Part shown: positions 1 to 64,000 of the stretch, piece by piece
Layout: each line of letters opens with the position of its first letter
Position numbering within the stretch: the stretch's first letter is position 1
DNA from: Duganella sp. BuS-21
GTDB taxonomy: Bacteria; Pseudomonadota; Gammaproteobacteria; Burkholderiales; Burkholderiaceae_D
Assembly (NCBI GenBank): GCA_041874725.1
Contig: CP097466.1
Coordinates: 2,046,001-2,110,000, forward strand
Direction: 5' to 3'
DNA: 64,000 nt
Program-made: the position numbers and the translations under genes
Notes under the pieces: generated by a model
The model's database searches: none
Told to the model about the DNA's origin: nothing
The model's input: only the letters and a program-made list of their open reading frames with translations

Positions 1-266
1 ACGGGAAGGGGTTGGGCCGGGTGGGCTTGGAAGCACGCGGCACCAGCCCAACCCGCACACCGCTGCGGCCAGGGTCGGACCCCTCGGGGTCCGACCCTGG
101 CGTTCGGGGTGCTGTGAAGGACGACTGTTGCGTCGCCAACGGGTATGCGTTCCGACTACCCCGGGAGGCGCAACTGCGTTTCCCGCTAATCCGTGAGGAA
201 TCTTTTTTTTTATCGCCCGTGGTGCGATACTGGCGCTCTTAGAACACTACAACAGGACCCTGGCTG
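1..266. other. Intergenic region upstream of lapA, with hairpins
   Basis: I see no convincing gene in the first 266 bases. A G/C-rich stem pairs GGGTTGGGC (about 9-17) with GCCCAACCC (about 48-56), and a longer palindrome follows at 69-100. A run of T residues lies at about 203-211, shortly before lapA. In relatives ihfB often precedes lapA, but its end is not visible here. Confidence 0.5.
69..100. repeat. GGGTCGGACCCC-type palindrome, copy 1
   Basis: A perfect 15-bp inverted repeat around a 2-nt loop (arms begin CCAGGGTCGGACCCC). Related palindromes occur at 17719-17748 and, with GTCTGACC instead of GTCGGACC, inside lpxK at 41431-41457. This is a short dispersed REP-like family. Confidence 0.75.
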
Positions 267-569
267 ATGAAATTCATCTCCCCCATCATAGGCTTTGTGA
301 TTTTCGTCTTGTTTTTCGGCTTCGCCCTGAAAAACTCGCAGGAAGTCGATCTGCAATTGTTCCTGCACTATGAGCTGCGCGGCCCCTTGGTGCTGATGCT
401 GCTGGGCTTTTTCGTGGCCGGCGCCGTGCTCGGCGTGCTGGCGCTGACGCCCACCGTGTTCCGCCATCGCCGCGAAACCAACAAGCACAAGGTCACCATT
501 CATACGCTGCAATCGTCGGCGCAGCAGGCCACCCGCCAGCCGCAGCCCGATAGCGTCAATACCCAATAA
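267..569 (+). CDS. lapA: LapA family inner-membrane protein (DUF1049)
   Basis: A 100-residue protein with two predicted membrane helices (about residues 4-22 and 38-62) and a basic C-terminal cytoplasmic tail. Size and layout match LapA, the small membrane partner of LapB in control of lipopolysaccharide assembly and LpxC turnover. lapB follows 18 bases downstream, the conserved lapAB order. The assignment rests on topology, size and neighbour, since the family has few diagnostic residues. Confidence 0.85.
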   Translation: MKFISPIIGFVIFVLFFGFALKNSQEVDLQLFLHYELRGPLVLMLLGFFVAGAVLGVLALTPTVFRHRRETNKHKVTIHTLQSSAQQATRQPQPDSVNTQ

Positions 570-587
570 CAAGTACAAAGACATAGC

Positions 588-1763
588 ATGGAATTAGAAC
601 TCTGGTGGTTACTGGGCATCCCCGTCTTCTTCGGTCTGGGATGGGTCGCGGCGCGGGTCGACATCCGTCAACTGCTGTCGGAATCGCGCACCCTGCCGCG
701 CGGCTATTACAAGGGCCTGAACTTTCTGCTCAACGACCAGGCCGACAAGGCGGTCGACGCCTTCATCGACATCGTGCGGCTCGATCCGGAATCGGCCGAG
801 ATGCACTTCGCGCTCGGTAGCCTGTTCCGCCGCCGCGGCGAGACCGAGCGCGCCATCCGCATCCACCAGAACCTGCTGGCGCGTCCCGACCTGCCGCAGG
901 AGCAGAAGGACCAGGCGCGCTATGAGCTGGGCATGGATTATCTGAAGGCCGGCCTGCTGGACCGCGCCGAGGAGACCTTCAACGTGCTGCTCAACGGCCA
1001 GTATGCGGTGCAGGCGCGCCGCGCGCTGCTGGAGATATTCCAGCGCGAGAAGGAGTGGCCGCGCGCCATCGAGGCGGCGATCGGCCTGCAGGAAGCCGGC
1101 GCCGGTTCGCGCCAGAAGGAAATCGCGCAGTTCTACTGCGAGCTGGCGCAGGATGCGCTGGTGCAGATGCATCCGGACGAGGCCCTGGCGCTGCTGGAGA
1201 AGTCGCTGCAGGCCGACCGCGTGAACGTGCGCGCCACCATGCTGAGCGGCGATGCCCAGCTGGCGCAGGGCGACATCGAGGGCGCGCTGCAGACCTGGCG
1301 CCGCGTCGAGCAGATCAGCGTGCCGCACGTGGCGCTGGTGGCGCAGCGCCTGATGGACGGCTACCGCAAGGTCGGCCGCCCGCAGGAAGGCGTGAACCTG
1401 CTGAAGTCCTACCTGGAGCAGGCTTCGTCGATCGACCTGGTGGAGGTGGTGTACAAGGCGGTGCTGGAGCTCGACGGCGTGGAAGCGGCCAAGCAGCTGG
1501 TGGGCGATGAGCTGCGCCGCACGCCGACCCTGCTGGGCCTCGACAAGTTCCTGGAGGCGCGCCTGATGGACGCGCCGGCGTCGGTGATGCCGGAGCTGTC
1601 GATGGTGAAGAACCTGGTGCACAGCTACACGCAGAAGCTGGCGCGCTATCAGTGCGGCCAGTGCGGCTTCAAGGCGCGCCAGTTCTACTGGCAGTGTCCC
1701 GGTTGCAGCCGGTGGGAGAGCTATCCGCCGCGCCGCACCGAAGAATTGAATGTGATGAATTGA
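588..1763 (+). CDS. lapB: Lipopolysaccharide assembly protein LapB (TPR plus rubredoxin-like metal-binding end)
   Basis: A 391-residue protein: an N-terminal membrane anchor (about residues 4-21), a long tetratricopeptide-repeat region, and a C-terminal rubredoxin-like zinc/iron knuckle with cysteines at 356, 359, 370 and 373 (CGQC and CPGC). This is the full LapB/YciM architecture. In enterobacteria LapB recruits FtsH to LpxC and so restrains lipid A synthesis. It probably forms an operon with lapA. The coding end is followed by a dispersed inverted repeat at 1771-1833. Confidence 0.93.
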   Translation: MELELWWLLGIPVFFGLGWVAARVDIRQLLSESRTLPRGYYKGLNFLLNDQADKAVDAFIDIVRLDPESAEMHFALGSLFRRRGETERAIRIHQNLLARPDLPQEQKDQARYELGMDYLKAGLLDRAEETFNVLLNGQYAVQARRALLEIFQREKEWPRAIEAAIGLQEAGAGSRQKEIAQFYCELAQDALVQMHPDEALALLEKSLQADRVNVRATMLSGDAQLAQGDIEGALQTWRRVEQISVPHVALVAQRLMDGYRKVGRPQEGVNLLKSYLEQASSIDLVEVVYKAVLELDGVEAAKQLVGDELRRTPTLLGLDKFLEARLMDAPASVMPELSMVKNLVHSYTQKLARYQCGQCGFKARQFYWQCPGCSRWESYPPRRTEELNVMN

Positions 1764-1770
1764 TACGGAT

Positions 1771-1833
1771 CGTCATTCCCGCGCAGGCGGGAATCCATTC
1801 TCGGCATGGGTTTCCGCCTACGCGGGAACGACG
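1771..1833. repeat. Dispersed inverted repeat (ATTCCCGC...GCGGGAAT type) between lapB and ugd
   Basis: A 63-bp element whose ends are inverted copies (CGTCATTCCCGCG / CGCGGGAACGACG), with an inner hairpin ATTCCCGCGCAGGCGGGAAT. The same design recurs at 30949-31030. The motif resembles the dRS3-type repeats known in Neisseria and is common in betaproteobacterial intergenic DNA. It ends 20 bases before the ugd start. Confidence 0.8.
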
Positions 1834-1853
1834 GTGATGAAAGACTGCTTCTC

Positions 1854-3221
1854 ATGAAAATTACCATCATCGGCACCGGTTATGTGGGGCTGGTTACCGG
1901 CGCCTGCCTGGCGGAGCTGGGCAACGATGTCTTGTGCCTGGACCTGGACCAGGCCAAGATCGATCTGCTGAACGGCGGCGGCATCCCGATCCACGAGCCG
2001 GGCCTGGGCGAGCTGGTGGCGCGCAACCGCGCCGCCGGCCGCCTGCGCTTCTCGACCGACGTCGCCGCTTCGGTGGCGCACGGCGAGGTGCAGTTCATCG
2101 CGGTCGGCACGCCGCCGGACGAGGATGGCGCGGCCGATTTGAGTTACGTGCTGGCGGCGGCCCGCAACATCGGCCGCCACATGAGCGGTTTCAAGGTTGT
2201 CGTCGACAAGTCGACCGTGCCGGTCGGCAGCGGCGAGCGGGTCGCGGCGGCGCTGCGGGAAGCGCTGCAAGCGCGCGGCGCGCCACAGGATTTCTCGGTG
2301 CTGTCGAATCCCGAATTCCTGAAGGAAGGCGCGGCGGTGGAGGATTTCATGCGCCCCGACCGCATCGTCATCGGCCATGACGCCACCCCGGCCGGCCTCA
2401 AGGCCGCCGCCATCATGAAGCTGCTGTACGCGCCGTTCAACCGCAACCATGAGCGCACCTTCTGGATGGACGTGCGTTCGGCGGAGTTCACCAAGTACGC
2501 GGCCAACGCCATGCTGGCGACGCGCATCTCGTTCATGAACGAACTGGCCAACCTGGCCGACCGCGTCGGCGTCGACATCGAGGCGGTACGGCGCGGCATC
2601 GGTTCCGATCCGCGCATCGGCCACAGCTTCCTGTACGCCGGCGCCGGCTACGGCGGCTCCTGCTTCCCCAAGGACGTGCAGGCGCTGGCGTGCACCGCGC
2701 GGCACTACACGCAGGACCTGCTGATCCTGCGCGCGGTGGAGCAGGTCAACCACAGGCAGAAGCAGGTGCTGGGTCAGAAGGTGTTGTGTCGCTTCGGCGC
2801 CGACCTGGCTGGCAAACACTTCGCTATCTGGGGTCTGGCCTTCAAGCCGAATACCGACGATATGCGCGAAGCACCGGCGCGGGTGCTGGTGCGCCAGTTG
2901 ATCGACGCCGGCGCCACGCTGGCCGTGTACGACCCGGTGGCCATGGATGAAGCGCGGCGCGTGCTGGCACTGGAACTGGGCGGCGCCGAACTGGCGCGCG
3001 TGCGCTTCGCCGACAGCCCGATGGATGCGCTGAGCGGCGCCGAGGCGCTGGTCATCGTCACCGAGTGGAAGGCCTTCCGCAGTCCGGACTTCGAGCGCAT
3101 CAAGGCGGCGCTCAAGCAGGCCGTGATTTTCGACGGCCGCAACCTGTTCGAGCCGCAGGCGATGGCGCAAGCCGGATTTGAATACCACGGCATCGGCCGT
3201 TCCATATTGACCCGCACTTAA
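1854..3221 (+). CDS. ugd: UDP-glucose 6-dehydrogenase
   Basis: Converts UDP-glucose to UDP-glucuronate with two NAD+, a precursor for capsule, exopolysaccharide and LPS sugars. The 455-residue protein has the N-terminal Rossmann motif GTGYVG and the catalytic cysteine C270 in [10 protein letters not shown], followed by the C-terminal UDP-binding domain ([19 protein letters not shown]). I chose the ATG at 1854, where [12 protein letters not shown] begins; the reading frame is open upstream only because it runs through the repeat at 1771-1833. rfaE1 follows after 12 bases. Confidence 0.95.
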
Positions 3222-3233
3222 CGAGGCCCCATT

Positions 3234-4157
3234 TTGACGAAGAATCTGGACAAAGTACGCATCCTGGTGGTGGGTGACGTGATGTTGGACCGCTACTGGT
3301 TCGGCGAAGTAAGCCGCATCTCGCCGGAGGCGCCGGTGCCGGTGGTGCGCATCGAGCGGCGCGAAGCGCGCCTGGGCGGCGCCGCCAACGTGTCGCGCAA
3401 CGCTGCCGCACTGGGCGCGCAGGCCGGCCTGCTGGGTATTGTCGGCGACGACGAAGCCGGCGACGAGGTGGCGCAGCTGCTGGAAGGCGGCGGCATCCGC
3501 AGCTACCTGAAACGCGACCAGGCCATTTCCACCATCATCAAGCTGCGCGTGATCGGCCGTCAGCAGCAGATGGTGCGCATCGATTTCGAGGAGGCGCCGA
3601 CCGACACGGTGTTGCGCGACAAGCTGGAGCAGTTCAAGACGCTGCTGCCCGATTACGATGTGATCGTGCTGTCGGACTACGCCAAGGGCAGCCTGGTGGC
3701 GGTGGCCGACATGATCGCGGCGGCGCGCGCGGCCGGCAAGGTGGTGATGGTCGATCCGAAAGGCGACGACTTCACGCGCTATGCCGGCGCCACGGTGCTG
3801 ACGCCGAACAAGTCGGAATTCAAGCGCATCGTCGGTTCGTGGAACAGTGAGGAGCAGCTGACCGCCAAGGCGCAGGCCCTGCGTGCCGAACTGAAACTCG
3901 ACGCGCTGCTGCTGACCCGCTCGGAAGAGGGCATGACGCTGTACACCGACGGCGAGCAGTTCCACATGCCGGCCCAGGCGCGCGAGGTGTTCGACGTCTC
4001 CGGCGCCGGCGACACCGTGATCGCCACCATGGCCTGCATGTTGGGCACCGGCGCCGGCTGGCAGGAGGCGGTGGAGACGGCCAACCGCGCCGGCGGCATC
4101 GTGGTCGGCAAGCTGGGCACGGCGACCGTCACGCGCGAGGAGTTGTTCGGCGCCTGA
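3234..4157 (+). CDS. rfaE1: D-glycero-beta-D-manno-heptose-7-phosphate kinase (RfaE1, kinase domain only)
   Basis: Phosphorylates heptose 7-phosphate at C1 on the route to ADP-heptose for the LPS inner core. This 307-residue ribokinase/PfkB-fold protein has the N-terminal GDVMLDRYWFGEVSRISPEAPVPV signature region and the catalytic DVSGAGDTV motif with D260. Only the kinase half of HldE is present, as in other betaproteobacteria where the nucleotidyltransferase (RfaE2) is a separate gene. It starts at TTG 3234, preceded by a GAGG ribosome site. Confidence 0.92.
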   Translation: MTKNLDKVRILVVGDVMLDRYWFGEVSRISPEAPVPVVRIERREARLGGAANVSRNAAALGAQAGLLGIVGDDEAGDEVAQLLEGGGIRSYLKRDQAISTIIKLRVIGRQQQMVRIDFEEAPTDTVLRDKLEQFKTLLPDYDVIVLSDYAKGSLVAVADMIAAARAAGKVVMVDPKGDDFTRYAGATVLTPNKSEFKRIVGSWNSEEQLTAKAQALRAELKLDALLLTRSEEGMTLYTDGEQFHMPAQAREVFDVSGAGDTVIATMACMLGTGAGWQEAVETANRAGGIVVGKLGTATVTREELFGA

Positions 4158-4275
4158 TCGGCTGTCGCCGCTTTGATCTGGCTCAAGCCGGCGCTGTCAA
4201 CCGCGCCGCGAGTGGGCGCCGTTAAGGTGATTCAAGGTGCGATGGTCGCCCTTGTTCACTTTAACGGAGACACTT

Positions 4276-4572
4276 ATGTACAAGAAACTACTGATGGCGG
4301 TGGCCGCGCTGGTGGCCACCATGAGCATGGCCTGGGCCCAGGTCGACGTCAACAAGGCCGACGCGGCCGCGCTGGACAGCATACGCGGCCTGGGGCCGGC
4401 CAAGACCAAGGCCATCCTGGAAGAACGCAAGAAGGGCGAGTTCAAGGACTGGGGCGATTTCGCGCAGCGCGTGAAGGGCATCGGCGATAAAAACGCCGCC
4501 CGGCTGTCGGAAGCCGGCCTGCAGGTGAACGGCAAGTCGAAAGATGGTGCGCCGGCCAAAGCCTCAAAGTAA
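4276..4572 (+). CDS. Small secreted ComEA-like helix-hairpin-helix protein
   Basis: A 98-residue protein with a Sec signal peptide (about residues 1-22, ending MAWA-Q) followed by a single ComEA-type (HhH)2 DNA-binding module that starts VDVNKADAAALDSIRGLGP. In competence systems ComEA binds incoming double-stranded DNA in the periplasm; many betaproteobacteria carry such minimal versions. The ATG at 4276 follows an ACGGAGA site. No other competence gene is adjacent, so a DNA-uptake role is inference from the fold. Confidence 0.85.
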   Translation: MYKKLLMAVAALVATMSMAWAQVDVNKADAAALDSIRGLGPAKTKAILEERKKGEFKDWGDFAQRVKGIGDKNAARLSEAGLQVNGKSKDGAPAKASK

Positions 4573-4588
4573 GATAGCGGTTTCCCCA

Positions 4589-4615
4589 TAGCCCGCAGCG
4601 ACCCGCTGCGGGCTA
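4589..4615 (+). terminator. Strong hairpin after the comEA-like gene
   Basis: A perfect 12-bp stem (TAGCCCGCAGCG / CGCTGCGGGCTA) with a 3-nt loop lies 17 bases after the stop codon. There is no T-run, so it may be a transcript-end stabiliser or weak terminator rather than a full intrinsic terminator. Confidence 0.5.
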
Positions 4616-4634
4616 CTCAAACGGAGACCGCCGC

Positions 4635-6002
4635 ATGCAGTGCAAACCTCTCGCGCTGGCCCTGCTGATCGCAGTGCCGGCCATGGCCGCCCAAGCTGGC
4701 ACACCTGCTACGCCCGATACCAGGCGTCATCAGGCCCAGATCGACCGCATCGTCCAGGAAATTTCCCCCGTTCGCATCGAAGCCACCATCCGCAAGCTGG
4801 TGGGTTTTCGCACGCGCCATACGATGTCGGACACGGTGTCCGAGACCGAGGGCATCGGCGCTGCGCGGCGCTGGATCAAGGCGGAGCTGGAGCGCTGCGG
4901 CGCCGGCACCGCGCTGAAGGTGGACTTCGACAGCCATATCGCGCCGGTCTCCGCGCGCATCAGCCGTCCGACCGAGATCGTCAACGTGGTGGCGACCTTG
5001 CCGGGCACGCAGGCGGCGTCGGTCGAGCGCATGTACGTGGTCAGCGGCCATTACGACTCGCGCAACACCGATGTGATGGACGCGCTGGGCGACGCCCCCG
5101 GCGCCAATGACGACGCTTCCGGCACGGCGGCGGTGATGGAGATGGCTTGCGTGATGGCCAAGTATAAATTCGACGCCACGCTGGTGTTCATGACGGTGGC
5201 GGCGGAGGAGCAGGGCTTGCTGGGCGCGGCGCATTGGGCCGAGCAGGCCAGGCAGAAGAACCTGAACATCGCCGGCATGTTCACCAACGATATCATCGGC
5301 AGCTCGCGCGATGAGCATGGCAAGAAGGACGACACGCAGGTGCGCCTGTTCGCCGAAGGCCTGCCGCTGCAGAAGGAGGCCAGCGAGGCGGTGCGCACGC
5401 TGATCCAGACCGGGGGCGAGAACGATTCGCTGTCGCGCCAGCTGGCGCGCGCGGTGAAGGAGGCCGGCGAGCGCTATGTGCCGAAGTTCAAGGTGAGCGT
5501 GATCCAGCGGCGCGACCGCTATCTGCGCGGCGGTGATCATATGCCGTTCCTGGAGCGCGGTTATGCGGCCTTGCGCTTCACCGAGCCGGCCGAGGATTTC
5601 AACCACCAGCACCAGAACATCCGCACCGAGAACGGTGTGCTGATCGGCGATCTGCCGCAGTACAACGACTACCACTACATCGCCAAGGTGGCGCGCGTGA
5701 ACGCCGCAGCCCTGTCGACGCTGGCGCTGGCGCCGGCCGCGCCGCAGAAGGTGCAGGTGCGCACCTCCAAGCTGCAGAACGATACCGAGCTGGTTTGGCA
5801 GGCCAACGGCGAGCCGGATCTGGCGGGCTACCGCATCGTCTGGCGCGATACCACGGCGGCCGATTGGCAGGGCGCGAAGTTCGTCGGCAAGGCCACCGAA
5901 TTCACGCTGCCGCTGTCGAAGGATAATGTGTACTTCGGCGTGCAGGCGATCGACGTCGACGGCAACGTCAGCCCGGCCAGCTATCCGACGCCGCTGCGCT
6001 GA
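4635..6002 (+). CDS. Secreted M28-family metallopeptidase
   Basis: A 455-residue exported zinc aminopeptidase-type enzyme. It has a signal peptide (about 1-21, ending AAQA), then the M28 metal ligands: H139 in SGHYDSRN, D159 in GANDDASG and E191-E192 in VAAEEQG, with further ligands after. A C-terminal fibronectin-III-like stretch (about 365-455, ELVWQANGEPDLAGYRIVWR) follows the catalytic domain. The substrate is not evident. The stop overlaps the start of the next gene by one base (TGATG), so the two are probably translationally coupled. Confidence 0.9.
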   Translation: MQCKPLALALLIAVPAMAAQAGTPATPDTRRHQAQIDRIVQEISPVRIEATIRKLVGFRTRHTMSDTVSETEGIGAARRWIKAELERCGAGTALKVDFDSHIAPVSARISRPTEIVNVVATLPGTQAASVERMYVVSGHYDSRNTDVMDALGDAPGANDDASGTAAVMEMACVMAKYKFDATLVFMTVAAEEQGLLGAAHWAEQARQKNLNIAGMFTNDIIGSSRDEHGKKDDTQVRLFAEGLPLQKEASEAVRTLIQTGGENDSLSRQLARAVKEAGERYVPKFKVSVIQRRDRYLRGGDHMPFLERGYAALRFTEPAEDFNHQHQNIRTENGVLIGDLPQYNDYHYIAKVARVNAAALSTLALAPAAPQKVQVRTSKLQNDTELVWQANGEPDLAGYRIVWRDTTAADWQGAKFVGKATEFTLPLSKDNVYFGVQAIDVDGNVSPASYPTPLR

Positions 6003-7324
6003 TGAAGATTTCGCGCATCCTCCACGCCGGCTATGTGTTCGACAGCGGCGGCACGCGGATCATGTTCGATCCGGTGTTCGAGAATCCGTTCAGCAGGAAT
6101 TGCCATGCGTTTCCTGATGTGCGCTTCGAGCTGGCGCAGGTGCGCGCGCTGCGGCCGGATGCGGTGTTCATCTCGCACTTCCACGATGATCACTGCTCGC
6201 TGGAGAGCCTGGACCTGCTGGACCGGGCCACGCCGATTTATCTCTACTGCCTGTTCGATGAACTGTTTGCGATGATCCGCGAGCTGGGTTTCGCCGACGT
6301 GCGGCCGTTGGCGCTCGATGTGCCGGTGCGGGTGGGCGGCTTCGAGGTGATCGCGCGCCGCGCGCTCGATGCCGACGTGGACTCCATGTTCCAGATCCGC
6401 GCCGAGGGCCTGAATGTGCTCAACGTGGTCGATTCGTGGATGGACCCGGAGACGCTGGAGCAGCTCAAGCCCTACGCGCCGTGGGACATGGTGCTGTGGC
6501 CTTTTCAGACCATGCGCGAGGTGGACGTGATCGCGCCGTCGCGCGCGGTGCCGGGGCCGGTGGAGCTGCCGGAGGAATGGCCGGAGCAGTTGCATGCATT
6601 GGCGCCGCGCTATGTGGTGCCGAGTTCCTGCCAGTTCAATCAGGAGCCGTGGTCGTGGTACAACCATGCGATGTTCCCGATCACGTATCGGCGGTTCGAG
6701 CAGGCGGTGGCCGAGTGGCTGCCGTCGGCGCGCGTGGTGCGGCTGAATCCATCGGTGGCGGTGGAGTTGACTGCCGATGCGCTGCTGCCGGCGGCGCCGC
6801 TGCCGTGGGTGGTGCCGGTGGGCGATCAGGACATCGACTTCGCCTACGATCCCGACATCGTGCCGCCGCCGACCTCCGAAATCGCGCAGCACTTTGCTGC
6901 GCTGACGGCGGAGCAGACCGCGCAGGTGCTGGCGTTCTGTCGCAGCGGCCTGCTGGAACGCTACCAAGACATGGAGCTGCCGGAAGAGAGCTACTTCGCC
7001 ACGCCATGCGTGTGGCAGCTGTCGCTGTATGACCACGCCGGCGCGGTGCAGCAGTTCCGCTACACCATTCACGGCGACAGCATCGCCTTGGCCGGTGATG
7101 AGGAAGCGCCGACCTGGATGACTGAGATCCCGATGGCCAAGCTGTACGCCGGCCTGGCGCTGGGCGAATCGCTGACCTCCATGTACATGCGCATAGCCGG
7201 CGCACCAGCCGACGCCGACATCGTCGACGACCCGCTGATCCGTACCCTGTTCAACGACGCCTTCGCCGCCTACCAGGCCGCCCAACTACGCCGCATCAAG
7301 GAGCGTGCAGCACCGCAGGGATAA
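6002..7324 (+). CDS. Metallo-beta-lactamase-fold hydrolase
   Basis: A 440-residue cytoplasmic protein (no signal peptide). The N-terminal third carries the MBL-fold metal motif HFHDDH (residues 59-64) after a DPVFENP strand typical of UlaG/RomA-like hydrolases. The C-terminal region (about 230-440) has no motif I recognise. It is coupled by overlap to the upstream M28 peptidase. The exact substrate cannot be read from the sequence. Confidence 0.8.
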   Translation: MKISRILHAGYVFDSGGTRIMFDPVFENPFSRNCHAFPDVRFELAQVRALRPDAVFISHFHDDHCSLESLDLLDRATPIYLYCLFDELFAMIRELGFADVRPLALDVPVRVGGFEVIARRALDADVDSMFQIRAEGLNVLNVVDSWMDPETLEQLKPYAPWDMVLWPFQTMREVDVIAPSRAVPGPVELPEEWPEQLHALAPRYVVPSSCQFNQEPWSWYNHAMFPITYRRFEQAVAEWLPSARVVRLNPSVAVELTADALLPAAPLPWVVPVGDQDIDFAYDPDIVPPPTSEIAQHFAALTAEQTAQVLAFCRSGLLERYQDMELPEESYFATPCVWQLSLYDHAGAVQQFRYTIHGDSIALAGDEEAPTWMTEIPMAKLYAGLALGESLTSMYMRIAGAPADADIVDDPLIRTLFNDAFAAYQAAQLRRIKERAAPQG

Positions 7325-7339
7325 ATCAGGGCGATATTT

Positions 7340-7760
7340 CTAATCGATATCCTCTAGCTGGTCCCATGCCCGTCGGTATTTGGGGAGGCGGCGTTCCAGT
7401 GTGTTTTGCGCCTGGTCGTTGGCGTGAGCGACCAGCGTGAGTGCCGTGCTGAGCGCGTCGCTCATCGCTTTGGCGGCAATTTTCATCGACTCGGCCGACG
7501 ACGACGGCGGTGTGCCAGCACTCGCGGATTTGCATGCGGATTCGCGTGCCTTCGGGGAGGAACAGCTGCTTCCATTGATAGCCGCGTACCGGCATGGCGT
7601 CGGCGCGGTCTTGTGCGATCCAGAGCTGAACGGCTTTGATGAGCGCTTCGCTCGCTGAAAGCGTGCTGCCGCTCGCGCGCAGGTAGCTGCGGAGCTCGTT
7701 AAAAACGCTTGCCGGGAGTATAGGTGGGGGCGGTAAGTGCTCAAGGCTTGCGGGACACAT
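7340..7760 (-). pseudogene. Frameshifted gene (N-terminal helix / GYQWK-LFLP protein)
   Basis: The start at 7760 has an excellent AAAGGAG site 9 bases upstream. The first roughly 90 residues (PASVFNELRSYLRASGSTLS ... GYQWKQLFLPEGTRIRM) look like a protein kind I recall from Massilia/Duganella genomes. From about 7490 the protein-like reading continues in another frame (MKIAAKAMSDALSTALTLVA ... RAWDQLEDID) to the stop at 7340, while the starting frame turns into low-quality sequence ending at 7326. A +1 shift near the GTCGTCGTC run is needed to join them. I read this as a frameshift mutation or sequencing error. Confidence 0.6.
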
Positions 7761-7912
7761 TCTCGTTCTCCTTTCTCTTTCGTTCTCTTTTCTTCTCTTC
7801 CTGTCTCTTGGACCGAAGTTTGAGAGAGGAGTTCAAAAACTAAAGAAAGAGACAAAAAGAGAAAGCCAAAAGAGAAATGCTCCCGCAAGGGTTGGGATTT
7901 GGCTCCCCGTGC

Positions 7913-9682
7913 CTATGCCCTCAACTTGTCTGCCGGCAAGTTGGCGAGGAATTGGTGGATTTGCGAGACCACAGCCGCGCCTTCGCCCACCGCTGCGGCG
8001 ACGCGTTTGGTGGAGGTGGCGCGCACGTCGCCGATGGCGAACACGCCCGGCACGCTGGTCTCCAGCGCCGCGCGCGAGGGCAGGTCTTTCGGATACACGC
8101 CGTTGCTGAAGTTGGCCTTGCACTGCGCCTTGGTGACGTCGAAGCCGGTGCGGATGAAACCGTTCGCGTCGACGTCGACACCGCAGTCGCTCAGCCAGCT
8201 CGTGTTCGGTTCGGCGCCGATGAACAGGAACACGCGGCAGACATCGTAATCGCATTCCTCTTCGGTCTTGGCGTTGCGGATGCGGACTTGTTTCAAGCCG
8301 TCCTCGTCGCCTTCGAGCGCGATGATTTCAGTGCAGGTGTGCAGTTCGATATTCGGCGTGGCCTGGATGCGCTCGATCAGGTAGCTCGACATGGTGGACG
8401 ACAGGCTTTCCTTGCGGATTAGCATGTGCACCTTGGAGGCGTAGTTCGCCAGGAACACCGCCGCCTGTCCGGCCGAGTTGCCGCCGCCGACCAGCACGAT
8501 TTCCTCCGTCTTGCACAGCTTGGCTTCCACCGGCGACGCCCAGTAGTACACGCCCTTGCCCTCGAACTGCTTGAGGTTGGCCAGCGACGGCCGGCGGTAG
8601 CGCGCGCCGCAGGACAGCACCACGGTGCGCGCCTTCAGGTGCTGCAGGCTGCCGCACATTTCCACCTGCAGCGGATAGGTGTCGCAGATCAGCCGCCCGG
8701 CCGGCGCCGGGATCGCCACCTCGACGCCGAACTTTTGCGCCTGCACGTAGGCGCGGCCCGCCAGCGCGCGGCCGGAGACGCCGGTGGGGAAACCCAGGTA
8801 GTTCTCGATGCGGGCGCTGGCGCCGGCCTGGCCGCCGTAGGCGCGGGTTTCCAGCGCCAGCACCGACAGGCCTTCCGAAGCGGCGTACACCGCCGTGGCC
8901 AGCCCGGCAGGACCGGCGCCGACCACGATCACATCCCACACCTTGTCGCTGTCGAGTTGCGGCAGCATGCCGAGGCATCGGCCGATCTCGACCACGGTGG
9001 GATTTTTCTTGACCTCGCCGTCCGGACACACCACCAGCGGCAGTTCTTCCGGTGTCGGCCGGTAGTGTTCCATCAGCTCGGCAGCTTGCCGGTCCTGGGT
9101 GGGATCGAGCACGATGTGCGGATGGCCGTTGGCGGCCAGGAAGGTTTGCAGCGTGTGGATGCGGCCGTGGCCGCGCGGTCCGACGATCACCGGGCCGCCC
9201 GAGGCTTCCTCGATCAAACCGACGCGGCGCAGGATCAGCGCGCGCACGATGCGTTCGCCCAGTTCGGCGTGCGCCACCAGCAGCGCGCGCAGCGATTCCG
9301 ACGGCACCACCAGCGCCTCGACGTCGCCCACGGCGTGGCCGTTGCCCAGCGAAGGCCGGCCCGACAGCTGCGCCACTTCGCCGCTGAACTGGCCGGGCAG
9401 GTGGGTGGTGACGTAGGAGGTGTTGCCCAGGCCGTCGTAGCGGTTGACTTCAATCCCGCCCTTGAGCACCAGCACCAGGCCGAAGCTGGTCTTGCCGGCC
9501 TCGAAGATGGGCTCGCCGTTCTTGAAGCACATGATGCGGCCGAAGCGCTGCATGTGGCGGATGTCGGCCGCGCTCAGGATCGGAAAGATCTGATGCCGGC
9601 GCTGCTCCAGATTGAGCGCGCTGCTTGGCGCGGGTTCGTCCGGCGTCAGTTCGGGCAGCAGGTCGGAGGAGGTGGTTGCCAT
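7913..9682 (-). CDS. cNMP-binding-domain flavoprotein, thioredoxin-reductase-like but without the CxxC
   Basis: A 589-residue fusion. Residues about 35-150 form a cyclic-nucleotide-binding (CRP-like) domain, about 165-235 a glutaredoxin-like segment, and about 250-589 a two-dinucleotide-domain flavoprotein (VVGAGPAGLATAVY for FAD, VLVGGGNSAGQAA for NAD(P)H). In thioredoxin reductases the second domain has CATC; here the aligned residues are WASP (381-384), so the redox disulfide is missing. It is probably an NAD(P)H-dependent flavoprotein acting on another partner. The gene is monocistronic and divergent from cysM. Confidence 0.85.
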   Translation of the reverse strand: MATTSSDLLPELTPDEPAPSSALNLEQRRHQIFPILSAADIRHMQRFGRIMCFKNGEPIFEAGKTSFGLVLVLKGGIEVNRYDGLGNTSYVTTHLPGQFSGEVAQLSGRPSLGNGHAVGDVEALVVPSESLRALLVAHAELGERIVRALILRRVGLIEEASGGPVIVGPRGHGRIHTLQTFLAANGHPHIVLDPTQDRQAAELMEHYRPTPEELPLVVCPDGEVKKNPTVVEIGRCLGMLPQLDSDKVWDVIVVGAGPAGLATAVYAASEGLSVLALETRAYGGQAGASARIENYLGFPTGVSGRALAGRAYVQAQKFGVEVAIPAPAGRLICDTYPLQVEMCGSLQHLKARTVVLSCGARYRRPSLANLKQFEGKGVYYWASPVEAKLCKTEEIVLVGGGNSAGQAAVFLANYASKVHMLIRKESLSSTMSSYLIERIQATPNIELHTCTEIIALEGDEDGLKQVRIRNAKTEEECDYDVCRVFLFIGAEPNTSWLSDCGVDVDANGFIRTGFDVTKAQCKANFSNGVYPKDLPSRAALETSVPGVFAIGDVRATSTKRVAAAVGEGAAVVSQIHQFLANLPADKLRA

Positions 9683-9825
9683 GGAAATCCGCTATGAAGA
9701 TGGTTGCACAAGTGTTGCCAGTCTAGCGCATGCGCGCCGCCCAGTCCAAAGTCTTATGGGAGGGCCGGCCGCTTTCCTGCAACTGGGCTAAAATGGTTGT
9801 TTTGGCGAACTCAAACAAGAACACA

Positions 9826-10728
9826 ATGGCTTACAAGACTTTGCAGGATACGATCGGCAACACGCCGCTGGTGCAACTGGTGCGTCTGCCCGGCGCCGAT
9901 GCGGCGGCCCGCAACAACATCATCCTGGGCAAGCTGGAAGGCAATAATCCGGCCGGCTCCGTCAAGGACCGCGCCGCCATGTCGATGCTGACCCGCGCCG
10001 AGGAGCGCGGCGACATCAAGCCCGGCGACACCCTGATCGAAGCGACCAGCGGCAACACCGGCATCGCGCTGGCAATGGCCGCCGCCATCCGCGGCTACAA
10101 GATGCTGCTGCTGATGCCGGAAAACCTGAGCGTGGAACGGCGCCAGAGCATGGCCGCCTACGGCGCGCAGATCATGCTTACGCCCAAGACCGGCGGCATG
10201 GAATACGCGCGCGACATGGCCGAGCAGTTGCAGAAGGACGGCAAGGGCATCATCCTCGACCAGTTCGGCAACCAGGACAACGCCCGCGCCCACTACGACA
10301 GCACCGGCCCGGAAATCTGGCGCGACACCGACGGCCGCGTGACGCACTTCGTCAGCGCCATGGGCACCACCGGCACCATCATGGGCACCTCGCGCTACCT
10401 GAAGGAACAGAATCCGGAAATCCAGATCATCGGTGCTGAGCCGGAAGAGGGCTCGTCCATCCCCGGCATCCGCAAATGGCCGGAAGCCTACCTGCCGAAG
10501 ATCTATGACCGTTCGCGCGTGGATCGGGTGGAAGCTGTGTCGCAGGCGGCGGCCGAACGCATGGCGCGCCGCATGGCCGCCGAGGAAGGCATCTTCTGCG
10601 GCATCTCGGCCGCCGGCGCCTGCGAGATCGCGCTGCGCATTTCGCAAACCGTGGAAAACGCCACCATCGTGTTCATCATCTGCGACCGTGGCGACCGCTA
10701 CCTGTCGACCGGCGTGTTTCCTGCATAA
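9826..10728 (+). CDS. cysM: Cysteine synthase B (O-acetylserine sulfhydrylase)
   Basis: Makes cysteine from O-acetylserine and sulfide (or S-sulfocysteine from thiosulfate). The 300-residue PLP enzyme has the cofactor lysine K47 in PAGSVKDRA, the phosphate/substrate loop TSGNTGIAL, and a CysM-like C-terminus (GIFCGISAAGA ... RGDRYLSTGVFP). I start it at ATG 9826 (MAYKTLQDTIGNTPLV), which matches the family N-terminus; the frame is open further upstream but without homology. Confidence 0.95.
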   Translation: MAYKTLQDTIGNTPLVQLVRLPGADAAARNNIILGKLEGNNPAGSVKDRAAMSMLTRAEERGDIKPGDTLIEATSGNTGIALAMAAAIRGYKMLLLMPENLSVERRQSMAAYGAQIMLTPKTGGMEYARDMAEQLQKDGKGIILDQFGNQDNARAHYDSTGPEIWRDTDGRVTHFVSAMGTTGTIMGTSRYLKEQNPEIQIIGAEPEEGSSIPGIRKWPEAYLPKIYDRSRVDRVEAVSQAAAERMARRMAAEEGIFCGISAAGACEIALRISQTVENATIVFIICDRGDRYLSTGVFPA

Positions 10729-10749
10729 AAGCTAAGCGCCCAAGCAAAA

Positions 10750-10782
10750 TGCCCTCGTCCCTTGCGTGTAGGGAGGAGGGCA
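10750..10782 (-). terminator. Intrinsic terminator for the HTH gene
   Basis: On the minus strand a long stem (TGCCCTCCTCCCT ... AGGGACGAGGGCA) is followed by TTTTG. It lies 29 bases after the stop of the HTH gene and between two convergent genes, so it may also stop cysM transcripts. Confidence 0.65.
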
Positions 10783-10810
10783 CTTAACCGGTGCTGCGCC
10801 TGCGGCTGGT

Positions 10811-11152
10811 TTAGCCTTGGCCGCCGCCTGGGGTTTCGCCTTCTTTAGGCTTGAATTGCTTGTCGCTGATGCGGAACTTGTTGCGGCGGTCGCCCATCAA
10901 GTAACGCAGGTCGCGGATGCTCAGGTCGCTCACTTCATGCATGCGGATCAGCAGCGAAGCGCCGACCGGCAGACGGTGGTGACGAATTTTGCTGATCACA
11001 GGCGGCGCGACTTCCAGCGCACGCGACAGTGCCGCGTCGTTTTTCAGACGCAGATTCTCGATCAGGGTATCGAGCAGGCGGTTGGGATTGTATTGCAGCA
11101 GATCATCGCCATCCGCATCGTTGTTCATGTCTATGCCGACTTGGTTTGTCAT
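10811..11152 (-). CDS. Small XRE-like helix-turn-helix protein
   Basis: A 113-residue acidic protein with a central HTH-like segment (LDTLIENLRLKNDAALSRAL ... PVISKIRHHRLPVG) resembling phage-repressor-type DNA-binding domains, and a polar C-terminal tail. I chose the ATG at 11152, which has a GAAGGA site upstream, over a TTG at 11185. It is probably a regulator, but the target is unknown. The upstream 400-bp AT-rich region with several palindromic GTTGT/ACAAC motifs would hold its promoter. Confidence 0.6.
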   Translation of the reverse strand: MTNQVGIDMNNDADGDDLLQYNPNRLLDTLIENLRLKNDAALSRALEVAPPVISKIRHHRLPVGASLLIRMHEVSDLSIRDLRYLMGDRRNKFRISDKQFKPKEGETPGGGQG

Positions 11153-11271
11153 GTCGTCTTTTCCTTCTGTAAAGTTGTCCTGCAAAGTACAACACTCGGG
11201 GCTTTGCTGCGTCTATGTCCATCCTTACCAGGGCGACTCACACACGGGACACGGGTTCCAGGATAACAAGT

Positions 11272-11300
11272 TTCATAATATATACACAATTGTACAACAA
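11272..11300 (-). promoter_or_regulatory. Candidate sigma-70 promoter for the HTH gene
   Basis: On the minus strand TTGTTG and TATGAA are separated by exactly 17 bases, 120 bases before the chosen start codon. It was recognised by consensus only. Confidence 0.3.
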
Positions 11301-11428
11301 TCTGCAATCTAATACTTGGCAGCAATAAAAAAAAGCTCTTCCCACAAGGTATTGTTGTCCGACTGCAACATTGTGTGAGAATTATACACCGACTGGTATG
11401 TTAAGCTCTGTTGTGCACACTTTGTTTA

Positions 11429-11446
11429 ACAATTAAAGTTAATTGT
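11429..11446. promoter_or_regulatory. Palindrome ACAATTAA-AG-TTAATTGT
   Basis: A perfect 8+2+8 palindrome in the AT-rich region upstream of the HTH gene. It is a plausible operator, perhaps for autoregulation, but no regulator is proven. Confidence 0.35.
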
Positions 11447-11530
11447 AAAGCAATTTCGTTGTAAAGTTGCTCAACTCGCCCGCCTATCGTGCGCGGGCAG
11501 TAATAATTTCCAAGTGTCAACTTAACGATA

Positions 11531-11548
11531 CCGTGGGCACGCCCACGG
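11531..11548 (-). terminator. GC-rich hairpin after mltB
   Basis: A perfect 8-bp stem CCGTGGGC / GCCCACGG with a 2-nt loop, 22 bases past the mltB stop. No T-run follows on the minus strand, so termination strength is uncertain. Confidence 0.4.
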
Positions 11549-11569
11549 GCCTAAGCTTTTTACGCTTGC

Positions 11570-12745
11570 TTACATTCCTGAAGTAAGTCCTGACGCCGTT
11601 CCCGGCGCCGCTCCCGAGGCGGCGCGCGCCGTGCGCACCGCGCGGCCCAGCTCCACCACCGACATCGCGTAAAAATAGCTGCGGTTGTACTGCGTGATGG
11701 CGAAGAAATTACTATTCGCCAGCCAGTACTCGGTCGGCTCGGCGCCGTTCTGTAAATCCACCAGGCCATACAGCTGGTCCGGCGGCGGCGCCGCCGGCGT
11801 CACGCCCGCCGCGCTCAGTTCCTCGCTGCGGTACTTGGCTTCCAGTCCCTGATTGATCATCGCTTCCCAGGCGCGGTTGGGCGACACGCTGGCCGCGAAC
11901 ACCAGCGGGCCGGTCTGTCCGCGCTGCCAGCCGTGGCCGGCCAGGAAGGCCGCCACGCTGCCGATGGCGTCGCTGCTGGAGCCGAGCAGGTCGACGGCGC
12001 CGTTGCCGTCGAAATCGACCGCGTATTTCATCACGCTGCTGGGCATGAACTGCGGCATGCCGACCGCGCCGGCGAACGAGCCCTTGAGCGACAGCGGATC
12101 GATGCCGGTCTGGCGCGCGAACAGCAAGGTCGCCTCCACTTCGCCGCGGAAGAAGGCCATGCGCTCGCGCCGCTGCGGCGCTTCCGGATAGGAGAAGGCC
12201 AGCGTGGTCAGCGCGTCGAGCACGCGGAAGCGGCCGGTGTTGCGGCCGTACACGGTTTCAATGCCGATGATGGCCACGATGACGTCGGCCGGAATGCCGT
12301 ACTGCGATTCGGCGCGGGCCAGCGCCTCGCTGTTCTCGTTCCAGAATTTCACGCCGGCGTCGATGCGCACCGGGTCGATCATCAGCTTGCTGTAGGCTTG
12401 CCAGTTCTTCGGCTTGCCCGGCGGCGCCGGCTTGACCAGCTGCACGGCGGCGTCGACGTAGCGCACCTGCGCCATCAGCGTGTCCAGCGCGGCGCGGTCG
12501 AAACCGTGGCGGGCCGCCAGGTCGTCGAGGAAGGCGCGCACCTCCTTCCAGTCGCCGAAGTTGACGTATTCGCCGACGTAGTCGATGGCCGGCACGGCCT
12601 TCTTTTTCGGCGCGGCCGGCTTTTTCTTTTTCTGCATGCTCGGCGGCAGGGTGTAGCCATAGCGGTCGACCTGGGCGCTGGCGGCGCCGGCGCTAAGGGT
12701 GGCTGCGCTGAGCAGCAGGGCGGTCATCAAAGTCTTCATCGGCAT
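11570..12745 (-). CDS. mltB: Lytic murein transglycosylase B
   Basis: Cleaves the MurNAc-GlcNAc bond of peptidoglycan to 1,6-anhydro ends in the periplasm. The 391-residue protein has a signal peptide (about 1-24), a lysine/proline-rich linker, and the MltB catalytic glutamate E163 in IIGIETVYGRNTG, followed by GAVGMPQFMPSS. No lipobox cysteine is seen, so it looks soluble rather than a lipoprotein. Its start overlaps the end of the upstream TgpA gene by 10 bases, so it is probably the last gene of the MoxR-DUF58-TgpA operon. Confidence 0.9.
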   Translation of the reverse strand: MPMKTLMTALLLSAATLSAGAASAQVDRYGYTLPPSMQKKKKPAAPKKKAVPAIDYVGEYVNFGDWKEVRAFLDDLAARHGFDRAALDTLMAQVRYVDAAVQLVKPAPPGKPKNWQAYSKLMIDPVRIDAGVKFWNENSEALARAESQYGIPADVIVAIIGIETVYGRNTGRFRVLDALTTLAFSYPEAPQRRERMAFFRGEVEATLLFARQTGIDPLSLKGSFAGAVGMPQFMPSSVMKYAVDFDGNGAVDLLGSSSDAIGSVAAFLAGHGWQRGQTGPLVFAASVSPNRAWEAMINQGLEAKYRSEELSAAGVTPAAPPPDQLYGLVDLQNGAEPTEYWLANSNFFAITQYNRSYFYAMSVVELGRAVRTARAASGAAPGTASGLTSGM

Positions 12746-14736
12746 CTAGGTAGCAATGTTTTCAAGGTCGTCAGCGACGCCTTGCGTGATTCGGTCCCGC
12801 CGGCGCCATACTTCAGCATACCGTACAGGTGTAAAAACTGGTCCATGGCAGCGTGTTTTTCCGGGCTGGCGGCCATCGCCCGCAGACGCTGCGCGTAGCG
12901 CTGCGGCCCTTCGTCCGGGCGGCGGGCGACACCGTGACGCGCCTGCTGCCGGCAAAAGGCGGCGTACAGCGCGTCGAGCGGATCGGCCGGCCGCAGCCGA
13001 CGCCGCCAGCGCAAAGCGTACAGCAGGCCGAGCACCAGCGTCGCACCGAGCGCGCTGCGCCCGTTGAGCAGCACGGAGCTTAGTTCTTCGAGGAAACTTC
13101 GCTGCCTCTCGGGATTGTAATCCAGGACCCATTGATTCCAAGAATTATTCAGCGCGCCATAGTTGAATCTGAGTTGCGCCAACCACGAATTCGGGTCGTT
13201 CTGCAGGTCGAGCAGCGGCGCCAGGCCGAAGGCGGCGGGGCGCGGCAGGGCCAGGGCGAGGTTGCGCTGGACCCGCTCGGGCGCCACGGCGGCGGTGGGA
13301 TCGACGCGCCGCCAGCCGGCGTCCTGCGACCAGATCTCGGCCCAGGCGTGGGCGTCGGACTGGCGCACGGTCAGGTAGCCGTCGACCGGATTGCGCTCGC
13401 CGCCCTGGTAGCCGGTGACCACGCGCGCCGCCACGCCCATGGCGCGCATCAGCACCACGTAGGCGCCGGCGTAATGCTCGCAGAAGCCGGCCTTGCTGCT
13501 GAAAAGGAAATCGTCGACCGCGTCGCGGCCCAGCAGCGGTGGCTCCAGCGTGTAGTCGTAGCCGAGGCTGCGGAAGCGGGCCAGCACGGCTTCGCTGAGC
13601 CGGGCGGCGTCGGCGCCGGGCAGTTGCGCGCGTAGCTGCTGCGCCAGCGCCAGCGTGCGCGGATTGAAACCGGACGGCAGCTCGAGCCAGCGCGTCATGC
13701 GCTCGGGCAGTTCGCCGGCCTGCAAGGCGTACTCGGGATAGGCGCTGGCGCTGAAACGCAGGCGGCGTTCGATCGGATCGGCGGTGAACTGCTCCATCTC
13801 GTCGGTGTCGCGCAGGCGGTGGCCGGGCAGGCGGAAGTCCGGGCCGGCCAGCTCCAGCAGCGCCAGCCAGCGCGTGTTGCTGGCCTCCAGCGTGGTCTCG
13901 TAGCGCACCGGCTGGCCGCGCGCCTGGATGGCGATCTCCAGCCGCTGCAGGCCGCGCTTGCGCGGCACGCGGGTCCAGGTGCGGCCGTCGTAGTCGCCCA
14001 GCACGATGCTGCGCCAGTACAGCTGCTGCTGCGGCGGCGCCGGGTCGAGGAAGCGCACGCGGAAGGCCGGCTCGTCGGATTGCGCCAGCGTCGACAGGGT
14101 GCCGGGCGCCATGCTGTCGCTCAAGCCGGTCTTGCCGCCCAGCGCGTCGCCCGGCATGCCCCACAGCGGGCCCTGGATGCGCGGAAAGCCGACGAACAGC
14201 AGCGCGGCCAGCGGCGCGGCCAGCGCGCACAGCCTGGCCGTGGTGCGCAGGCGCCGGCCCAGCGGCGGCACGACGCCGGTGTACTGGAACGATTGCTGGG
14301 CGGTCAGCAGCAGCACCAGCGTGAGCGCCACGAACAGCGCGGTGGGAATGGTTTGCGAATAGAGGAAATTGGTCAGCAGGACGAAGAAGCTGAGGAAGGT
14401 GACCACGAACAGGTCGCGTTTGGCGTGCATCTCCAGCAGCTTGAAGGCCAGCAGCAGCACCAGCATGGCGACGCCGGCGTCGCGCCCGAGCAGGGTGCGG
14501 AAGGTGAGGTAGACGCCGCCCATGGCCGCCACCGCGATCGGCGCCAGCAGCCAGACCGGCGGCATGCGCCGGCCCAGCCAGGTGATGGCGGCGCGCCACA
14601 GCAGCGTCACGCCGGCCAGGGCGCTGATCCACGGCGGCAGATGGGCCACGTGCGGCGCCAGCACCATCAGCGCGGCGGCCAGCAATAGCAGCGTGTCCGA
14701 CTTGTCGCGCGTCAGGCGCAGCGCCAGCCGGCTCAT
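12736..14736 (-). CDS. TgpA-like membrane transglutaminase (DUF3488 plus transglutaminase core)
   Basis: A 666-residue protein with about six N-terminal membrane helices (residues about 12-190), a periplasmic transglutaminase-like core with the cysteine C419 (AGFCEHYA), H463 (DAHAWAEIW) and a following aspartate (RRVDPTAAV), then a C-terminal helix. TgpA of Pseudomonas has this layout and is essential there. The ATG at 14736 overlaps the DUF58 stop (ATGA), which fixes the start despite an open frame further upstream. Confidence 0.9.
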   Translation of the reverse strand: MSRLALRLTRDKSDTLLLLAAALMVLAPHVAHLPPWISALAGVTLLWRAAITWLGRRMPPVWLLAPIAVAAMGGVYLTFRTLLGRDAGVAMLVLLLAFKLLEMHAKRDLFVVTFLSFFVLLTNFLYSQTIPTALFVALTLVLLLTAQQSFQYTGVVPPLGRRLRTTARLCALAAPLAALLFVGFPRIQGPLWGMPGDALGGKTGLSDSMAPGTLSTLAQSDEPAFRVRFLDPAPPQQQLYWRSIVLGDYDGRTWTRVPRKRGLQRLEIAIQARGQPVRYETTLEASNTRWLALLELAGPDFRLPGHRLRDTDEMEQFTADPIERRLRFSASAYPEYALQAGELPERMTRWLELPSGFNPRTLALAQQLRAQLPGADAARLSEAVLARFRSLGYDYTLEPPLLGRDAVDDFLFSSKAGFCEHYAGAYVVLMRAMGVAARVVTGYQGGERNPVDGYLTVRQSDAHAWAEIWSQDAGWRRVDPTAAVAPERVQRNLALALPRPAAFGLAPLLDLQNDPNSWLAQLRFNYGALNNSWNQWVLDYNPERQRSFLEELSSVLLNGRSALGATLVLGLLYALRWRRRLRPADPLDALYAAFCRQQARHGVARRPDEGPQRYAQRLRAMAASPEKHAAMDQFLHLYGMLKYGAGGTESRKASLTTLKTLLPRCR

Positions 14737-15728
14737 TGAGCGCCCTCGCGGCCGAACAGGGCCAGTGCGCGCAGGCAGGCGGCGCGGTGGGCGTCGCCGA
14801 GGGCCGGCCCGTACTCGTGCTGCGCCAGGCGGAAAGTGTAGGGCAGGGCGCGCTGCTCGGCCGCCAGCACCCAGCCGGCCATGCGCGACAGCTTCTGCTC
14901 CAGGTCCATCTGCAGCGGCAGCGCGGCGAAGTCCAGCGTCAGCTCGGCCACCGCGCCGCCCTCGAAATGCTTGGTCACCAGCTGCCCGCCGAGCGCCGGA
15001 TCGTGGCGCGCGATCTGCCGCCACGCCAAATGCTTGAGCGGATCGCCGGCCTGATAGCTGCGGATGCCGGCGAAATTATCCAGCCCTACCGTGCCATGCC
15101 CATCTTCGCTGGCCGCACCGCTCGACGGCAACGGTTGCGGCGGCGATTCCGGCGCCGGATACACCAGCACCTTGGCATCCGGGCGCCAATAGCTCCAGGC
15201 GCGGAACAGCCCAAGCGGAAAGCGCGTCACCAGCCGCACGCGCGGCGCCGCCAGCCAGCCGCGTGCCCGTGTGGCGGCCGACAGGCGCACCGCGCTGTCC
15301 GCGCCGGCCGCGATATCGGTCACCTGACGCGGTTCGCCGTCGGCCTGAAAACCCAGCCACACGGCAAAGCGATCCTGCTTGCCGCGGTTAAGGATGTGCA
15401 GTTCGAACTGCGCCTCCTCGCCGGCAAACACCGGCTGCGCGCGGCCCGCCACCAGCTGCAGCAAGGCCAGGTTCTTGGCCGTCAGATACATATCGGCCAC
15501 CGCGCAGGCGGCGGTGAAAAAGGTCAGCGCAAAGCCCAGTCCCAGGTTGTAATTGAGGGCGCCGATCAGCATCACCAGCAGCAGCAAGGCAAACGCGATG
15601 CCGGCGCGGGTGGGCAGGATGAACACGCGGCGCATGGTCAGGGTCACCGTGCCAGGCTCGCTGTCGCGCAGCTGGAACAGCCACTTGTCCCTGCCCTTGC
15701 GATACAGCGATTGCAGCGCGCCGGTCAT
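14733..15728 (-). CDS. DUF58 protein
   Basis: A 331-residue membrane protein with two N-terminal helices (about residues 38-80) and a C-terminal DUF58 region (FAGIRSYQAGDPLKHLAWRQ) typical of proteins encoded next to MoxR ATPases. The family is related to von Willebrand A-type domains and is thought to act with MoxR in assembly or maturation of partners. It sits 6 bases after the MoxR gene and overlaps the TgpA gene, so it is the middle of a tight operon. Confidence 0.88.
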   Translation of the reverse strand: MTGALQSLYRKGRDKWLFQLRDSEPGTVTLTMRRVFILPTRAGIAFALLLLVMLIGALNYNLGLGFALTFFTAACAVADMYLTAKNLALLQLVAGRAQPVFAGEEAQFELHILNRGKQDRFAVWLGFQADGEPRQVTDIAAGADSAVRLSAATRARGWLAAPRVRLVTRFPLGLFRAWSYWRPDAKVLVYPAPESPPQPLPSSGAASEDGHGTVGLDNFAGIRSYQAGDPLKHLAWRQIARHDPALGGQLVTKHFEGGAVAELTLDFAALPLQMDLEQKLSRMAGWVLAAEQRALPYTFRLAQHEYGPALGDAHRAACLRALALFGREGAQ

Positions 15729-15734
15729 GGCGCC

Positions 15735-16655
15735 TTACACCGGCACCGACTCTTGCAGCTGCAACACCAGGTCGCGGCTGGCCAGCGCCACACCGTGCGC
15801 CGACTTCACAGGCCGCAGCCGATGCGCACACACCGGCACCAGCACCGCCTGCACATCCTCGGGCAGCACATGGTCGCGGCCCTCCAGCGCGGCCCAGGCG
15901 CGTGCCGCCTGCAGCAGCGCGATGGCCGCGCGCGGGCTCAGGCCCTCGGCGAACATGCCGTTCTGGCGCGAGGCCGCCGCCAGCGCCTGCACATAATCGA
16001 TCAGCGCGGCCGAAGCGTGGATGCGGCGCAGGCCTTGCTGCGCCTGGGACAGTTCGGCCGGCGTCATGGCGGCCGGCAGGGACTTGAGCAGCAGGCGGCG
16101 GTCCTCGCCCATCAGCAGCGCGCGCTCGGCGGCGGCGTCCGGGTAGCCGAGCGAAAGGCACATCAGGAAGCGGTCCAGCTGCGACTCCGGCAGCGGGAAA
16201 GTGCCGATCTGGTGGGTCGGATTCTGGGTGGCGATCACGAAGAAAGGCTCGGGCAGGGCGCGCGTGACGCCGTCGGCGCTGACCTGCCGTTCCTCCATCG
16301 CCTCCAGCAGGCCCGATTGGGTTTTCGGCGTGGCGCGGTTGATCTCATCGGCCAGCAGCACCTGGGTGAAGATCGGACCGGGATGGAACACGAAGCCGTT
16401 CTTCTCGCGCTCATAAATCGAAATGCCGTTGACGTCGGCCGGCAGCAGGTCGCTGGTGAACTGCACGCGGTTGAAGCGCAGGCCCAGCGAAATCGACAGC
16501 GCGTGCGCCAGGGTGGTCTTGCCCACGCCCGGCACATCCTCCACCAGCAGATGGCCGCCGGCCAGCAGGCAGGTCAAGGCCTGGCGGATCTGCATATCCT
16601 TGCCGACGATGATATCGCCCACCTGCCGAGCCACCGCATGCAATTTTGTCGTCAT
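15735..16655 (-). CDS. MoxR-type AAA ATPase
   Basis: A 306-residue AAA+ ATPase of the MoxR group: Walker A DVPGVGKTTLAHA, Walker B LLADEINRATPKTQ, sensor-1 FVIATQNP, and a C-terminal lid with PRAAIALLQAARAWA. MoxR proteins act as chaperone-like ATPases with DUF58 or VWA partners. It is first in the operon MoxR - DUF58 - TgpA - mltB, suggesting a joint envelope role. It is divergent from the deacetylase-like gene, and 68 bases separate the start codons. Confidence 0.92.
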   Translation of the reverse strand: MTTKLHAVARQVGDIIVGKDMQIRQALTCLLAGGHLLVEDVPGVGKTTLAHALSISLGLRFNRVQFTSDLLPADVNGISIYEREKNGFVFHPGPIFTQVLLADEINRATPKTQSGLLEAMEERQVSADGVTRALPEPFFVIATQNPTHQIGTFPLPESQLDRFLMCLSLGYPDAAAERALLMGEDRRLLLKSLPAAMTPAELSQAQQGLRRIHASAALIDYVQALAAASRQNGMFAEGLSPRAAIALLQAARAWAALEGRDHVLPEDVQAVLVPVCAHRLRPVKSAHGVALASRDLVLQLQESVPV

Positions 16656-16723
16656 GATATGTATGGTAGATTAGCGTCTGAGGGGATTCTATGCGAGAAA
16701 CAGCTCGCAGCAGTAAACATAAC

Positions 16724-17650
16724 ATGACCACAGCCATCTACAGCCATCCCGACTGCCAGCGCCACGACATGGGCGACTGGCACCCTGAATCGCCGGCGCG
16801 CCTGCAGGCCATCGCCGACCAGCTGATCGGATCGCACATCAGCGACCTGCTGGAGCACCGCGAAGCGCCGCTGGTGGCGCTGTCCGACCTCGAACGCAAC
16901 CACAGCAAAAACGCCATCGCCATCGTGCGCGACAACGTGCCGGCCGAGGGCGACAGCTACCCGATCGACGGCGATACCTCGCTCAACGCCTGGAGCTGGC
17001 GCGCGGCGCAGCGCGCGGCCGGCGCGGCGGTGGCTGCCACCAACGCCGTGATCGACGGCGAAATCGACAACGCATTTTGCGCGGTGCGCCCGCCGGGCCA
17101 CCACGCACGGCCGATCGAACCGATGGGCTTCTGCCTGTTCAACAACGTGGCGGTGGCGGCCAAGCACGCGCTGGACGTGCGCGGCTTGTCGCGGGTGGCG
17201 ATCGTCGACTTCGACGTCCACCACGGCAACGGCACCGAGGAAGCGTTTATCAACGAACCGCGCGCGTTGATGGTGAGCTTCTTCCAGCACCCGCTGTACC
17301 CGTACACCGAGCCGCCGCCGATCACCGCCAACCAGGTCAACGTGCCGGTGCCGGCGCACAGCAAGGGCGACGTGGTGCGCAAGATCGTGCTGGAACAGTG
17401 GCTGCCGGCGCTGCACGCGTTCAAGCCGCAGATGATCTTCATCTCGGCCGGCTTCGACGCGCATCGTGAAGACGACATCGGCGGCATGGGGCTGGTGGAG
17501 GCGGATTATGCGTGGATGACGGAACAGATGATGGCGGTCGCGCGCGAACATGCGCAAGGGCGCATCGTCAGCTGCCTGGAGGGCGGCTACAACCTGTCGG
17601 CGCTGGGCCGCAGCGTGGTGGCGCATTTGAAGGCGCTGGCGGAAATATAA
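16724..17650 (+). CDS. Histone-deacetylase-family amidohydrolase
   Basis: A 308-residue zinc hydrolase of the HDAC/acetoin-utilisation/acetylpolyamine amidohydrolase superfamily. It shows RPPGHHA (active-site histidines), FDVHHGNGTEE (metal ligands), ISAGFDAHREDD and the C-terminal LEGGYNL motif. Bacterial relatives deacetylate small molecules such as polyamines or protein lysines; the substrate cannot be told from sequence. I use ATG 16724 rather than 16691, because MTTAIYSHPDCQRHDMG matches the usual start. Confidence 0.92.
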   Translation: MTTAIYSHPDCQRHDMGDWHPESPARLQAIADQLIGSHISDLLEHREAPLVALSDLERNHSKNAIAIVRDNVPAEGDSYPIDGDTSLNAWSWRAAQRAAGAAVAATNAVIDGEIDNAFCAVRPPGHHARPIEPMGFCLFNNVAVAAKHALDVRGLSRVAIVDFDVHHGNGTEEAFINEPRALMVSFFQHPLYPYTEPPPITANQVNVPVPAHSKGDVVRKIVLEQWLPALHAFKPQMIFISAGFDAHREDDIGGMGLVEADYAWMTEQMMAVAREHAQGRIVSCLEGGYNLSALGRSVVAHLKALAEI

Positions 17651-17718
17651 AGCGCGGTACAGCGGACCAGGCTTGCGCGACGCCTGCCTTGCAGTCCCAA
17701 AAAAAGCCCCCAAACGTA

Positions 17719-17748
17719 AGGGTCGGACCCCGTACGGGGTCCGATCCT
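17719..17748. repeat. GGGTCGGACCCC-type palindrome, copy 2
   Basis: Arms AGGGTCGGACCCC and GGGGTCCGATCCT with one mismatch around a GTAC loop. It lies between convergent genes (deacetylase and OPT transporter), next to a second hairpin at 17778-17800 (TGCCGCTTT / AAAGCGGCA), and could serve as a shared transcription end. Confidence 0.7.
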
Positions 17749-17777
17749 GTGCCGCAGCGGTGTGCGGGTTTCGGCGG

Positions 17778-17800
17778 TGCCGCTTTTTTTTAAAGCGGCA
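17778..17800. terminator. Hairpin with T/A tract between convergent genes
   Basis: A 9-bp stem TGCCGCTTT / AAAGCGGCA with a T5 loop. The T residues sit inside the stem-loop on the plus strand. A run of nine C residues begins about 11 bases later. It could terminate the deacetylase gene. Confidence 0.4.
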
Positions 17801-17828
17801 GGCCACGTCACCCCCCCCCACCCCCGAG

Positions 17829-19823
17829 TTACCCCTGCACCGCCTGGCCGTTCTTGGCCGACCAGCGGTACAGACCCCAGACAATCGCCGTGCCGACGAT
17901 CAGCGCCACGGTCATGCCCTGGCCTTCACCCATGCCGGTGGCGATCGCCAGCGGCTCGCCTTTGCCCGACAACACAATCAAACCCGCCAGCGCCACGTTG
18001 AACAAGCTCTCGCCGACGATGAAGCCCGACATCACCAGCACGCTGATGCGCTTGGCCGATTCGCCGCCGACCTTTTTCTCGACCGCGCGGTCGAACAGGT
18101 AGCCGGCCACCGCGCCGATCACCACCGGCGTGATCACCGCGCTAGGCAGGTAGATCGCCAGGCCCACGCCCAGCGGCGGCAGGCTGTATTTGCCATCGCT
18201 CGATTGCTTGAGCGCGAAATTGATCACCACCAGCGCCAGGCCGATCAGCACGCCGTAACCCAGCAGATCCCACGGCAAATCGCCGCCGATGGCGCCTTTG
18301 GCCAGCGTGGAGATCAGCAGCGCCTGCGGCGCCGCCAGCGGCTGGTCGGAGATCGATTCCAGGTTCGGTGCACCGACAAAACCGTTGGCGCGGTTCAGCA
18401 GTTCCAGCACCGGCGGCACCACGCACGAACCGGCGGCGACGCCGATCAGCAGGCCGACCTGCTGCTTCCACGGGGTGGCGTTGACCAGCTGACCGGTCTT
18501 CAGATCCTGCAGGTTGTCGTTGCCGATCACGGCCACCGCCAGCACCACGGTGGTGACGAACAGCGCGTAGGCGATCAGCGCCTGCGCCACCTCCGGACCC
18601 ATGACGCTGCGGCCCACCACGCCCACGCTCAGCGCCGCGCCCAGCACCGTCAGAATGGCAATGCCGGACACCGGCGAGTTGGAGGAGCCGATCAGGCCCG
18701 CCATGTAGCCGCAGACGGCGGCGGCGAAAATGCCGGCCACCAGCACGTAGCCGACGCCGACCGCCACCAGCGGCACCGCCAGCGACGCCAGCGGGCCGCC
18801 TTGCAGGAAGCTGGCCAGCAGCCAGCCGGCCGGCACCATCGACAGCAGGGTGACCAGGCCGACGATGTAGATCGGGATATCGAGTTCGGTGCGGTCCAGC
18901 GAGGCGCCTTCCAGCTTGGCCTTGCGCGCCGCTTCCATGGCCGACTTCAGGCCGCCCAGGATAGGTTTGGCCAGGCCGGCCAGGGTGACGATGGCGGCGA
19001 TGCCGATCACGCCGGCGCCTATCATCCGCACCTGCTTGGACCAGATGCCCAGCGCATGGCCGGCCACTTCGGCGCCGGCCGCCATTGGCGTCAGGTTGCT
19101 CATCAGCGGCACCAGGATGCCCCAGGCGATGATCAGGCCCGCCAGCATGGCGATACCGACCGTGATGCCCATCAGGTGGCCGGCGCCGATCAGCGCCAGC
19201 GAGCTCGATGCGCCGATGCCGGTGGCGCCGGCGCCGGTGCGGAAGAACACCGCCACTTCGGCGGCCATCAGCTTGGCGGCGCCGGCGGCGGCAAACAGCG
19301 CCGACGTCAGCGAACCCCAGATCACCGCGCGCAGGCCGGCCTTGCCTTCCGCCGCGCCTTCGCGCGAGGCCATGCCCACCTTCAGCACTTCGGCGGCGGC
19401 CACGCCTTCCGGATACGGCAGCGACGACTGCGACACCAGCGCGCGGCGCAGCGGCACCGTGTACATCACACCCAATACGCCGCCGATGGCGCAGGCGCCG
19501 AAGGTCGGCCAGAACGGCACGTTGGCCCACCAGCCGATCATCAACAGGCCAGGCAGCACAAAGATCACCGAGGCCAGCGTGCCGGCCGCCGACGCGATGG
19601 TCTGGACGATGTTGTTTTCCTGGATGGTGGCGTTCTTGAAGGCGCTCAGCAGCGCCATCGAGATCACGGCGGCCGGGATCGAGGTGGCGAAGGTCAGGCC
19701 GACCTTCAGGCCCAGATAGACCTGGGCGGCGGTGAATACCAGCGTAATCAGAATGCCCAGAATAATCCCGCGAACGGTGATTTCCCGCGGGTTGGACGGT
19801 GCAGCTATGCTCATCTTCAGCAC
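17829..19823 (-). CDS. OPT family oligopeptide/metal-chelate transporter
   Basis: A 664-residue polytopic membrane protein with about 14-16 hydrophobic helices. Features typical of the OPT family in bacteria include the N-terminal ITVRGIILGILITLVF helix and the loop with SLPYPEGVAAAEVLKVG. OPT proteins import oligopeptides or iron-siderophore-type chelates by proton symport; the substrate here is not predictable. It is a single gene, divergent from ylqF and convergent with the deacetylase-like gene. Confidence 0.9.
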   Translation of the reverse strand: MLKMSIAAPSNPREITVRGIILGILITLVFTAAQVYLGLKVGLTFATSIPAAVISMALLSAFKNATIQENNIVQTIASAAGTLASVIFVLPGLLMIGWWANVPFWPTFGACAIGGVLGVMYTVPLRRALVSQSSLPYPEGVAAAEVLKVGMASREGAAEGKAGLRAVIWGSLTSALFAAAGAAKLMAAEVAVFFRTGAGATGIGASSSLALIGAGHLMGITVGIAMLAGLIIAWGILVPLMSNLTPMAAGAEVAGHALGIWSKQVRMIGAGVIGIAAIVTLAGLAKPILGGLKSAMEAARKAKLEGASLDRTELDIPIYIVGLVTLLSMVPAGWLLASFLQGGPLASLAVPLVAVGVGYVLVAGIFAAAVCGYMAGLIGSSNSPVSGIAILTVLGAALSVGVVGRSVMGPEVAQALIAYALFVTTVVLAVAVIGNDNLQDLKTGQLVNATPWKQQVGLLIGVAAGSCVVPPVLELLNRANGFVGAPNLESISDQPLAAPQALLISTLAKGAIGGDLPWDLLGYGVLIGLALVVINFALKQSSDGKYSLPPLGVGLAIYLPSAVITPVVIGAVAGYLFDRAVEKKVGGESAKRISVLVMSGFIVGESLFNVALAGLIVLSGKGEPLAIATGMGEGQGMTVALIVGTAIVWGLYRWSAKNGQAVQG

Positions 19824-19946
19824 TCCGGAGTTGTTATTGGTTGTTGTTTGATTAATTAAAAGGATGTCGCGCCCAATGATAAACGAATCCCGCAGCCGTT
19901 AGCAGGTAAAATAGCAGGTTGTCAGAACGATTTTGAAGGTCAGAGC

Positions 19947-20897
19947 ATGTCGATACAATGGTACCCGGGGCATATGAACGCCGCCAAGAAGAAGGCGGCG
20001 GAACAGATGGAGAACATCGATCTGGTGATCGAGGTGGTCGACGCGCGCCTGCCCGAGGCCAGCACCAACCCGATGGTCGACGAGCTGCGCAAGTTCCGCC
20101 AGCGTCCATGCCTGAAGATCCTCAACAAGATCGACCTGGCCGATCCCGCCGCCACCGCCGCCTGGAGCGCTTATTACAACGCGCAGGAAGGCGTGACCGC
20201 CTACGCCATGACCACCAAGAAGCCGGCCGACGTGGCGCGCATTCCGGACCTGGCCAAGCAGCTGGCGCCGCATCGCGGCGTGCCGACCAAGCCGCTGCGC
20301 ATCATGATCATGGGGATCCCCAACGTCGGCAAGTCGACCTTGATGAACGCGCTCCTGAAAAAGCGCGTGGCCAAGGTGGGCGACGAGCCGGCCGTGACCA
20401 AGCAGCAGCAAAAGCTTTACCTGGACAAGAACACGATACTGGTCGATACGCCGGGGATGTTGTGGCCGAAGATCGCGCTGCCGAGCGATGGCCTGATGCT
20501 GGCGGCCAGTCACGCGATCGGTGCTAACGCGCTGATCGAAGAGGAGGTGGCGGAGTTCCTGGCCGGCGAGCTGCTGGTGCACTACCCGCAATTGCTGGTG
20601 GCGCGCTACGGCTTTAAGGATATTGAAACGTTTGACGCCATCGCCGTGGTGGAAGGCGTAGGCGCCAAGCGCGGTTTCCGCCAGAAGGGCGGCGATCTCG
20701 ATTACGAAAAAGCGGCGCACACCTTCCTGGGTGATTATCGCAGCGGCATCCTGGGTCGCATCTCGCTGGAGACGCCGGAGACGCGCAAAGTGCGCCTGGC
20801 GCAGCATGCAGAGGAGATGGCGACCAAGGCCGCCGAAAAAGCCGCCATCGCCGCCGAGAAGGCGAAAGCCGCCGCCAACGGCAAGCGCGGCACTTAG
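19947..20897 (+). CDS. ylqF: Circularly permuted GTPase YlqF/RbgA (ribosome biogenesis)
   Basis: A 316-residue GTPase whose motifs come in permuted order: G4 LNKIDLAD (about residues 55-62), then G1 GIPNVGKSTLMN (about 125-136) and G3 DTPG (about 170). The N-terminus IQWYPGHMNAAKKK is the family hallmark. YlqF/RbgA assists late assembly of the 50S subunit. The C-terminus is a lysine/alanine-rich helix (EKAAIAAEKAKAAANGKR). Confidence 0.93.
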   Translation: MSIQWYPGHMNAAKKKAAEQMENIDLVIEVVDARLPEASTNPMVDELRKFRQRPCLKILNKIDLADPAATAAWSAYYNAQEGVTAYAMTTKKPADVARIPDLAKQLAPHRGVPTKPLRIMIMGIPNVGKSTLMNALLKKRVAKVGDEPAVTKQQQKLYLDKNTILVDTPGMLWPKIALPSDGLMLAASHAIGANALIEEEVAEFLAGELLVHYPQLLVARYGFKDIETFDAIAVVEGVGAKRGFRQKGGDLDYEKAAHTFLGDYRSGILGRISLETPETRKVRLAQHAEEMATKAAEKAAIAAEKAKAAANGKRGT

Positions 20898-20931
20898 TAC
20901 GCCATTAGCACCCGACCCGCAAATCCAAGCA

Positions 20932-21004
20932 AGGGTCAGACATGGTCCGGGCAGGGGCTGCGCCCCGCAGCTCCTGCGGAGCTGCCCCCGCCTCGCCTCG
21001 GGGT
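20932..21004. repeat. 73-bp GC-rich dispersed repeat, copy A
   Basis: It begins AGGGTCAGACATGGTCCGG and continues through stems of GGGGC / GCCCC. A matching element occurs at 37190-37262. Both copies lie between convergent genes (here ylqF and the dioxygenase), so a bidirectional terminator role is plausible. Confidence 0.7.
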
Positions 21005-21017
21005 ACAACGCTAAGCT

Positions 21018-21824
21018 TTAAGCCGCAGCCTGTCCGAAGCGGTAACTACTGACGGCGATTCCACCCATGAAGGCGTCTTCGTGGTAGGGCATGGTGGCGG
21101 GGTCGGTTTCGGCCGCGCCCAGCACCACCATCAGCGGCAGCAGGTGTTCTTCGCGTGGATGCGCGATGCGCGCCGCCGGTGCGCTTTCCCACGCCATCAA
21201 GCGCGCGCTGCGTTCCTGCGGCGGCAGCGCCATGGTATCGCCCAACCACTTGTCGAACGCGTGCGAAGCGGCCGCGCCGCTGGTGTTGAACGCGCGCAGA
21301 TTGTGGTAACTGAGCCCGCTGCCGATAATCAGCACGCCCTGCTCGCGCAAGGGCGCCAGCAGGCGTCCCACTTCCAGGTGCGTCTGCGGATCCAGTCCCT
21401 GCTTGAGCGACAGCTGCACGATCGGCACGTCCGCCTGCGGATACACCGGATACATGGCGCTGAAGGTGCCGTGGTCGAAGCCGCGCTGCGGATCGAGCAG
21501 CGCCTTGTGGCCGCCGGCCTCCAGCAAACCCTGCACCTGCGCCGCCAGCTCCGGCGAACCCGGCGCACGGTACTGCACCTCGTAGGTGTGCGCCGGGAAG
21601 CCGCCGTAGTCGTAGATCATCGGCGGCCTGGCCGACGACGACAGCATGAACTCACGGCCTTCCCAATGCGCCGTCACCACCAGCACTGCCTTCGGCGTGA
21701 CGCCGAGCTGGCGCGGAATGTCGCGCAGCGAGGCGTCCAGTTCAGCATACAGATGGCCGACCTGGTCCATCATGAATGGCCAGGGTCCGCCGCCGTGCGA
21801 CAGAAAATAAGTTGGGAGTGTCAT
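21018..21824 (-). CDS. Extradiol-type (DODA/LigB-fold) dioxygenase
   Basis: A 268-residue class III extradiol ring-cleavage-type protein of the 4,5-DOPA dioxygenase group (YgiD-like): N-terminal LPTYFLSHGGGPW, VVTAHWEGRE and IIGSGLSYHNLR supply the conserved histidines for non-haem iron or zinc. The natural substrate in such bacteria is uncertain. I use ATG 21824, with an AAAGGAAA site upstream, rather than the longer frame. It stands alone, and its end abuts the repeat at 20932-21004. Confidence 0.85.
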   Translation of the reverse strand: MTLPTYFLSHGGGPWPFMMDQVGHLYAELDASLRDIPRQLGVTPKAVLVVTAHWEGREFMLSSSARPPMIYDYGGFPAHTYEVQYRAPGSPELAAQVQGLLEAGGHKALLDPQRGFDHGTFSAMYPVYPQADVPIVQLSLKQGLDPQTHLEVGRLLAPLREQGVLIIGSGLSYHNLRAFNTSGAAASHAFDKWLGDTMALPPQERSARLMAWESAPAARIAHPREEHLLPLMVVLGAAETDPATMPYHEDAFMGGIAVSSYRFGQAAA

Positions 21825-21967
21825 GGCGATTTCCTTTTCAATATCCCCACTATAAGCACCCAACTCCATGCAATCAATACGGTAAATGGTGATGGATCGT
21901 ATCTAAAAGCTGAATGATATTCCCCGGCGTATAATGCCGGTGCCCCGAATTTTGAAAGCCAAGCACC

Positions 21968-22864
21968 ATGATTTCATCCGCGCTGCGCCGCTGCCGCCTT
22001 GCGCTGGCCGTACTGGGCGTCGCGCTGTGCGCTGGCGCCGGCGCCGCCATCACCGTGCAGGACGACGCCGGCAACACCGTCACGCTGGCGAAACCCGCGC
22101 AGCGCGTGATTTCGACCGCGCCGCACATCACCGAACTGCTGTTTGCCGCCGGCGGCGGCGAGCGCGTGGTCGGCGTCATGAGCTATAGCGATTACCCGGA
22201 AGCGGCCAAGCGCCTGCCGGTGATCGGCAGCGACGCCACCATCGACATGGAACGCCTGCTGGCGTTGCGCCCGGACCTGCTGGTGGTCTGGCAGACCGGG
22301 AACACCGAGCGCCAGCTGGCGCAGCTGAAAAGCCTGGGCATCCCGGTGTTCTATAGCGAACCGAAACGACTCGACGAAGTGGCCACCAGTCTGACCCGCC
22401 TCGGCCGGCTGCTGGGCCAGGACGCCACCGCGCAAGCCGCCGCGCGCGACTATCGCCAGAAGATCGCCAAGCTCGCCGCCGGCTACGCCCAGCGTGCGCC
22501 GGTCAGGGTGTTCTACCAGATATGGGAGAAGCCGCTGTTCACGCTGAACGGCGAGCATATCGTCAGCGACGCCTTGCGCGTCTGCGGCGGCCGCAATGTG
22601 TTCGGCGCGCTGAAGGTGACCGCGCCCTCGGTCAGCACCGAGGCCGTGCTGCAGGAAAATCCGGAAGCGATCGTCGGCGGCGAACGCCACGACGGCCAAT
22701 CCGGCATCCACATCTGGAAGCCCTACAAGGGCCTGCTGGCGGTCCAGCGCAACAACCTGTTCATGCTCGACAGCGAACTGCTGGTGCGCGCCAGCCCGCG
22801 CATCGCCGACGGCGTCGCCGTGTTGTGCGAAAAACTGGAGACGGCGCGCCGGCATCGCCCTTAA
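21968..22864 (+). CDS. btuF: Cobalamin-binding periplasmic protein (BtuF-like)
   Basis: A 298-residue solute-binding protein with a signal peptide (about 1-27) and the class III binding fold: VISTAPHITELLFAAGGGERVVGV, a long backbone helix around residues 130-150, and VFYQIWEKPLFTLNGEH. This matches BtuF-type vitamin B12 / corrinoid binding proteins. No BtuCD genes or cobalamin riboswitch are seen in the 140 bases upstream, so substrate could also be an iron chelate. Confidence 0.8.
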   Translation: MISSALRRCRLALAVLGVALCAGAGAAITVQDDAGNTVTLAKPAQRVISTAPHITELLFAAGGGERVVGVMSYSDYPEAAKRLPVIGSDATIDMERLLALRPDLLVVWQTGNTERQLAQLKSLGIPVFYSEPKRLDEVATSLTRLGRLLGQDATAQAAARDYRQKIAKLAAGYAQRAPVRVFYQIWEKPLFTLNGEHIVSDALRVCGGRNVFGALKVTAPSVSTEAVLQENPEAIVGGERHDGQSGIHIWKPYKGLLAVQRNNLFMLDSELLVRASPRIADGVAVLCEKLETARRHRP

Positions 22865-22957
22865 AGCTGGCTTAATCGACCGTTCAATACTTGGGTCGGC
22901 GCGCGTAAAAAGTGGTACTCTCGCGGCGTTTGCCACTTATCTATTCGAAGGAATGCC

Positions 22958-23617
22958 ATGCGTTTGCTGAGTCTCTTGCGCCCACTGTTAGCCACCGTCG
23001 CCTTTGTGGCCGCCGCCGGCGCTTGCGCCGCCGACTTCAAGGATGGCCTGGACTACAACACCGTCAACACGCCGCGGCCGGACACCGGCAAGAAGGTCGA
23101 GGTGCTGGAGTTCTTCATGTACCACTGCCCGCACTGCAATGTGCTCGATCCGGTGCTGGCCGACTGGGTAAAAAAGAACAACGACAAGATCGTGTTCCGC
23201 CGCATGCACATGGGCGACGACGCCCAGGCCAAGGCCTTCTATACGCTGGAAGCGATGAACGCGCTGGGCAACGGCGTGCACGAGAAAATCTTCCGCGCCA
23301 TCCACGTCGACCGCAACCGTCTCAACACCGACGCGGCCCTGCAGGACTTCGTGGTCAAGAACGGCGTGGACAAGGCCAAGTACGTCGAGGCCTTCAATTC
23401 CTTCGGCGTGCAGACCAAGTTGAAACGCGCGCAGCAGGTGGCAACTCAGTATAAACTCGATAGCGTACCGGCACTGGTGATCGATGGTCATTACACGACC
23501 TCGCCGGCGGTGGCCGGCCACGGCCTGACGTCGGCCGATGCAGCACACAAAGCGATGTTCGCGGTTGTCGATAGCCTGGTAGCGAAGTCGCTGCAGGAAC
23601 GCGCCGCCAAGAAGTAA
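22958..23617 (+). CDS. dsbA: Thiol:disulfide interchange protein DsbA
   Basis: A 219-residue periplasmic oxidoreductase with a signal peptide (about 1-24) and the DsbA active site C57-P-H-C60 in FFMYHCPHCNVLDP, followed by the helical insertion domain and the cis-proline loop VPALVIDGHYTTSP. It introduces disulfides into exported proteins. A membrane-protein gene follows after 22 bases, probably in the same transcript. Confidence 0.93.
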   Translation: MRLLSLLRPLLATVAFVAAAGACAADFKDGLDYNTVNTPRPDTGKKVEVLEFFMYHCPHCNVLDPVLADWVKKNNDKIVFRRMHMGDDAQAKAFYTLEAMNALGNGVHEKIFRAIHVDRNRLNTDAALQDFVVKNGVDKAKYVEAFNSFGVQTKLKRAQQVATQYKLDSVPALVIDGHYTTSPAVAGHGLTSADAAHKAMFAVVDSLVAKSLQERAAKK

Positions 23618-23639
23618 CCAAGGAAGGACGGGTAAGGTA

Positions 23640-23972
23640 ATGAAATTCCCAAAGAACGAGCGGGAAGAAGCGGAAGCCCAGGTCATGAAGATTTACAAAG
23701 AGTCTTCGCCGGCGCTGGAGAACCTGTTTGAATGGGCCTATATCAACCATGTGGCATGGAGCCTGGTGATCGTGTTCCTCGGCCTGATCCTGTGGCTGAG
23801 CGTGGCCCTGGTCAACGCCGAGAACCAGCGCAATGCGCTGGCCACCAAGCAGTGCCGCGATCCGATCTTTAAGACCGAGATCGACAAAAAGTGCCTGCGC
23901 ACGGTGCAGTCGCGCGACCACTGGTGGCAGCACCTGAGCTACGCGCTGGGCAACCTCAGCCCGGCGAAGTAA
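23640..23972 (+). CDS. Small single-pass membrane protein, function unknown
   Basis: A 110-residue protein with a charged N-terminal helix (NEREEAEAQVMKIYKESSPA), one strong membrane helix (about residues 38-58, WSLVIVFLGLILWLSVALV) and a polar C-terminal part with three cysteines. I do not recognise the family. It lies between dsbA and an SDR gene (stop one base before the SDR start), so it is probably cotranscribed. Confidence 0.6.
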   Translation: MKFPKNEREEAEAQVMKIYKESSPALENLFEWAYINHVAWSLVIVFLGLILWLSVALVNAENQRNALATKQCRDPIFKTEIDKKCLRTVQSRDHWWQHLSYALGNLSPAK

Positions 23973-23973
23973 G

Positions 23974-24720
23974 ATGAAACAGGTGATGCTGGTGACCGGC
24001 AGCAGCCGTGGCATCGGCGCCGCGACCGCGCTGTTGGCCAGCCGTCGCGGCTACGCGGTCTGCATCAACTACCACAGCAACGCCGACGCCGCGTCGCGCC
24101 TGCGCGCGCAGATCGTGGCCGAAGGCGGCGAGGCCATCGCCGTGCAGGCCGATGTCGGGGTGGAAGCCGACGTGCTGCGCCTGTTCGCCGCCATCGACGA
24201 GGAACTGGGGCCGCTGACGGCGCTGGTCAACAACGTCGGCGTGCTGGAACAGCAGGGCCAGTTGGCCGACATGTCGGCCGAGCGCCTGCAGCGCGTCTTC
24301 AACACCAATATTCTCAGCTATTTCCTGTGCAGCCGCGAGGCGGTGCGGCGCATGTCCACCGCGCGCGGCGGGCAGGGCGGCGGCATCGTCAACGTCTCGT
24401 CGGGCGCCTCGCGCCATGGCGGCGGCAATGTGTATGTGGACTATGCGGCCTCCAAGGGCGCGGTCGATGTATTGACGCTGGGCCTGTCGAAGGAGGTCGG
24501 CCCGCAAGGCATCCGCGTGAACTGTGTGCGGCCGGGGATCATCTACACCGACATCCACGCCAGCGGCGGCGATGCCGGCCGCGTCGACAAGCTGTCCTCC
24601 AGCGTGCCGCTGGGGCGCGGCGGCCAGCCCGAGGAAATCGCCGAAACCATCTTGTGGCTGCTCGGCCCTCAATCCTCCTACGTCAGCGGCGCCATCGTCG
24701 ATGCCGGCGGCGCGCGCTAA
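23974..24720 (+). CDS. Short-chain dehydrogenase/reductase (SDR)
   Basis: A 248-residue classical SDR: cofactor motif TGSSRGIGAA near the N-terminus, NNVG, catalytic Ser-Tyr-Lys (SSGASRHGGGNVYVDYAASK) and PGIIYTDIH. The closest recognisable type is glucose-1-dehydrogenase / YgfF-like, but substrate cannot be fixed. It begins one base after the preceding gene and ends 16 bases from the convergent efflux operon. Confidence 0.85.
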   Translation: MKQVMLVTGSSRGIGAATALLASRRGYAVCINYHSNADAASRLRAQIVAEGGEAIAVQADVGVEADVLRLFAAIDEELGPLTALVNNVGVLEQQGQLADMSAERLQRVFNTNILSYFLCSREAVRRMSTARGGQGGGIVNVSSGASRHGGGNVYVDYAASKGAVDVLTLGLSKEVGPQGIRVNCVRPGIIYTDIHASGGDAGRVDKLSSSVPLGRGGQPEEIAETILWLLGPQSSYVSGAIVDAGGAR

Positions 24721-24736
24721 GCGCCGGTCAGCTTGG

Positions 24737-25597
24737 CTAGCCGTGGATCACCACCGTGCAGGTGGTGCCCGCCACCAGTTCCAGGTTCTTCGGCTTGTCA
24801 TCGATGTGGATGCGCACCGGCACGCGCTGCGCCAGCCGCACCCAGTTGAAGGTCGGGTTCACATCGGCCAGCAGTTCGCGGCCCAGGCTCGCATCGCGAT
24901 CAGTGATGCCGCGCGCGATGCTCTCGATGTGGCCTTGCAGTTGCGCTTCGCCGCTCATCATGCGCACCGCCACCTTGTCGTTCACCTTCAGCAGCGGCAG
25001 CTTGGTCTCTTCAAAATACCCCACCACGTAGAACGACGCGCTGTCGATCAGCGCTAGCTTGGCCGCGCCGACGGCGGCAAAGTCGCCGGCGTGCACGTTC
25101 AGGTTGGTGACGTAGCCGGTCACCGGCGCACGCACCTCGGTGCGCTCCAGGTTCAGCTGCGCCAGATGGCGTGCCGACAGCACCGCCTGATACTGGGCCG
25201 ATGCCGTGTCGGCCGCCGCCACGGCGGTTTCCTTGCTCTCGGCCGAGACGATGGCGTTGTCGAGTGCCGTGCGGCGCTTGGCTTCCTGCGCGCGGCGGCC
25301 TGTTTCCACCTGCTGCGAAGCCAGCATGGCGCTGGCCTGCGCCAGCGCGTTGGCGTAGCGCGCCTGGTCGACCACGAACAGCACATCGCCTTTGTGTACC
25401 AGCTGGTTGTCGCGCACCAGCACTTCGGTCACGGTGCCGGCGACGTCGGCGCTGATGGTGACCACGTCGGCTTTGATGCGGCCGTCGCGGGTCCAGGCCG
25501 ACTCCATATAGTGGTTCCAGGCGGCGTGGCCCATCCACAGCGCCGCCGCCAACAACAGCATGGTCAGGCAGAATCGGAAAATTTTAGATGCACTCAC
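24737..25597 (-). CDS. aaeA: HlyD-family efflux adaptor (AaeA-like)
   Basis: A 286-residue membrane-fusion protein: one N-terminal helix (about 7-25), a biotinyl/lipoyl half (TVTEVLVRDNQLVHKGDVLF), a coiled-coil hairpin, and the second half (VRAPVTGYVTNLNVHAGD). With the DUF1656 and FUSC genes just upstream it forms the AaeA-AaeX-AaeB type of efflux system for aromatic carboxylates. It is the last gene of the operon. Confidence 0.88.
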   Translation of the reverse strand: MSASKIFRFCLTMLLLAAALWMGHAAWNHYMESAWTRDGRIKADVVTISADVAGTVTEVLVRDNQLVHKGDVLFVVDQARYANALAQASAMLASQQVETGRRAQEAKRRTALDNAIVSAESKETAVAAADTASAQYQAVLSARHLAQLNLERTEVRAPVTGYVTNLNVHAGDFAAVGAAKLALIDSASFYVVGYFEETKLPLLKVNDKVAVRMMSGEAQLQGHIESIARGITDRDASLGRELLADVNPTFNWVRLAQRVPVRIHIDDKPKNLELVAGTTCTVVIHG

Positions 25598-25618
25598 AGC
25601 GGACTCTCAGAAAAGTAG

Positions 25619-25831
25619 TTAGTTGTACAGGGTGACCAGCAGGGCGCTGAAGATGCCGACGAACATGCAGAGCCGCACCAGCGCCGGGTGCCAGCTGTTG
25701 CGATAGGCGCCGACGTGGCTGAGCGCCGCGTCGAGCACCAGTTGCAGCAGCATGGCGGCCAGGAACACCGGCAGCACGCCGGGCAGCAGCACGCCAAAAA
25801 AATCCACTTCACGCGGCATGGTAGGGAACAT
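25619..25831 (-). CDS. aaeX: AaeX-like DUF1656 membrane protein
   Basis: A 70-residue protein with two membrane helices and the DUF1656 signature (REVDFFGVLLPGVLPVFLAA). It is the usual small partner between AaeB and AaeA. The ATG is at 25831, 2 bases after the aaeB stop. The reading frame continues upstream into aaeB, which is only overlap. Confidence 0.88.
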   Translation of the reverse strand: MFPTMPREVDFFGVLLPGVLPVFLAAMLLQLVLDAALSHVGAYRNSWHPALVRLCMFVGIFSALLVTLYN

Positions 25832-25833
25832 GG

Positions 25834-28002
25834 TCAATCTCCGGAAAACTGGTCCAGCAAGGACGTATAGATGGAATGCAGGTCGGTCAGCGCCGTGTGC
25901 AGGCGCGCACGCCGTTCGCTTTCGGGCGATGGTTCGGCCAGCGCGGCGCGCACGGCGGTGCCGGCGTCGAGGATGGCTTGCAGCGCGCGCTCGCCGTGCT
26001 GATGGCGTTCGCGCGGCGGTGCGTGCAGGTAGGCGGCCAGCCGGTCCAGCACTGCTTGCAGGCTGTCGCGCGCGGCGCCGGCATGCGCTGCGTGCAGTAG
26101 CTGGCGCAGCTCGATCACGGCGTGGCCCAGTTCCAGCAGGGTCAGGCCCTGGCGCACCACGGCGCGCGTTTCGGCGTTGGGCGCCGGGCCGGCGGCGGCG
26201 TTCAATTGGCTCAGCAGGTCGCGCACGCGGTGGTCGTAGCGGTGCTTGAGGCGATGCAGGCGCGCGTCGCAGGCTTGCTGCGCTTCGCGCCACAAGGCGG
26301 CGGCGACGTGGCCGCGATGGCCCATGGTGTGCTCGGGCAGCACCACCTTGAACATCAGGTAGGCCACCACCACCCCCATGATCATCGACAGTTCGCTGCC
26401 GATGAAGGCCTCGACGTCGTAGCGCATCAAATTGGTCGGCACCACCAGCGTGGCCGAGAACATGCCGATGCCGATGCCCACGCCGGCCCAGCGCGGACCG
26501 CTGCTCAGGTAGGCGCCGAAAGCGAACAACGGCAGCGCGGCCAGCACCAGCGGGGCGAAGTTGTCGGCCTTGGCGACCATCAGGAATTCGGTGACGAAGG
26601 CCAGCGGCGTGGCGATCAGGAAGCCGGTCGTCACCTGCTGCACCAGCACCGTGGGGCGCGGCGAGGACGAGGCCAGCGCGCAGAAGATGGTCGCCATCAG
26701 CAGGGCGTTGACGGCGGCCGGCCATGCCAGCCAGTACGACATGGCCGCAGTGATCAGCAGCGCGGCGCCGGCGCGGAAGCCGCTGGCGAAGATGATGGCG
26801 GGTGGCGTCTTCGGCGAGTAGGCGCCGGGATCGCTGACCTGCTGGCGCTTTTCCTGCGCCAGGCCGTGGTAGAGCGCGGCGAAGTCGGCCAGGTTGGCGG
26901 CGAAGCGTTCCAGCAGTTCAGCCGCCGTGTCGAAGTCGATCTGCTGCGGGCGTGCCAGCGCCGGCCCGGCCGCCAACTGCGCGCGGGCGGCGGCGATGTC
27001 CTTGGCCAGCCCGTGGCGCATCTGCGCCAGGCGTGCCGGCCTCAGGTCGTCGCACAGGGCGCGCGCCATGTGCGCATACATCGGCGCCAGCAGCGCCAGC
27101 ACCGGGCCTTCATCGGCGCGCTTGCAGGAACCTTGGTCGGCGCCCAGCGGACGATGGCCGAGCCGGTGGCTCAAGCGGTGCAGCGTGTAGAAAGTGGTCA
27201 GCGCGGTCATGAAGGCGGCATTGAAGGCGTGCAGCTGGCGCGTATGCGAACGCGAATGGCCCGCTTCAAAGAACGCGGCGGCGCGGCCCGATTCCAGCGC
27301 GGCGATGTCGGCGGCGAAGCGCAGGTGGTTCAGCTCCGCCTCTTCCGGCGTAATGCGGTGCTCCAGCACCTGGCGGCAAAAATCGATGAAGCCGGCGTAG
27401 CGCGCCTGCACGGTGCGCATCACGGCGCGCGAATGGCGGCGCGGGAAAAATACGTCGTGCACCACCGCCGAACAGATGATGCCCAGCCCGACCTCGGTCA
27501 CCCGCGTGACGGCCAGCGTGAATACATGGGCCGGCGCGTCGACGGCCGGCACGGCGATCATCACCGCCGTGTAACCTGCCAGCACAAAGCTATATGATTG
27601 CTGGTTGCGGTGCATGGCGGCGCCCCCGGTACACAACGCCACCCACAACGCCAGCCCGATGAACAGCACGATCGGCGCCTGCGGGAAAAAGCCGACCAGC
27701 GCCAGCGCGGCGGCGCAGCCGACCAGGGTGCCGAGAAAACGGTAGAACGCTTTTTCCAGCACCATGCCGCTGCTGGGCATGGCCAGGATGATGGTGGTGG
27801 CGAGTGCGGTGTAGGGAGCGTCAAGGCCGAGGCGGAAGGCCAGCCACAAGGCGGAGAAGGAGGCCAGCATGGCCTTGGCGACAAAGATCCAGCGTTCGCC
27901 TTCGGTGTGCAGCCAGTCGTTGGTCTGCGTATGCAACCAGCTGAGGGCTCTCCGCGCCGCGCTGTGGTCCTGGGAGGGCTGGGCGGCGGGAGTAGCATTC
28001 AT
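25834..28002 (-). CDS. aaeB: FUSC-family efflux transporter (AaeB-like)
   Basis: A 722-residue inner-membrane protein with two clusters of about 5-6 helices (residues about 40-195 and 395-545), each followed by a long soluble helical region: the AaeB / fusaric-acid-resistance fold. AaeAB of E. coli exports hydroxylated aromatic acids. The operon also brings a NodT outer-membrane channel, so it could form a complete tripartite pump. Confidence 0.9.
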   Translation of the reverse strand: MNATPAAQPSQDHSAARRALSWLHTQTNDWLHTEGERWIFVAKAMLASFSALWLAFRLGLDAPYTALATTIILAMPSSGMVLEKAFYRFLGTLVGCAAALALVGFFPQAPIVLFIGLALWVALCTGGAAMHRNQQSYSFVLAGYTAVMIAVPAVDAPAHVFTLAVTRVTEVGLGIICSAVVHDVFFPRRHSRAVMRTVQARYAGFIDFCRQVLEHRITPEEAELNHLRFAADIAALESGRAAAFFEAGHSRSHTRQLHAFNAAFMTALTTFYTLHRLSHRLGHRPLGADQGSCKRADEGPVLALLAPMYAHMARALCDDLRPARLAQMRHGLAKDIAAARAQLAAGPALARPQQIDFDTAAELLERFAANLADFAALYHGLAQEKRQQVSDPGAYSPKTPPAIIFASGFRAGAALLITAAMSYWLAWPAAVNALLMATIFCALASSSPRPTVLVQQVTTGFLIATPLAFVTEFLMVAKADNFAPLVLAALPLFAFGAYLSSGPRWAGVGIGIGMFSATLVVPTNLMRYDVEAFIGSELSMIMGVVVAYLMFKVVLPEHTMGHRGHVAAALWREAQQACDARLHRLKHRYDHRVRDLLSQLNAAAGPAPNAETRAVVRQGLTLLELGHAVIELRQLLHAAHAGAARDSLQAVLDRLAAYLHAPPRERHQHGERALQAILDAGTAVRAALAEPSPESERRARLHTALTDLHSIYTSLLDQFSGD

Positions 28003-28012
28003 GGGTGAAGGT

Positions 28013-28510
28013 CTAGGTGATGGATTCTAAATTATCGAGCTGCCGTTTCAGCAGCGCTTCCAGTTGTTTTACTTCTTCCGCACTGTAGCCGTCGTAGGCG
28101 CGCGTGGTGGTGGCCCATACTTCCGGCAGCACTTTTTCGGCCAGTGCGCGGCCGGCGTCGGTCAGCGAAATCATCACGCAGCGGCGGTCGCCGGGGCGGT
28201 TGCCGCGCGTGATCAGGCCTTGCGACTCCAGGTCGTTGCACACGCGCGTGAGGTTGGCCGGCTTCTCCATGCAGGCTTCGCCCAGCGTGGACGCGGTCGA
28301 TGTTTCATTGTCCGAACCGTACAGCACCGCCAGTACCATGTAGCTTGCGTCCACCAGCTCGTACTTGCGCAGTGCGGCGTTACTCAAATCTTTCATCCGT
28401 TTCTGGATGTGGTAAGTCATGCGCAGCAGGCGCATCAACTCCTCTGGGAACTCCGGTATTCGGCCATGGATGTTTTTAAGGCGCTTTTTAGTCGCTTCAA
28501 AACTACTCAT
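28013..28510 (-). CDS. MarR-family regulator of the efflux operon
   Basis: A 165-residue winged-helix protein: the recognition region STLGEACMEKPANLTRVCND and the wing RGNRPGDRRCVMISLTDAGR are clear. The ATG at 28510 has an AGGAG site 5 bases upstream. It lies inside the nodT - marR - aaeB - aaeX - aaeA cluster, so it probably represses the pump until an aromatic ligand binds. A dyad TTGAT-N14-ATCAA lies 30 bases upstream. Confidence 0.9.
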   Translation of the reverse strand: MSSFEATKKRLKNIHGRIPEFPEELMRLLRMTYHIQKRMKDLSNAALRKYELVDASYMVLAVLYGSDNETSTASTLGEACMEKPANLTRVCNDLESQGLITRGNRPGDRRCVMISLTDAGRALAEKVLPEVWATTTRAYDGYSAEEVKQLEALLKRQLDNLESIT

Positions 28511-28539
28511 TGCCACTCCTCTGTTATTTTTGGAAAGGA

Positions 28540-28563
28540 TTGATTGTACTATCGAAGTATCAA
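28540..28563. promoter_or_regulatory. Putative MarR operator TTGAT-N14-ATCAA
   Basis: An imperfect 24-bp dyad with 5-bp perfect ends and partial symmetry inside. It overlaps the end of nodT and lies just upstream of the marR start. The spacing suits a MarR dimer and autoregulation. Confidence 0.4.
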
Positions 28564-30044
28564 GGTGAATCCAGTTTTATGCCGCCGCCCAAGGCGGACA
28601 TCAACAATGCGAAGTTCTCCAGTTGTTTGCTCGCCACTTGCGCCATTTGCTGCTGTTCGTTCAACAGCGCCAGCTGCGCATTGATCACGTTCAGCGTGTC
28701 GGTCAGGCCCGATTGATACGCGCGCTCGGCCAGTTGCTGCTGCCGCTGCGCCGAGGCCAGCGCGGCTTGCGCCAGCACCTCCTGCCGCTGCACCGACGCC
28801 ATCGTGACCATGGCGTTGGCGACGTCCGACATCGCCTGGATCACGGTGGCGTTGTACTGCTCGACCGCGCCGTCGTACATCGCGGTCTGGTTGCCGAGCT
28901 GACTGCGCAGGCGGCCGCCTTCGAACAGCGGCAGGCTGATGGCCGGCGTGATGCCGCGCGTGTGCGAGCTGGCATCCAGGAAGTGACTGAAGCCCAGCGA
29001 CTGCATGCCGACAAATGCCGCCAGGTTGAGGTTCGGGTAGAAGTCCTTCTTCGCCACTTCGATCCTCGACGACGCCGCTTCCACGCGCCAGCGCTGCGCC
29101 ACGATGTCGGGCCGGCGGCCCAGCAGCTCCGCAGGTAAATTCGCCGGCAGATTCGTCTGCAGCAGCGCCTGCGTGTCGGCAGATAAGGCCAGCATTGGCC
29201 GGGCGATCGCTTCGCCGTCGCCCGGTCCCTTGCCGATCAGTGCCGCCAGCTGGTTGCGCAGCAGAGCGATGGACGCGCCATATTGCTCATGCTCGCGCCG
29301 TCCCGCCGGCAGCGTGGTCTCGATGCTGGTTACGTCTATCTCGCTGGCCAGGCCGGCAGCCTTGCGGCGCCGCGTGATGTCCAGGATGCGTTCGCGCTGT
29401 GCCAGGTTTGCCGTCACGCTGTCCTGCAGCGCGTGGCTGAGCGCCAGCTGGATGTAGGCGCGCACGATGGAAGTCTCCAGCGTCAGCCGCGCCATCTGCG
29501 ATTCGGCGGCGGCCATGTGCACATCGTCCAGCGCGGCGGCCAGCCCGTCGCGGTTGCGGCCCCACAGATCCAGATCGTAGGAACCGGATAGCGTGGCGGT
29601 GTTCTTCCACGCGTAGTTTCCTGCGAGCGGAGCCGGGATCGTGCTGTGCGCCGAGTACAACTCGCGGTCGGCGCTGGCCGAGGCGTCCACGCGCGGTTGG
29701 GTGGCGGCGCGCGCCACGCCGGCCAGCGCTTCGGCCTGACGCACGCGGGCCAGCGTCGCCCGCAGCGAAGGATTGTCGTGCAGTGCCGCGCTGACCAGCC
29801 GGTTCAACTGCGCGTCGTGCAGCGCCTCCCACCAATGCTCGTCGGGCCAGGCTACTTCCGCGCTGGTGCCGGTAGCTGTGGCTGCGGCGATGGCTTTGCC
29901 CGGATTCAGCTCGGCGGGGCGCAACGGCACGGCTTGCGGCTGGATGTTGCCCATGTCCGCGCAGCCGGCCAGCACCGCCAGCGCGCATGCGAGCATGGGG
30001 GCGGCGAAGTTGCGGGCGGCGTGCGCAGGAAGCATGTGCGGCAT
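28560..30044 (-). CDS. NodT-family outer-membrane factor (lipoprotein)
   Basis: A 494-residue TolC-like channel of the NodT group. The lipobox LAGC (about residue 27) marks it as a lipoprotein; two repeated outer-membrane-efflux domains follow (PSLRATLARVRQAEALAGVA ... LLGRRPDIVAQRWRVEAASS). It is upstream of marR and the aaeB/X/A genes and would provide the outer-membrane exit. I prefer ATG 30044 to a TTG six bases earlier. Confidence 0.9.
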   Translation of the reverse strand: MPHMLPAHAARNFAAPMLACALAVLAGCADMGNIQPQAVPLRPAELNPGKAIAAATATGTSAEVAWPDEHWWEALHDAQLNRLVSAALHDNPSLRATLARVRQAEALAGVARAATQPRVDASASADRELYSAHSTIPAPLAGNYAWKNTATLSGSYDLDLWGRNRDGLAAALDDVHMAAAESQMARLTLETSIVRAYIQLALSHALQDSVTANLAQRERILDITRRRKAAGLASEIDVTSIETTLPAGRREHEQYGASIALLRNQLAALIGKGPGDGEAIARPMLALSADTQALLQTNLPANLPAELLGRRPDIVAQRWRVEAASSRIEVAKKDFYPNLNLAAFVGMQSLGFSHFLDASSHTRGITPAISLPLFEGGRLRSQLGNQTAMYDGAVEQYNATVIQAMSDVANAMVTMASVQRQEVLAQAALASAQRQQQLAERAYQSGLTDTLNVINAQLALLNEQQQMAQVASKQLENFALLMSALGGGIKLDSP

Positions 30045-30059
30045 GGTCAACGTCAGCGC

Positions 30060-30380
30060 TTACTTGGCGTATTGCTTGCGGGTGCGAGCGACGTCGAAGT
30101 CGGCTTCGGTTTCCAGCAGCGTGCCGTTCTTGCGCGCTTCCAGGAATTCGGCCTGCACTTCAGCGCGGGTTTTGCCGGCCGGCTGATCGATCTTGACGCT
30201 AGCCAGGGCGCCGGTGGCGACAGCGTTCTTCGCGGCCGAGGTCGCAGCTGCGGTGGTGGCGGTGCTGGTCGTTGCCGGCGCGGTCTGGGCGAAGGCGCTG
30301 CTCACGGAGGTGGCGGTGGCGGCGATCGAGAAAGCCACGGTAGCGGCGGCGGTCAACAGGTGTTTGCTAGTTGTGCTCAT
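30060..30380 (-). CDS. Exported DUF4148-like small protein
   Basis: A 106-residue protein: signal peptide (about 1-31, ending AFAQ), an Ala/Thr-rich linker and a C-terminal segment TRAEVQAEFLEARKNGTLLE typical of the DUF4148 family in Burkholderiales. Its function is unknown. It lies 15 bases upstream of nodT and is probably the first gene of the efflux operon. Confidence 0.75.
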   Translation of the reverse strand: MSTTSKHLLTAAATVAFSIAATATSVSSAFAQTAPATTSTATTAAATSAAKNAVATGALASVKIDQPAGKTRAEVQAEFLEARKNGTLLETEADFDVARTRKQYAK

Positions 30381-30534
30381 GATGTTCTCCGTTGGTTGAT
30401 GGAGTAACTATAGAGATGAATAATACATTTGTAAAGTAAAAAATTCCTATGAGAACGATAGCTGTTATGTGCGTTCACACACCGACCCGCCGGCTACCGC
30501 GATGTTGTAATAGTCTTTTGATAAGGAGAGCATC

Positions 30535-30894
30535 ATGGCAGACAGCACCCTGGACCCGGATAACATCCCCATGGGCACCGACCGTACGCTCGGCAGCGGC
30601 CACGGCACGCGCGCCCTCGGACCGAGCGACAACTCCGACAGCGGCAGCGATATGGTGGGCCAACCCGGTGCCGAGCTCGATAGCGACACCGACGCCGAAG
30701 GCACCGGAGAGCGCGCGAGCGTAGGGCGGGAGAATGAGGCGTCCGACATCGGCTTCGACCATGTCGAAACCATCCCGGTGGTGGATGGCGAGTTCCACGA
30801 GGCCGTGCCGGAAGATGACGACGACACGGCGTTGCGCGGTCAACCGCCGCAGCCGCACGGCACGGAGCGCCGCGACTGGGCGCGTACCAGTTAA
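30535..30894 (+). CDS. Acidic low-complexity hypothetical protein
   Basis: A 119-residue, very acidic, hydrophilic protein without signal peptide or membrane helix (MADSTLDPDNIPMGTDRTLG; EAVPEDDDD). Preceded by AAGGAGA 8 bases before ATG 30535, and followed directly by a hairpin, so it looks like a real monocistronic gene. I do not recognise a function; composition suggests an intrinsically disordered or stress-related protein. Confidence 0.6.
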   Translation: MADSTLDPDNIPMGTDRTLGSGHGTRALGPSDNSDSGSDMVGQPGAELDSDTDAEGTGERASVGRENEASDIGFDHVETIPVVDGEFHEAVPEDDDDTALRGQPPQPHGTERRDWARTS

Positions 30895-30899
30895 CAACG

Positions 30900-30919
30900 A
30901 AAGACCGGAGTCGGTCTTT
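30900..30919 (+). terminator. Hairpin terminator AAAGACCG-GAGT-CGGTCTTT
   Basis: A perfect 8-bp stem with a 4-nt loop ending in TTT, 5 bases after the stop of the acidic protein gene. Confidence 0.65.
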
Positions 30920-30948
30920 AAGGCCGCTAAGTTACGCCAACATTCCAC

Positions 30949-31030
30949 CGTCGTTCCCGCGAAAGCGGGAATCCATACGCCATCTGCGGAGCAAACTCGA
31001 CATGGGTTCCCGCTTTCGCGGGAACGACGG
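30949..31030. repeat. Dispersed inverted repeat (CGTTCCCGCGAAAGCGGGAA type)
   Basis: It has the same design as 1771-1833: outer inverted ends CGTCGTTCCCGCG / CGCGGGAACGACG, with internal hairpins CCCGCGAAAGCGGG and CCCGCTTTCGCGGG. It lies between the convergent acidic-protein and aldo/keto reductase genes and continues into a tandem repeat. Confidence 0.8.
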
Positions 31031-31085
31031 CGCTTAATTTCGCGAGAACGACGGCGCTTAATTTCGCGGGAACGACGGCGCTTAA
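31014..31085. repeat. 24-bp tandem repeat, three units
   Basis: Three consecutive copies of TTTCGCGGGAACGACGGCGC plus TTAA, the second with a single change (CGAG for CGGG). The unit derives from the right end of the adjacent inverted repeat, so it looks like tail amplification. It ends one base before the stop codon of the aldo/keto reductase. Confidence 0.85.
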
Positions 31086-31086
31086 C

Positions 31087-32127
31087 TTAGCGGTGCGCGG
31101 ATGAACCGGCCCACAGATTGATCGCACCCTCCTGGGCCTGCGCATCGATCTGCGCCAGTTCCTCGGCGCTGAATTGCAGGTTGGCGAGGGCGGCGACGTT
31201 CTCGCGGATCTGCGCGGCGTTGCTGGCGCCGATCAGCGTCGACGTGATACGCGGATCGCGCAGCACCCAGGCCAGCGCCATCTGCGCCAGGGTCTGGCCT
31301 CGGCGGCGGGCGATTTCATTGAGGCCGCGCACACGTTCCAGATTGGCCTCGCTCAAGTGCGACTGCTGCAGCGAACCGCCGCCGGGACGGTTGACGCGCG
31401 CATCGGCCGGCACGCCGTTCAAATACTTGTCGCTCAAAATGCCCTGCGCCAGCGCGGTAAAGGTGATGCAGCCTATGCCTTCCTGGCCGAGCGTATCGAG
31501 CAAGCCTTCGGTTTCGATCCAGCGGTTCAGCATATTGTAGGAAGGCTGATGGATCAGGCAGGGCACCTTCCATTCCTTGAGCAGGCGCGCGGCTTCGGCG
31601 GTTTTCTCGGCCGAATACGACGACACGCCCACATACAGCGCCTTGCCCTGCTGGACCGCGTGCGCCAGCGCGCCCATGGTTTCCTCCAGCGGCGTATCGG
31701 GGTCGAAGCGGTGCGAATAAAAGATGTCGACGTAATCGAGGCCCATGCGCTGCAGCGACTGATCGAGGCTGGCCAGCACATACTTGCGCGAGCCGCCGCC
31801 CTGGCCGTAAGGGCCGGGCCACATATCCCAGCCGGCCTTGGTGGAGATGATCAGCTCATCGCGATACGGCGTGAAATCCTGCTTGAACAGCCGGCCGAAA
31901 TTGGCTTCGGCCGAGCCGTAGGGCGGCCCGTAGTTATTGGCCAAATCGAAGTGGGTGATGCCGAGGTCAAACGCCGTGCGCAGCATCTCGCGCTGCGAGG
32001 CCAGGTTGTTGGTGTCGCCGAAGTTATGCCACAAGCCGAGCGACATTGCCGGCAATTTCAAGCCGCTGCGACCGCAAGTGCGGTACTGCATCGCATCATA
32101 GCGGTGCGGCGAAGCGAGGTAGGTCAT
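31087..32127 (-). CDS. Aldo/keto reductase (YghZ / MgrA type)
   Basis: A 346-residue NADPH-dependent aldo/keto reductase with the Asp-Tyr-Lys-His tetrad: FDLANNYGPPYG (Asp, Tyr), STKAGWDM (Lys), FYSHRFDP (His). The sequence resembles L-glyceraldehyde-3-phosphate reductase YghZ and potassium-channel beta-subunit-like AKRs. It is monocistronic; its stop abuts the tandem repeat. Confidence 0.9.
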   Translation of the reverse strand: MTYLASPHRYDAMQYRTCGRSGLKLPAMSLGLWHNFGDTNNLASQREMLRTAFDLGITHFDLANNYGPPYGSAEANFGRLFKQDFTPYRDELIISTKAGWDMWPGPYGQGGGSRKYVLASLDQSLQRMGLDYVDIFYSHRFDPDTPLEETMGALAHAVQQGKALYVGVSSYSAEKTAEAARLLKEWKVPCLIHQPSYNMLNRWIETEGLLDTLGQEGIGCITFTALAQGILSDKYLNGVPADARVNRPGGGSLQQSHLSEANLERVRGLNEIARRRGQTLAQMALAWVLRDPRITSTLIGASNAAQIRENVAALANLQFSAEELAQIDAQAQEGAINLWAGSSAHR

Positions 32128-32182
32128 TAGCTGTCTCCATGGGAAGTTGGACCTCGCCGATTATAGTCGTGCAGAAGCAACT

Positions 32183-32497
32183 TCACACAAGCCGGGTCGC
32201 CCGCGCCAGCACGCACACCACTTCGGGAGGCGCGTAGTTGTGGGCGATGATTTCATAGACTTCGTCCGGCGAAAAGTAGAGGACGAAACTGAAGAGCTGA
32301 TTAGCGCCGGGGAAGCAGTCTGTTGGTGCGATGGGAATTTCATGCCAGCCATAATCCTTGCACATTTCTGTCCAGGTGACACTGCCGCTTATATCCCTCA
32401 ACTTCAACAGGATACGCTGCGCCGGGGCGGCGCCGAGGTCTTTGACCGATGCAAGAAATCGCCCGTCGCTTTCTACATCAAACTTTACCCAGCTCAT
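32183..32497 (-). CDS. Hypothetical 104-residue protein, second of an overlapping pair
   Basis: A soluble 104-residue protein (MSWVKFDVESDGRFLASVKD ... AHNYAPPEVVCVLARATRLV). I do not recognise the family. Its start lies inside the upstream small gene (20-base overlap), so the two are translationally coupled. A small gene followed by a slightly larger overlapping one is a layout seen in toxin-antitoxin pairs, but no known fold supports that here. Confidence 0.5.
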   Translation of the reverse strand: MSWVKFDVESDGRFLASVKDLGAAPAQRILLKLRDISGSVTWTEMCKDYGWHEIPIAPTDCFPGANQLFSFVLYFSPDEVYEIIAHNYAPPEVVCVLARATRLV

Positions 32498-32684
32498 GTT
32501 GGAACTCGGCGATGATGCGATCGAAATCTTCTGGAGTCGTCTCCTTGAAGGCGCTAATCTTTACGGGTGCGCGGTAGAGTTCAGGATCAATTTCATGCGC
32601 CTGCACTCGCTTAACAGCGAGGTGCTTCGGTGGTTTGCCGGAATTAGGGGCAACTTCAAGATCGTGGTCGGGCAGTTTTTTCAT
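32478..32684 (-). CDS. Hypothetical 68-residue protein, first of an overlapping pair
   Basis: A 68-residue hydrophilic protein (MKKLPDHDLEVAPNSGKPPK ... DFDRIIAEFQHELGKV). The ATG at 32684 follows a strong GGAGG 5 bases upstream, which chooses it over an in-frame upstream start. The C-terminal FDRIIAEFQHEL helix could bind a partner. Its end overlaps the 104-residue gene. No family recognised. The pair lies beside the IS4 insertion. Confidence 0.5.
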   Translation of the reverse strand: MKKLPDHDLEVAPNSGKPPKHLAVKRVQAHEIDPELYRAPVKISAFKETTPEDFDRIIAEFQHELGKV

Positions 32685-32751
32685 GACATCCTCCGTCGTG
32701 CAAAGATATCCTAGCATGTTGACCGCCCCTTGTCGCAACACAAACAGGCGT

Positions 32752-32771
32752 AAAAAAGCCCGCGGTAGCGG
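32752..32771. terminator. Left half of a terminator split by the IS element
   Basis: AAAAAAGCCCGC GGTAGCGG here joins GCTTTT at 34210-34215 if the IS and one target copy are removed, giving AAAAGCCCGC-GGTA-GCGGGCTTTT: a perfect bidirectional intrinsic terminator between sodB and the small gene pair. The insertion separates its two arms. Confidence 0.75.
32760..32771. repeat. Target-site duplication, left
   Basis: CCGCGGTAGCGG, matching 34198-34209 (CTGCGGTAGCGG) at 11 of 12 positions. IS4-group elements make 11-13 bp duplications. Confidence 0.75.
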
Positions 32772-32772
32772 T

Positions 32773-32802
32773 AATGCCGTTCAGTTAAGACTGAACGGCA
32801 TT
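32773..32802 (+). terminator. Hairpin at the left end of the IS
   Basis: AATGCCGTTCAGT / ACTGAACGGCATT pair perfectly over 13 bp around TAAG and are followed by TTT. Such a hairpin would block read-through transcription into the transposase gene. Confidence 0.65.
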
Positions 32803-32852
32803 TTTCATTTTGAGCTTGTAAACGCCCAGGTCTGCTGTTAACCTGCCTGGCG

Positions 32853-34184
32853 ATGTTCGACGATACTCTGCACTTCCTTGCTAACCACTTTGATGCGCCT
32901 GACTGGAACCGGCTGGGGGAGCATTTACCGGTCGAGTGGATTGAAGAAGCCGTGCAACGGACCGAGGCAACAAGCATTCGCCAGCGGAGGCTGCCGGCTG
33001 AGCAAGTAGTGTGGCTGATGGTGGCGTTGGCGCTCTATCGTCATCAGTCGATCAGTGAAGTGCTCGATACGCTCGGCCTGGCCGTTCCAGACGCGCAGCC
33101 CCCTTTTGTCAGCAAGAGCGCTACCGCCCAAGCGCGCCAGCGCCTCGGCTCAGAACCATTGAAATGGTTATTCGAGCATTCAGCTCAGCATTGGTGTGGT
33201 CAGGATCGTCGCGCCTATGTCTTCAAGGGACTGGTTCTGTTCGCAATGGATGGCACTACCTTGCGGACCCACGACAATGAGGAGACCCGGGAACACTTCG
33301 GAGCGCAAAATTATTCCAGCGGTGCCGTAGCCAGTTATCCCCAGGTACGCGGCGTGAGCTTGACCGCGTTGTCCACCCATCTTGTTCACAGCGCGGCATT
33401 TGGCAAGTACGGCACGAACGAAATGCTGTATGCCAAAGAGCTGATCGAGGGGATACCCAACAATTCACTCACCGTGTTCGATCGCGGATTTCTCTCGGCT
33501 GAAATTCTGTGCGCGTTGACCAGAGGGGGCAGCGAGCGCCATTTCGTCATCCCGGCTAAATCGAATACGTGCTGGGAAGTGATCGAAGGCGATGAAAATG
33601 GTAACGACTTCACAGTGCGGATGCGCGTGTCGCCGCAGGCACGTGCCAAGTGCGCCCAGTTGCCGGAATTCTGGGAGGCGCGTGCCATTACCGTCATCGA
33701 TCAGCAGGGGCGCAAACGTATCTTACTTACTTCGCTACGTGATCGACGTCGCTACAAACCTGCCGATATCGCACAATGTTACACGCGTCGCTGGGGCATC
33801 GAGACAAGCTACCGTGAACTTAAGCAAACCATGCTTGGCGCCACGCTTACGCTGCGATCAAAAACCGTCGACGGCGTGTACCAAGAAATCTGGGGAACCT
33901 TGATTGCGTACAACCTGATCCGATTGGAGATCGCCAAAGCCGCCTTGGTCGTCAAATGCGAACCGACCGAAGTGAGCTTTATCCGCGCCTTCCACTTGAT
34001 CCAGTTCGAACTCCAATGGGCTGCCACAACCAAGTCGTACGGCAAACTGCCTGCTTCGATGAAACATCTTCGAGAAAGGTTGGTTAGTCTCCTCAATGAC
34101 GAACGGCCCGATCGAAAATTCGACCGGGCCGTCAAGGCAAAACCACAGCGATATGCCACGCGCGTTCTACGAAAACCTGCTTAA
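32853..34184 (+). CDS. IS4-family DDE transposase
   Basis: A 443-residue, intact transposase. The DDE triad is D133 (FAMDGTTLRTHD), D210 (TVFDRGFLSAEI) and E317 within the IS4 signature Y310-x2-R-x3-E-x6-K324 (CYTRRWGIETSYRELKQ). The N-terminal IS4 domain (PAEQVVWLMVALALYRHQSI) is present. The length fits IS4 itself (about 442 residues). Confidence 0.95.
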   Translation: MFDDTLHFLANHFDAPDWNRLGEHLPVEWIEEAVQRTEATSIRQRRLPAEQVVWLMVALALYRHQSISEVLDTLGLAVPDAQPPFVSKSATAQARQRLGSEPLKWLFEHSAQHWCGQDRRAYVFKGLVLFAMDGTTLRTHDNEETREHFGAQNYSSGAVASYPQVRGVSLTALSTHLVHSAAFGKYGTNEMLYAKELIEGIPNNSLTVFDRGFLSAEILCALTRGGSERHFVIPAKSNTCWEVIEGDENGNDFTVRMRVSPQARAKCAQLPEFWEARAITVIDQQGRKRILLTSLRDRRRYKPADIAQCYTRRWGIETSYRELKQTMLGATLTLRSKTVDGVYQEIWGTLIAYNLIRLEIAKAALVVKCEPTEVSFIRAFHLIQFELQWAATTKSYGKLPASMKHLRERLVSLLNDERPDRKFDRAVKAKPQRYATRVLRKPA

Positions 34185-34197
34185 CTGAACGGCATTA

Positions 34198-34209
34198 CTG
34201 CGGTAGCGG
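34198..34209. repeat. Target-site duplication, right
   Basis: CTGCGGTAGCGG, matching 32760-32771 with a single mismatch at the second base. It is followed by GCTTTT, the distal arm of the split terminator. Confidence 0.75.
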
Positions 34210-34235
34210 GCTTTTGTGGAGGCTGCCGGTGTCGC

Positions 34236-34814
34236 TTACGCGAAGTTGGCGGCAGCGAAGTCCCAGTTGGCCAGCTTGAAGAAGGTCTCCAGGTACTTAG
34301 GACGCACGTTGCGGTAGTCGATGTAGTAGGCGTGTTCCCACAGGTCGCAGGTGATCAGCGCTTTGGCGTCGGTGGTCAGCGGGGTGGCGGCGTTCGAGGT
34401 GTTGACGATGTCCAGCGTACCGTCGGCCTTTTTCACCAGCCAGGTCCAGCTCGAACCGAAGTTGCCGACGGCCGACTTGGTGAACTCTTCCTTGAACTTG
34501 TCGAACGAACCCCACTTGGCGTTGATGGCGTCAGCCAGCGCGCCGTCCGGTGCGCCTTTGCCGTTAGGCGTCAGGCTGTTCCAGTAGAAGGTGTGGTTCC
34601 ATACCTGAGCCGAGTTGTTGAAGATACCGCCCGACGATTTCTTGATGATTTCTTCCAGCGACAGGTTTTCGAACTCGGTGCCCTTGATCAGGTTGTTCAG
34701 GTTGGTGACATACGTTTGGTGATGCTTGCCATAGTGGTATTCCAGGGTCTCTTGCGAGATCGATGGCGCCAGGGCGTCGATGGCGTATGGCAGAGGTGGC
34801 AGGGTATGTTCCAT
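34236..34814 (-). CDS. sodB: Superoxide dismutase [Fe]
   Basis: A 192-residue cytoplasmic Fe/Mn superoxide dismutase. Metal ligands H27, H74 ([11 protein letters not shown]) and the Asp/His of [14 protein letters not shown] are present, and [10 protein letters not shown] with the GSSWTWLV stretch favours the iron type. It starts at ATG 34814 with an AGGAA site. Its normal downstream terminator is split by the IS4 element, so transcripts may read on into the IS (antisense to the transposase). Confidence 0.93.
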
Positions 34815-34934
34815 TGTTCTTCCTTTGATGAGGTGGTCTTAAAAACCGGGTAATTTTATTGAAACGTCCATCATTGTAAAACGGATAGGCGCGCGCCGCT
34901 GAAAAGGCCCGCGATCCGTGTGGGTTAGCCGGCC

Positions 34935-35954
34935 CTAGCGCACCCGCCGCGTGGTCTCGCGCACGATCAGTTCCAGCGGCGGCACCTCGCCGCGCGCCGC
35001 CTCGCCGTTGATGATGCGCAGCAGCGCGTGGGTGGCGATGCGGCCGATGTCGTACAGCGGCTGGCGGATGGTGGTCAGCGGCGGCGTGGTGTACGACGAG
35101 CCCGGCAAGTCATCGAAGCCGACCAGCGAGATATCGTCCGGCACGCGGATGCCCTTGCGGTACAGCGCCAGCCGCGCGCCGTAGGCGCTCAGGTCGTTGG
35201 CCGCGAACACGGCCGTGAAATGCTGGTGGGTGTCGAACAGGCGGTTCATGGCCAGCATGCCGCTGGCTTCGTGGTAATTGCCCTCGACCACCAGCTGCTC
35301 TTCGATCGGAATCCCGGCTTCCTCGAGCGCGCGCTTGTAGCCGGCCAGGCGGTCAGCGGCGTCGATGTTGTTGGCGGGGCCGGAAATGAAGGCGATGTGG
35401 CGGTGGCCCAGTTCGATCAGGTGGTGTACGGCCATATGCGCGCCGGACTCGTTGTCCATCTTGAAGCCCAGCGCGGTGCGGGTCTGCAGCGCGCGGCCGG
35501 TGGACACGATGGGGCGCTGCGCCGCGAACTTGAGCACCGTTTCATCGGACATGCGACCCGACAGCAGGATGATGCCGTCGACCTTGCGCGCCAGCAGCAG
35601 GCGGATGCGTTCGGCTTCCTCGTCGGCGTTCCAGTGGCCGCTGACGATCACCGAGGCGAAGCCCGTGCCTTTCAGGCCGTCGTCGACGCCGCGCAGCGTT
35701 TCGTCGAAGAAGGGGGAGGAAATATCCTGCACCACGATGCCGATGGTCATCGAACGGCCTTTTTTCAGGCCCTGCGCCATCTGGTTGGGTGCGAAGTTCA
35801 TCTGCTCGATGGCGGCCAGCACGGCATGCCGCTTTTCATCCGACACCTTGGCCGTGCCGTTCAGGATGCGTGACACGGTGCTGGGGGACACTCCGGCCAG
35901 GCGGGCGACATCCATCAAAGTCGATGGGCCGTTGGAATGGAACGCGTCTGCCAA
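34935..35954 (-). CDS. LacI-family transcriptional regulator
   Basis: A 339-residue regulator: N-terminal HTH (LMDVARLAGVSPSTVSRILN) and a periplasmic-binding-protein-like sugar domain. I start it at TTG 35954, which has AAAGGAA just upstream, because the longer open frame adds 79 residues without resemblance and would swallow the operators. It is divergent from glk, with LacI-type operators at 35980 and 36087, so it probably controls glk and itself. The inducer is unknown, most likely a sugar. Confidence 0.9.
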   Translation of the reverse strand: MADAFHSNGPSTLMDVARLAGVSPSTVSRILNGTAKVSDEKRHAVLAAIEQMNFAPNQMAQGLKKGRSMTIGIVVQDISSPFFDETLRGVDDGLKGTGFASVIVSGHWNADEEAERIRLLLARKVDGIILLSGRMSDETVLKFAAQRPIVSTGRALQTRTALGFKMDNESGAHMAVHHLIELGHRHIAFISGPANNIDAADRLAGYKRALEEAGIPIEEQLVVEGNYHEASGMLAMNRLFDTHQHFTAVFAANDLSAYGARLALYRKGIRVPDDISLVGFDDLPGSSYTTPPLTTIRQPLYDIGRIATHALLRIINGEAARGEVPPLELIVRETTRRVR

Positions 35955-35979
35955 AGTATTTCCTTTGTGGATGTAGTTA

Positions 35980-35993
35980 TGAAAACCTTTTCG
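35980..35993. promoter_or_regulatory. LacI-type operator, site 1 (weaker)
   Basis: TGAAAACCTTTTCG, an imperfect version of the 36087 palindrome. It lies about 26 bases upstream of the regulator's TTG start, a good position for autorepression. Confidence 0.55.
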
Positions 35994-36086
35994 GCAAAGG
36001 TTACCATAATCCCCATGCTTTCCGCCAATTTGGCGCCTGCCGGCGATTGACTTTCGGCCGTCGGCGGTATTTAATGGGATGGCGCT

Positions 36087-36100
36087 TGAAAACGTTTTCA
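36087..36100. promoter_or_regulatory. LacI-type operator, site 2 (perfect palindrome)
   Basis: TGAAAACGTTTTCA is a perfect palindrome with the central CG typical of LacI/GalR operators. It lies about 59 bases upstream of the glk start and 107 bases from site 1, a spacing that would permit looping. Confidence 0.7.
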
Positions 36101-36158
36101 TAGCGTTATCTGGCATATAATCATCGCAGCCAGACATAAGAGAAAAACGGAAAGAGAC

Positions 36159-37151
36159 ATGAAACGCGACGCTTTTTCGCATCTCGCGCACGGCCCGCGC
36201 ATTTTGGCCGACATCGGCGGCAGCAGCGCCAGCTTCGGGCTGGAGACCGCCCCCAACCAGATCGAGGCCGTGTGGGTGACCGAGTGCCAGGCCTACCCGA
36301 CCTTGGGCGCGGCGCTGGTGGCTTATCTATCGCAGGCCGCGACGGTGGCGGCGGGCGGCTACCAGGCGCGCTTTGCCGGCATCGCCATCGCCAATCCCAT
36401 CGACGGCGACTGGGTCACCATGACCAATCACCACTGGTCGTTTTCGATCGAGGCGGTGTGTTCGCAATTCAGTTTGAAATCGCTGGTGGTGGTGAACGAC
36501 TTCACGGCGCTGGCCAGCGCCTTGCCTTATCTGGCGCCGGAGCACAAGCACCAGGTGGGCGGCGGGGTGGCGCGCATCGGCACCACCATCGGCCTGGTGG
36601 GGGCGGATGCGGGCCTGGGCGTGTCCGGGCTGGTGCCGGCGGGCGACCGCTGGATCGCCATCGACAGCGAGGGCGGCCACGCCACCTTTGCGCCGATGAA
36701 CGAGCGCGAGATCGATATCCTGCGCTATGCGCGGCGTTATCACGACCATGTGTCGAGCGAGCGGCTGGTGTCGGGCATCGGCATTGCGCTGGTGTACCGG
36801 GCGCTGAGCGAGCGGGCCAGGGTGGAGCCGCAGAATCTGACCACGGCCGAGATCATGGAGCGCGGCGTGCATCGGCTTGACCCGGTGTGCGAGGAGACGC
36901 TGCTGGCGTTTTGCGAGATGCTGGGGACGGTGGCCGGCAATGTGGCGCTGACCTTGGGCGCCAAGGGCGGCATCTATATCGGCGGCCGCACGGTGCTGAA
37001 GATGAGCGAGTTCTTCGAGCGCTCGGGCTTCCGCGCGCGCTTCGAGCAGAAGGGGCGTTTTTCGGATTATCTGGCGCATATTCCTACTTATGTCATCACG
37101 GAACCGAACCCCGTGCTGATCGGCATGTCTTCCATGTTGTCCGCCGCCTGA
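36159..37151 (+). CDS. glk: Glucokinase
   Basis: A 330-residue ROK/glucokinase-type sugar kinase that phosphorylates glucose to glucose-6-phosphate. The N-terminal phosphate motif LADIGGSSASFGLE, the glucose-binding VVVNDFTALASALP, and GGIYIGGRTVLKM are the expected elements of the proteobacterial Glk family. It is divergent from the LacI-type gene and probably controlled by it. Confidence 0.92.
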   Translation: MKRDAFSHLAHGPRILADIGGSSASFGLETAPNQIEAVWVTECQAYPTLGAALVAYLSQAATVAAGGYQARFAGIAIANPIDGDWVTMTNHHWSFSIEAVCSQFSLKSLVVVNDFTALASALPYLAPEHKHQVGGGVARIGTTIGLVGADAGLGVSGLVPAGDRWIAIDSEGGHATFAPMNEREIDILRYARRYHDHVSSERLVSGIGIALVYRALSERARVEPQNLTTAEIMERGVHRLDPVCEETLLAFCEMLGTVAGNVALTLGAKGGIYIGGRTVLKMSEFFERSGFRARFEQKGRFSDYLAHIPTYVITEPNPVLIGMSSMLSAA

Positions 37152-37189
37152 CCCGTGAGCCGTTTCGGCCACGCGGCCGTCGCGTCTTA

Positions 37190-37262
37190 AGGGGCAGACA
37201 TGGTCCGGGAGAGGGGCTACGCCCGGCTGCTACTGCGGAGCAGCCCCTGCCTTACCTGGGGT
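37190..37262. repeat. 73-bp GC-rich dispersed repeat, copy B
   Basis: It matches the 20932-21004 element (shared CAGACATGGTCCGGG, GAGGGGCT.CGCCC, CTGCGGAGC.GCCCC). It lies between the convergent glk and xseA genes, and its last 11 bases supply the final residues and stop codon of XseA, so the insertion remodelled that gene's end. Confidence 0.7.
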
Positions 37263-38613
37263 GAACCCCTTTGATGTCGATGCGCGCGCTACCCTCCGCC
37301 AGTGTCAAGGTCAGCGCCGTGTCGGCGTGCAGTTGATCAGGGGTGCGCACGACAGTGCCATTCTCATCCGTCACAATCGCGTAGCCGCGCTCCAGCGTGC
37401 GCTGCGGGTTCAACATGTCCAGTTGCGACGACAAGGCCGCCAGCGCCTCGCGCCGCTGGCTCAGTTGCGTGTTAATGCTGATGGCTGCGCGGTGGCGCAG
37501 GCCTTGCATCGTCGCGCGTACCGCCGTCACATCCGGCTTGCGCGCCCCCAGGCGGCCGCTCAGGCGATCCAGCTGGTGGCGCGCCTGCGTCAGCGGCGCG
37601 CGGTTGGCGTGGCTGAGCGCGGTCGACAGCGCTGCCAGCTGGTGGCGCTGCTGCGCAATCTGCGCGCGAGGATTGAGCAGCCTGCGCGTGTGACCATCCA
37701 GCGTCTGCTCCGCGTCGTTCAGCGCGCGGCGCATGGCGCGGCGCAAATCGATCACGTCGGCCTTCAATGAACCGATCCAGTCCGTGCGCGGCGTCACCGC
37801 CAGTTCGGCCGCCGCCGTCGGCGTGGCCGCGCGCAGGTCGGCGGCAAAGTCGCAGATGGTGAAGTCGGTCTCGTGGCCGACGCCGGAGATCACCGGCATG
37901 CGACAGTTGGCCACCGCGTACGCCACTTCCTCGTCATTGAACGACCACAGATCCTCGATGCTGCCGCCGCCACGGCACACGATCAGCACCTCGCATTCGC
38001 CGCGCAGCGAGGCCGTGTCGATGGCCGCCGCGATCTTCCCAGCCGCCAGTTGGCCCTGCACCGGCGTTGGATACAACACCACCCGCACATGCGGCGCGCG
38101 GCGCTTGAGCGCCGTCAGCACGTCGCGCAGCGCCGCCGCCTGCGGGCTGGTGACGATGCCCACCGTGCGCGGGAACATCGGCAACGCACGCTTGCGGTCC
38201 GCATGAAACAGGCCGGCCGCGTCGAGCTTTTCCTTGAGCCGCTGGAAGGCCTCGAACAGCGAACCGACGCCGGCGCGGCGGATCGCCTCCACATTGATCT
38301 GGTAATCCCCGCGCGGCCCGTACAAGGTCACCAGCGCCCGCACCTCGACCTTGTCGCCTTCGCGCGGCACGAAGTTGGCATACTGCGCGCGCCCACGGAA
38401 CATCACGGCCCGCACCTGCGCGCCGTCGTCCTTGAGCGTGAAGTACCAATGGCCCGAAGCGGCGCGCGTGAAGTTGGAGATCTCGCCGCCGATCCAGCTC
38501 AGTGGAAAAGTACGCTCCAGCAGCCGCGCCACAGCCTGGTTCAGCGCGCTGACGGTCATTACGGGCGCGGCATTGGCTACGGGGGCGGAATCGTTGCGGT
38601 CGTCGAAGGTCAT
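37252..38613 (-). CDS. xseA: Exodeoxyribonuclease VII large subunit
   Basis: A 453-residue subunit of the nuclease that degrades single-stranded DNA to oligonucleotides. It has the N-terminal OB-fold ([20 protein letters not shown]), the catalytic core ([54 protein letters not shown]) and the long C-terminal coiled coil. xseB is not adjacent. Its start lies 20 bases from the DnaA-box array that begins at 38633. Confidence 0.94.
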
Positions 38614-38766
38614 AGGATTTCAATAATGGAAACTATCCACAGTATGTGCGTTTTGTCACACAGCGGTAACAGCATAGGTTTGGCGCCAGCTATTATAGGT
38701 AAATCCATGATTTTAAAGAGTAAACATTTCTGCCGTATTTGCGTGCATTGAGGAAAAACCCTTATG

Positions 38767-38833
38767 GATCAAGCACTTTGAGCATAGGCTGCCCGGTTAC
38801 GCACAAAGTTATCCACAAAAGATGTGCGAAACT
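38767..38833 (+). repeat. IHF-DnaA module 1
   Basis: 67 bp. GATCAAGCACTTT (IHF-like, two mismatches), then after ATCAA and 36 bases TTATCCACA at 38809-38817, then TGTGCGAAACT. An A5 tract lies just upstream, as at strong IHF sites. Confidence 0.7.
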
Positions 38834-38909
38834 TTAGTGAGTGATAGCCTTTTTCTTGTTGCAGTTTTTGTCATGCTTAAAATTTACGCATGGAAATTAT
38901 AGTGTGAAA

Positions 38910-38976
38910 AATCAACAACTTAAGGTGGGGCAACCCCTGTTTCGCACACTTTTATCCACAGAATTTGTGCAAAACT
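38910..38976 (+). repeat. IHF-DnaA module 2
   Basis: 67 bp. AATCAACAACTTA is a perfect WATCAANNNNTTR match; TTATCCACA at 38952-38960; TGTGCAAAACT follows. Spacing is the same as module 1. Confidence 0.75.
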
Positions 38977-39104
38977 CTGTTTTTCTCCATATTGCGCGCC
39001 GGGCACCGAATAGCGGGGATTGTCAACTTGATAGCTTGGTGTGGCCCGGATACCGGCTTGAAATCGGCTGCTTTATTTTTGCGCATGGTAACAATCGGCT
39101 TAGG

Positions 39105-39171
39105 AATCAAGGACTTGCCAAGTCAACTTGGACCTTGCTAACAATCTTATCCACACAAAGTGTGCAGAACT
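39105..39171 (+). repeat. IHF-DnaA module 3
   Basis: 67 bp. AATCAAGGACTTG is a perfect IHF consensus match; TTATCCACA at 39147-39155; TGTGCAGAACT follows. A 40-bp part around the box (39134-39173) is 38/40 identical to module 4. Confidence 0.75.
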
Positions 39172-39307
39172 GCGGCGCGGCCAGCGATAGCTGAAAACGA
39201 TCAGTCGCTTTCCAGCGACCTGCGGTGGATAAGTCGGTTTTCTGCCTGGAAAAGGGTGAAAAACACCCTCCTGCCAAATTTTTACTCAAGGCAAAAAAAC
39301 CCTTATA

Positions 39308-39374
39308 AATCAACGCTGTTTCATGTTGCTGGATCGCTTGCTAACAATCTTATCCACATTAAGTGTGCAGAACT
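39308..39374 (+). repeat. IHF-DnaA module 4
   Basis: 67 bp. AATCAACGCTGTT (IHF-like, two mismatches in the TTR part), an A7 tract just upstream, TTATCCACA at 39350-39358, TGTGCAGAACT. Closely related to module 3. Confidence 0.7.
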
Positions 39375-39449
39375 GCATAGCGTAGTTTGGCTACTTATTC
39401 ATCGCCGCACGGCTGCGTGTTTTTTGCGCATTCGAAAAATACGCTTTAA

Positions 39450-39515
39450 AATCAATGGGGTAGAGATTGCCCAGCACGTTGCGCACAATGTTGTCCACAG
39501 AATGTGGGCATAACT
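39450..39515 (+). repeat. IHF-DnaA module 5
   Basis: 66 bp. AATCAATGGGGTA (one mismatch to the IHF consensus), then TTGTCCACA at 39491-39499 (one change from TTATCCACA) and TGTGGGCATAACT. Spacing is one base shorter than in the others. Confidence 0.65.
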
Positions 39516-39571
39516 GGAGTAAGCTGCAAGGCAGCTGCGCGATTTTTAAGCTGGGCAACTATTCCCTTACA

Positions 39572-39638
39572 GATCAATAGTTTAGCGCTGAAGCACTGGG
39601 CTTGCTCACATTATTGTCCACAGAAAATGTTGAGAACT
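39572..39638 (+). repeat. IHF-DnaA module 6
   Basis: 67 bp. GATCAATAGTTTA (one mismatch at W), TTGTCCACA at 39614-39622, TGTTGAGAACT. It is the last module, 77 bases before the exbB start. Confidence 0.65.
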
Positions 39639-39714
39639 CCGCCAGACACTTGCCGACATCGGCCCAACAAGATACATTGCGCCATTCGGGTGTTCATATC
39701 TACAGGAGTTCGTT

Positions 39715-40320
39715 TTGCTCGCCATATTCCAAGCTGCAGGTTGGCCTATCTGGTTGTTGTTGATTGCTTCCATCGTCGCGACGGCCCTGATTGTCGAACG
39801 CCTGATGTATCTGCGCCGCAGCAAGATCATCCCGAAGAAGCTGCTGGACGAAGTGGTCCAGGTCTACCGCAATAACCACATCACACCCGACATCATCGAG
39901 AAGCTGGAGAAAAGCTCGCCGCTGGGCGTGGTGCTGTCGGCCGCGCTGCGCAACGTCGACGCGCCGCGCGAAGTGATGAAGGAATCGATCGAGGAGGCCG
40001 GCAGCGGCGTGGCGCACACGCTGGAGCGCTTCCTCACCACGCTGGGCACGATTGCCACGCTGGCCCCGCTGATGGGCCTGTTCGGCACGGTGGTCGGCAT
40101 GATCGAGATCTTCGGCTCGCAGAACGCGGCCGGTTCCAATCCGGCGGGGCTGGCGCACGGTATTTCGGTGGCCTTGTACAACACCGGCTTCGGCCTGGCG
40201 ATCGCCATGCCGACCCTGGTGTTCTACCGTCACTTCCGCGCGCTGGTGGACAGTTTCATCATCGACATGGAACAGCAGGCGGTGAAGTTTGTCGACATCG
40301 TCCACAGCAAGCGCAAATAA
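39715..40320 (+). CDS. exbB: ExbB/TolQ-family proton channel protein
   Basis: A 201-residue MotA/TolQ/ExbB protein with three membrane helices (about residues 10-30, 110-133 and 155-178) that with ExbD uses the proton gradient to energise TonB. TTG 39715 is the start, supported by AGGAG 7 bases upstream and by the N-terminus LAIFQAAGWPIWLLLIASIV. exbD follows after 9 bases and lpxK overlaps exbD, so this is one operon. Confidence 0.88.
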   Translation: MLAIFQAAGWPIWLLLIASIVATALIVERLMYLRRSKIIPKKLLDEVVQVYRNNHITPDIIEKLEKSSPLGVVLSAALRNVDAPREVMKESIEEAGSGVAHTLERFLTTLGTIATLAPLMGLFGTVVGMIEIFGSQNAAGSNPAGLAHGISVALYNTGFGLAIAMPTLVFYRHFRALVDSFIIDMEQQAVKFVDIVHSKRK

Positions 40321-40329
40321 GGACGCGCC

Positions 40330-40782
40330 ATGAATTTCCGCAAAGGCCAGCGCCGCGAGGACCCGGAGATCAACCTGATCCCGTTCATCGACGTGCTGCT
40401 GGTGATCCTGATTTTCCTGATGGTGAGCACCACCTACAGCAAGTTCACCGAGCTGCAGATTACGCTGCCGACGGCCGACGCGCAGAAGGCGGTCGACAAG
40501 CCGTTCGAGCTGAACGTGACGGTGGATGCCAAGGGCAACTACACCATCAACAGCGAGCCGGTGTCGTTCCGCGATGTGAACGGGCTGGCGCAGTCGTTGC
40601 GTGCGGCGGCCGGCAAGGCCGCCACTGCAGGGGATGCGGGCCAGGCCGATAAATCCCCGGTGGTGATCGTCAACGCCGACCAGTTCGCCATGCATCAGAT
40701 GGTGATCAATGTGATGGAAGCCGCGCGCATCGCCGGTTACGAAAAACTTACTTTCGCGGCGCAAACCGGTGGCTCAAAATAA
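40330..40782 (+). CDS. exbD: ExbD/TolR-family protein
   Basis: A 150-residue protein with one N-terminal membrane helix holding the protonatable aspartate (INLIPFIDVLLVILIFLMVS) and a periplasmic C-terminal domain ending VMEAARIAGYEKLTFAAQ. It is the partner of the preceding ExbB. Its end overlaps the lpxK start by 14 bases. Confidence 0.92.
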   Translation: MNFRKGQRREDPEINLIPFIDVLLVILIFLMVSTTYSKFTELQITLPTADAQKAVDKPFELNVTVDAKGNYTINSEPVSFRDVNGLAQSLRAAAGKAATAGDAGQADKSPVVIVNADQFAMHQMVINVMEAARIAGYEKLTFAAQTGGSK

Positions 40783-41866
40783 ATCGTCGGCGCTGGAATC
40801 CACGCTGACACGTAACTGGCTGCGGCGCGGCCCGCTGGCCTGCGCCTTGTGGCCGCTCTCCCTGCTATTTCGTTTGCTGAGCGGCGTGCGTGCGGCCTTG
40901 TTCAAGGCCGGCGTGCTGAAGTCGTCGCGGCTGCCGGTGCCGGTGGTGGTGGTGGGGAATATTTATATCGGCGGCACCGGCAAGACGCCGCTGACCATCT
41001 GGCTGGTGCAGGCCCTGCAGGCGGCGGGCATGCGGCCGGGCGTGATCTCGCGCGGGTTTGGCAGCGCGGAGCAGGGCGCGCGTGAGGTGACGGCGGCTTC
41101 GACCCCGGCGCAGGTGGGCGATGAGCCGTTGTTGATCAAGCAGCGCACCGCTTGTCCGGTGATGGTGGGGCGCGATCGCGCCGCCACGGGGCTGGCACTG
41201 CTGGCCGCGCACCCCGAGGTGGATGTGCTGCTGACCGATGACGGGCTGCAGCACTACAAGCTGCAGCGCGATGTGGAGATCATTCTGTTCGACGGGCGTG
41301 GCGCCGGCAACGGCTGGCTGCTGCCGGCCGGGCCGCTGCGCGAACCTGTTTCGCGCCGGCGCGATTTCACCGTGATTAATGCACCGCAGTTGACTGATGC
41401 CTTGGTGCGCGCGGTCCACCCCGGCACGGCGGGGTCTGACCCCAAGGGTCAGACCCCATGTCCGCGACGGCCGGTGATCCAGATGACGCTTGTGGGGGAG
41501 CACGCCGAGCAACTGCGCGACCGCACCCGGCACACGCCGCTGTCGGAACTCGCGGCGCAACCCGCTTTGCGCATCGCCGCCGCCGCCGGTATCGGCAATC
41601 CCGCGCGATTTTTCGGGATGCTGAAGCACGCGGGGTTGAGCATCATCGAACTGCCCCTGCCCGATCATCACGACTTCCAGGATCGCCCATTTGCCGCCCT
41701 GGACGCCGACCTTATCTTGATGACCGAGAAGGATGCAGTAAAATGTGCGCAAATTGAAGAACTCAGAGACGACCCGCGACTATGGGTCGTCCCGGTGACG
41801 GCGCGCATCGACCGCGCGCTGGCCGACCAAATTGTGGAGAAATGTCGTGGACGCTCGATTGCTTGA
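40769..41866 (+). CDS. lpxK: Tetraacyldisaccharide 4'-kinase (lipid A) with palindromic-element insertion
   Basis: Phosphorylates the 4' position of the lipid A disaccharide at the inner membrane. The 365-residue protein has a membrane-associated N-terminus, the Walker [36 protein letters not shown] and [10 protein letters not shown]. It is longer than usual (E. coli about 328). Residues about 222-230 (GSDPKGQTP) are encoded by a palindromic repeat at 41431-41457 that keeps the reading frame. It starts at GTG 40769, overlapping exbD. Confidence 0.93.
41431..41457. repeat. GGGGTCTGACCC palindrome inside lpxK
   Basis: Arms GGGGTCTGACCC and GGGTCAGACCCC pair perfectly around CAA. At 27 bp (a multiple of three) it is read through in frame as part of LpxK. 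It is related to the palindromes at 69-100 and 17719-17748. Confidence 0.85.
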
Positions 41867-42023
41867 TATCCTGGTATGCCCGGTCTGCAAAGGCCCGCTG
41901 GAGTACGATAAAAAGGCGCAGGAGATGATTTGCAAAGGCGATCGCCTGGCCTATCCTATCCGCGACGGTATCCCCATCATGTGGGCCGACGAGGCGCGCA
42001 CCCTGCAGGACAAGGCGGAATAA
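41847..42023 (+). CDS. Trm112-family zinc-binding protein (YcaR-like)
   Basis: A 58-residue protein, [20 protein letters not shown], ending with [10 protein letters not shown]. It is the small Trm112/YcaR partner usually found between lpxK and kdsB. It starts at GTG 41847 with GGAGA 6 bases upstream and overlaps the lpxK end by 20 bases. Only the CPVC pair of the zinc knuckle is evident; the family is variable. Confidence 0.85.
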
Positions 42024-42027
42024 GCCC

Positions 42028-42774
42028 GTGTCCTTCATCGTCATCATCCCGGCCCGCCTGGCCTCGACCCGGCTGCCGAACAAACCCCTGGCCGACCTTG
42101 GCGGCAAGCCGATGATCGTGCGCGTGGCCGAACGCGCGCAACTGTCCGGCGCCTCCCGCATCATCGTCGCCACCGATCACGACGACATCCGCGCCGCCTG
42201 CGAACAGCATGGCGTGGAAGTCTGCATGACCCGCGCCGACCATCCGTCCGGCACCGACCGCATCGCCGAAGTGGCGCGCACGCTGAATTTGCCGGCTGAC
42301 GCCGTCATCGTCAACCTGCAAGGCGACGAGCCGCTGATCGATCCGGCCCTGTTGCAGGCGGCCGCCGCGCGCATCGGCGCCGAGGTGCCGATGTCCACCT
42401 GCGCCCACCCGCTGCACGACGCCGCTGACGCTTTCAATCCCAACGTGGTGAAATTGGTGCTGGACAAGGCCGGCCGTGCCCTGTATTTCTCGCGCGCCAC
42501 CATCCCGTGGCACCGCGATGGCTACGCCCAGACCCGGGACAGCCTGCCTGCCGGCTACGTACCGCTGCGGCACATCGGGCTGTACGCCTACCGCAACGAC
42601 TTCCTGCAAGCCTACCCGGCGCTGGAAATGTCGCCGCTGGAATCGATCGAAGCGCTGGAACAGTTGCGCGTGCTGTGGCATGGCTATCCGATCGCCGTGT
42701 ACGTGACCGATGCGGCCCCGGCCGCCGGCGTCGATACGCCGGAAGACCTGGAACGTGTGCGCCGCCAGTTCTGA
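42028..42774 (+). CDS. kdsB: 3-deoxy-manno-octulosonate cytidylyltransferase
   Basis: Activates Kdo to CMP-Kdo for LPS inner-core synthesis. The 248-residue nucleotidyltransferase has [20 protein letters not shown] at the N-terminus, [11 protein letters not shown] and the Kdo-site YFSRATIPW. It starts at GTG 42028, 4 bases after the Trm112 gene, in the lpxK-Trm112-kdsB order usual for these bacteria. Confidence 0.95.
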
Positions 42775-42823
42775 TTTCGTCAGTTCACCGTCAGCTACGA
42801 CTGTTATAACGGCTGTAACTGTG

Positions 42824-42844
42824 CGATATTCATACGGAATATCG
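42824..42844. promoter_or_regulatory. Palindrome CGATATTC-ATACG-GAATATCG
   Basis: A perfect 8-bp inverted repeat with a 5-nt loop in the kdsB-adk gap, 94 bases before adk. It could be an operator or a transcript hairpin. Confidence 0.35.
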
Positions 42845-42880
42845 TCCAGAAATTGGCGTAACAACTAAGTTTTGTGGTAA

Positions 42881-43594
<714 letters not shown>

Positions 43595-43607
43595 GCGGTA
43601 AAGTAGA

Positions 43608-43633
43608 GCGGACCGATGGTCCGCTTTTTTTTT
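43608..43633 (+). terminator. Intrinsic terminator after adk
   Basis: GCGGACC-GAT-GGTCCGC is a perfect 7-bp stem followed by nine T residues. Confidence 0.9.
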
Positions 43634-43722
43634 GCCGGATGCCATCCCGATTTTTGAAGTTTTGCAGTTCGCACGTTGAAGTGTGGTTTGTAGGCTTAAT
43701 CAACAAAAATAAAGGGGACACT

Positions 43723-45849
43723 ATGGCAGGCAGCTTATGGTTGGCAGTCGCGTGCGGCGTTATCGCCGTGGTTTATGGATTATGGTCGCGCAGCTGGATC
43801 TTGCGACAGGACGCGGGCAATCCGCGCATGCAGGAAATCGCACTGGCGATTCAACAGGGCGCCGCAGCCTACCTCGCGCGCCAGTACCGCACCATCGCCA
43901 TCGTCGGCGTCGTGCTGCTCATCCTCATTGCCGTCCTGCTCGACATGAGCACCGCCATCGGTTTTCTGATCGGCGCGGTGTTGTCCGGTGCGTGCGGCTT
44001 CATCGGCATGAACGTCTCGGTGCGCGCCAACGTGCGCACGGCGCAGGCGGCCACCAAGGGCATGAACCAGGCGCTGGACGTGGCCTTCAAAGGCGGCGCC
44101 ATCACCGGCATGCTGGTGGTGGGCCTGGGCCTGCTGGGCGTGGTGCTGTTCTATATGTATCTGGTGGCGGGCCTGGGCCCGGACATGAATTTGCACAAGA
44201 CCATCGAGCCGATGATCGGCCTGGCCTTCGGCGCTTCGCTGATTTCGATTTTCGCGCGGCTGGGCGGCGGCATCTTCACCAAGGGTGCGGACGTCGGCGC
44301 CGACCTGGTGGGCAAGGTGGAAGCCGGCATTCCGGAGGACGATCCGCGCAATCCGGCCGTGATCGCCGATAACGTCGGCGACAACGTCGGCGATTGCGCC
44401 GGCATGGCGGCCGACCTGTTCGAGACCTATGTGGTGACGCTGATCGCCACCATGCTGCTGGGCGCGCTGCTGATGGGCGCCAACGGTACCACGGCCGTGG
44501 TCTATCCGCTGCTGCTGGGCGCGGTGTCCATCATCGCTTCCATCATCGGCTGCTCGATGGTCAAGGCCAAGCCGGGCAAGAAGATCATGTCGGCGCTGTA
44601 CACCGGCCTGTGGTGGGCCGCCGGCCTGTCGCTGATCGGCTTCGTGGCCGTGACCTGGCAGATGTGGCCGGACGACGCCATGCGCTACCGCATGATCGGC
44701 TGCACCGTGGTCGGCATCGTGCTGACCGGGCTGATGGTCTACATCACCGAGTACTACACCGGCACCGACTTCCATCCCGTCAAGCACATCGCCGAGGCTT
44801 CGACCACCGGCCACGGCACCAACATCATCGCCGGTCTGGGCGTGTCGATGAAGTCGACCGCTTGGCCGGTGCTGGCCGTGTGCGCGGCCATCCTGGTGTC
44901 TTACCAGCTCGGCCAGTTGTACGGCGTGGCCATCGCCGCCACCGCCATGCTGTCGATGGCCGGCATCATCGTGGCGCTGGACGCCTACGGTCCGATCACC
45001 GACAACGCCGGCGGCATCGCCGAAATGTCGGGCATGCCGGACTCGGTGCGCGCGATTACCGATCCGCTGGACGCGGTGGGCAACACCACCAAGGCCGTCA
45101 CCAAGGGTTACGCCATCGGCTCGGCCGGCCTGGCCGCGCTGGTGCTGTTTGCCGACTACACGCACGCGCTGGAATCGGCCGGGCGCAGCGTTTCCTTCGA
45201 TCTGTCGAATCCGATGGTGATCGTCGGCCTGATCATCGGCGGCCTGATTCCCTACCTGTTCGGCGCCATGGCGATGGAGGCGGTGGGGCGCGCGGCCGGT
45301 GCGGTGGTGGTCGAGGTGCGCCGCCAGTTCCGCGACATCAAGGGCATCATGGAAGGCACGGCCAAGCCGGAGTACGACAAGGCGGTCGACATGCTGACCG
45401 CGTCGGCCATCAAGGAAATGATCGTGCCGTCGCTGCTGCCGGTGGTGGTGCCGATCCTGGTCGGCATGCTGCTGGGTTCGGCCGCGTTGGGCGGCATGCT
45501 GATGGGCACCATCGTCACCGGCCTGTTCGTGGCGATTTCCATGACCACCGGCGGCGGCGCCTGGGACAACGCCAAGAAGTATATCGAGGACGGCCATTTC
45601 GGCGGCAAGGGCTCGGATGCGCACAAGGCGGCGGTGACCGGCGACACGGTGGGCGATCCCTACAAGGATACGGCCGGGCCGGCGGTCAATCCGCTGATCA
45701 AGATCATCAACATCGTGGCGCTGCTGCTGGTGCCGTTGCTGCCGGCCTCGGGCTGGCTGGCGGTGTCGGTGCCGCCGATGGCGCATCCGCCGGCCATCGT
45801 GCAGCCGGCCGACGTGCCGCCGCCACCGCCGTTGCCGGTCCAGCAGTAA
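43723..45849 (+). CDS. hppA: Membrane-bound proton-translocating pyrophosphatase
   Basis: A 708-residue integral membrane PPase with about 16 helices. Catalytic motifs [20 protein letters not shown] and [19 protein letters not shown] are present. The sequence [10 protein letters not shown] carries lysine where potassium-dependent enzymes have alanine, which predicts the K+-independent, proton-pumping class (known of the family, inferred here). The ATG at 43723 follows AAGGGG. The adk terminator separates it from adk. Confidence 0.95.
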
Positions 45850-45870
45850 AGTCACGAATTGTTTCGATGG

Positions 45871-45916
45871 CTTCCCTCCTGCGATGAACCTGCTAATAAT
45901 GAAGGGAGGAGGGAAG
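45871..45916 (+). promoter_or_regulatory. Hairpin that would hide the ribosome-binding site of the next gene
   Basis: CTTCCCTCCT (45871-45880) is perfectly complementary to AGGAGGGAAG (45907-45916), which contains the Shine-Dalgarno GGAGG of the gene at 45920. The loop is 26 bases. If formed, the 10-bp stem blocks translation initiation. Confidence 0.5.
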
Positions 45917-45919
45917 ACC

Positions 45920-46366
45920 ATGAACATCGCCAAGCCTGCCGCTTTCACCGTCTTGTTCCTGTTCGGCATGCTGGTGTGCGAATATGCCTGGGCCGGGCCG
46001 GCCGAGGACACAGTCAAGGACGACTACCTCAAATTGCCGGTCTGCACCTTGAGTGCGGACGGCAAGTCGCTGGCGGTCGAGCCGTGCCGCACCGCGCCCG
46101 CTCAGCAAGCCATGCCGCGCCGTCCGGTGCCGCAGACCATGCAAGGCATGCCGCAAAGCCAGCCGCCGCCCAAGGTGGCCATGCCGGTTCCGCCCGTGCC
46201 GCCGAAGCTCGACATGCGCGCCAAGGCGCCGGTGCCGACCACCGGCTGCGACGCGGCCGGCTGCAATGGTGCCAATGGCGTGCGCTACAACAATGCCGGC
46301 CCGAACGGCGTTGTCACGCCGTCCGGCAAGGTCTGCAGCAAAGCCAGCGGCATGATCCAGTGCTGA
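45920..46366 (+). CDS. Exported proline-rich hypothetical protein
   Basis: A 148-residue protein with a signal peptide (about 1-24, ending YAWA-GP), a proline/methionine-rich central part (QTMQGMPQSQPPPKVAMPVP) and a glycine/asparagine-rich, cysteine-containing C-terminal domain (TTGCDAAGCNGANGVRYNNA ... CSKASGMIQC). I do not recognise it. The four C-terminal cysteines could form disulfides in the periplasm. GGAGG precedes ATG 45920 and is covered by the hairpin at 45871. Confidence 0.65.
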   Translation: MNIAKPAAFTVLFLFGMLVCEYAWAGPAEDTVKDDYLKLPVCTLSADGKSLAVEPCRTAPAQQAMPRRPVPQTMQGMPQSQPPPKVAMPVPPVPPKLDMRAKAPVPTTGCDAAGCNGANGVRYNNAGPNGVVTPSGKVCSKASGMIQC

Positions 46367-46434
46367 ATCTTAAATAATAGGTCATTCGCCGTCCGATCCG
46401 ATAGAATGCGATTTTTGGTATCGGGGCAGGTGGC

Positions 46435-47166
46435 ATGGCAACACAGGGAGAGCTCGACTATTTCAAGCGCATCGGCGACGACGGCATGCAGCACGCCACC
46501 AACAAGCCGTGGTCGGACGCGCAGTGCGGCCTGTATCTGATGGAGCTGGGCGCCATGATGGCGCTGATGCCGGAAACCGGCCGCCTGCTCGACATGGGCT
46601 GCGGCACCGGCTGGACCAGCGTGCTGTTCGCCAAAAAAGGTTTCGACGTGGTGGGGCAGGATCTGGTGCCGGAAGCCATCGCCGCCGCGCATGGTCTGAA
46701 GCAGGCCAACGGCCTGGCCAATCTCGACTTCGTGGTCAGCGATTATGAATCGCTGCAGTTCAAGGACGCGTTCGATGTGGTGGTGTTCTTCGACTGCCTG
46801 CACCACGCGGTGGACGAGCAGGGCGCCCTGGCCAGCGCCTGGCGCGCGCTCAAGCCGGGCGGCATCTGCATCACCTCCGAACCGGGCATCGGCCACGCGC
46901 GCCGCTCCGCCAAAATCATGGAAGAATTCGACGTGACCGAGCGCGATATGCACCCGGCCAAGATCATCCGCGCCGCCAAAAAGGTCGGCTTCCGCAGCTG
47001 GAGCGTGCACCCGCACGCGTCCTATCTGTACATCTCGCTCTACCGCCGTAGCCAGGGCGGCTTGATGGGCAAACTGTTCCGCATCCCCGGCATGCGCAGC
47101 CTGGTGGCGACCTTCTGCGTCCTGTTCTCGCGCCACCTGGCCGGCATCGTGGTGCTGCAGAAATAG
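46435..47166 (+). CDS. SAM-dependent methyltransferase, class I
   Basis: A 243-residue protein with motif I LLDMGCGTGWTSVLFAKKGF (about residues 53-72), the acidic strand-2 end and DVVVFFDCLHHAV (motif for methyltransferase type 11/UbiE-like domain), then a basic C-terminal segment. The substrate is not predictable. It is a single gene between the proline-rich protein and the HAD gene. Confidence 0.85.
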   Translation: MATQGELDYFKRIGDDGMQHATNKPWSDAQCGLYLMELGAMMALMPETGRLLDMGCGTGWTSVLFAKKGFDVVGQDLVPEAIAAAHGLKQANGLANLDFVVSDYESLQFKDAFDVVVFFDCLHHAVDEQGALASAWRALKPGGICITSEPGIGHARRSAKIMEEFDVTERDMHPAKIIRAAKKVGFRSWSVHPHASYLYISLYRRSQGGLMGKLFRIPGMRSLVATFCVLFSRHLAGIVVLQK

Positions 47167-47266
47167 TCAGCTGCCGACGATCGCCGGTCCTCCGGGTTCC
47201 GGCTGCGGTGATCGTGTGTGCGCCGTCCTGCGTCCGCGGCTCGCCCTTCGGTTAAACTGTCGGGCT

Positions 47267-47953
47267 ATGAGACATCAACTTTTTCTTTTCGATCTGGACG
47301 ACACGCTGCTCGATTTCAAGGCTTCCGAACAGCTATCCTTCGTCCGCACCCTGCAGCAGCTGGGCCACCATACGGTGTCCGAAATTCTGTTCGCGCAATA
47401 CCAGGCGATCAACACGGCGCTGTGGCGCAGCTTCGAGCACGGGGAGGTGAGCAAGGACTTCCTCAAGGTCGAGCGTTTTCGCAAAACCTTCGCGGCCAAC
47501 GCGCTGGACATCGATCCCGAAGCGGCCAGCCTGCTGTACCTGGAATCGTTGTCCGAAACCGTGGTGCTGATCGACGGCGCCCAGGCCGTGTGCGCGCAGC
47601 TGGCGGCGGTGGGCGAGGTCGGCATCATCACCAACGGCGTCGATTCGATCCAGCAGCGCCGCATTGCCGCTTCCGGCCTGGGCGATCACATTTCCTTCGT
47701 CGCCACCTCGGAAGCCTGCGGCTACGCCAAGCCGGACAGTCGCTTCTTCGACTACACCACCGGCATGGCGCGCGCCTTCAGCAAGGCTGCCACCATCATC
47801 GTCGGCGACCGCCTCGATGCCGACATCCTGGGCGCCAACCGCTATGGCATCGACAGCTGCTGGTTCAATCCCGGCCGCCTGGCCAACGCCTCCGAAGCCC
47901 GGCCCACCTATGAAGTCGCCCACCTGGATGCCATCGTGCCTGCCTTGCTATAA
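47267..47953 (+). CDS. yjjG: HAD-family pyrimidine 5'-nucleotidase, YjjG type
   Basis: A 228-residue HAD phosphatase with motif I FDLDDTLLDF at residues 7-16, the helical cap, and motif IV VGDRLDADILGANRYGIDS. This fits YjjG, which dephosphorylates pyrimidine (including non-canonical) monophosphates. I use ATG 47267; the frame upstream is not conserved in kind. Confidence 0.88.
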   Translation: MRHQLFLFDLDDTLLDFKASEQLSFVRTLQQLGHHTVSEILFAQYQAINTALWRSFEHGEVSKDFLKVERFRKTFAANALDIDPEAASLLYLESLSETVVLIDGAQAVCAQLAAVGEVGIITNGVDSIQQRRIAASGLGDHISFVATSEACGYAKPDSRFFDYTTGMARAFSKAATIIVGDRLDADILGANRYGIDSCWFNPGRLANASEARPTYEVAHLDAIVPALL

Positions 47954-47964
47954 TGCGGAGGCAG

Positions 47965-47984
47965 CGTTTACGTTAACGTAAACG
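47965..47984. promoter_or_regulatory. 20-bp perfect palindrome, LiuR-type operator
   Basis: CGTTTACGTTAACGTAAACG is perfectly symmetric and continues into a second ACGTCAA half. It lies 26 bases before the start of the SDR gene. Its shape resembles operators of the MerR-family regulator LiuR for branched-chain amino acid catabolism. Confidence 0.55.
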
Positions 47985-48009
47985 TCAATCAATACAACAG
48001 GAGACAGGC

Positions 48010-48768
48010 ATGCAGATCAAGGATCAGGTATTCATCATCACCGGCGGCGCATCGGGTCTGGGCGCGGGCACGGCGCGCATGCTGGTGGAGCAGGGTGGCA
48101 AAGTGGTGCTGGCGGACGTGCAGGCCGAGGCCGGCCAGGCCTTGGCCGCTGAATTGAACGGGGTCTTCGTCAAGTGCGACGTCACCTCGGAAGCGGACGG
48201 CCAGGCCGTGGTGGCGGCCGCGCTGGCGCAAGGCACGCTGCGCGGCGTGATCAACTGCGCCGGCGTGGCGCCGGCCTCCAAGACGGTCGGCAAGGACGGC
48301 CCGCATCCGCTGGAACTGTTCCAGAAAGTGGTGTCGATTAACCTGATCGGCACCTTCAATATGTGCCGCCTGGCGGCCGACGCCATGAGCAAGAACGCGC
48401 CGCTGGACAGCGGCGAGCGCGGCGTCATCATCAACACCGCCTCGGTGGCGGCCTTCGACGGCCAGATCGGCCAGGCCGCCTACGCCGCCTCCAAGGCCGC
48501 CGTGGCCGGCCTGACGCTGCCGATGGCGCGCGACCTGTCGCGCAACGGCATCCGCGTGATGACCATCGCCCCCGGCATCTTCGAAACGCCGATGCTGACC
48601 GCCATGCCGCAGGAAGTGCAGGACGCGCTGGGCGCCATGGTGCCGTTCCCGCCGCGCCTGGGCAAGCCGGTCGAATACGCGCTGCTGGCCAAAGCCATCA
48701 TCGAGAACCCGATGCTGAACGGCGAGACCATCCGCCTGGACGGCGCGATCCGCATGCAGCCGAAGTGA
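48010..48768 (+). CDS. 3-hydroxyacyl-CoA dehydrogenase, SDR type (HSD17B10-like)
   Basis: A 252-residue SDR: cofactor motif [28 protein letters not shown], catalytic Ser-Tyr-Lys ([20 protein letters not shown]) and PGIFETPML. The motif set is that of type-2 3-hydroxyacyl-CoA / 2-methyl-3-hydroxybutyryl-CoA dehydrogenases, which fits the LiuR-like operator 26 bases upstream and a role in isoleucine or fatty-acid breakdown. It has AGGAGA before ATG 48010. Confidence 0.88.
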
Positions 48769-48865
48769 GCCGTGACACGCGCCCGAGATAATTTACGTAT
48801 AATCAGTTCGGTAACATTCCGGCCATTGGTTCGGCGCCAGTATTTCAACCTAACTGAATTATTTC

Positions 48866-49207
48866 ATGAATCCCACCCTCGCAGGTTACCTGTGGTGCGC
48901 GCTGGCTTCCGTTGCCAGCGCGGGCGCTACGTTTCTCATCAAGTCCTCCAGTAACTACGGCAGCGGCATCAGCATGATGCGGCTGCTGTGGCTCGGCGGC
49001 GCCTGCACTGCGTATGTAGCGGGCTTTGTTTGCTACGCCTTTGCCTTGGAAAAATTGGCGATCACTCTGGCGTATCCCGTTATGACCGCGATTACGATCG
49101 TCATCGTGACGATCTTGGGCGTGTTGGTGCTACAAGAGTCGCTGACCCCAGTGCGGCTGCTGGGGCTGCTGCTGATTGGCGTCGGGGCTTTTTTTGTCTC
49201 CCGCTAA
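48866..49207 (+). CDS. SMR/EamA-like four-helix membrane protein
   Basis: A 113-residue protein with four predicted membrane helices (about 5-22, 37-59, 65-87, 95-110) and the end PVRLLGLLLIGVGAFFVSR. Fold and size fit the small multidrug resistance / ArnE-like flippase group. No efflux-defining Glu is evident near the start of helix 1, so the transport class is unclear. A TATAAT box lies at 48798-48803, but a matching -35 is weak. Confidence 0.75.
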   Translation: MNPTLAGYLWCALASVASAGATFLIKSSSNYGSGISMMRLLWLGGACTAYVAGFVCYAFALEKLAITLAYPVMTAITIVIVTILGVLVLQESLTPVRLLGLLLIGVGAFFVSR

Positions 49208-49220
49208 AGCGAAACGATCT

Positions 49221-51008
49221 ATGTTTGATTTGAAGCCGCTGATGCTGAGCGCAGCGCTCAGCGTTCTGCTTGGCGCATGGCACCTTCCTTCTTCCGCGCA
49301 GCGCGCCACGCCGGACGCCGCGCCGGAAATCGCCACCGGCTATGCCGAGAAGGCCGGCAAGTCGGCGCACAAATTCATGGTGGCCGCCGCCAATCCGCTG
49401 GCCACCCAGGCCGGCTACCAGATGCTCAAGCAGGGCGGCGCCGCGATCGACGCCGCCATCGCCATGCAGTTGGTGCTGACGCTGGTGGAGCCGCAATCGT
49501 CGGGCATCGGCGGCGGCGCCTTCCTGCTGTACTCGGACGGCAAGCGCGTGCAATCCTACGACGGCCGCGAAACCGCGCCCGCCGCTGCGGACGAAACGCT
49601 GTTCCAGGACCAGAACGGCAAGCCGGTATCGCGCGAAGTGGGCGTGGTCGGCGGCCGCTCGACCGGCGCGCCGGGCGTGCTGCGCATGCTCGAACTGGCG
49701 CACAAACAGCACGGCAAGCTGCCGTGGAAAGCCCTGTTCCAGCCGGCCATCAAGCTGGCGGAAAACGGCTTTGCCATCAGCCCGCGCCTGAACGCGCTGA
49801 TCTCGTATGATAAATTCCTGGCGCGCGATCCGGTGGCGCGCGCCTACTTCTTCGACGAGCAGGGCAAGCCGCGTCCGGTGGGCTACCTGCTGAAGAATCC
49901 CGAACTGGCGCGCACCCTGCGCGAGATCGCCGCCGGCGGCGCCGATGCCTTCTACAAGGGCCGCATCGCCAACGACATCGCCGCCAAGGTCGCATCCCAT
50001 CCGACCAATCCCGGCAAGCTGACCGCCGCCGACATCGCCGGCTACCAGGCCAAGGAACGCGCGCCGGTGTGCAGCGACTACCGCGCCTGGACCGTGTGCG
50101 GCGCGCCGCCGCCATCGTCGGGCGGCATCGCCATCGCGCAGATGCTCGGCATCCTGGAGAACCAGGAGATCGGCGCGGCGCGGCCGGTGAACGGCCAGCT
50201 GACCGCCGAAGGCATCCACCTGTTCACCGAGGCCGGCCGCCTGGCCTATGCGGACCGCAACCGCTACGTTGCCGACACCGACTTCGTGCCGCTGCCCGGC
50301 AAGGGCGTGGACGCCATGCTGGACAAGGGCTACCTGAAACAGCGCGCGGCGCTGATCGGCAACCAGTCCATGGGACGCGCCAGGTTCGGCACGCCGGAAG
50401 GCATGCAGGTGGCCTGGGGCGCCGACAGCGCCATCGACAAGCCGTCCACCTCGCACCTGGTGGCGGTGGATGCCTTTGGCGGCGGCCTGTCCATGACCAC
50501 CTCGGTGGAAGACGCCTTCGGCGCGCGCCAGATGGTCGACGGCTTCATGCTGAACAACCAGCTGACCGACTTCTCCTTCGATTCGAAAGACGAAAACGGC
50601 CCGGTCGCCAACCGCGTCCAGGCGGGCAAGCGCCCACGCAGCGCCATGTCGCCGACGCTGGTGTTCGACAAGGGCACGCACAAGCTGGTGCTGGCCACCG
50701 GCTCGCCGGGCGGTTCGGCCATCATCAACTACGTCGCCAAGGTGCTGGTGGGGACGCTGGACTGGGGCCTGGACGTGCAGCAGGCCATCAGCCTGCCGAA
50801 CTTCGGCAGCCGCAACGGACCGACCGAGCTGGAAGCGGGGCGCGTGTCGCGCGCCGTGGTCGAGCAGCTCAAGGCGCGCGGCCACGATATCCGCGAGTAT
50901 GACCAGAACTCCGGCCTGCAAGGCCTGCAGCGGCGCACCGTCAACGGCAGGGAAGAATGGTTCGGCGGCGCCGATCCACGCCGGGAAGGTGTCGTTTTAG
51001 GGGATTAA
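49221..51008 (+). CDS. ggt: Gamma-glutamyltransferase
   Basis: A 595-residue secreted enzyme that cleaves gamma-glutamyl bonds (glutathione). It has a signal peptide (about 1-27), the substrate region AIAMQLVLTLVEPQSSGIGG and the autocleavage/nucleophile site PST-SHL with T410 as the likely catalytic threonine, then MSPTLVF and GSPGGSAIINYV. One precursor yields large and small subunits at that site. It starts at ATG 49221. Confidence 0.93.
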   Translation: MFDLKPLMLSAALSVLLGAWHLPSSAQRATPDAAPEIATGYAEKAGKSAHKFMVAAANPLATQAGYQMLKQGGAAIDAAIAMQLVLTLVEPQSSGIGGGAFLLYSDGKRVQSYDGRETAPAAADETLFQDQNGKPVSREVGVVGGRSTGAPGVLRMLELAHKQHGKLPWKALFQPAIKLAENGFAISPRLNALISYDKFLARDPVARAYFFDEQGKPRPVGYLLKNPELARTLREIAAGGADAFYKGRIANDIAAKVASHPTNPGKLTAADIAGYQAKERAPVCSDYRAWTVCGAPPPSSGGIAIAQMLGILENQEIGAARPVNGQLTAEGIHLFTEAGRLAYADRNRYVADTDFVPLPGKGVDAMLDKGYLKQRAALIGNQSMGRARFGTPEGMQVAWGADSAIDKPSTSHLVAVDAFGGGLSMTTSVEDAFGARQMVDGFMLNNQLTDFSFDSKDENGPVANRVQAGKRPRSAMSPTLVFDKGTHKLVLATGSPGGSAIINYVAKVLVGTLDWGLDVQQAISLPNFGSRNGPTELEAGRVSRAVVEQLKARGHDIREYDQNSGLQGLQRRTVNGREEWFGGADPRREGVVLGD

Positions 51009-51047
51009 ACCTTCCCCAAACGGCATAGACCCTGATAACCTTGCAAG

Positions 51048-52223
51048 ATGGGACGACAAAAGAAAACAGGCCTGATCCTGACCGGGGGCGGCGCCCGGGC
51101 CGCCTACCAGGTGGGCGTGCTGCAGGCCATATCGGAGATTCTATGGGAGGAGGGCTGGCCGCCGGCCCGCAATCCCTTCGACATCATCTGCGGCACGTCG
51201 GCCGGCGCGATCAACGCCACGGCGCTGGCCTGCCGCGCCGATAACTTCGGCGAGGGCGTGCAAAAGCTGCTCGACGTCTGGCAGCACATCTCGGTGGAGG
51301 AAGTCTATCGCGCCGATTCGCTGGGCGTGATCCGCTCCGGCGCGCGCTGGTTGTCGCTGCTGTCGTTCGGCTGGCTGCTGCGCAAATGGCGCGCCGCGCC
51401 GCCTGCGTCCCTGCTCGACAACACGCCGCTGGTCGGCCTGCTGCACCGCATGCTCGACCTGCCGCGCCTGGACGCAGTGCTGTCCGAAGGCCTGCTGCAT
51501 GCGCTGGCCGTCACCGCTTCGTCCTACACCGGCGGCAATCACCTGACCTTTTACCAGACCGCCGCCGACATCGCGCCGTGGGTGCGCATGCAGCGCGTGG
51601 CGCTGCAGGACCAGATCGGCGTCGAACATTTGCTGGCGTCGTCGGCGATTCCCTTCATCTTCCCGGCCACGCCGCTGTACCTGGGCGGCCACCGCGAATA
51701 CTGCGGCGACGGCTCGATGCGCCAGTTGGCGCCGATCTCGCCGGCGATCCACCTGGGCGCGTCCAAGGTGCTGGTGGTGGGCGCCGGACGCCTGACCGAG
51801 CCGACGCGCAGCGCCGCCGAAAAGAACGCGGCGCGCTATCCCAGCCTGGCGCAGATCGCCGGCCACGCCATGTCGTCGATCTTCCTCGACAGCCTGGCGG
51901 TCGACATCGAGCGGCTTGAACGCATCAACAAGACGCTGTCCATGCTGCCGCCCGAGTATCTGGCGCAGACGCCGCTCAAGCCGGTCGAGCTGCTGGTGAT
52001 CGCGCCGTCCGAACGGCTGGACGATATCGCCAGCCGCCACATCGCCAGCCTGCCGTCGCCGATCCGCGCCATGTTGTCCGGCATCGGCGCCACTGAAACG
52101 CGCGGCGCCGCGCTGGCGTCCTATCTGCTGTTTGAATCCACCTACACCTGCGAGTTGATCCGCCTCGGCCAGCGCGACACCCACGCGCGCAAGAGCGACG
52201 TGCTGGCTTTCTTTGAGTCCTGA
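51048..52223 (+). CDS. Patatin-like phospholipase
   Basis: A 391-residue cytoplasmic-type patatin: oxyanion loop TGGGARAAYQVGVLQA, nucleophile S51 in CGTSAGAINA (GxSxG), and catalytic D221 in YCGDGSMRQLAP. Such proteins are acyl hydrolases. The C-terminal extension (about 280-391) is of unknown role. The stop codon overlaps the start of the large kinase gene by one base (TGATG), so the two may be coupled. Confidence 0.9.
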   Translation: MGRQKKTGLILTGGGARAAYQVGVLQAISEILWEEGWPPARNPFDIICGTSAGAINATALACRADNFGEGVQKLLDVWQHISVEEVYRADSLGVIRSGARWLSLLSFGWLLRKWRAAPPASLLDNTPLVGLLHRMLDLPRLDAVLSEGLLHALAVTASSYTGGNHLTFYQTAADIAPWVRMQRVALQDQIGVEHLLASSAIPFIFPATPLYLGGHREYCGDGSMRQLAPISPAIHLGASKVLVVGAGRLTEPTRSAAEKNAARYPSLAQIAGHAMSSIFLDSLAVDIERLERINKTLSMLPPEYLAQTPLKPVELLVIAPSERLDDIASRHIASLPSPIRAMLSGIGATETRGAALASYLLFESTYTCELIRLGQRDTHARKSDVLAFFES

Positions 52224-55200
52224 TGTTGTTTTTTGTCCGCCAGTCGCTGTTGCCGTTATTGTTGCCGTTGCTGTTGCTATGGAGCTTACTTGTCCCTGCC
52301 ATGGCCGCCGCGCCGCCGCGCACCCTGCGTTTCGAGCAGCTCAGCGTGGAGCACGGCCTGGCGCAGGAAACCGTGCTGGCCATCGCGCAGGACAAGCAGG
52401 GCTTCATCTGGCTCGGCACCCAGGCCGGCCTGACGCGCTTCGACGGCTACCGCACCATCACCTACAAGAGCGCCGTTTCCGATCCGCGCAGCCTGGCCGA
52501 CAACTGGGTGCGCGTGCTGCACCTCGATCCCTCCGGCCAGCTGTGGGTCGGCACCGACGGCGGCCTTGACCGCTACGACCCGGCCACCAGGACTTTCACC
52601 CACTTCCTGCCGCGCGAGTCCGCCCATCGCGGCAACGGCAATCGCCACGTGCGCGCCATCATCGACGATGGCCTGGGCGGCCTGTGGGTGGCCAGCGCCG
52701 ACGGCCTGCATCACTTCGACCCGGCCAGCAAGCGCTTCACCAGCTGGTATCACGACCCCGCCGATCCGGGCAGCCTGGCCAGCGACCATGTGAACGCGCT
52801 GGCGCGCGACGCCACCGGCCGCCTGTGGGTCGGCACCGCCGCCGGCCTGGACATGCTGGCGCCGGGCGGCACGCGCTTCCGGCACTACACCATCGACGCC
52901 GCCAATGCCAACGGCGACAGCAAATTCAACTCCGTCGTCGCGCTGCAGGTCGACAGCGCGCAGACCCTGTGGGTGGGCACGCAGGCGGGCCTGGAGCAAT
53001 GGCGTCTGCTGGGCGCCGAGCCGCAGCGCCGTCGCCTCGGCCCGCGCGAAGGCTTGAAGGCCGGCGTCGCCATCACCACCCTGTACGAAGACGCCGAGGC
53101 CAACCTGTGGGTCGGCTCGCTGGCCGATGGCCTGTTCCGCTGGCAGTCGGCGGACGAGCGGCTAATGCAGTACCGCCATCAGGTCAGCGACACCCACAGC
53201 GTGGCCGACAACCAGATCTCGGCCATGTACCGCGACCGCGTGGGTACTTTCTGGGTCGGCACCTGGAACGACGGCGTGAGCCGGGTCGACATGGGCAGCG
53301 GCGGCTTCGCACGCATCGTGCGCCAGGCCGACCAGCCCAACACGCTGTCGGACAACAAGATACGCGGCATCGTCGCCGACGGCCGCGGCAAGCTGTGGCT
53401 GGGCAGCAGCGGCGGCTTGAACCTGTACGATCCACTCACCGGCGAGAGCCAGGTGTGGCGCCACAATCCGAACCACGCCAACAGCATCAGCAGCGACCAG
53501 GTCACCACCTTGTGGCGCGAAAAGAACGGCAATATCTGGCTGGGCGGCCCGGCCGGCGTCAATCATCTGAACCTGGCCACCGGCGCGATCCGCTCGCTGT
53601 CCTTCGTGCGCGGTGATGCTTCCAGCGACACCATCCGCAACATCGTCGGCGACCGCAGCGGCGTGCTGTGGGTGGCTTCGCGCGGCGGCTTGCACCGGCT
53701 CGATCCCACCACGCTGGAGTCGCGCACCTACCGCCACGATCCGGCCGATCCGGCCAGCCTGTCCGACAACGTGGTGCGGCCGATCCTGGAAGACCGCCGT
53801 GGCCAGCTATGGATCGGCACCTTCAACGGCCTCGATCTGCTGGACCGCAAGACCGGCAAGTTCCGTCACTACCGGCGCGACCCCAAAGACCCGCGCAGTC
53901 TCAGTCACGACGAGGTGCACTATCTTTACGAGGACGCGCGCGGCGTGATCTGGGTCGGCACGGCGGCGGGCCTGAACCAGATGGAAGTGGCGGCCGACGG
54001 CAGCGTGTCGTTCCGCCGCTACCTGCGCAAGGACGGCATCGCCGACGACGCCATCGCCTCCATCCTGCCGGACGACGCCGGCCATCTCTGGCTGAGCACC
54101 AATAGCGGCTTGTCGCGCCTGAATATCGGCACGGGCCTGGTGCGCAACTACAGCGGCGCCGACGGCACCATCGAGGGCGCCTACTTCGACGGCGCGGCCT
54201 TGCGCATGCCGGACGGCACCCTGTACTTCGGCGGTTTCAACGGCATCACCGCGTTTTCGCCGGCCGAGGTGCGCGAGAACAGTGTGGCGCCGACGGTGGT
54301 CATCACCGACTTCCAGATCTTCAACAAGTCGCTGCGGCCGGGGCAGGGCGAGCACGGCGAAGTACTGAAAACCGCCATCGAGCACACCGGCGCGCTGACG
54401 CTGCCGGAGCGCGATTCGGTGTTCTCGCTGGAATTCGCGGCGCTGCACTACGCCGCGCCGCAGCGCAACCGCTTCGCCTACCAGTTGCAGGGCTTCGACC
54501 AGGACTGGGTGGTCACCGATTCCACCAAGCGCTTCGCCACCTACACCAACCTCGACGCCGGCACATACGTGTTTCGCGTGAAGGCCGCCAACAAGGACGG
54601 TATCTGGAACGACAACGCCGCCACGCTGGAAATCACCATCGAGCCGCCGTTCTGGAAAACCTGGTGGTTCCGCAGCTTGCTGGCGCTGGCCGCCGCCGGC
54701 GGCGCCTACGCCATGTATCACGCGCGGATGCGCGCGCTGCGCCACCAGCAACTGCGGCTGGAACATCTGGTCGGCTCACGCACGGCGGAAGTGGAATACA
54801 AGAACCAGCAGCTGCAGCAGCAGAAGCACGAGCTGGAACGGCGCCGCCTGGAAGCGGAGGCGCAGCGCGCCGAGGCCGAGCAGCGCCGCATCGACACCGA
54901 GCGCCAGAAAGAGGAAGTGGAGCAAGCCCACCGCAACATCTCGGTGCTGAGCGAACTGGGTCGCGAGATGAGCGCCTCGCTGGACATGGAAACCACCATG
55001 CAGACGCTGTACCGCCACGTCAACCACCTGATGAACGCGCAGATCTTCGGCATCGGCTTCGTGCGCGAGGAGGCGCGCGTGATCGACTTCCCGTTCGCCA
55101 TCGAGGGCGGCGTGCGCACCTTGCCCTACCAGCGCCGCCTGGACCAGTCCAACCAGCTGGCGGTGTGGTGCATCAACCACCGCAAGCCGATCTTCATCAA

Positions 55201-57178
55201 CGACTTCGGCCGGGAATACCGCGACTACATGGATGAATCGGGACTGGCGTCGCTGGTGCCGTGTGAGCGCGAGGACGGCATGCCGGTGGCGACCGCGCAT
55301 TCGATGATGTACGCGCCGCTGGTGGTCAGCGACCGCGTGGTCGGCCTGCTGTGCGTGCAAAGCACGGAGCGCAACAGCTATCAGCGCGTGCATATGGACA
55401 TGCTGCAAACCCTGGCCTCCCACGCCGCCGCCGGCCTGGAAAACGCCCGCGCCTACCAGCAATTGGAGGACACGCTGCAAACCCTGCGCCGGACGCAGGA
55501 ACAGCTGATGGCGCAGGAGCGCCAGGTGCGGCTGCACACCGAGGAACTGGCGCGCACCAACCGTGCCTTGCAGGACAACGAGGAACGCCTGCGCTACGCC
55601 AAGAAAAAAGCGGAAGATGCGACGCGCCAGAAATCGGAATTCCTGGCCAATATGAGCCACGAGATGCGCACCCCGCTGGCCGGCGTGATCGGCATGCTGG
55701 GCTTCGCGCTGCGCGACGCGCAACTGGCGGCTGGCACGCGCGAGCAGATCCTGCGCGGGCAGGCCAACGCGCAGTCGCTGCTGTCGATCATCAACGACCT
55801 GCTGGACTTCTCCAAGATCGAGGCCGGCAAGCTGACCATCGAGAACATCGACTTCTCGCTCTCGGCGGCGGTGGAGAACGTGGTCAGCCTGTTCGAGGAA
55901 CAGGCGGCCGCGCACAGCGTCGGCTTCAGTCTGGAGTTCGACGACGGCCTGCCGCAGTTCGTGGTGGGCGACCCTTCGCGCCTGCGCCAGGTGCTGGTCA
56001 ACCTGGTCGGCAACGCCTTCAAGTTCACCCAGCGCGGCTCGGTGCGGATGCGCGTCGAGCGCCTGTCCGGCGAAGGCTTGGACGAGGGCGACAACCGCAT
56101 CCGCTTCAGCGTCAGCGACACCGGCATCGGCATCGAGGCCGATGCCATACCGCGCCTGTTCCAGCAGTTCGAACAGGCCGACGCCTCCACCACGCGCCGC
56201 TACGGCGGCACCGGCCTGGGACTGGCGATCTGTCGCCAACTGGTGGAGCTGATGGGCGGCAGCATCAACGCCGTCAGCACGCCGGGGCAGGGCAGCGTCT
56301 TTATGTTCGAGCTGCAGCTGCCGAACGGTGTGGCGCCGCCGGTGGTGCCGCACGTGCCGCGCGAACCGCACAGCCACCAGTTGAAAGTGCTGTGCGCGGA
56401 AGACTTCCCGACCAATCAGATCATCATCCGCATGATGCTGGAAGACCTCGGTCACAAGGTCGACATCGCGGCCAACGGCGCGCTGGCGGTGAAGGCCTGC
56501 GGGCTGACCCGCTATGACCTGATCTTGATGGACGGCCGCATGCCGGAGATGGACGGCGCCAGCGCCACGCGCCTGATCCGCGCCGGCGGCCCGGACGACG
56601 CGCCCGTGCGCGATCAGGAGCTGATGATCATCGCACTGACCGCCAACGCCAGCGAGGAAGACCGCAGCCGCTACCTGGCATCCGGCATGGACGACTTCCT
56701 GACCAAGCCGATCGACGAAGACAAGCTGCACTTCCAGCTAAGCAGGGCGATTGAGCGTCAGTTGCAACGCGGCTTCCAGCTGCCGCGCATGCAATCGCGC
56801 CGCAATCCGGCGCTGGGCACGGCGGAACTCGATTCCATGTTTGGCGTGGCGCCGGCGTCGCTGGAGACCTCGCGCCTGGCGCAGCACAGCGGCGGCGCCA
56901 GCGACCTCAAATCCCGCCTGCGCAACGTCTTCTATCAGGATGCGCCGATGCGCCTGGCCGACCTGGAACTGGCGCTGCGCGAGCGTGACCGCGAAGTGGC
57001 GGGCCGTCTGCTGCATGGCATGAAGGGCAGCGCCGGTTACCTGGAGGAGCAGGAATTGCAGGCGCTGTGCGGCGACCTGGAACACGAAGCTGATCATGGC
57101 AATTGGGCCCAGGTGGAGTCGGCCATGCCGCAGTTGCGGCGCCTGCTGGAACAGGTGCGCGCGGCGGCGCGCGGCTAG
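52223..57178 (+). CDS. Hybrid two-component sensor (propeller / Y_Y_Y / GAF / HisKA / REC / Hpt)
   Basis: A 1651-residue membrane sensor. Order: signal peptide (about 1-28); about a dozen propeller repeats of the Reg_prop type (LWVGTDGGLDRYDP, LWIGTFNGLDLLD); Y_Y_Y domain (about 740-800); one membrane helix (about 814-835); coiled coil; GAF (about 905-1060); HisKA with H1146 (NMSHEMRTPLAG); HATPase; receiver with D1437 (LILMDGRMPEMDG); Hpt with H1598 (LLHGMKGSAGYLEE). It can therefore run a complete His-Asp-His relay alone. The ligand is probably carbohydrate-like by analogy with hybrid propeller sensors. Confidence 0.93.
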   Translation: MLFFVRQSLLPLLLPLLLLWSLLVPAMAAAPPRTLRFEQLSVEHGLAQETVLAIAQDKQGFIWLGTQAGLTRFDGYRTITYKSAVSDPRSLADNWVRVLHLDPSGQLWVGTDGGLDRYDPATRTFTHFLPRESAHRGNGNRHVRAIIDDGLGGLWVASADGLHHFDPASKRFTSWYHDPADPGSLASDHVNALARDATGRLWVGTAAGLDMLAPGGTRFRHYTIDAANANGDSKFNSVVALQVDSAQTLWVGTQAGLEQWRLLGAEPQRRRLGPREGLKAGVAITTLYEDAEANLWVGSLADGLFRWQSADERLMQYRHQVSDTHSVADNQISAMYRDRVGTFWVGTWNDGVSRVDMGSGGFARIVRQADQPNTLSDNKIRGIVADGRGKLWLGSSGGLNLYDPLTGESQVWRHNPNHANSISSDQVTTLWREKNGNIWLGGPAGVNHLNLATGAIRSLSFVRGDASSDTIRNIVGDRSGVLWVASRGGLHRLDPTTLESRTYRHDPADPASLSDNVVRPILEDRRGQLWIGTFNGLDLLDRKTGKFRHYRRDPKDPRSLSHDEVHYLYEDARGVIWVGTAAGLNQMEVAADGSVSFRRYLRKDGIADDAIASILPDDAGHLWLSTNSGLSRLNIGTGLVRNYSGADGTIEGAYFDGAALRMPDGTLYFGGFNGITAFSPAEVRENSVAPTVVITDFQIFNKSLRPGQGEHGEVLKTAIEHTGALTLPERDSVFSLEFAALHYAAPQRNRFAYQLQGFDQDWVVTDSTKRFATYTNLDAGTYVFRVKAANKDGIWNDNAATLEITIEPPFWKTWWFRSLLALAAAGGAYAMYHARMRALRHQQLRLEHLVGSRTAEVEYKNQQLQQQKHELERRRLEAEAQRAEAEQRRIDTERQKEEVEQAHRNISVLSELGREMSASLDMETTMQTLYRHVNHLMNAQIFGIGFVREEARVIDFPFAIEGGVRTLPYQRRLDQSNQLAVWCINHRKPIFINDFGREYRDYMDESGLASLVPCEREDGMPVATAHSMMYAPLVVSDRVVGLLCVQSTERNSYQRVHMDMLQTLASHAAAGLENARAYQQLEDTLQTLRRTQEQLMAQERQVRLHTEELARTNRALQDNEERLRYAKKKAEDATRQKSEFLANMSHEMRTPLAGVIGMLGFALRDAQLAAGTREQILRGQANAQSLLSIINDLLDFSKIEAGKLTIENIDFSLSAAVENVVSLFEEQAAAHSVGFSLEFDDGLPQFVVGDPSRLRQVLVNLVGNAFKFTQRGSVRMRVERLSGEGLDEGDNRIRFSVSDTGIGIEADAIPRLFQQFEQADASTTRRYGGTGLGLAICRQLVELMGGSINAVSTPGQGSVFMFELQLPNGVAPPVVPHVPREPHSHQLKVLCAEDFPTNQIIIRMMLEDLGHKVDIAANGALAVKACGLTRYDLILMDGRMPEMDGASATRLIRAGGPDDAPVRDQELMIIALTANASEEDRSRYLASGMDDFLTKPIDEDKLHFQLSRAIERQLQRGFQLPRMQSRRNPALGTAELDSMFGVAPASLETSRLAQHSGGASDLKSRLRNVFYQDAPMRLADLELALRERDREVAGRLLHGMKGSAGYLEEQELQALCGDLEHEADHGNWAQVESAMPQLRRLLEQVRAAARG

Positions 57179-57277
57179 CAGTCTGGAAGGTGCAAACCGG
57201 CGCAAACTTTCTTGTCCAGGACGTTGCAAGCCGCGTTTATTGATGTAAGATCATCACAATACGACACAGGGAGCTAC

Positions 57278-57994
57278 ATGAAAGTTCTGGTAGTAGACGA
57301 TGATGTCGTCTCGCGCATGGTGCTGATGCACCTGATCGATGGCTGCGGCAGTTTTGACATCGTTGAGGCGGAGGATGGCGCCGATGCGTGGCAGCAGCTG
57401 GAGGGCGGTCTACGTCCGGCCATCTGCTTTTGCGATCTGCGCATGCCGCGCCTGTCCGGCATGGAGCTGCTGCAGCGCGTGAAGACGCATGGGGAATTCG
57501 ACAGCATGCCCTTCGTGCTGGTGACCTCGGCCAACGACAAGGACACTGTACAGGAAGCCACCCAACTCGGCGCCGCCGGTTATATCGTCAAGCCGTTCCA
57601 GGCCGAGCAGGTGCGCGTTCACCTCGTCAATTTTCTCGACCAGGCGGCCAGCGGCCATGAACACCTGGCCGAAGCGCCGGCCGAAACGCTGCGTCGCCTC
57701 GGCATCAACGGCGAGCGCCTGCTGGTGTACCTGAGCGGTTTCCAGAACCAGTTGAGCGCCGCCGCCGCCGACCTGCAAGCCATGCTGGCCAAGGGCGAAC
57801 AGGCCGAGGCGCAGGCGCGCATCGACCGCCTGCACGCCGGCTGTGTCACGCTCGGCCTGCACGGCGCGGCCGACGCGCTCAAGACCATCGCGCCGGGCCA
57901 GCTCTCCAACGAGGCGGTGCAGGCCGCGCTGTCGGACGTGGTGCGGGCCGTCATTCATCAGGCCGGCTTGACGCGACAGGAAAATTTCGCTTGA
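57278..57994 (+). CDS. Response regulator with degenerate Hpt-like C-terminus
   Basis: A 238-residue protein: receiver domain with D53 (ICFCDLRMPRLSG) and the conserved Thr/Lys, then a helical C-terminal region (about 150-238) that looks like an Hpt bundle. The would-be phosphohistidine lies in RLHAGCVTLG, where HxxKG has become HAGC-like. No DNA-binding domain is present. It is likely the phosphoacceptor of the hybrid kinase encoded 99 bases upstream. Confidence 0.85.
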   Translation: MKVLVVDDDVVSRMVLMHLIDGCGSFDIVEAEDGADAWQQLEGGLRPAICFCDLRMPRLSGMELLQRVKTHGEFDSMPFVLVTSANDKDTVQEATQLGAAGYIVKPFQAEQVRVHLVNFLDQAASGHEHLAEAPAETLRRLGINGERLLVYLSGFQNQLSAAAADLQAMLAKGEQAEAQARIDRLHAGCVTLGLHGAADALKTIAPGQLSNEAVQAALSDVVRAVIHQAGLTRQENFA

Positions 57995-58086
57995 GGGGCT
58001 GAATGCGCGCTTGATGCCGGGATAGTTTAGGTTTAAAGTATCTGCGGAGCAGCGGATCTCTTTCGACTTTCAACTACAGGGCGATC

Positions 58087-59715
58087 ATGACCAGACCTTT
58101 CGCAGCCAGCGCCTACACCGACCATTTCGCGCGGACGCACTTGCCGCCGCCCGAGCTGTGGCCGGAACTCTGTTTCGACCTGCCCGAGCTGCACTACCCG
58201 CTGCGCCTCAATTGTGTGGAGCAGTTGCTGGCAAGCGCGCGCGAGGACGGCGCGCGCGTGGCGCTGCGCGGAGCGCACGGCGACTGGACCTATGCGCAAT
58301 TGCTGGCGCAGGTGGACCGTATCGCCCACGTGCTGCGCGGCCCGATGCGGCTGGAGGCGGGCAACCGCGTGCTGCTGCGCGGTGCGAATACGCCGATGAT
58401 GGCGGCTTGCATCCTGGCGGTGATCAAGGCCGGGCTGATCGCCGTGCCGACCATGCCGCTGCTGCGCGCTCGCGAACTGGGGGCGATCGCCGGCAAGGCG
58501 CAAGTGAACGCGGTGCTGTGCGCCGACGGCCTGCGCGCGGAACTCGAGGCGACTTTGCTACCGGAAGCGGCGCGCGCCAACACGCTGTGGTTCGGCGGCG
58601 CCGATACTGGTGCCGGCGCCGCATCGCTGGAGGCCTTGATGGCGGCGCAGCCGACCCGGTTCGACGCGATCGACACGGCGGCCGACGACGTCTGTCTGAT
58701 CAGCTTCACCTCGGGTACCACCGGTGTCCCGAAAGGCACCATGCATTTCCATCGCGACGTGATGGTGATCTGTGATTGCTTCCCGCGCTCGGTGCTGCAG
58801 TCGGAGCGCAGCGACGTCTTCATCGGCACGCCGCCGCTGGCCTTTACCTTCGGCCTCGGTGGCCTGTTGCTGTTCCCGCTGCGGGTCGGCGCGACGGCGG
58901 TGCTGCTGGAAAAGCTGACGCCGGAAACTCTGCTGAAAGCGATAGAGACGTATCGCGCGACGGTATGTTTTACCGCCCCGACGTTTTACCGCCAGATGGC
59001 GGCGCTGGCGCCGCAGTTCGATCTGGCGAGCCTGCGCAAAACCGTGTCGGCCGGCGAAGCGCTGCCGCTGGCCACGCGCGAAAGCTGGCGTAAGGCCACC
59101 GGGCTGGTGATGATCGACGGCATAGGCGCGACGGAGCTGCTGCACATCTTCATCTCGGCCGCCGGCGACCAGGTGCGGCCCGGCGCCACCGGCAAGCCGG
59201 TGCCGGGCTATCAGGCCTGCATCCTCGACCTGGATGGCAAGCCGGTGGGGCCGGGCGTGATCGGACGGCTGGCGGTGAAAGGCCCGACCGGCTGCCGCTA
59301 CCTGGACGATGAGCGCCAGCGCGACTATGTACTCGACGGCTGGAACCTGACCGGCGACGCCTACGAGATGGACGCCGACGGATATTTCTACTACCGCTCG
59401 CGCACCGACGACATGATCATCTCGGCCGGCTACAACATCGCCGGGCCGGAGGTGGAGGATGTGCTGCTGCGGCATCCGGCGGTGGCCGAATGCGGCGTGA
59501 TCGGCAAGCCGGACGAGGAGCGTGGCCAGATCGTAGCGGCGCACGTGGTGCTGCGTGCGGGCGTGGAAGCGACGCCGGAACTGGCGGCGCAGCTGCAAGA
59601 GTTTGTGAAGTCGCAGATCGCGCCGTACAAATATCCGCGCTCGGTGAAGTTTATGGAGGCCTTGCCGCGTACTGAAACGGGCAAGCTGCAGCGGTTCAAA
59701 TTGCGGTCTGAATAG
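58087..59715 (+). CDS. Aryl-CoA ligase (2-aminobenzoate / benzoate-type)
   Basis: A 542-residue AMP-forming acyl-CoA synthetase: [19 protein letters not shown] (P-loop), [11 protein letters not shown], then [20 protein letters not shown] and the C-terminal [10 protein letters not shown] with the catalytic lysine. The N-terminus ([11 protein letters not shown]) resembles 2-aminobenzoate- or benzoate-CoA ligases. With the following gene it would feed aminobenzoyl-CoA or salicylyl-CoA into monooxygenation. The coupling to the next gene is tight (13 bases). Confidence 0.85.
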
Positions 59716-59728
59716 TGTGAAGAACGAG

Positions 59729-62056
59729 ATGAAAATACTGTGCATAGGCGGCGGCCCGGCGGGCTTGTATTTCGCCCTGCTGATGAAGAAGCAAAACCCG
59801 TCCCACCAGATCACGGTGGTGGAGCGCAACCGTCCCTACGATACCTTCGGCTGGGGCGTGGTGTTCTCCGACCAGACGCTGGGCAACCTGGCCGGGGCCG
59901 ATGCGCAGACCGCGCAAGCCATCGAGGCGGCCTTCAACCACTGGGACGATATCGAGGTCTTCTTCAAGGGCGAGAAGGTGACCTCGGGAGGCCACGGCTT
60001 CTGCGGCATCGGACGCAAGCATCTGCTCAACATCCTGCAGCACCGCTGCGAGGAACTGGGCGTGGCGCTGGTGTTCGAGACCGATGTGACCGACGACCAG
60101 GCATTGGCCGTGCGCTACGGCGCCGACCTGGTGATCGCCTCCGATGGGCTGAACAGCCGCACCCGCGCGCGCTATGCCGACAGCTACCAGCCGCAGATCG
60201 AGCCGCGCCGTTGCCGCTTCGTGTGGCTGGGCACGCGCAAGAAGTTCGACGCCTTCACCTTCGCCTTCAAACAGACGGAGCATGGCTGGTTCCAGGCGCA
60301 CATCTACCAGTTTGACGCCGACACCTCCACCTTCATCATCGAAACGCCGGAACCGGTGTGGCGCGCATCGGGCCTGGAGCACATGACGCAGGAAGAATCG
60401 ATCGCCTTCTGCGAGCGTTTGTTTGCCGAGGAGCTGGACGGCCATGCGCTGATGTCCAACGCCAGCCATCTGCGCGGCTCGGCGATGTGGATCACTTTCC
60501 CGCGCATTGTGTGCGGTAAGTGGGTACATTGGCACGCTGCCGATGGCAAACGCGTGCCGATCGTGCTGATGGGCGACGCCGCCCACAGCGCGCACTACTC
60601 GATCGGCTCCGGCACCAAGCTGGCGCTGGAAGACGCGATCGAACTGGCGCGCTGCTTCGGCACGCACGGCGACGCCGCCGGCGCGCTGGCCTCGTATGAA
60701 GAGTTGCGCGCGGTGGAGGTGCTCAAGCTGCAAAGCGCGGCACGCAATTCGATGGAATGGTTCGAGAACGTCGAACGCTACACGGCCATGGACGCGCCGC
60801 AGTTTGCCTACTCCATGCTGACGCGCAGCCAGCGCCTGTCGCACGAAAATCTGCGCCTGCGCGATGCTGCCTACGTCAGCGGCTACGAACGCTGGTTCGC
60901 CGACCGTGCCGCCGCGCAGGCCGGCGTCGCCACCACCACTGCCACGCCGCCACCCATGTTCACGCCCTTCAAGGTGCGCGAGCTGGTGCTGAAAAACCGC
61001 ATCCTGGTCTCGCCGATGGCGCAATACAGCGCGGTGGACGGCGTCGCCGGCGACTACCACCTGGCCCACCTGGGCGCGCGCGCACTGGGCGGCGCCGCAA
61101 TGGTGTTCGCCGAAATGACCTGCGTCTCGGCCGACGCCCGCATCACGCCGTACTGCCCCGGCATGTACACGCCCGAACACACGCGGGCCTGGAAGCGCAT
61201 CGTCGACTTCGTGCACCATCACAGCGACGCCGCCATCGCCCTGCAACTGGGTCACGCCGGCGCCAAAGGCTCCACGCGCGCCATGTGGGATGGCATCGAC
61301 CGCCCGCTCGACGACGGCAACTGGCCGCTGTTCTCCGCCTCGCCGCAGCAATACCTGCCAGGCGTATCGCAAGCAGCGCGCGCGATGACGGCGGCCGACA
61401 TGGACCGTATCCAGGACGACTTCGTGCGCGCCACGCTGGCCGCAAATGAGGCAGACTTCGATTGGCTGGAGCTGCATTGCGCGCACGGCTATTTGCTGTC
61501 GTCCTTCATCTCGCCGCTGACCAACCAGCGCAGCGACGCATACGGCGGCAGCCTGGAAAACCGCTGCCGCTATCCGCTGCGGGTATTCCAGGCCATGCGC
61601 GCGGCGTGGCCGTCGCACAAGCCGATGAGCGTGCGCATCTCCGCGCACGACTGGGTGGAAGGCGGCGTCACGCCGGACGACGCGGTGCAGATCGCGCGCC
61701 TGTTCAAGGCCGCCGGCGCCGACATGATCGACTGTTCGTCGGGCCAGGTCAGCAAGCTGGAAAAACCGGTGTACGGCCGCATGTTCCAGACCCCGTTCGC
61801 GGACCGCATCCGCAATGAGGTCGGCATCGGCGCCATCGCCGTCGGTTCGATTTTCGAAGCGGACCACGTCAACAGCATCATCGCCGCCGGCCGCGCCGAC
61901 CTGTGCGCCGTCGGCCGTCCGCACCTCGCCAATCCGGCGTGGACGCTGGCCGAAGCGGCCCGCATCGGCTACACGGCGGTGGCATGGCCGAAGCAATACC
62001 TGCCCGGCAAACAGCAATTGGAAAGAAATCTGGCAAGAGGACAAAATGGAAGATGA
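59729..62056 (+). CDS. Fusion flavoprotein: FAD monooxygenase plus old-yellow-enzyme reductase
   Basis: A 775-residue two-part enzyme. The first half (about 1-390) has [16 protein letters not shown] and [18 protein letters not shown] of salicylate-hydroxylase-type FAD monooxygenases. The second half (about 410-775) is an FMN OYE domain ([43 protein letters not shown]). This is the make-up of 2-aminobenzoyl-CoA monooxygenase/reductase and salicylyl-CoA 5-hydroxylase. I prefer ATG 59729 ([10 protein letters not shown]) over GTG 59717. Confidence 0.88.
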
Positions 62057-62522
62057 AGAAGAACAACTGGACCTGGCCAGCCGCCTGACACAGGACCACC
62101 ACCAGTCGCTGAAACTGTGGCTGCGCATGCTGTCGTGTACCGTCAAGATCGAGAACGAGATCCGCAGCCGGCTGCGTTCCAGCTTCGGCATCACGCTGCC
62201 GCGCTTCGACCTGATGGCGCAGCTGGAGCGCCACCCGGACGGGTTGCGCATGGGCGAGCTGTCCAAGCGCATGATGGTCACGGGTGGGAACATCACCGGC
62301 ATCACCGACCAGTTGGAACAGGAAAAGCTGGTGGTGCGCGTGCCCGACCCGAAAGACGGCCGCGCCTACAGCGTGAAGCTGACGGCGGCCGGCCGCAAAG
62401 CCTTTGCCACCATGGCGGCGGAACATGAAAGCTGGATCGAAGAGCTGCTGCAGGACGTCTCCAGCACGGACAAGGCGCAGCTGATCGACATGCTGTCGGC
62501 CATCAAGCAGCAACTGAAATAA
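62046..62522 (+). CDS. MarR-family regulator within the aryl-CoA operon
   Basis: A 158-residue winged-helix protein: [20 protein letters not shown] is the recognition region and [20 protein letters not shown] the wing. It overlaps the flavoprotein gene by 11 bases, so it is coupled to the pathway it probably controls, presumably via an aryl-CoA ligand. Confidence 0.9.
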
Positions 62523-62531
62523 GGACACACC

Positions 62532-63332
62532 ATGCCGTACACCCCCAGTCATTTTCTGTTCGAGGTCAGCGCCGGCGTCGCCACGCTGACGCTGAACCGC
62601 CCCGAGCGCAAAAACCCGCTCACCTTCGACTCGTATGCCGAGCTGCGCGACCTGTTCCGCGCGCTGACGTATGACACCGAGATCAAGGCCGTGGTGCTGA
62701 CCGGCGCCGGCGATAACTTCTGCTCCGGCGGCGACGTCCACGACATCATCGGCCCGCTGACCAAGCTTGATATGCCAGGCCTGCTGGCCTTCACGCGCAT
62801 GACGGGCGACCTGGTGAAAGCCATGCGCCACTGCCCGCAGCCGATCGTCGCGGCGGTGGACGGCGTATGCGCCGGCGCCGGTGCGATCCTGGCGCTGGCA
62901 TCCGACATCCGGCTCGGCACGGCGCGCAGCAAGACCGCCTTCCTGTTCACGCGCGTGGGCCTGGCCGGCGCCGACATGGGCGCGTGTTCGCTGCTGCCGC
63001 GCGTGATCGGCCAGGGCAGGGCGGCCGAGTTGCTGTACACCGGGCGTTCGATGAGCGGAACCGAAGCCGAACGCTGGGGCTTCTTCAACAGCGTGCAGGA
63101 ACCGGAAGCCTTATTGGACGCCGCGCGCGACTACGCGCAAGGCCTGGCCAACGGGCCCACCTTCGCGCACGGCATGACCAAGAAGATGCTGCAGCAGGAA
63201 TGGAATATGGGCGTGGACGAAGCCATCGAGGCCGAAGCGCAGGCCCAGGCCATCTGCATGGCGACGCAGGACTTCCACCGCGCCTATCACGCCTTCGTGG
63301 CCAAGCAAAAACCACAGTTCGAGGGCAACTAG
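62532..63332 (+). CDS. Enoyl-CoA hydratase family protein
   Basis: A 266-residue crotonase: [18 protein letters not shown], oxyanion-hole [20 protein letters not shown] and [20 protein letters not shown]. Such genes accompany the aminobenzoyl-CoA / salicylyl-CoA ring-degradation clusters, where they act on the dearomatised CoA thioester. Its stop is directly followed by the start of the next gene. Confidence 0.88.
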
Positions 63333-64000
63333 ATGAGCGACAAGAATTACCTGGCCTGGCCCTTCTTCGAATCGCGCCACGCGGCGCTTGAGCAGGCGCT
63401 TGACGCCTGGGCCACCGAACAGGTGGCGGGCGACCATGGGCATGGGCACGACGTCGATGCCGCCTGCCGTCAACTGGTGCGTCAGCTGGGCGAGGGTGGC
63501 TGGCTGCGCCACGCCATCGGCGGCACGGCGCATGGCGGCGCCGGCGACAGCATCGACACCCGCGCCATCTGCTTGATCCGCGAAACGCTGGCACGTCACA
63601 ACGGCCTGGCCGATTTCGCTTTCGCCATGCAGGGACTGGGCTCGGGCGCCATCAGCTTGTTCGGCAGCGAGGCCAATCGCGCCGCTTACCTGCCGCGCGT
63701 GGCGCGTGGCGAGGCGATTGCGGCGTTCGCGCTGTCCGAGCCGCAGGCCGGTTCCGACGTCGCCGCCATGCAGTGCGCGGCGATGCGGGATGGCGACGAC
63801 TATGTGCTGAATGGCGAGAAGACCTGGATTTCCAACGGCGGCATCGCCGATTTCTATGTGGTGTTCGCGCGCACCGGCGAGCAGCCCGGCGCGCGCGGCA
63901 TCAGCGCCTTCATCGTCGATGCCGACACGCCCGGCCTGGAAATCGCCGAGCGCATCAACGTAATCGCGCCGCATCCGCTGGCGCGGCTCGTGTTCACGAA
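63333..64000 (+). CDS. Acyl-CoA dehydrogenase (partial, runs off the window)
   Basis: The first 222 residues are visible with no stop before the window ends. The start ATG 63333 is immediately after the enoyl-CoA hydratase stop. The fragment contains [40 protein letters not shown] and [19 protein letters not shown], the FAD and substrate-binding stretch of acyl-CoA dehydrogenases. It belongs to the same aryl-CoA degradation operon. Confidence 0.9.

What the first reader, a model, noticed from the sequence alone, without database searches (positions are those of the whole stretch)
38633..39638. Array of six IHF/DnaA-box modules in a 1.1 kb gene-free region: candidate DnaA-control locus
Seen: six modules of 67, 67, 67, 67, 66 and 67 bp. 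Each begins with an IHF-like site (two perfect WATCAANNNNTTR, others with 1-2 mismatches), then a TTATCCACA or TTGTCCACA box whose first base lies 37 nt (36 once) after the end of ATCAA, then TGTG(C).NNAACT. A-tracts often precede the IHF site. A solitary box at 38633 and an inverted near-match at 39224 add to it. Modules 3 and 4 share 38 of 40 bases. Established: IHF and DnaA boxes make up datA, DARS2 and oriC. Inference: a datA-like or DARS-like locus or a secondary origin. dnaA, dnaN and gyrB are absent here, so it is not obviously the usual oriC.
Basis: partly seen in the sequence, partly recalled or inferred. Interest (0 to 1): 0.88.

Follow-up and report, generated by a model that had tools for sequence, protein, structure and literature searches.

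The report
Tandem array of DARS2-like DnaA-control sites
A non-coding stretch halfway along one chromosome arm carries six copies of a DNA unit built like the E. coli switch that recharges DnaA, the protein that starts chromosome copying; relatives carry one to nine copies, spaced as if they work together, so copy number may tune when replication starts.

Summary
The six modules are real and far beyond chance. Each has three DnaA-box-like sites (weak III, strong II, inverted weak I; gaps 3 and 5 bp): the box order, orientation and spacing of the E. coli DARS1 and DARS2 cores. An IHF site lies on the box-III side, as in DARS2, 37 nt before box II. A further conserved 17-bp palindrome (TGC-N11-GCA, Fis-like at best) lies beyond it, so the unit is about 102 bp, not 67. 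Loci of 36 of 36 genus genomes examined hold xseA, exbB and 5-8 units; other Oxalobacteraceae have 1-9. The array sits mid-replichore (0.45-0.64) in 12 genomes; in seven of these the origin is only assumed opposite dif. The origin lies 1.6-1.9 Mb away, so this is not oriC. Spacings between units change by about whole helical turns, distances to the flanking genes do not, which suggests the units act together; the statistics weaken under stricter collapsing. Best reading: a multi-copy DARS2-like locus that reactivates ADP-DnaA, with titration as a side effect. No binding or activity is shown. DARS-like sequences in many proteobacteria are already mentioned in print; I saw no description of a tandem IHF-coupled array.

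The parts
38731..38831 (+). Unit 1: palindrome 38731-38747, IHF-like 38767-38779, box III 38797-38805, box II 38809-38817, box I (inverted) 38823-38831
38874..38974 (+). Unit 2: palindrome 38874-38890, perfect IHF consensus 38910-38922, box III 38940-38948, box II 38952-38960, box I 38966-38974
39069..39169 (+). Unit 3: palindrome 39069-39085, perfect IHF consensus 39105-39117, box III 39135-39143, box II 39147-39155, box I 39161-39169
39272..39372 (+). Unit 4: palindrome-like 39272-39288, IHF-like 39308-39320, box III 39338-39346, box II 39350-39358, box I 39364-39372
39414..39513 (+). Unit 5 (IHF spacing 36): palindrome 39414-39430, IHF-like 39450-39462, box III 39479-39487, box II TTGTCCACA 39491-39499, box I 39505-39513
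39536..39636 (+). Unit 6: degenerate palindrome 39536-39552, IHF-like 39572-39584, box III 39602-39610, box II TTGTCCACA 39614-39622, box I (weak) 39628-39636
38633..38641 (+). Solitary box CTATCCACA, 20 bp before the xseA start and 176 bp before box II of unit 1
39224..39232 (-). Inverted near-match TTATCCACC between units 3 and 4
   Evidence: identical in 6 of 7 aligned genomes
37252..38613 (-). xseA, exonuclease VII large subunit, flanking gene
   Evidence: TIGR00237, 477 bits, cut-off 180
39715..40320 (+). exbB/tolQ-family gene, flanking gene
   Evidence: below the TolQ and ExbB cut-offs, so named by family only

Best explanation
The array is a DnaA-control locus made of tandem DARS2-like units. 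Proposed mechanism: ADP-DnaA binds strong box II and, head to head, inverted box I, while box III steadies the complex. IHF bends the DNA just upstream, which also brings the upstream palindrome (possibly bound by a Fis-like protein) near the core. The head-to-head contact releases ADP, and the freed DnaA rebinds ATP. Units on the same face of the helix form one larger complex, so unit number and mid-replichore position would set how strongly and when DnaA is recharged in each cycle. Shown here: anatomy, conservation, spacing, position, and presence of DnaA, Hda and IHF genes. Inferred: protein binding, ADP release, cooperation between units and effect on initiation timing.
For: Core geometry III-3-II-5-I in all six units, 0 in shuffles. 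E. coli DARS1 and DARS2 sequences have the same geometry, and the pattern drawn from this window hits both at 2 mismatches in 20 kb of E. coli DNA. A review gives the definition: equal spacing in DARS1 and DARS2, box I opposite to II and III (PMC5742627, passages); another calls the head-to-head I/II pair functionally essential (PMC10380432, passages). IHF on the box-III side as in DARS2. Conservation: match in 35 of 35 other same-genus genomes; xseA and exbB in 36 of 36 genus loci, cores on one strand only in each; 375 of 392 family genomes carry the core, reversed control 0; 58 of 80 named loci have both xseA and exbB, 16 one of them. Cores and IHF sites conserved, spacer free in sequence: invariant fractions 0.87, 0.58, 0.16. 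Replichore fraction 0.45-0.64 in 12 genomes; E. coli DARS2 0.41, DARS1 0.66. Phased inter-unit spacing, two control distances not in phase. Hda, IHF-alpha and IHF-beta above cut-offs.
Against: No binding or activity data. The gap from IHF site to box III is 17 bp here and 58 bp in E. coli DARS2. Fis assignment is weak: the consensus is degenerate, two offsets overlapping the DnaA boxes match it even better, and no fis gene was found in about 2.3 Mb of this genome. Boxes III and I are weak (unit 6 box I is TGTTGAGAA). In two genomes about 10 kb is inserted between units 1 and 2, so an unbroken array is not required everywhere. The phasing statistic falls to R 0.23 (approx. p 5e-3) under stricter collapsing; distinct gap lengths of the named family set alone show no significant best period (446 of 1000 jittered sets as good); and one control distance deviates the other way (z -2.9), so rows are not independent. 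One paper says the DARS2 core and Fis are specific to gamma-proteobacteria related to E. coli (PMC4245941).
Confidence: 0.66

Rival explanations
1. DnaA titration sink: about 18 DnaA-box-like sites bind DnaA and lower the free pool until the locus is saturated, like the DnaA-box clusters of B. subtilis, without nucleotide exchange.
For: Six strong boxes in 0.8 kb, versus 58 strict boxes in the whole 6.49-Mb genome, where the reversed control pattern gives 38. Unit number varies between relatives.
Against: Titration needs no head-to-head weak pair, no fixed IHF spacing and no helical phasing, yet these are what is conserved. Only one strong box per unit is kept.
Confidence: 0.17
2. datA-like locus: IHF-bound units assemble ATP-DnaA and stimulate ATP hydrolysis, switching DnaA off.
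For: IHF sites alternate with DnaA boxes along the array. E. coli datA also has a weak box 3 bp before its strong box (4 mismatches to the pattern).
Against: The conserved unit has the head-to-head pair described as characteristic of DARS. E. coli datA lacks the third box at that place. This locus is mid-arm.
Confidence: 0.07
3. Transcriptional control: DnaA and IHF at these sites regulate the divergent xseA and exbB promoters.
For: The array fills the gap between divergent genes; the solitary conserved box lies 20 bp before the xseA start. Other cores lie next to priA, a replication-restart gene.
Against: Distances from the array to either start codon vary without the inter-unit phase. The xseA-exbB gap is widened by kilobases in several relatives. 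Up to nine units are more than promoter control needs.
Confidence: 0.08
4. Secondary origin of replication.
For: DnaA boxes and IHF sites in an A+T-richer stretch (37-51% G+C inside a 65% window).
Against: The strand switch of this genome lies between 236 and 430 kb and none is seen near the array; mnmG, parS-like sites and parA-parB are at 440 kb. The head-to-head pair is unlike the head-to-tail oriC arrays.
Confidence: 0.02

Closest known systems
E. coli DARS2 (rppH-mutH region)
   Same: Three-box core with identical order, orientation and 3/5-bp gaps; IHF site on the box-III side; a further site beyond IHF (Fis in E. coli); intergenic and between oriC and terminus.
   Different: One minimal core in E. 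coli against six here (5-8 in the genus, 1-9 in the family). IHF-to-box-III gap 17 bp instead of 58. Upstream palindrome not proved to be a Fis site. Different flanking genes.
E. coli DARS1 (bioD-uvrB)
   Same: Same three-box core geometry.
   Different: E. coli DARS1 acts in vitro without additional factors (PMC5742627); each unit here has an IHF-like site.
E. coli datA
   Same: DnaA boxes plus an IHF site, non-coding.
   Different: No third box at the matching place, so no head-to-head pair of this kind.
B. subtilis DnaA-box clusters outside oriC
   Same: Clustered DnaA boxes away from oriC that could titrate DnaA (PMC13220808, passages).
   Different: B. subtilis lacks IHF, datA and DARS. 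That its clusters lack this unit architecture is recalled, not tested.

Membership tests
DARS (DnaA-reactivating sequence) | Core of three DnaA boxes I, II, III | tested here: met
   in 303 family units box II averages 0.39 mismatches to TTWTNCACA, I 1.21, III 2.04, background 5.67
DARS (DnaA-reactivating sequence) | Box I opposite in orientation to II and III, with the same spacing as E. coli DARS1 and DARS2 | tested here: met
   gaps of 5 and 3 bp in E. coli DARS1, DARS2 and all six units
DARS (DnaA-reactivating sequence) | Promotes ADP release from ADP-DnaA and raises initiation | not testable with these tools
   needs purified proteins or mutants
DARS2 subtype | IHF site on the box-III side of the core | tested here: met
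   same side and orientation as the IHF-like site I take for IBS1; gap differs (17 vs 58 bp)
DARS2 subtype | Fis site beyond the IHF site | tested here: inconclusive
   TGC-N11-GCA palindrome at the right place, G-13-C in 272 of 304 units, centre 84% A+T; only 52% within 1 mismatch of the Fis consensus (background 2%); no fis gene in about 2.3 Mb searched
DARS2 subtype | Intergenic, between oriC and terminus, conserved position | tested here: met
   fraction 0.45-0.64 in 12 genomes; origin marked by a conserved box pair in 5 (mnmG and parS-like sites confirmed near it in 2), assumed opposite dif in 7
DARS2 subtype | Partner proteins encoded (DnaA, Hda, IHF) | tested here: met
datA | One unit with an IHF site between its essential DnaA boxes, no head-to-head pair | tested here: not met
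   all three boxes lie on one side of the unit's IHF site and II/I are head to head
oriC | Strand-bias switch and origin neighbourhood (mnmG, parAB, parS) | tested here: not met
   the switch lies between 236 and 430 kb and the genes at 440 kb; the array is at 2,085 kb

The most novel reading that the evidence does not exclude
The array is one cooperative machine: several DARS2-type units, each bent by IHF, stacked on the same helical face into one nucleoprotein complex whose unit number sets the gain of DnaA reactivation. Its mid-arm position makes it a replication-passage timer, and lineages tune their initiation clock by gaining or losing units in steps that keep helical phase.
Probability: 0.33. 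Interest if true: 0.87.

Novelty: new variant of a known kind. Interest (0 to 1): 0.74.

Why it matters
DARS control of DnaA has been worked out in E. coli, at loci with one minimal core each. An evolutionarily varied series of one to nine IHF-coupled DARS2-like units at one conserved locus is a natural dose experiment. It makes testable whether DnaA reactivation capacity is set by the number of sites, whether DARS cores cooperate, and why these loci sit mid-replichore. The unit consensus also gives a simple pattern for finding DARS-like sites in other beta- and gamma-proteobacteria, including a recurrent one beside priA.

Tried and rejected
Structured RNA: no Rfam match in 38400-39900, and the cores fold unevenly (z from -2.8 to +1.3). 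Mobile or dispersed repeat: the whole region matches only itself in this genome; at up to 2 mismatches five further single cores lie elsewhere in it (236,335; 236,759; 2,751,572; 4,248,248; 4,818,315), and complete units occur at another locus in a few relatives (L185, L188). dnaA-proximal origin: only one strict box upstream of dnaA.

The hemE-priA cluster at 236 kb was first taken for oriC. I prefer 425-440 kb because of mnmG, parS-like sites and parA-parB and because the box pair near 428 kb also lies about 12 kb from mnmG and parS-like sites in G028. Strand bias only places the switch between 236 and 430 kb and sampled GC skew is noisy there, so 236 kb is not excluded by skew alone; the array would then be at about 0.55 of the arm instead of 0.52. 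The list prints forward sites only, so it is not used as evidence; my note that all sites after 390 kb are forward was too strong.

Selection effects. In one search a unit was required to have ATCAA at 36 or 37 nt, so its 200/11/6 split is not a free test. The free test is, where ATCAA was allowed anywhere from 30 to 49 nt: on the array strand distances were 37, six times 36 and once 41; two reverse-strand chance pairs (33 and 32 nt) also appeared. In some searches only units with exact ATCAA at 37 were profiled. In the spacing tests gaps above 330 bp were left out, among them first gaps of 1797, 2489, 3923, 9666 and 9797 bp. One search looked at 20 class-level stretches that I picked by hand. 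The five families without cores were picked after seeing the table; other outside-class families (f222, f226, f230 and others) do have matches.

Fis: two offsets overlapping the DnaA boxes score better against the Fis consensus than the palindrome does, so Fis remains a guess. A paper search for Fis in betaproteobacteria returned nothing; presence of Fis homologues there is recalled only.

Full report
WHAT IS THERE. The window belongs to a 6.49-Mb single-contig genome. Between xseA (minus strand) and an exbB/tolQ-family gene (plus strand) lies a gene-poor stretch of about 1.1 kb, with 37-51% G+C over the array inside a 65% G+C window. It holds six strong DnaA boxes, the only strict TTRTCCACA matches in the window (0.36 expected) and 6 of 58 in the genome, where the reversed control pattern has 38. 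Each strong box (II) is preceded after 3 bp by a weak direct box (III) and followed after 5 bp by a weak inverted box (I): TTNNNCACA-3-TTRTCCACA-5-TGTGNNNAA. Six such cores occur in the window at up to 3 mismatches; 100 shuffles gave none. Five further single cores lie elsewhere in the genome at up to 2 mismatches.

THE UNIT IS LONGER THAN REPORTED. In a profile of 211 units selected for ATCAA 37 nt before box II and aligned there, position -31 is always T and positions -54 to -52 are always A or T. The roughly 18 nt between the IHF site and box III are not conserved in sequence. In 169 non-redundant genus units and 303 family units there is a further element at -78 to -62, TGC-N11-GCA with an A/T centre. 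In 304 units, G and C stand 14 bp apart at -77/-63 in 272, and the 7-bp centre is 84% A+T against 52% regionally. The order in one unit is palindrome, IHF site, box III, box II, box I. Among seven close relatives the invariant fraction is 0.87 in the cores, 0.58 at the IHF sites, 0.16 in the spacers and 0.45 between units.

THE CORE IS A DARS CORE. I read the E. coli MG1655 loci. DARS1 (bioD-uvrB) and DARS2 (rppH-mutH) both have box(+)-5-box(-)-3-box(-), which read from the other strand is III-3-II-5-I. The window-derived pattern finds these two at 2 mismatches in 20 kb of E. coli DNA covering DARS1, DARS2, datA and oriC; datA reaches 4 mismatches and oriC none up to 4. A review states that DARS1 and DARS2 share a three-box core with equal spacing and box I opposite to II and III (PMC5742627, passages read). 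Another says the head-to-head I/II pair is characteristic of DARS and functionally essential (PMC10380432, passages). In DARS2 the IHF sites IBS1 and IBS2 are 3 bp apart and lie between the core and the Fis sites (PMC4245941, passages). The pair of IHF-like sites 3 bp apart in my E. coli sequence lies beyond box III; that these are IBS1-2 is my inference from the spacing. The unit here therefore has the DARS2 order, but the IHF-to-III gap is 17 bp instead of 58.

HOW WIDELY CONSERVED. A DNA search matched 37 of 60 genomes: this one, all 35 others of the genus and one of 24 from other families. In 36 genus genomes, one locus each, there are 5 (12 genomes), 6 (13), 7 (9) or 8 (2) units; xseA and exbB are in 36 of 36 of these loci and cores lie on one strand only in each. 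The core pattern at up to 1 mismatch occurs in 375 of 392 genomes of the family (40 of 44 genera); the reversed pattern occurs in none. At up to 2 mismatches it occurs in 310 of 369 genomes across the class, with two control matches, and in 164 of 299 across the phylum, with one. By my count of that table, five families outside the class (f221, f228, f231, f234, f238) have it in 0 of 58 genomes, while others such as f222 mostly have it. Requiring the IHF spacing as well, a scan of named genomes stopped at 118 stretches, of which 80 were listed: Duganella, Massilia, Janthinobacterium, Pseudoduganella, Rugamonas, Telluria, Undibacterium, Herbaspirillum, Noviherbaspirillum, Collimonas, Oxalicibacterium, Herminiimonas and a few others. 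Of these 80, 58 hold both xseA and exbB, 16 hold one of them and 6 neither. Several relatives have a single unit at the same place, for example Noviherbaspirillum, Herminiimonas, Brachymonas and Andreprevotia. Of 12 single-unit xseA-exbB loci printed, 8 carry an exact TGC-N11-GCA at -77 to -79. One ancestral unit followed by amplification is the simplest history (inference).

POSITION. In the 2.32 Mb of this genome that I fetched, GGGCAGGG sites are 52 forward and 2 reverse from 430 kb to 3.6 Mb, 3 and 44 from 5.0 Mb through the contig start to 236 kb, and 7 and 4 between 236 and 430 kb. The origin is therefore between 236 and 430 kb or close to it. I place it at 425-440 kb: two oriC-like box units near 424.9 and 428.1 kb, parS-like sites at 439,809 and 439,859, then mnmG (TIGR00136), rsmG-like, parA-like and parB genes. 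A dif-like site lies at 3,614,343. The array is at 0.52 of its replichore (about 0.55 if the origin were at 236 kb). In four other complete genus genomes with the same box pair it is at 0.54, 0.45, 0.56 and 0.49; mnmG and parS-like sites were seen near the pair in one of the four (G028), the 20 kb read in the others did not reach or show them. In seven more genomes, with the origin assumed opposite dif, it is at 0.49-0.64. E. coli DARS2 is at 0.41 and DARS1 at 0.66, using a dif position from memory.

SPACING BETWEEN UNITS. Gaps between neighbouring units run from 107 to 289 bp in the named family set, gaps above 330 bp being left out. After collapsing equal-length gaps with at least 60% identical sequence, 212 of 501 remain. 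They show a period of 10.7 bp with R 0.476, reached by 0 of 1000 jittered sets, and a mean phase near zero, so successive strong boxes tend to face the same side of the helix. Of 65 distinct length changes between matching gaps, 24 are 1-2 bp, 24 are 8-12, 11 are 17-23, and 6 are 43, 43, 58, 65, 66 and 118; none is 3-7, 13-16 or 24-42. The distance from the last unit to the exbB start and from the xseA start to the first unit do not share this preference (z -0.23 and -2.9). Limits: rows are related by descent. With distinct values only, the genus set is phased (1 of 1000 jittered sets as good) but the named family set is not at its best period (446 of 1000; 41 of 1000 at 10.5 bp). Collapsing at 45% identity leaves R 0.23 with an approximate p of 5e-3. 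The control z of -2.9 shows that such z values are inflated.

MECHANISM. DnaA, Hda (TIGR03420) and both IHF subunits are encoded, so ADP-DnaA should arise and need recharging. The best reading is tandem DARS2-like reactivation. The head-to-head pair and the fixed IHF distance speak against simple titration, although 18 box-like sites will titrate DnaA as well. None of this is shown biochemically here.

PRIOR ART. That DARS-like sequences occur in many proteobacteria is stated in PMC10380432, while PMC4245941 limits the DARS2 core to relatives of E. coli. In my paper searches (several list only part of their hits) no listed title or shown start of an abstract describes a tandem DARS array or a DARS in Oxalobacteraceae. 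Only open-licence papers are held, and I read passages, not whole papers.

Noticed in passing
L041 1836-1870 and 2260-2294 (genome 236,335-236,369 and 236,759-236,793): Two DARS-geometry cores with strong outer boxes beside priA (TIGR00595) and a hemE-like gene; a similar pair lies between hemE and priA in L117. An origin here is not excluded by strand bias.
   Followed up: partly
L255, L261, L265, L045, L107: DARS-geometry cores next to priA (NCBIfam; the L107 gene is cut by the locus end) in other families of the class and, for L107, another genus of this family: a recurrent priA-adjacent site.
   Followed up: partly
L267 3022 (G049, another family of the order): A core also lies between xseA and an exbB/tolQ-family gene there, without the 17-bp IHF spacing, suggesting the site is older than the family.
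   Followed up: partly
L185 782 and L188 3127, 5616: Complete or near-complete units (palindrome, IHF-like site, core) in loci without xseA or exbB, so the unit exists at a second place in some relatives.
   Followed up: no
L079 about 8900-12180 (genome 424.9-428.2 kb): Two oriC-like box units flank a GGDEF-EAL gene; in G020, G028 and G031 two 159-bp box pairs lie only some 260-350 bases apart. The record starts at dnaA, not at the origin.
   Followed up: partly
genome 411.7-463.7 kb: Twelve strict DnaA boxes in 52 kb around the preferred origin, reminiscent of the origin-proximal box enrichment reported for E. coli (PMC12371093, passages).
   Followed up: no
L046 and L047 (G018, G015): About 10 kb inserted between units 1 and 2; in L047 it carries a large Big-domain protein, an Asp/Arg-hydroxylase-domain protein and a tail-collar domain protein.
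   Followed up: partly
genome 2,045,628-2,045,897, 0.1-0.4 kb left of the window: The IHF-beta gene lies about 39 kb from the array.
   Followed up: no
window 32853-34184: IS4-type transposase gene.
   Followed up: partly
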